Position numbers and translations under genes: made by a program
Notes under the pieces: model-generated
The model's input: only the letters and a program-made list of their open reading frames with translations
What the model was told of the DNA's origin: nothing
Database searches by the model: none
DNA from: a virus
Direction: 5' to 3' (one strand)
DNA: 20,248 nucleotides
IMG/VR virus record: IMGVR_UViG_3300037584_001215
Span: 1-20,248 of that record
Part shown: one piece after another, positions 1-20,248 of the stretch
Layout of the letters: every line of letters starts with the position of its first letter
Position numbering within the stretch: position 1 is the stretch's first letter

Positions 1-57
1 GTGGCCATAGGATATACCTTGCACAAATGGTATATAATGCATGGAAAGAATAAGTGA
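1..57 (+). CDS. Possible 3' end of an upstream gene (ambiguous frame)
   Basis: Two + strand frames are open from the window edge. One ends with TAA at 51-53 (tail ...MVYNAWKE) and the other with TGA at 55-57 (tail ...MHGKNK). Either would overlap the start of the M15 peptidase at 41 by 13 to 17 bases, which fits the tight overlaps seen between other genes here. Too little is visible to choose a frame or name a product, and both could be chance openings. Confidence 0.25.
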   Translation: MAIGYTLHKWYIMHGKNK

Positions 58-502
58 GCACGTATCGTACAAAGAAGGTGTAAAGTCAAACACTGCTACT
101 AGGTTAAACATCGACAATACCCCTGGCTCTTATGAGCTTTCCAATATGGGTATCTTGGCTGACAATCTTTTTGAGCCATTAAGAAAATGGGTAGGCGGCC
201 CAATAAAAATAAATTCATTTTACCGGTCTGAAAATTTGAATCAAGCTATTGGCGGAAGTTCTCGTAGCCAGCATTGCCAGGGTCGTGCGATTGACTTAGA
301 TGATACCTTCGGACATAAAACAAATGCAGAGATGTTTGAGCATATTAAAAATAACCTATCTTATGATCAGATAATATGGGAGTTTGGTGATGACACTAAT
401 CCTGATTGGGTACATGTTAGCTACGTCTCAGATAGTGAGAATAGAGGACGCGCACTAAGAGCGGTAAAAGAAAACGGTAAAACAACGTATCAAGTAATAT
501 GA
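41..502 (+). CDS. M15-family peptidoglycan peptidase (putative endolysin)
   Basis: A 153-aa protein likely to cut cell-wall peptides (D-Ala-D-Ala carboxypeptidase or L-Ala-D-Glu endopeptidase type) and act as the phage lysin. The zinc-site signature SxHxxGxAxD appears as SQHCQGRAID at residues 76-85, giving H78 and D85 as ligands. The third ligand and active-site region is WEFGDD (113-118) followed by WVHVSY (123-128), with H125. The N-terminal stretch ISEHVSYKEG followed by SNTATRLNIDNTP is typical of M15A enzymes in phages and Bacteroidota. There is no signal peptide, so it would need the holin encoded next to reach the wall. The ATG at 41 is the first in frame, and an in-frame stop lies at 8-10. 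Its TGA overlaps the holin ATG (ATGA), indicating translational coupling. Confidence 0.88.
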   Translation: MERISEHVSYKEGVKSNTATRLNIDNTPGSYELSNMGILADNLFEPLRKWVGGPIKINSFYRSENLNQAIGGSSRSQHCQGRAIDLDDTFGHKTNAEMFEHIKNNLSYDQIIWEFGDDTNPDWVHVSYVSDSENRGRALRAVKENGKTTYQVI

Positions 503-993
503 GTAAGCCAAAGAAGAAATTTGGTCAAACTACGGTAGGGAAGCTGCTCAAAGCTTCTATAGGACTAATTAATCCCACTCTTGGAAGTATTATACAAGGC
601 GACATGTCTGTTGATCAGGTTGTAACCTCAATTAAAAACTCAGACGCACCAGCAGCAGATAAAGTTAGAGCTCAAGAAATGGTCTTAGATGCATATCAAG
701 CAGAGGTAGAGGATAGAGCTTCTGCTAGACAGAGAGAGATTGCAGCCTTGAATGCAGGGTCAAATGATGTTCTTTTTAAAACTGTAGGGTGGGGTATCAC
801 CCTTTGTTTTATTGGTGTAATTGCGGGAGCGATAGGGTTGTGGCAAATACCTGAAGAGTCTCAGAGATTATTCGACATGGGATTCGGAGCAGTGGTAGCA
901 GCCTTTACTCAAGTAATAGGATACTACTTTGGATCCTCCGCTGGGAGCAAACAAAAAACTAATTTAATGAACGGCAATGGCGAAAGCAATTAA
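499..993 (+). CDS. Holin (two-TM, GTA/3TM holin-like)
   Basis: A 164-aa membrane protein placed directly after the lysin. It has a basic N-terminus (SKPKKK), a soluble helical region to about residue 90, then two hydrophobic segments: about 93-114 (WGITLCFIGVIAGAIGLW) and about 126-146 (MGFGAVVAAFTQVIGYYF). The C-terminal motif YYFGSSAGSKQK just after the last TM is characteristic of the holin group annotated as 3TM or GTA-type holins. Its expected role is to accumulate in the inner membrane, open lesions at a set time and release the M15 enzyme. Its start overlaps the lysin stop by 4 bases and its end overlaps the 45-aa gene at 977. The holin call rests on the motif, the TM layout and the neighbour. 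A structural membrane protein is the less likely alternative. Confidence 0.75.
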   Translation: MSKPKKKFGQTTVGKLLKASIGLINPTLGSIIQGDMSVDQVVTSIKNSDAPAADKVRAQEMVLDAYQAEVEDRASARQREIAALNAGSNDVLFKTVGWGITLCFIGVIAGAIGLWQIPEESQRLFDMGFGAVVAAFTQVIGYYFGSSAGSKQKTNLMNGNGESN

Positions 994-1114
994 TTTATCA
1001 ACTTACCAAACTAAATCAAAAGTTAGAAGACCAGGGGTACACTCAAAAACCAAGAGCTCGGTTTTAAAATCTTCTAAGAACTACCGCAAAGCATACCGAG
1101 GACAAGGGCGTTAA
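977..1114 (+). CDS. Small highly basic 45-aa protein, function unknown
   Basis: An ATG at 977 inside the holin gene opens a 45-codon frame ending in TAA at 1112-1114. The product starts MAKAINLSTYQTKSKVRRPG and ends NYRKAYRGQGR. About a third of its residues are Lys or Arg, Asp and Glu are absent, and it is rich in Ser, Thr and Tyr. It fills the gap between the holin and the next transcription unit, overlaps the holin end by 17 bases, and stops just before a promoter-like element, so coding is more plausible than chance. The composition suggests binding to nucleic acid or an acidic surface, but no function can be assigned. I have the impression of similar short ...YRGQG(K/R) proteins near lysis or packaging genes of Bacteroidota phages, without a search to confirm it. 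Confidence 0.65.
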   Translation: MAKAINLSTYQTKSKVRRPGVHSKTKSSVLKSSKNYRKAYRGQGR

Positions 1115-1122
1115 AATATTTG

Positions 1123-1130
1123 TATCTTTA
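1123..1130 (+). promoter_or_regulatory. Candidate Bacteroidota -7 element (TATCTTTA)
   Basis: TATCTTTA matches the TAnnTTTG consensus at all but the last fixed base. It lies 22 bases upstream of the ATG at 1153, much like the other candidate promoters here. No clear TTG -33 box sits at the right distance. It would start the unit carrying the 74-aa gene, the GroES-like gene, terL and the portal. Confidence 0.35.
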
Positions 1131-1152
1131 TATTCAAATTAAATCAAATCTA

Positions 1153-1377
1153 ATGGATATAAGGAAAATTTCTGTAGGGCCAGATTATAAGTCTGGAGCG
1201 ATGCACTACTTGGTGGGTCAAGAGATTTTAAACGGTAAGTATTTTATACACCTCATACAGCAAGACGCAGACAAGCATTCCATTAAGATATGGATACAGC
1301 GTAAAGATGAGATTCTGTTATGGAAAGAGTTTAGTTCTTACGTGCCCGTGTCTATTGAATATAATATTAACTTTTAA
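1153..1377 (+). CDS. Hypothetical protein, 74 aa
   Basis: A small protein of unknown function. The reading frame can be extended to a TTG at 1120, but that start would lie on the -7 element. The ATG at 1153, with the leader AAATTAAATCAAATCTA, matches other starts in the window and is preferred. The product begins MDIRKISVGPDYKSGAMHYL and is rich in alternating hydrophobic and charged residues (for example HSIKIWIQRKDEILLWKEF, roughly 43-61), suggesting a small beta-rich soluble fold. There is no signal peptide or TM segment. Its stop overlaps the next start (TAATG), so it is probably co-translated with the GroES-like gene. No family recognised. Confidence 0.7.
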   Translation: MDIRKISVGPDYKSGAMHYLVGQEILNGKYFIHLIQQDADKHSIKIWIQRKDEILLWKEFSSYVPVSIEYNINF

Positions 1378-1940
1378 TGAAATCACCGTTTTACTTTATA
1401 GTTGAGCCTGTTGAGGGAAAAAGGTATAACAACACTAAAAGTATGTCAGGGCTAGATTTTATTACTAGCACAAGCGAGGAAGATTTTACCGTCTCTAATC
1501 GAAAAGGTATTGTTAAAGAAGTTCCTTTGAAATATCAAGGTCCAATCGAAAAAGGCGATATACTTTTAGTTCACCACAATGTATTTAAATATTACAATGA
1601 CATGAAAGGCAGACAGCAGAGTGGTAAAAGCTTTTTCCAGGATAATTTATTTTTTATAGATAATGATCAGTTTTTTATGTATAATCATAATAATCAGTGG
1701 CATAGCCACGATAGATATTGTTTCGTAAAGCCAATAAAAAAACAAAAGTCATTTATGTTTAAGCGTGGAAATGAAGAGCCGCTAATGGGAGAAATGGTTT
1801 ATCCAAATGAGTATCTCTTATCTCAAGGAATAAAACCAGGGGCACAAGTTAGTTTTCAGCCTGACAGCGAATATGAGTTTGATGTAGATGGTGAGAAACT
1901 TTATCGAATGTATGACCATCAAATAACATTAACCCTATGA
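1377..1940 (+). CDS. GroES-like (co-chaperonin fold) protein, 187 aa
   Basis: Probably a phage co-chaperonin-type protein. The N-terminus FYFIVEPVEGKRYNNTKSMSG (5-25) aligns by eye with the GroES start (DRVIVkr-e-etKSagG), including a polar mobile-loop-like segment to about 40. RKGIVKEVP (42-50) then matches the GroES 'GeVlaVG' strand and IEKGDILLVHHN (57-68) matches 'vkvGDiVlf'. The C-terminus IKPGAQVSF...EYEFDVDGEKLYRM (152-178) again resembles the GroES ending 'KvGD-V-F...idgEe.l.m...dIla'. At 187 aa it is about twice the usual length of about 95, with an extra middle section (about 70-140, QW, HDRYCFVKP). By analogy with T4 gp31 it could help the host GroEL fold the capsid protein. A virion protein reusing the fold is possible. 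It starts by TAATG overlap and ends by ATGA overlap with the next gene. Confidence 0.55.
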   Translation: MKSPFYFIVEPVEGKRYNNTKSMSGLDFITSTSEEDFTVSNRKGIVKEVPLKYQGPIEKGDILLVHHNVFKYYNDMKGRQQSGKSFFQDNLFFIDNDQFFMYNHNNQWHSHDRYCFVKPIKKQKSFMFKRGNEEPLMGEMVYPNEYLLSQGIKPGAQVSFQPDSEYEFDVDGEKLYRMYDHQITLTL

Positions 1941-2218
1941 GCTCAGAATTACTTAAAGTACAAATTATAGCAGCAGGGCGAAAGGCTGTAGAACAGCTAA
2001 TTAAAGTCGCCAAAGAAGATATAATAAAGCCTGATCCTGAAGATGAGTTAGCAGCAGATAGATTAAAAAATGCAGCAGCGACAAAAAAACTTGCAATATT
2101 CGATGCTTTTGATATATTAAATAAGATAGATGCAGAGCAAGAGAACATAACTATAAATCAAACTAATGGAGGAAAAATCCAATCTAAACAAGGGTTTGCA
2201 GAAAGACGATCAAAATAG
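1937..2218 (+). CDS. Small helical protein before terL (candidate small terminase)
   Basis: A 93-aa, largely alpha-helical protein. The core LKVQIIAAGRKAVEQLIKVA (6-25), a charged linker with DPEDELAADR, and NAAATKKLAIFDAFDILNKI (45-64) suggest a helical hairpin or oligomeric bundle. The basic C-tail is KQGFAERRSK. A small helical protein directly upstream of terL is the usual place for a small terminase subunit or packaging accessory, but I see no clear helix-turn-helix, so the role is inferred from position only. It overlaps the GroES-like gene by 4 bases and the terL ATG by 53 bases, unusually long for this window. Confidence 0.75.
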   Translation: MSSELLKVQIIAAGRKAVEQLIKVAKEDIIKPDPEDELAADRLKNAAATKKLAIFDAFDILNKIDAEQENITINQTNGGKIQSKQGFAERRSK

Positions 2219-4442
2219 ATTGTTTTATGTAGTAAAAAACCTAGTGCCTAAACTTGTTCTAGGTAATAAAAATAAAGCTAAAACCTGGATTTATGGTTAT
2301 AGTAAAAAATATGATATGGTGGTCATATCTAAAAATGGCCAAATTGGAGAGATAGTAAATATCAACGGGTTAAATATAGCTCTACCTATACGACCTAACA
2401 ATATTGTTCAAGAATCTGACATTAAAAGTAAACAGTTTTGGAAAAGAAAAGAGTTGCCCAAAGAGCTAAGCCGCATACAGTCAATATTTCAATGGAACGA
2501 AATGGCTAGTGTTTTTAAAAACAAGTGGGTTGATTATATTGAAGAAGAGTTTGATAGAAGAGAAGAAGGGCATTGGTTTTATAATAATGGTAAACCTACC
2601 TATATCACAGGATCTCATTATATGTACTTGCAGTGGACTAGCATTGACGTAGGATATCCTGATTTCAGAGAGGCAAATAGAATATTTTTTATTTTTTGGG
2701 AAGCATGTAAAGCAGATCCTAGGTGCTTTGGGTTGGTTTATTTAAAAATAAGACGTTCTGGATTCTCATTTATGGGCTCATCAGAGTGTGTAAACACAGG
2801 GACTTTGGTTAAAGATTCAAGGGTAGGCATACTATCAAAGACAGGGTCAGATGCCAAAAAAATGTTTACAGATAAAGTCGTGCCTATAGCAAATAGACTA
2901 CCCTTCTTTTTTAAACCTATTCAAGATGGTATGGACAAACCTAAAACTGAATTAGCTTTCAGAATACCAGCTTCTAAGATTACTAAAAAAAATATGTATG
3001 ACGCTGTTGATGAAGAGCTGTATGGTCTAGACACCACTATCGACTGGAAGAATACAGATGAAAACTCTTATGACGGTGAAAAGTTACTATTGTTAGTTCA
3101 TGATGAAAGCGGTAAATGGATAAAACCCAATAATATTCTCAACAATTGGAGAGTAACTAAAACATGTTTAAGATTAGGAAGTAAGATTATAGGTAAATGT
3201 ATGATGGGCTCAACCTCTAACGCGTTAAGCAAGGGTGGTGATAATTTTAAAAAGCTGTATGAAGATTCAGACATAGAGACGCGTAATCAAAATGGTCAAA
3301 CAAAAAGCGGGATGTACAGTTTGTTTATTCCTATGGAATGGAACATGGAGGGTTTTATTGATAGATATGGCATGCCAGTATTTCATAGACCTGAATCTAA
3401 TGTATTAGGAGTTGATGGTGAAATGATTAGTAATGGTGCAGTAGATTATTGGCAAGCAGAAGTTGACTCACTAAGCCAAGATGCAGATGCATTAAATGAA
3501 TTTTATCGACAATTTCCTAGGACTGAATCTCATGCATTTAGAGATGAAAGCAAAACTTCGTTATTTAATCTAACAAAAATATATCAACAAATTGACTACA
3601 ATGATTCTTTAATTATAGAGCAGCATGTAACTAGAGGAAAGTTTTATTGGCAAGATGGTGTTAAAGATTCACAAGTTATTTTTTCACCTGACCCGAAAGG
3701 CAGATTTAAAGTTTCATGGCTGCCTAATAAAAATATAACTAACAAAAAATATAAAAAGTTTAATCATTACTTCCCTATGAATGAGCACATTGGCGCCTTT
3801 GGATGTGATTCATATGATATATCGGGCACAGTAGTAGGACGAGGCTCTAATGGCGCCTTACACGGCTTGACTAAATTTAACATGGAAGAGGCACCGAGTA
3901 ATGAATTTTTTCTAGAGTACGTGGCTAGACCTCAAACGGCAGAAATATTTTTTGAAGAAGTGCTTATGGCTTGTGTGTTTTACAGTATGCCAATATTAAT
4001 TGAAAACAATAAACCTCGTTTACTTTATCATTTTAAAAACAGAGGTTATAGGGGCTTTTGTATGAACAGACCTGATAAACATTTTAATAAGCTTTCTAAA
4101 ACAGAAAAAGAATTAGGAGGTATACCAAATACATCCGAAGATGTGAAGCAATCACATGCTTCAGCTATAGAGTCGTATATTGAAAAGCATATTGGATTGG
4201 ATTTGTCTGGCGCTTATAGGGATTCAACTTCTATGGGGAGTATGTATTTTACTAGAACCTTAGATGAGTGGGCAAGGTTTGACATAAGCAACAGAACAAA
4301 GTTTGATGCTAGTATTAGCTCAGGATTAGCGATAATGGCTAATCAAAAGAACCTATATTTACCCGAACAAAAACAAACCAAAATAAATCTTAACTTTGCA
4401 AGATATGCTAACAAAGGAATTTATAGTGAATTAATCAAATAG
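2166..4442 (+). CDS. terL: Terminase large subunit (packaging ATPase/nuclease)
   Basis: A 758-aa DNA-packaging motor subunit. The N-terminal ATPase domain has GHWFYNNGKPTYITGSHYMY (135-154), the ATP-site strand LKIRRSGFSFMGSS (193-206), SKTGSDAKKMF (224-234), LPFFFKP (245-251), Walker B LLLLVHDE (307-314) with the D313-E314 pair, and coupling motif MGSTS (347-351). The C-terminal RNase H-like nuclease has FGCDSYD (545-551), ILIENNK (610-616) and TKFDAS (711-716), giving a candidate metal triad D548, E613 and D714. Walker A is atypical: phenylalanine occupies the usual lysine position (GFS), so R196 or R197 may substitute. The motif set resembles crAss-like and marine Bacteroidota phage terminases. 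The start at 2166 overlaps the previous gene by 53 bases, and a TTG at 2196 is the only shorter option nearby. The stop directly abuts the portal ATG. Confidence 0.93.
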   Translation: MEEKSNLNKGLQKDDQNRLFYVVKNLVPKLVLGNKNKAKTWIYGYSKKYDMVVISKNGQIGEIVNINGLNIALPIRPNNIVQESDIKSKQFWKRKELPKELSRIQSIFQWNEMASVFKNKWVDYIEEEFDRREEGHWFYNNGKPTYITGSHYMYLQWTSIDVGYPDFREANRIFFIFWEACKADPRCFGLVYLKIRRSGFSFMGSSECVNTGTLVKDSRVGILSKTGSDAKKMFTDKVVPIANRLPFFFKPIQDGMDKPKTELAFRIPASKITKKNMYDAVDEELYGLDTTIDWKNTDENSYDGEKLLLLVHDESGKWIKPNNILNNWRVTKTCLRLGSKIIGKCMMGSTSNALSKGGDNFKKLYEDSDIETRNQNGQTKSGMYSLFIPMEWNMEGFIDRYGMPVFHRPESNVLGVDGEMISNGAVDYWQAEVDSLSQDADALNEFYRQFPRTESHAFRDESKTSLFNLTKIYQQIDYNDSLIIEQHVTRGKFYWQDGVKDSQVIFSPDPKGRFKVSWLPNKNITNKKYKKFNHYFPMNEHIGAFGCDSYDISGTVVGRGSNGALHGLTKFNMEEAPSNEFFLEYVARPQTAEIFFEEVLMACVFYSMPILIENNKPRLLYHFKNRGYRGFCMNRPDKHFNKLSKTEKELGGIPNTSEDVKQSHASAIESYIEKHIGLDLSGAYRDSTSMGSMYFTRTLDEWARFDISNRTKFDASISSGLAIMANQKNLYLPEQKQTKINLNFARYANKGIYSELIK

Positions 4443-6878
4443 ATGGAAGACGTAAAAATTAATATTTCATCTGTAGGTTTTCCAAGTCAGTTTGTATCGG
4501 ACTCAGAAAAAGCCACCAAAGAATTTGGATTACAGATAGGACAAGCGATACAATATGAATGGTTTAGAAAAGATTCAAATGGCTGTAGATATTATGGCCA
4601 ATGGCGTGACTTCAACAGGCTTAGATTATATGCGAGGGGCGAGCAGTCTATTGCAAAATATAAAAATGAGCTAGCGGTTGATGGCGACCTATCTTATTTA
4701 AACCTTGATTGGACACCTGTTCCTATATTACCCAAGTTTGTAGATATTGTTGTTAATGGCATGCAAGATCGTCTATTTAAAGTAAAAGCTTATGCTCAAG
4801 ACGCTCTCTCTCAATCAAAAAGAAGCAAATACCAAGACATGATAGAAGGTCAAATGGCCGCAAAAGATGTCTTATCAGTTGTTCAAGAAAGCACGGGCTT
4901 TGATCCATTTATAATGGATCCAGACGAATTACCTTCTAACGATGAGGAGCTATCATTGTACATGAATTTAAACTACAAACCAGCTATAGAGATAGCTGAA
5001 GAAGAAGCAATAGATACTCTTTTAGCTGAAAATCATTATCAAGATGTGCGTAAAAGAATAGATTATGATCAAATGGTTATCGGTGTAGGCATGGCAAAGC
5101 ATGAATTTCTTGCTGGTACTGGGGTTAAAGTTTCTTATGTAGACCCTGCAAACGTTGTCTACAGTTACACTGAAGATCCATTTTTTAAAGATTGTTTTTA
5201 CTGGGGGGAAATCAAAACTGTCTCACTTACCGAACTAAATAAAATTGACCCATCTCTTACAACAGAAGATTTAGAGCAAATATCTCAATATAGCCAAAGC
5301 TGGTATGATTATTTTAATACTGCACAGTATTATGAAAATGATATATTTTATCGTGATACTTGTACATTAATGTATTTTAATTATAAAACCACTAAGAAGA
5401 TGGTTTATAAGAAAAAAATTAATGACAACGGGACAACAAGAATGATTGAGAAAGATGATCAGTTTAACCCACCAGATGAAATGCTTGAGGAAGGAAACTT
5501 TGAAAAAATTGAAAAGACTATTGATGTTTGGTACGATGGTGTAATGGTAATGGGTACTAATATCATTTTAAAATGGGAGCTATCTAAAAACATGGTTCGC
5601 CCAAAATCAAGTTCACAGCATGCTTTACCTAATTATGTGGCAGCTGCACCAAGAATGTACAAAGGTGTAATTGAGTCTCTTGTGCGGCGTATGATCCCAT
5701 TTGCAGATTTGATTCAAATAACTCATTTGAAATTACAGCAAGTAATCGCTAGAGTAGTTCCTGATGGTGTATATATTGATGCTGATGGTTTAAATGAAGT
5801 AGATTTAGGAACAGGTGCCGCGTATAATCCAGAAGACGCATTACGGTTATATTTTCAGACTGGTAGTGTGATCGGGAGAAGTTATACTCAAGAAGGAGAG
5901 TTTAATCAAGGAAGAGTGCCGATACAACAACTAACAAGTAACTCAGGTGCATCAAAAACTCAAATGCTAATTTCAAATTATAATCATTACCTAGACATGA
6001 TTAGATCAGTGACTGGTCTTAATGAAGCTCGCGATGGGTCCACTCCTAGTCCTGAAGCTTTGGTAGGCGTACAAAAGCTTGCCGCACTTAATTCCAACAC
6101 AGCTACCCGCCATATATTAGATGGAAGTCTTTACATATATCGCACGTTAGCTGAAGCGTTAACGTATAGGGTAGCTGATATATTAGAGTATTCAGATTTT
6201 AAAGAAGACTTTATAAATAAAATAGGTAAATATAACGTGAGTATACTTAGTGAAATATCTGATCTTTATATTTATGATTTCGGTGTTTTCATAGAGCTAT
6301 CACCAGATGAGGAGCAAAAAGCTATGCTAGAACAAAACATACAAATGGCTTTATCCAAGGGTGATATAAACTTAGAAGATGCTATTGATGTTAGGGAGAT
6401 TAAAAATATTAAACTAGCAAATCAACTTTTAAAAGTTAAGAGAAAATCTAAACAAGAGCAAGATCAGCAAAATGAATTGCAAAAACAAGCTATCTTATCT
6501 CAGCAACAAGTTAAATCCCAACAAATGGCTGCGCAAGTACAAATGCAAAAAATTGAATTGGAAACCCAGGGTAAGTTAAAGTATAAGCAAGGTGAAATGC
6601 AGCTAGAGATTGAGCGTAACAAAGTGGAGGCGCAGCTTAAAAGTCAATTAATGGAGCAAGAGTTTAACTACAACCTTCAGTTAAGACAAATGGATGGGAT
6701 GACATTATCACAACGAGAACAATCAAGAGAAGATGCCAAAAGTCAAAGGATAAGCCAGCAAAACACTGAGCAGTCAAAACTAATAAACCAAAGGAAAAAT
6801 AATCTACCACCTCAAAATTTTGAGTCAAATGAAGATAGTTTAGATGGCTTTGACTTGGCTGAGTTTGAGCCTAGATAG
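4443..6878 (+). CDS. Portal protein
   Basis: An 811-aa portal, the dodecameric ring at one capsid vertex through which DNA enters and to which the tail attaches. Evidence is its place right after terL, its size, and an N-terminal block I associate with crAss-like portals: RLYARGEQSIAKYK (61-74), DLSYLNLDWTPVPILPKFVD (82-101) and NGM (105-107). The clip/stem/wing region is followed, from about residue 655, by a long Gln-rich coiled coil (QQQVKSQQMAAQVQMQKIEL and onward) reaching about 790, and an acidic tail (SLDGFDLAEFEP). The coiled coil probably forms the barrel extending into the capsid, as in long portals of podoviruses. It starts on the base after the terL stop. A 61-base gap with a promoter-like element separates it from the scaffold gene. 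Confidence 0.9.
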   Translation: MEDVKINISSVGFPSQFVSDSEKATKEFGLQIGQAIQYEWFRKDSNGCRYYGQWRDFNRLRLYARGEQSIAKYKNELAVDGDLSYLNLDWTPVPILPKFVDIVVNGMQDRLFKVKAYAQDALSQSKRSKYQDMIEGQMAAKDVLSVVQESTGFDPFIMDPDELPSNDEELSLYMNLNYKPAIEIAEEEAIDTLLAENHYQDVRKRIDYDQMVIGVGMAKHEFLAGTGVKVSYVDPANVVYSYTEDPFFKDCFYWGEIKTVSLTELNKIDPSLTTEDLEQISQYSQSWYDYFNTAQYYENDIFYRDTCTLMYFNYKTTKKMVYKKKINDNGTTRMIEKDDQFNPPDEMLEEGNFEKIEKTIDVWYDGVMVMGTNIILKWELSKNMVRPKSSSQHALPNYVAAAPRMYKGVIESLVRRMIPFADLIQITHLKLQQVIARVVPDGVYIDADGLNEVDLGTGAAYNPEDALRLYFQTGSVIGRSYTQEGEFNQGRVPIQQLTSNSGASKTQMLISNYNHYLDMIRSVTGLNEARDGSTPSPEALVGVQKLAALNSNTATRHILDGSLYIYRTLAEALTYRVADILEYSDFKEDFINKIGKYNVSILSEISDLYIYDFGVFIELSPDEEQKAMLEQNIQMALSKGDINLEDAIDVREIKNIKLANQLLKVKRKSKQEQDQQNELQKQAILSQQQVKSQQMAAQVQMQKIELETQGKLKYKQGEMQLEIERNKVEAQLKSQLMEQEFNYNLQLRQMDGMTLSQREQSREDAKSQRISQQNTEQSKLINQRKNNLPPQNFESNEDSLDGFDLAEFEPR

Positions 6879-6881
6879 GCC

Positions 6882-6912
6882 TTAAAACGTATAAATATTT
6901 TATATAACTTTG
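6882..6912 (+). promoter_or_regulatory. Candidate Bacteroidota promoter before the capsid unit
   Basis: TAACTTTG at 6905-6912 is a full match to the -7 consensus TAnnTTTG. TTA at 6882-6884, 20 bases upstream, is a near match to the -33 TTG. The ATG of the scaffold-like gene follows 27 bases after the -7 box. A dedicated promoter here would boost scaffold and major capsid protein, the most abundant products needed. Confidence 0.55.
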
Positions 6913-6939
6913 TAAAATATAAAATCTAATCTGAATCAA

Positions 6940-8097
6940 ATGGAAATTAAAGTAAGAGAACTAACTGATGTTCAAGAAAAATCAGTTCAAGAAGTCGAGC
7001 AAGAACTTTTAAATAAGCATGAAGCTCAACAAGAATTAAAGTTTGACGATACTAAAGGAAAAGAGTCAGAACAAAAACCAGAGCCTCCAGAGGCAGAGGT
7101 AAAGACCGAAGAGGCGCAAGATACAGTAAGCGAAGAAAAGCCTGAGCCTACTGAAAAAGAAATAACTTCTCCTGAATTATCAGAAGAAGACGTTCTTTCA
7201 TTTATTGGAAAAAGATACGGTAAGGAAATTAATTCACTAGATGAATTAACTGCAACACGAGATGAAGCTGAAAAGCTTCCAGAAGATATTGCAGCTTACT
7301 TTAAGTATAAAAAAGAAACAGGAAGGAGCATTGAGGATTTTGTAAAGTTACAAAAAGACTATACCGATGTTAATCCTGAGACTTTGGTAAGAGAGTATTT
7401 GACAGTTACTGAAGAAGGTTTAGACCCTGAAGACATAGACTCACTAATGGAGGACTATGTATATGACGAGGAACTAGATGACGAATCAGTAATCAAGAAG
7501 ACTAAATTAGCAAAGAAAAAGATTATTGCTAAAGCGAAAAGATTCTTTAAAGAGCAGCAAGAACAATACAAGTTACCCCTTGAGTCAAGGGAAAACTCGT
7601 TCACAAATTCTGAAGAATATCAAGCTTATAAGCAATATGTGAATACGGCTCAAAGTCAGCAGGAAGAAGCTACTCGCAAAAGCGAATGGTTTGTCAAAAA
7701 AAGTGATGAATTGTTCAACAGTGAATTTAAAGGTTTTAAGTTCAATTTAGATGAAAGCGATATATACTTTACACCTGGGAGTGCTTCTGAATTAAAAAAA
7801 GCTCAAGAGACGCCAATGAATTTTGTAAATAAGTTTATTGACGATAAAGGACTTTTAAATGATCCAGAAGGATACCACAGATCTTTAGCTATAGCTATGA
7901 ATCCCGACAAGTTTGCTCAGTTTTTTTATGAGCAAGGGAAGTCAAGTGCCACTGAGGATGTAATGCGCAAAACAAAAAACATTAACATGTCTGAGCGTAA
8001 TATACCAGAGACAGTTGCTAAATCAGGGTTCCAAGTTAAATCAGTTTCATCGCCTTCGAGCAATGGGCTAAAAATTAGAAGTATAAAGAGAACTTAA
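6940..8097 (+). CDS. Scaffold-like acidic protein
   Basis: A 385-aa protein, almost certainly the head scaffold judging by position (between portal and major capsid protein) and composition. Residues 1-85 are dominated by Glu, Lys, Gln and Pro and probably disordered (EQKPEPPEAEVKTEE, EEKPEPTEKE). The middle (about 85-250) is charged and helical (IKKTKLAKKKIIAKAKRFF around 186-204, followed by EQQEQYK). The C-terminus is Ser-rich then basic (SSPSSNGLKIRSIKRT). A basic C-terminal tail that contacts the capsid shell is usual for scaffolds such as that of P22. No protease motif is visible here or in the neighbours, so whether this scaffold is cleaved or exits whole is unknown. Its leader contains AAATCTAATC and AATCAAATG, shared with other starts. 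A 23-base gap precedes the capsid gene. Confidence 0.72.
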   Translation: MEIKVRELTDVQEKSVQEVEQELLNKHEAQQELKFDDTKGKESEQKPEPPEAEVKTEEAQDTVSEEKPEPTEKEITSPELSEEDVLSFIGKRYGKEINSLDELTATRDEAEKLPEDIAAYFKYKKETGRSIEDFVKLQKDYTDVNPETLVREYLTVTEEGLDPEDIDSLMEDYVYDEELDDESVIKKTKLAKKKIIAKAKRFFKEQQEQYKLPLESRENSFTNSEEYQAYKQYVNTAQSQQEEATRKSEWFVKKSDELFNSEFKGFKFNLDESDIYFTPGSASELKKAQETPMNFVNKFIDDKGLLNDPEGYHRSLAIAMNPDKFAQFFYEQGKSSATEDVMRKTKNINMSERNIPETVAKSGFQVKSVSSPSSNGLKIRSIKRT

Positions 8098-8120
8098 TAA
8101 TAATTTAAAATTTTATAATC

Positions 8121-9584
8121 ATGGCAGGACAAGTAAAATCCACACCAACTTTTGCGCTTACTCCGAGTTCAGAAAGAACTCCAACAGCTCAAAACTATTT
8201 AACCAATGCTGATTTTGATTGGTTAAATCAATATCTACCAGACACTTACGAAAAAGAATTCGAGCGTTATGGTAACAGAACTATCTCTTCATTTCTACGT
8301 ATGGTAGGAGCAGAGATGCCTACTAACTCTGACCTTATCAAATGGGCAGAACAAGGTAGATTACATACTAAATACACTAGTGTAGGAAGTGGAGGAGCAC
8401 AAGGTGCAGACCAAGTTACTTTTCAAGTAAATGACGTACTAGATCCAGCAGCTGCTGAACAAGTTATTCGTGTAGGACAAACTGTTGTAGTTGTTCAAAA
8501 CAACGGATCAGGCTCCAACAAAGCTGTAGTAAGTGCAGTTAATAACGCTGGAGGAGGTAGAGGACAATTCACAGCTGACTTTTATGAAGCTGGAGGATTA
8601 GTAACTGCAGGAACAGGAGCAGGTAATGCTGATGTTACAGTGTTTATTTACGGATCAGAATTTAAAAAAGGGACAGCCGGAATGGACGGTTCTCTTGAAT
8701 CAAATGATTTCATCTTTGACAATAAGCCAATTATCATCAAGGATACTTACAATGTATCTGGATCTGACATGGCTCAAATTGGATGGATTGAAATTACCAC
8801 TGAAGATGGCGGAACAGGATACCTATGGTATCTAAAATCTGAGCATGAAACACGACTTAGATTTGATGACTATTTAGAAACAGCAATGATCGAAGCTGTA
8901 CCTGCTGAGCAAAACTCAGGTGCTGCTGCCATTTTGGGTAGCGCTGGTGCTGCGGCTGATCCAGGAGCTGGGTCAGATGGTATTTTCTATGCTGTACAAC
9001 AAAGAGGTAATATCTGGGACGGTGGAAACCCAACAGTATTAGCTGACTTTGATAATGTAATTAGTCGTTTAGATAAGCAAGGAGCAATTGAAGAAAACGT
9101 ATTATTCGTTGATCGTCAGTTTGCTTTTGATATTGATGATATGTTAGCTGCCCAAAACTCTTACGGAGCGGGTGGTACTTCATATGGTCTTTTTGACAAC
9201 GACGAAGAGATGGCGTTAAATTTAGGTTTTTCAGGATTCAGAAGAGGTTATGACTTCTACAAGACTGACTGGAAATACTTAAATGACCCAACTATGAGAG
9301 GTGGACTTCCAACTGGAGCAGGATCAGGACGTGTAAACGGACTGCTTGTGCCTGCTGGATCAACTAGTGTTTATGACCAAATCCTTGGTAAAAATGCTAA
9401 GAGACCTTTCTTACATGTTAGATATAGAGCTTCTGAAACAGAAGACAGACGTTACAAGACTTGGATTACTGGTTCTGCTGGTGGTGCAAGAACTAGTGAT
9501 GTGGATAACATGCAAGTTAACTTCTTGTCAGAAAGAGCTGTTTGTACTTTAGGTGCTAACAATTTCTTTATCTTCCAAGAGTAG
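8121..9584 (+). CDS. Major capsid protein
   Basis: A 487-aa protein recognised as a major capsid protein of marine Bacteroidota phages, presumably with the HK97 fold. Landmarks are the N-terminal helix region NADFDWLNQYLPDTYEKEFE (29-48), DLIKWAEQGRLHTKY (71-85), YGSEFKKGT (167-175), PIIIKDTYNVSGSD (193-206), GYLWYLKSEHETRLRF (about 233-248), QNSYGAGGTSYGLF (344-357), FYKTDWKYLNDPTMRGGLP and RPFLHVRYRAS near the C-terminus. Residues about 98-165 are Gly/Val/Thr-rich (RVGQTVVVVQNNGSG) and look like a beta insertion, perhaps the surface-exposed domain. Codon choice looks more regular than in the neighbours, as in a highly expressed gene. It sits between the scaffold and a terminator, so it ends the capsid transcription unit. 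Confidence 0.88.
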   Translation: MAGQVKSTPTFALTPSSERTPTAQNYLTNADFDWLNQYLPDTYEKEFERYGNRTISSFLRMVGAEMPTNSDLIKWAEQGRLHTKYTSVGSGGAQGADQVTFQVNDVLDPAAAEQVIRVGQTVVVVQNNGSGSNKAVVSAVNNAGGGRGQFTADFYEAGGLVTAGTGAGNADVTVFIYGSEFKKGTAGMDGSLESNDFIFDNKPIIIKDTYNVSGSDMAQIGWIEITTEDGGTGYLWYLKSEHETRLRFDDYLETAMIEAVPAEQNSGAAAILGSAGAAADPGAGSDGIFYAVQQRGNIWDGGNPTVLADFDNVISRLDKQGAIEENVLFVDRQFAFDIDDMLAAQNSYGAGGTSYGLFDNDEEMALNLGFSGFRRGYDFYKTDWKYLNDPTMRGGLPTGAGSGRVNGLLVPAGSTSVYDQILGKNAKRPFLHVRYRASETEDRRYKTWITGSAGGARTSDVDNMQVNFLSERAVCTLGANNFFIFQE

Positions 9585-9601
9585 ATAATAAGTGTTTTTT
9601 C

Positions 9602-9627
9602 GGGGGGTCTTAGGATCCCCTTTTTTT
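9602..9627 (+). terminator. Intrinsic terminator after the capsid gene
   Basis: GGGGGTC (9603-9609), a 4-base loop TTAG, and GATCCCC (9614-9620) form a 7-bp stem with one G-U pair, followed by seven T (9621-9627). It lies 18 bases after the capsid stop. There is no clear promoter between it and the next gene at 9649, so partial read-through or attenuation is likely: high capsid mRNA and lower downstream mRNA. Confidence 0.85.
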
Positions 9628-9648
9628 ATAAAATTTAAATCTAATCAA

Positions 9649-10401
9649 ATGAAAACTACTACTAAATACGTAGATAAAATCTACAAGCTAACGCGCGAGA
9701 CTGCGCCCCTTTCCTTAATTTTAGCATCAAGACATACACAGAGATTTCCTCTATTGTGGTTTGATGAAGATACTGGAACAAATAAAGCGTTGCGCTATGC
9801 ACGAAACCAAAACTCTCCATTTCAAGAAGACCAAGACGATAATGCAATATTAGAGCCTATAGTTTTTGAAAATGGGTTTTTAACAGTTCGTAAAGAAAAC
9901 CAAGTGTTACAAAAATTCTTAGAATACCATCCTGGTAAAGGTCGGGTTTATGTGGAGGTTGACAAAGCTAAAGATGCTGCACAAGTTGTAAAAGACTTAA
10001 ATGCAGAAGTAGATGCACTAATAGAAGCGCGTCAACTTACTGTAGACCAAGTGGAAAACATTGGTCGAGTATTGTTTCAGCAAGATGTAACAACCGTAAC
10101 TACTGCAGAGCTTAGAAGAGACATATTAGTATTTGCAAAAAATCAACCTAAAGATTTTTTATTACTATTAAAAGATCCTGCATTAAAGTTAAATGCTGAA
10201 ATACAATTATTTTTTGATAAAAAGATTTTACAGTTTAGGAATAATAACAAGGAGGTGTGGTTTAATACACCCTCTAATAAAAAGAAAATGTTAAATGTTC
10301 CTTATCAAGAGGACCCTATTTATATAATATCTTCATTTTTTCAAAGTGATGAAGGGTTAGAAGCATTAAAGCATTTATCGGCTCTAGCGAAAAATATGTA
10401 A
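9649..10401 (+). CDS. Unknown virion-region protein, 250 aa
   Basis: Not recognised as a named family. The frame opens further upstream at a GTG (9592), but that would place the start inside the terminator hairpin. The ATG at 9649, with leader AAATCTAATCAAATG, is preferred. The N-terminal half is compact (ASRHTQRFPLLWFDEDTGTN at 27-46, RYARNQNSPFQEDQDD, ILEPIVFENGFLTVRKENQ, FLEYHPGKG). The middle is helical and charged (DKAKDAAQVVKDLNAEVDAL). The C-terminal half has TTAELRRDILVFAKNQPKDF and a small domain ending in ALKHLSALAKNM. Its place right after the capsid gene suggests a head or head-tail role, or a regulator of assembly, but this is inference only. No TM segment or signal peptide. It probably depends on read-through of the terminator upstream. 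Confidence 0.8.
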   Translation: MKTTTKYVDKIYKLTRETAPLSLILASRHTQRFPLLWFDEDTGTNKALRYARNQNSPFQEDQDDNAILEPIVFENGFLTVRKENQVLQKFLEYHPGKGRVYVEVDKAKDAAQVVKDLNAEVDALIEARQLTVDQVENIGRVLFQQDVTTVTTAELRRDILVFAKNQPKDFLLLLKDPALKLNAEIQLFFDKKILQFRNNNKEVWFNTPSNKKKMLNVPYQEDPIYIISSFFQSDEGLEALKHLSALAKNM

Positions 10402-10422
10402 ATAGTGCGTTTTAATTTTACG

Positions 10423-10430
10423 TATCTTTG
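10423..10430 (+). promoter_or_regulatory. Candidate Bacteroidota -7 element (TATCTTTG)
   Basis: TATCTTTG matches TAnnTTTG exactly, in the 56-base gap between the 250-aa gene and the pair of small genes, 27 bases before the ATG at 10458. No TTG -33 box lies 17-23 bases upstream, so strength is uncertain. The identical octamer occurs in the next promoter at 11051. Confidence 0.55.
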
Positions 10431-10457
10431 TTTTTTTAACACATAAATTTTTTTATT

Positions 10458-10733
10458 ATGAACAAGTATGCAAGTATCACCGTTGGCGGTGGAGTAGAGC
10501 AGTTCTCTGTAAAAGATGTAGCATCTTGCTATTTAGATAGTTCAGATGATATTGTAATCGATTACATTGATGGTTCTCAAAGTAAAATTGCGTCAGGCTC
10601 GGCCTTAGTACAAGCAGACGTAGACATCGTATTTGATGGTATTAAAAGTGCTCAACAGGAGAAATGGACTCAAGTATTATACGTTATACCGGCTTTGAGC
10701 CAAACGGTAAACGCCTTTACATTCACCTTTTAA
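10458..10733 (+). CDS. Small unknown protein, 91 aa (possible paralogue of next gene)
   Basis: A 91-aa soluble protein of unknown role beginning MNKYASITVGGGVEQFSVKD. A predicted beta N-terminal half (CYLDSSDDIVIDYIDGSQSK, 24-43) is followed by a helix (ALVQADVDIVFDGIKSAQQEKW) and a hydrophobic C-terminal strand ending FTFTF. The Gly/Ser-rich, beta-helix-beta make-up and the gene's position between capsid and tail genes suit a minor virion or decoration protein. The pattern DIVIDY-ID...ASGSAL..ADVD...F..I resembles NIVLNY-RD...AGSGNM..ADKT..E..L in the following gene, suggesting a duplicated pair. It lies 12 bases before that gene and downstream of its own promoter-like element. Confidence 0.75.
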   Translation: MNKYASITVGGGVEQFSVKDVASCYLDSSDDIVIDYIDGSQSKIASGSALVQADVDIVFDGIKSAQQEKWTQVLYVIPALSQTVNAFTFTF

Positions 10734-10745
10734 ATCTTAGAAATT

Positions 10746-10988
10746 ATGAATAAATTTTTAGTAATTGGAAATTATGTTTTTGGAGGCGATGTATTATACG
10801 TTGGATTAGTTACAAACAATATTGTTTTGAACTATCGTGATAAGCAAATAACTTTAGCAGGTTCAGGAAATATGACTGCCGCAGACAAAACGGCTATCGA
10901 AGCTGCTCTTGTAAGTGTTTGGGGTCAAGGTTATACTAACGCAACCATTGACGTAACTTTAAGTCAAGCGATAACAACGATTTCATAA
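10746..10988 (+). CDS. Small unknown protein, 80 aa (possible paralogue of previous gene)
   Basis: An 80-aa protein beginning MNKFLVIGNYVFGGDVLYVG, with an N-terminal beta region, NIVLNYRDKQITLAGSGNM (25-43), helix TAADKTAIEAALVSVWGQG (44-62) and a C-terminal strand rich in Thr, Val and Ile. The same order of elements as the preceding 91-aa protein, and several shared positions, suggest common origin. The function is unknown, and a minor structural protein is the simplest guess. It is the last gene before a strong terminator, so the two small genes form a short unit of their own. Confidence 0.73.
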   Translation: MNKFLVIGNYVFGGDVLYVGLVTNNIVLNYRDKQITLAGSGNMTAADKTAIEAALVSVWGQGYTNATIDVTLSQAITTIS

Positions 10989-11013
10989 AACTCGTTTCAG
11001 TCGAAAATCTAAG

Positions 11014-11047
11014 AAGAGGTCATGAAAAATTGACCTCTTTTTTTTTT
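11014..11047 (+). terminator. Strong intrinsic terminator
   Basis: AAGAGGTCA (11014-11022), an 8-base loop, and TGACCTCTT (11031-11039) form a perfect 9-bp stem, followed by a T run to 11047. It lies 25 bases after the stop of the 80-aa gene. Its 3' arm overlaps the -33 box of the following promoter. Confidence 0.9.
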
Positions 11048-11058
11048 ACTTATCTTTG
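11030..11058 (+). promoter_or_regulatory. Bacteroidota-type promoter for the tail block
   Basis: TTG (11030-11032), an 18-base spacer, then TATCTTTG (11051-11058) match the known flavobacterial form TTG-N17-23-TAnnTTTG. It is the best promoter in the window. The ATG at 11074 is only 15 bases after the -7 box, implying a leader of roughly ten bases. The -33 TTG is the last loop base plus the first two bases of the terminator's 3' arm. Confidence 0.75.
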
Positions 11059-11073
11059 TGTAAAAGAATAACA

Positions 11074-12066
11074 ATGATAAATTCTGTTAGAAATACTGTC
11101 TTAGCGATTATTAATAAAAATAATTACGGATACTTATCTCCTAACGATTTTAACCTTTTCGCTAAACAAGCACAACTAGATTTATTTGATGAATATTTTT
11201 TTCAATATAATCAACAGATTAATGAAGAAAATGCTAGATTATCGGGAACTGGATATGCTGATATAAAAAAAGGTTATGAAGAAGTTATAGATTTTTTTTC
11301 TGAAACAGCAACTCTAGCACAAACATATACAACATCCACAGCAGTTTCACCATCAGGTCTTGCTAATGTATACACAATGCCTACGAAGGCAACTACAGGA
11401 ACAGATTATTATTTAATAAACAAGGTTTTAATATACAATACTCTTACAGCAAGTGGTATAAATACAGGAACAGCTGCGGCTAGTGCAGGAAATCAATTAA
11501 TTGATGCAACAGCTACTTTTACTGCAAGCATGGTCGGAGGAGTTGTGTCTATTGTGTTAAATAACAATGTAGTTACCACAGCATTAATAACAGGATTTGT
11601 AGATGCAAACACTTTGAATGTAAACACAACAGCTATAACTTCTACAGGAAAAAATTACAGTATATACTTAAAATCTAATTTAACGGCTGAAGCAGAACTA
11701 GTAAATAATAGTAAGATTACTTTATTAAACAATTCCATGCTTACGCAGCCAAACATTACATATCCTGCTTACACGCAAGAAGGTAATAGTATAACTTTAA
11801 GCCCATCATTAGTATCTAACATGGGGCAAGTGGTTGCACAATACATAAGGTATCCAAAAGACCCTAAGTGGACTTTTACCACTATATCAAATGGAGATCC
11901 AGTATTCGATCAGAGTCAACCTGATTATCAAGACTTTGAATTACCATTAGACGATGGGAATGATCTAGTATCTAAAATATTACAATACGCAGGTATATCA
12001 ATCAGAGAGGGAGACGTATTTAAATTTGGACAAGTTGAAGAACAGACACAAAATCAAGAACAATAA
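11074..12066 (+). CDS. Virion structural protein (head-tail/tail region), 330 aa
   Basis: The first gene of the tail block. A TTG at 11056 lies in frame inside the -7 box and would be at or before the transcription start, so the ATG at 11074 is used. The N-terminal helical part (INSVRNTVLAIINKNNYGYL, then SPNDFNLFAKQAQLDLFDEY, 1-43, followed by QINEENARLSGTGYADI) is a conserved-looking opening in phages of this type. Residues about 127-205 are Ala/Thr/Val-rich beta sequence (NQLIDATATFTASMVGGVV, then NTLNVNTTAI), which looks like an inserted beta domain. The C-terminal part resumes with YPAYTQEGNSITLSPSLV, QVVAQYIRYPKDPKWTF, and an acidic end. Together with the next gene this suggests part of the connector or tail-tube assembly. 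The exact role is unknown. Confidence 0.78.
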   Translation: MINSVRNTVLAIINKNNYGYLSPNDFNLFAKQAQLDLFDEYFFQYNQQINEENARLSGTGYADIKKGYEEVIDFFSETATLAQTYTTSTAVSPSGLANVYTMPTKATTGTDYYLINKVLIYNTLTASGINTGTAAASAGNQLIDATATFTASMVGGVVSIVLNNNVVTTALITGFVDANTLNVNTTAITSTGKNYSIYLKSNLTAEAELVNNSKITLLNNSMLTQPNITYPAYTQEGNSITLSPSLVSNMGQVVAQYIRYPKDPKWTFTTISNGDPVFDQSQPDYQDFELPLDDGNDLVSKILQYAGISIREGDVFKFGQVEEQTQNQEQ

Positions 12067-12068
12067 TT

Positions 12069-12983
12069 ATGGCATACATAAATCAGGAAAAATATTACAC
12101 TAATGATAACATAAACCCCACTAATGAAAATTGGGGTTCTTATCAATATGTAAGTCTCGCAGATATAGTTACAAACTTTTTGTTAATGTACAATGGAAAC
12201 CACTCTCTTATTAATAACGAGGAAAGGTATAAGATATTGTTTCACGCCAAAAGAGGTGTTCAAGAACTAAATTATGATGCATTCAAAGAAATTAAATCTT
12301 TACAGCTTACAGTTTATTCTGATTTAAGATTTGTTTTACCCTCCGATTTTGTTAATTGGGTCCGTGTATCTCTATTTAAAGACAACACTATATTTCCTCT
12401 TGTTGAAAACATTCAAGTTCAATCTGCTCTCTCGTATGTGCAATCCGCAACTGCAACGTTTACATATGACGGCAGCGGTAATGTTAATACCAAAACCTCC
12501 TCATTAGATACAGCTAGACAAGACGGTGCTCTAAACAGTATCTATCTCAATCAAGCAAGGATGGAGGGAGTGGATATGCCTCCTTTTAATGAAGATTATT
12601 ACGACACATACATAGGAGCTCGTTATGGACTAAATACTGAAACAGCAAACATGAATCCTACTTTTACTATTGATAAAAAAGCAGGTGTAATAAATTTTGA
12701 TTCTACTATGGCTAATCAAGAATGTATTTTAGAATACATATCTGATGGTATGGAAAATGGAGACGATTCAAAAATAAGTGTGAATAAACTATTTGAAGAT
12801 TACATATACGCATATATAAAATATGCGTTATTAAATAATAAATTTGGTGTTCAAGAGTACATAATAAACAGAGCACGAAAAGATAAATCAGCGTTATTAA
12901 GAAATGCAAAAATCCGATTAAGTGATATTCATCCTGGTAGGTTGTTAATGAACTTAAGAGGAGAGAATAAGTGGATTAAGTAA
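12069..12983 (+). CDS. T7 gp11-type head-tail adaptor / tail tubular protein A
   Basis: A 304-aa protein likely to form the ring between portal and tail nozzle. The N-terminal region has WGSYQYVSLADIVTNFLLMY (22-41), NNEERYKILFHAKRGVQELN (49-68), then SDLRFVLPSDFVNWVRVSLF (about 84-103), the pattern of adaptor proteins in crAss-like and marine Bacteroidota podoviruses. A variable middle (about 120-200) precedes NPTFTIDKKAGVINFDSTMA, ILEYISDGMENGD, and a helical C-terminus (LFEDYIYAYIKYALLNNKFG, RARKDKSALLRNAKIRL) ending GENKWIK. The 'F-LP-DFVNW' helix-strand block and the gene's place directly before the stabilization protein support the call. It starts 2 bases after the previous stop, and its TAA shares a base with the next ATG (TAATG). 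Confidence 0.7.
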   Translation: MAYINQEKYYTNDNINPTNENWGSYQYVSLADIVTNFLLMYNGNHSLINNEERYKILFHAKRGVQELNYDAFKEIKSLQLTVYSDLRFVLPSDFVNWVRVSLFKDNTIFPLVENIQVQSALSYVQSATATFTYDGSGNVNTKTSSLDTARQDGALNSIYLNQARMEGVDMPPFNEDYYDTYIGARYGLNTETANMNPTFTIDKKAGVINFDSTMANQECILEYISDGMENGDDSKISVNKLFEDYIYAYIKYALLNNKFGVQEYIINRARKDKSALLRNAKIRLSDIHPGRLLMNLRGENKWIK

Positions 12984-14029
12984 TGGCAAAATCGCAAAGA
13001 AATTTTATTGCAGGCCGTATGAATAAAAGCCTTGATGAAAGGCTTATACCTAATGGCGAATATGAAGATGCTTTAAATGTAAGGCTTGGTTCTACTGAGG
13101 CATCCGAAATAGGTTCAGTAGAAAACACCAAAGGTAACTCTCAACTTAGCGCGCTATTCTTTTTAGATAAACAAGCGTTAAGTCCTAAAGCTAGATGTAT
13201 CGGGGCTTTTCAAGATAGTGCAAATGAAACCATATATTGGTTTGTGCATGATCCAAATTTTACTTTGGCCGATACAGGTAAATGTGATATGATTGTATCT
13301 TTTGATACTAAAACAGCGCAAGTAACATATCATGTAGTTAGTACGGATGACGGCAGCGGTATAAATACAACTCTTAATTTTAATCCACAGAATCTAATAA
13401 CAGGTATAAATATTATTGGTGAATTACTTTTTTTTACTGACAACTTAAATGCACCTAGATTTATAAACGTTAATCGTTCTTACAAAGAGCCATTGCTAGA
13501 TGGTAATCCTCCAGGGCCTATTGCAGCTTTGTGGAAATTTAAGGCTGAATCATTATTAGTGGCAGGCACAGAGTTTATAGGATTTCATCGAGGTACGTTG
13601 TTGGGTTGTCCAAATCCATTGTCAGGTTTTGGTCAAGGTGTAAGCCCAAGTTTAAATCAAATACCTTTACCTGGTGTAGATTGTTATACAGATAATTTGG
13701 GGTTGCCTATTACAAAAGGTTATGGTATACAAGGTTCCAACTTTGCTCAAGGCTTAGCACTCACTCAATTTTCAACTAACACAAATTCGGGAACATCTAC
13801 AATTAATTTAATAAATGCTGACACTATTTCAAATCCAGGCGCATCCGCCATAGCTGGATCAATAAAAGGTGATGATGGTTCTACAGGAACTTTTACGGCA
13901 AACTACACGCCTTCAATTTTTTCATATACAGATGGGAACGGTGATACACAAAATCCTGAATCGGGGGGCACTGTAATAATAAACGGATTAACTTTAACGG
14001 ATCAAGTAACTTATACATTAACTAGTTAA
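12983..14029 (+). CDS. Tail stabilization protein, N-terminal part (split gene), 348 aa
   Basis: The opening, RNFIAGRMNKSLDERLIPNG (5-24) then EYEDALNVRLGSTEASEIGS (25-44) and VENTKGN, is the hallmark of the large tail 'stabilization' (nozzle-type) protein of crAss-like phages. FVHDPN, MIVSFDTKTAQVTYHVV and LLFFTDNLNAPRFINVNRSY (about 150-169) continue that fold. Normally the protein continues directly into the region encoded by the next gene. Here residues about 186-348 instead form a Gly/Ser/Thr/Asn-rich tail (TNTNSGTSTINLINADTISN, ESGGTVIINGLTLTDQVTYT) that looks like a beta domain, and the frame ends in TAA. FKAESLLV (186-193) repeats as FTAESLLV at residues 8-15 of the next protein. Both halves may assemble together in the tail. 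Confidence 0.75.
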   Translation: MAKSQRNFIAGRMNKSLDERLIPNGEYEDALNVRLGSTEASEIGSVENTKGNSQLSALFFLDKQALSPKARCIGAFQDSANETIYWFVHDPNFTLADTGKCDMIVSFDTKTAQVTYHVVSTDDGSGINTTLNFNPQNLITGINIIGELLFFTDNLNAPRFINVNRSYKEPLLDGNPPGPIAALWKFKAESLLVAGTEFIGFHRGTLLGCPNPLSGFGQGVSPSLNQIPLPGVDCYTDNLGLPITKGYGIQGSNFAQGLALTQFSTNTNSGTSTINLINADTISNPGASAIAGSIKGDDGSTGTFTANYTPSIFSYTDGNGDTQNPESGGTVIINGLTLTDQVTYTLTS

Positions 14030-14030
14030 C

Positions 14031-17000
14031 ATGGCTGCATATATAGATCAATTTACCGCAGAATCTTTACTGGTTATAAAAAAGCCTCCGATAGAAGCGC
14101 CTACTATTGTACCATTTAAAAATAATGGCGACAATACTTATTTACAAGACAGGTTCATTTGTTTTGCGTATCGTTATCAATATGCAGACGGAGAGTATTC
14201 GGCAACTTCACAGTTTAGTGACCCTGCATTTATTGCTGGTAATTTTCAATTTGACATAAGCACATTTTTAAATGAGGGAATGCTCAATGTAATGAATGCG
14301 GTTACTTTATCTTATAATACAGGAGGTCCATTAGTCAAAGACGTTGAGATATTATTTAAAGAAATGGACAACCCTGTAATTAGGGTTGTAGAAAAACTAA
14401 ATAAATTAGATTTAGGATTAGCTGACAATGATATAGCTACATTTGTTTTTGACAATCAAAAAATATTTACTGTATTACCTGAGACTGAGATTCTTAGGTT
14501 GTACGATAACGTTCCTCTAAAAGCTCAAGCTCAAACAATAATGGGTAACCGTTTGTTTTACGGTAACTATGTTGAGTCATATAATTTAGTTGATAAATTC
14601 AACGATGCAGTTCAATTTAATTATAGCACTACTTTGGAAACAAGTGAGGTGGGTGCTGAAACACTACCATTTTCTCAAGCAGATGCACAGTACGTAATTG
14701 ATGGATGGATTAATAAACCAAATGCAAGATTTAATTTTGATTTAGAAGGAACTAAGCTAGTAAAAGGAGCCTCTATAGAGTTTGATATATCTATTTTGCA
14801 CAATTCATTTAGCGGTAACACTCCTTTTCCGACAGATACTACCACTGATAAAAATCTTAATTTCACATACATACTACAGCAAGACTTTAGCTCAGTATTT
14901 AATTTAGCCACAGATCCTGATTTTGTAGCAAAGATTGGTAGTGCAACAACTATTTCAACAGTAGCAAACTCTTGTACAGGCTCTACCTTTACAGACGTTT
15001 TTAATTGTGAAATACCAAATCAACTAGATGCGTATTATAAAAAAGCAAGTGGTATAAGTGCTGTAGATCAGCCTATTCAAATATATACTAGCGCGAACAG
15101 TACAGAGATAGGCTTACAGTTTCCTGCAATGCAGTTTGTAGATAATATAGGTGTTCCAACTCAAACATTTTATGAATACTATGAGGTAACAGCTGGTACC
15201 GTTTCTTATAGAGAGACTACAAACAACTATAGTTTACATAGTAATCGTGGATATCAGATTGGTATTGTTTATATGGACGAGTTTGGCAGATCGTCTACTG
15301 CACAAATTAGTCAGTTTGATACGGTTAGCGTACCATGCTCCAACTCAAATCTTATAAATAAAATACAAGTAACCATTCCTGGCGGTGGAATTATACCCGC
15401 ACAAATAGCTCCATATTGGGCAGAGAGATACAAGTTTGTAATAAAAGCTGACAGAGATAATTACGAAACCATCTACACAAACATATTCTATGAGGAGCCC
15501 GATGGTAATGCAGTATACTTTTTATTAGAAGGGGAAAATGCACAGAAGGTAAACGCAGGTGATAGGCTTATTGTAAAACGTGACAATGATGGATCATTAT
15601 CAACTTGTGTATTTACAACTGTTTTAGAAAAAGAAGTTAAAGAAAAAAACTTTTTAACTATTAAGGATCCTTTAGTGGCCAACGCAACTATAGAGATTCC
15701 TTCTGGGCCATACATGAAGTTAAACCCTAATAACTTTTCGGCTACCACTAATGAGGATCCTGGTGGAAACTTTGTTTCATTTCCAGCAAAAGTTTGGACT
15801 GCAAAACAAGCCAACTATTATCCTGTTGTAAGTTTCCCTGTTACAGTATCAAATGGAGGATTGACATCACCTTTAACGGACGAGGTTTACACTATCCCCG
15901 CAGGTAGTCGCATAAAAATTACATACAGTAATACTCGAAGAGGACGAAGCACAGCGTGTGAAGAAAGATCATATAAATTATTATTAAATCTTACAGCAAC
16001 TAGAGAATTCTCAGATTTTGAAGATTTTTTTATAAATGATAATGTAGCATCTTTACTTAATAATGGTGAGTCATGTAACGGATGGCCAAGAGGAACTTGT
16101 AGTTTTCCTGATACAACCAACAGTTTTAATAGCACCGCATACACTACATCAAACGTAAACGATGTTCCTCCGTTTGTTGTAAATGTAGGTAATTCAATTA
16201 TTGATGCAGCGGAGACAGTAAACTATTGGAGGTTTTATAAAAATACGGCTACTGGAAAACAATATTTAATGGCAACAGGAACAAGCGCTTGTGGATCTGC
16301 CGATAATGCCACGTCTCGTGTAAGTTTACAAATTGAAGTTATACGAGCAAGTTCCACTTGCGTATTTGAAACAATACCAACAGATGCTTCTCCAGATATA
16401 TGGTATGAAAACGATTTGTCTTTTGATATAGATTCACTAGGGCAACACACAGGTAATGTTCAGAACCAAGTTGTTAACTTTCAAAACGCTGCAAACGTAA
16501 CACCGCAAGATGCAATAATTGATACAGGCTTTTATAACTGTATAGCATTCGGCGATGGTATTGAAAGCTTTAAGATAAGAGATTCTATTGTAGGCAAGCC
16601 TATGAATTTTGGTAATAGAGTGTTTACAACATCGGCTCAGATTTATAAAAGAGCCCACAGATTTGCAGACCTTACGTATAGCGGTGTTTTTAACGATGAG
16701 TCGAACGTAAATAAATTAAATGAGTTCAACCTAGGCTTAGCTAATTTTAAGCCATTAGAAGACATCTATGGCCCTATACAGAAGCTTCATGCCAGAAGAA
16801 CGGACATACTTACATTTCAAGAAGATAAAATATCATACGTATTACAGGGCAAAGATATACTAACTGACGCAGGAGGAGGAGGTACTTTGACTTCTGTTCC
16901 TACAGTTTTGGGTCAGCAGATAGCAAGAGACGAAGAGTTCGGCATCAGTAATAACCCTGAAAGTTTTGCGGTATATGGAAACGACAAGTTTTTTACTGAT

Positions 17001-19622
17001 GCAAAAAGAGGTGCAGTATTACAATTAAAAGGTGGTGAAGTTGGTCCTGAAGTCTTAGCGGTTATATCAGAAGTGGGAATGCGAGGATGGTTTAGAGATT
17101 TCTTTATTGATACCATAGGCAATCAAAAACTTGGTGGATATGACCCATACATGAATGAGTATGTATTAGCAAGCAACGGTGAAAATATTGCTGGCTTTAC
17201 AAACTGTTTACCTTGTGGTGTCACAGAAAACGTTGTAGTAAATCCTGCGGCGGAAACTATTTATTGTGTTAATGTAACAGAAAACGTAGGCAACGTAGCT
17301 ATTAATTATGTTATTCCGAACTCTTATGAAGATGATATATTTTCTGAATCAGGCACAGGAAACGAACAGTTAGTTACAGAACAAGGTATCGACATAGGAA
17401 CTGAAGGCACTACGACTGGTGTGGGCTACACAATAAAAGCTATTTATAACAATGTGGAACACACAACAGGATTAGTATATGTTAGCGGAACATTAACAAT
17501 AAATAAAAATAGTGTCGAAGCAACTCAAGTTACTTTAATTGTTACTACTAATTCGTTGGTCTCTGACACCATACAAATAACAACTGAGTGCCCAATACAA
17601 AATATTTTGACTATATACAATATAGCTTTAACAAGCGCAAGTGATGCAGGCTTATCAATACACAATCAATACTCGTGGACTGACAATATATTTAGTTCAC
17701 CGCTCCACTCTAGCTTAGTAACTTTTGCTAGCTCTACAAACAACCCAATTGTATCACAATACGAAAGTGTCTCTGGAGTTATAGGAACTGGTGTAATACC
17801 AAACCAAGGTGCGTTAGTTAACATGATAAGCAACAAAATACTCAGTGATAACTTTAACTTTAACACCTCACTAAATAAGTTTAGATATTTAAGAACAAAC
17901 ACTTTATATCCAAACGACACTTCTTCTATTAATTTATTATTAGGCGCATCAGACGAAGCAACACCAATAGTTACTTCAGGAAATAAATTCTCTGCGGAAT
18001 TCGCTATGCCAAACAATGTAGGGGATATACTTTATATGATTTGGGATTACAGACAACCAACAGAAATATTCTTAAACCAAGGAGTATCTGCATACGATGC
18101 ATGTTGTAATGGTCAACCTCTTGGTCCAACAATAAATTGTAACACGGTACAAGGCGGCGGTTATGCTTATCCAGATATAAGAAATGTAGATCTCGGAACA
18201 GGTACGGGAACAGTAGAACTGTCTTATGCTGCATTAGGAGAGCCTGATAAATTTATTGTAGAGTTTGATGGTGTTGAGGTTATTAATACAGGTTATAGAG
18301 GCAATTCGTCACAACAAGGAGATTTAAATGCGGCTCTTGCAAACTTAGGACAGCCAGCAGAAACAATTCAAGGCGTAGGCACGGGCACAGCATCGTTTAC
18401 AAAATCTACCGCTACAACAACGGCAACAGTAAAAGTTTTTGCACCAATTTCTAATAGCACATGGCAGTATACTTTAGGGTGCCCTGGTGGAGTAGCCACT
18501 CCTACGCCAACACCTACTGTGACTCCTACGCCAACACCTACTGTGACTCCATACGTACCTACGCCAACTCCGACTGCTACACCTACTCCGACACCTACCG
18601 TAACGCCTTTAGCCAACACGTTACCGTTTTATCCTAGCAATACTGGAGGCGGAACAAATCCATCTTCAGGGTATTCAACAGCTTCAGGCGCTTGCAACGG
18701 ACAAGTCGCTTCAAATTTCCAAACTGCATATTTTACGCAAAACGTAACATCTTGGCAAGACGTGGTAAATAACAATTTAATTATTTATACTACTCCTACT
18801 TTTAACGTTCCTTACAATGGGTTTGACACGTATTTTAAAACCGCATATCCACCAAATACAGGACAAACATTTTTGTTGGGTGGTGATCCTAGCGGTAATT
18901 ACGGACAAGTGTCTAATTTATCAACATGTTCACCGCCGCCTACACCTACAGCTAATCCATCTCCAGTAGCTTGGTATTTAAATGGCGGTGAGCAAAATGG
19001 ATTTACTAACAAATCAGATTCGTGTAATTATAATGTAGCTAGCGGAGCGTTTATGTACTTGTTCTACAGCCCAGGTGGAGGCTCGCCAGTTAATATACAG
19101 AGCACGGCAGATTTAGATTTTGCTTATTCTAATAACTATGCGGTTATTGCATATACTGATGCGTTACAACAAAACACCTTTAATGGCAGCGATGCAGGAA
19201 CAGGACTACCTATGTATTATGGATCAGCATTACAAACGTCTGGTGCACCAGGATTAAAATTTTATATAGGTGCAAATGGAATCGTTAACTTTATCGGATC
19301 TAGTTATTACGAGACATGCTTGCAAGAATTTACAATGACGGCGTATAATTATTTTTGGACGACATCATCTAATGCATGCACAAATGGAAGCTCCTCACCA
19401 ACACAAACATTTTATCATACAGGTAACACAAGTTGTTTATCTTTGAATGATATTGTTTATGTTGATACGGCTAAAAAACAAAAACTTAGCGATGTTGCGC
19501 CAATTTCAGGAGGAACAGGATCAGGGCTTTATTGGTATCAGCCTTCTCCTTGCGGCTCAGGAAATGGACAATCTGCTAGAATAAATATAAATTCAACGGT
19601 AAATAATCTATCTAATTGTTAA
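14031..19622 (+). CDS. Giant tail stabilization protein with receptor-binding-like C-terminus, 1863 aa
   Basis: Residues 1-1050 form the main body of the crAss-type stabilization protein: FTAESLLVIKKPPIEAPTIV (8-27), FICFAYRYQYADGEYSATSQ (43-62), YDNVPLKAQAQTIMGNRLFY (158-177), ARRTDILTFQEDKISYVLQG (about 922-941) and GWFRDFFIDT...LGGYDPYMNEYVLA (about 1019-1044). Residues about 1058-1190 resemble an Ig-like domain, and about 1191-1370 are of unknown fold. Residues about 1389-1484 are a beta domain with PDKFIVEFDGVEVINTGYRG and TATTTATVKVFAP. Residues 1490-1526 are a Thr-Pro linker. Residues about 1544-1863 contain three Cys-bounded modules (for example TFYHTG, DIVYVDTAKKQ, GLYWYQ, ending SNC). 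Likely a tail nozzle fused to an extended host-contact arm. The fusion is unusual and the enzyme content, if any, is not visible. Confidence 0.85.
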   Translation: MAAYIDQFTAESLLVIKKPPIEAPTIVPFKNNGDNTYLQDRFICFAYRYQYADGEYSATSQFSDPAFIAGNFQFDISTFLNEGMLNVMNAVTLSYNTGGPLVKDVEILFKEMDNPVIRVVEKLNKLDLGLADNDIATFVFDNQKIFTVLPETEILRLYDNVPLKAQAQTIMGNRLFYGNYVESYNLVDKFNDAVQFNYSTTLETSEVGAETLPFSQADAQYVIDGWINKPNARFNFDLEGTKLVKGASIEFDISILHNSFSGNTPFPTDTTTDKNLNFTYILQQDFSSVFNLATDPDFVAKIGSATTISTVANSCTGSTFTDVFNCEIPNQLDAYYKKASGISAVDQPIQIYTSANSTEIGLQFPAMQFVDNIGVPTQTFYEYYEVTAGTVSYRETTNNYSLHSNRGYQIGIVYMDEFGRSSTAQISQFDTVSVPCSNSNLINKIQVTIPGGGIIPAQIAPYWAERYKFVIKADRDNYETIYTNIFYEEPDGNAVYFLLEGENAQKVNAGDRLIVKRDNDGSLSTCVFTTVLEKEVKEKNFLTIKDPLVANATIEIPSGPYMKLNPNNFSATTNEDPGGNFVSFPAKVWTAKQANYYPVVSFPVTVSNGGLTSPLTDEVYTIPAGSRIKITYSNTRRGRSTACEERSYKLLLNLTATREFSDFEDFFINDNVASLLNNGESCNGWPRGTCSFPDTTNSFNSTAYTTSNVNDVPPFVVNVGNSIIDAAETVNYWRFYKNTATGKQYLMATGTSACGSADNATSRVSLQIEVIRASSTCVFETIPTDASPDIWYENDLSFDIDSLGQHTGNVQNQVVNFQNAANVTPQDAIIDTGFYNCIAFGDGIESFKIRDSIVGKPMNFGNRVFTTSAQIYKRAHRFADLTYSGVFNDESNVNKLNEFNLGLANFKPLEDIYGPIQKLHARRTDILTFQEDKISYVLQGKDILTDAGGGGTLTSVPTVLGQQIARDEEFGISNNPESFAVYGNDKFFTDAKRGAVLQLKGGEVGPEVLAVISEVGMRGWFRDFFIDTIGNQKLGGYDPYMNEYVLASNGENIAGFTNCLPCGVTENVVVNPAAETIYCVNVTENVGNVAINYVIPNSYEDDIFSESGTGNEQLVTEQGIDIGTEGTTTGVGYTIKAIYNNVEHTTGLVYVSGTLTINKNSVEATQVTLIVTTNSLVSDTIQITTECPIQNILTIYNIALTSASDAGLSIHNQYSWTDNIFSSPLHSSLVTFASSTNNPIVSQYESVSGVIGTGVIPNQGALVNMISNKILSDNFNFNTSLNKFRYLRTNTLYPNDTSSINLLLGASDEATPIVTSGNKFSAEFAMPNNVGDILYMIWDYRQPTEIFLNQGVSAYDACCNGQPLGPTINCNTVQGGGYAYPDIRNVDLGTGTGTVELSYAALGEPDKFIVEFDGVEVINTGYRGNSSQQGDLNAALANLGQPAETIQGVGTGTASFTKSTATTTATVKVFAPISNSTWQYTLGCPGGVATPTPTPTVTPTPTPTVTPYVPTPTPTATPTPTPTVTPLANTLPFYPSNTGGGTNPSSGYSTASGACNGQVASNFQTAYFTQNVTSWQDVVNNNLIIYTTPTFNVPYNGFDTYFKTAYPPNTGQTFLLGGDPSGNYGQVSNLSTCSPPPTPTANPSPVAWYLNGGEQNGFTNKSDSCNYNVASGAFMYLFYSPGGGSPVNIQSTADLDFAYSNNYAVIAYTDALQQNTFNGSDAGTGLPMYYGSALQTSGAPGLKFYIGANGIVNFIGSSYYETCLQEFTMTAYNYFWTTSSNACTNGSSSPTQTFYHTGNTSCLSLNDIVYVDTAKKQKLSDVAPISGGTGSGLYWYQPSPCGSGNGQSARININSTVNNLSNC
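18498..18608 (+). repeat. Thr-Pro codon repeat (tandem 24-bp unit at 18501-18548)
   Basis: A low-complexity tract encoding alternating Pro with Thr, Val, Ala or Tyr (37 residues). Its start is a perfect 24-bp unit repeated twice (18501-18524 and 18525-18548, beginning CCTACGCCAACACC), then degenerate copies. It forms an extended linker between the beta domain and the terminal modules. Slippage could change its length in 24-bp, in-frame steps. Confidence 0.9.
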
Positions 19623-19628
19623 TAAGTA

Positions 19629-20248
19629 ATGGCTACACTAGGAACATTCTACTTTGACTCTAACAGCTTTGCGACAGCAACTGCATTATTTACAGACTCT
19701 GCATTAACGCAATGTGCCCCTGATGGCTTTTATTCTGATAGTATTATTTCAAGAGAACAAGTAAATTGCTTATTACAAGTAGAGGAAAATTGTAATTGCG
19801 CTGGACCAACACCTACACCTACGTCAACTCCAACTCCAACTCCAACCGTTACACCTACACCAACTCATACACCTGCACCAACAAGCGCAGTCACCCCAAC
19901 AGCAGTGCCGTCACAACCTACACCTACACCTACTCCAACACCGTCTCCAACAACTCCGCCACCACCTATTGTGGCTGGTAAATACTATCAACTCGATCCA
20001 TGCCCTGGAAGTAGTGTAAGTGAATCATGTTACATATTTAGCAAAACTGCATTAGGTGGAGGAGCTCGCTATTTAAATCCAAATACTCAAGATTATTATA
20101 CTTATAATAGCTCAACGACAGCTAAAAACAATGTCAGCTCTTCACTTGTGTGTACTGCTACTATGGAATTAGTGCCAAACATTGCAGGGTGTCCATCTCA
20201 ACCAATTCAACCAGTTACAAATTATTATGTTGTAAGAAATTGTAATAC
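19629..20248 (+). CDS. Thr-Pro-linked tail/adhesin-like protein (3' end outside window)
   Basis: An ATG at 19629, 6 bases after the previous stop, opens a frame that stays open to the window edge (206 codons seen). The N-terminal module (1-57) reads [20 protein letters not shown], then [20 protein letters not shown] and a CNC pair. Its pattern resembles half of the Cys-bounded modules ending the previous protein. Residues 60-113 are a Thr-Pro-Ser linker, followed by [32 protein letters not shown] and further Cys-containing sequence up to VVRNCN. Likely a second tail fibre or receptor-binding component built from the same kit of parts. No signal peptide or enzyme motif. The real length is unknown. 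Confidence 0.8.
19806..19967 (+). repeat. Second Thr-Pro codon repeat
   Basis: A 54-codon low-complexity tract of CCA/CCT and ACA/ACT codons with scattered Ser, Val, His and Ala, ending PTTPPPP. It uses the same hexamer-type unit (CCTACA, CCAACA/T) as the tract at 18498-18608 about 1.3 kb upstream, giving a pair of similar repeats in direct orientation. Confidence 0.85.

Follow-up and report, generated by a model that had tools for sequence, protein, structure and literature searches.

The window, the whole 20,248-nucleotide stretch of viral DNA analyzed here, carries two adjacent genes that correspond to successive parts of a crassvirus muzzle protein, and all features described below lie on its + strand. 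The upstream gene (12983..14029) encodes P0001, a 348-aa protein composed of the conserved muzzle N-terminus and an inserted domain. The downstream gene (14031..19622) encodes P0002, an 1863-aa protein in which residues 5-1341 represent the remaining muzzle and residues 1342-1863 form a Pro/Thr-linked extension. The two ORFs occupy different frames with a 1-base gap between them, and the stop codon of the N gene and the start codon of the C gene form a TAA-C-ATG junction (14027..14033). P0001 comprises the muzzle N-terminal conserved part (residues 1-166; 12983..13480), a variable linker (13481..13528), and an inserted all-β domain of 166 aa (13529..14026). By homology, residues 1-166 would contain the ring-joining segment and the first propeller blades. 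A first octamer, FKAESLLV (13538..13561), opens the inserted domain, and a second, FTAESLLV (14052..14075), is a conserved family motif that opens the segment of P0002 equivalent to the IG1 domain.

The gene directly upstream of P0001 (12069-12983) matches PHROG 13977, a virion structural protein; the terminase, portal, and other structural genes of the window were likewise identified through PHROG matches only. Two further proteins amid the structural genes, encoded at 6940-8097 and 9592-10401, match only PHROGs of unknown function. At its distal end, P0002 runs ~520 residues past the muzzle family profile (18054-19619), with long PTPTPT linkers and further repeat-like modules; the C gene is shorter in related split phages, such as L012 (about 1497 codons).

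Profile searches place the two proteins on consecutive stretches of one family. P0001 residues 6-166 align with positions 3-153 of PHROG 14478, and P0002 residues 5-1341 align with positions 158-1362 (of 1474). Pfam crAss_MUZ, the crassvirus muzzle protein family, matches P0001 residues 4-167 with 34.1 bits against a cut-off of 27, and a Pfam search with P0002 alone gave no match. Taken together, P0001 and P0002 match the crAss_MUZ/PHROG 14478 family over most of its length, but as two ORFs in different frames and not as a single polypeptide, an arrangement found alike in 67 distinct relatives. Family membership is therefore claimed for the protein pair, as a split variant. The muzzle protein of the window is really divided into two polypeptides. 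The first-pass annotation had described one normally single-chain "stabilization protein", which we take to be the crassvirus muzzle protein, as now being two, and both the consecutive PHROG 14478 stretches and the single ORF in unsplit relatives bear this out. Its reading of the junction as two frames 1 base apart is confirmed, as is the Gly/Ser/Thr-rich stretch of 155 residues from the motif end to the stop. An insertion adding an extra β domain, which it had also suggested, is supported by an AlphaFold2 model, and the same split, which it had proposed to look for in related phages, occurs together with the domain in the 67 relatives.

Comparison with unsplit relatives defines the break site. 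Their single chain reads ...FTDDYNAPRFINIxRNYPNPIxxIDQxSAESLLVIKKPP... (in a looser consensus, INxxRNYPNPI), with a single AESLLV. In split relatives, the first protein contains ...FTDNLNAPRFINVNRSYKEPLL... and the second begins MAAYIDQFTAESLLVIKKPP; P0002-type proteins start M(A)xYIDQFxAESLLVIKKPP. The insert thus follows NPI and precedes IDQ, which leaves AESLLV to the second part alone. An N-part profile aligns to residues 7-150 of the crAss001 muzzle protein gp44 with an E-value of 0.0004 and a probability of only 36%. In gp44, IG1 is inserted between propeller blades 2 and 3 and spans residues 163-292 (PMC10172136). Since the gp44-equivalent N-part ends at residue 150 and IG1 begins at 163, the break falls at the propeller/IG1 domain boundary.

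The FKAESLLV and FTAESLLV octamers occupy the positions given by the first-pass annotation and, as it had noted, are identical at 7 of 8 residues with partly different codons. No second 7-of-8 match exists anywhere between P0001 and P0002; in 300 cases with shuffled proteins, such a match turned up at any position in 8 and never in the opening 30 residues of P0002. From this unusual likeness, the annotation had derived an old FxAESLLV duplication, with an insertion between the copies that divided the gene, a model that the relatives make very improbable. At the P0001 position, split relatives carry FKAGKSTI, FKAGEAVG, FKAEKVQV, FKAQKILV, FTAGFTNA, and FTSGQTNI, among others. The 7/8 pair match is restricted to the closest relatives of the window, does not exceed 5/8 elsewhere, and drops to 1/8 in L059 and L063. 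Conservation is limited to the P0002 copy, unsplit relatives have one AESLLV with the insert located upstream of that copy, and homologues of the domain in proteins unrelated to the muzzle also open F-x-A-G. Internal duplication was rejected on these grounds. The P0001 octamer is the variable first strand of the inserted domain, a strand with reasons of its own to begin F-K-A, and its likeness to the second motif arose late.

The distribution of the split was surveyed in viral contigs. A first scan with P0002 residues 1-490 as the query returned 80 contigs, which together with four named phages and the window comprise 41 split and 44 single-ORF cases. Later scans were performed with the domain and with the N-part, and all distinct N-part ORFs were then classed: 108 run on into the muzzle body without the domain, 67 stop after the domain, and 3 are of other kinds, the 108 and 67 being counts of related sequences and not of independent events. 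Among the distinct relatives classed (108 unsplit, 67 split), the domain occurs inside an unbroken muzzle chain in none. The three remaining ORFs are L021, which is split and lacks the domain, L020, with a frameshift within the domain, and L255, with an apparent frameshift in an unsplit muzzle. Relative to the window, the N-part is about 62-79% identical in split members at greater distance and about 56-64% identical in most of the unsplit relatives. Each of five longer split records (40-59 kb) contains one N-part and one domain. Every split example is a metagenomic contig, and neither an isolate nor a proteomic record came to light for any split phage.

In L021 (2169-2732), the N-part ends ...NGTSPN*, 20 bases 5' of the C gene, and the bases between the N-part and the C gene resemble the domain end in L020 (CTTATACCCT..TATAAACT), which suggests a secondary domain loss or an assembly variant. 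If the contig is correct, L021 is split without the domain, and the domain is therefore not required for the split state. A careful tree of the C-part, built from 33 sequences, needs two state changes, with the unsplit L064 joining the Pro/Thr-linker split lineage at moderate support; monophyly of the split sequences is not rejected (p-AU 0.33). One capture, one capture followed by reversion, or two captures are each possible origins on these sequences.

The inserted domain, ~160 aa long, was modeled by AlphaFold2 from a 34-sequence alignment as an all-β fold with a pLDDT of 95.5 and a pTM of 0.90. In a model of whole P0001, the domain is fairly confident and the muzzle N-part scores below 60; such low confidence may be what is expected of a fragment that needs its partners. 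The dN/dS of the domain is mostly about 0.1-0.3 across 14 sequence pairs, the near-identical L008/L009 pair being uninformative, and the domain is thus a constrained, translated part of the protein. PHROG and Pfam searches with the domain gave no useful match (best E 0.017, from one member only), none of the named phages searched contains it, and PDB sequence searches with P0001, P0002, A1, and A4 returned nothing useful. Foldseek found no match at E ≤ 0.001 for the domain alone against PDB and BFVD, and none with an E below 0.001 for whole P0001 against PDB. A second structural comparison of the domain reached Z scores of 3.0 at best, CBM35 and CBM6 chains included; the values for a CBM35/CBM6-like fold, 2.9 (2w46) and 2.4 (2cdp), are no higher than those of unrelated entries. 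This lack of a structural match does not make the fold new. The domain falls in no recognised binding family. The possibility that the domain is a copied muzzle segment was rejected, as it has no profile match to gp44.

The domain is also present in tail-region proteins unrelated to the muzzle. It lies C-terminally, after a Pro/Thr linker, in ~270-311-aa proteins (L130, L145, L152, L153, and L156), whose genes lie upstream of one with a weak tape-measure match and one for an XkdF-like protease. The muzzle N-part was not found in the L130 and L153 records, which may be fragments. In L150, the domain forms the C-terminus of a 977-aa protein, and in proteins of 350 and 589 aa (L204, L206-type), it is positioned near the N-terminus. 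The 589-aa protein of L206 (2938-4707) has a crAss_MUZ_C Pfam match further on, and a full-length unsplit muzzle is also present elsewhere in L206-related records. In the five records checked among those with the N-terminal kind of domain (L204, L207, L210, L211, and L221), a single long open frame of 1754-2169 codons encodes the muzzle. Ten records with unsplit muzzles, some of them fragments, yielded no domain; the same query was positive in 6/6 other records. In the split lineage of L059, L063, L070, and L149, a Pro/Thr- or Pro/Ser-rich linker connects the N-part to the domain. The simplest account of these arrangements would be the capture of the 3' end of a tail gene, comprising linker, domain, and stop codon. 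The transfer probably ran from another tail gene to the muzzle, the domain tree itself being unrooted and poorly resolved. The domain is best read as an adhesin-like module.

Individual pairs of contigs carry different domain versions between near-identical flanks, and the domain is therefore exchanged by recombination. Between L059 and L063, identity is 97-100% in nearly all 100-base flank bins and 76-85% across the domain, with a synonymous divergence of 0.58 in the domain versus 0.058 and 0.042 in the flanks. The L134/L137 pair differs over the first ~220 bases of the domain, the remainder of the domain and the flanks being identical; L129 and L202 share flanks of 92-94% identity and have domains on different branches. 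Diversity-generating mutagenesis was rejected for the L134/L137 pair, as the differences are not adenine-confined, extend to third positions and indels, and fall in a single tract. Across 59 close pairs, the mean identity of the domain is 0.922 versus 0.940, and the domain is the lower in 54% of pairs. Exchange is thus argued from individual pairs and is episodic rather than a constant hypervariation, given no general excess divergence. In L012 and L013, the N gene and domain are ~95% identical and the C gene is about 60-80% identical beyond 500 bases from its start, a strong divergence that indicates recombination near the start of the C gene, in about its first 550 bases.

Of 54 distinct junctions, 53 have a start codon at -1 to +6 nt from the stop. 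Close junctions are thus general in the clade and fit coupled translation, which had been proposed earlier for the window; the same spacing is ordinary between genes in the gene-dense region of the window. The N-part is conserved, single-copy in the five longer split records, and absent from P0002, which argues that the two chains would assemble into one muzzle.

These observations can be ordered into a proposed sequence of events. A ~160-aa all-β tail module would have been captured at the point where the N-terminal propeller part meets the first Ig-like domain, with a stop codon of its own that it brought along or retained. Translation of the remaining muzzle would then begin at a start codon a few bases downstream of that stop. 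Both chains, co-translated, would assemble into an ordinary muzzle with the new domain displayed on the tail tip. There, the domain would probably contact the host surface. Recombination exchanges the domain among phages, and this exchange, together with its position and modularity, raises the hypothesis that it may bind this surface. We consider it probable that a captured tail module with its own stop divides the muzzle into a co-assembling two-chain gate whose domain is swapped by recombination. A broader form of this proposal, put forward tentatively and at somewhat under an even chance, is that a hitherto undescribed, transferable all-β module with its own stop divides an essential tail-gate protein, gives rise to a stable two-chain muzzle, and serves as an exchangeable host-recognition cassette in crAss-like and unrelated phages.

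Three other explanations of the locus were weighed against module capture. Splicing or bypassing of the insert, by an intron, an intein, or ribosomal bypassing, would restore one chain; deleting the 514 bases that separate the two motif copies would bring the frames together, and the muzzle parts are otherwise collinear. However, the motif repeat is unconserved, the distance from stop to start ranges between -1 and +6, the insert shares the frame of the N-part and has a low dN/dS, and the domain is an ordinary terminal module of other proteins. An Rfam search of 13000-15000 yielded no intron family, only a chance-level SNORA33 match (24 bits against a gathering score of 74), by which a group I or II intron in the insert was rejected, and we give splicing or bypassing very little credence. 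Alternatively, P0001 could be an independent tail decoration protein, with P0002 alone representing a truncated muzzle. This is unlikely, although P0001 is encoded separately, its C-terminus has a fold of its own, and its muzzle N-part has no confident model in the isolated protein: the N-part stays conserved, only one is present per longer split record, and P0002 has no equivalent segment. Damaged inserts in two contigs (the L020 frameshift and the L021 loss) and the apparent frameshift in the unsplit L255 muzzle could point to a sequencing or assembly error or to a decaying gene, a probability that becomes negligible with 67 distinct split sequences from many samples sharing the same arrangement and a low dN/dS in the insert and on both sides of it.

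In crAss-like phages, the giant muzzle protein closes the tail tip as a conserved gate and presumably senses the host surface. The split occurs across a large set of such phages, uncultured and represented by metagenomic sequences, with module capture apparently behind it. A split muzzle was described nowhere in text searches of limited coverage, and this is weak evidence that the arrangement is new. A clade with a two-chain muzzle and a recombining domain at the break offers a natural cut point for studying gate assembly and opening. The unnamed tail-domain family represents a candidate host-range determinant, and the locus exemplifies how a gene can be divided through capture of a C-terminal module with neither part lost.

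Among known systems, the closest named relative is the structural protein UOF82506.1 of phage ctfjg026 (MW202828.1), with 56% identity to the P0001 N-part and 41.5% to P0002; unlike the window pair, it is one unsplit chain of 1551 aa, and the 60.85-kb ctfjg026 record has no copy of the inserted domain. The muzzle-like virion proteins of Cellulophaga phages, phi18:3 gp114, annotated from virion mass spectrometry, and phi38:1 gp97 match P0002 residues 8-1345 and 8-1060, respectively, at about 31-34% identity, but both are single chains without the inserted domain. The muzzle family is reported to vary in length in the crass and IG2 regions (PMC10172136). The T7 nozzle protein and gp44 have in common a ring-joining domain and a seven-bladed propeller, and the other three muzzle domains are distinct from the T7 nozzle protein (PMC10172136). 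With crAss001 gp44 (Pfam crAss_MUZ, PF25731), the window pair shares a homologous N-terminal part, and the C-terminal part of unsplit relatives has a weak profile match to gp44 residues 1049-1202. The domain added in the split muzzle has no detectable relation to gp44, and whereas gp44 is one chain of five domains, the chain here is broken before IG1.
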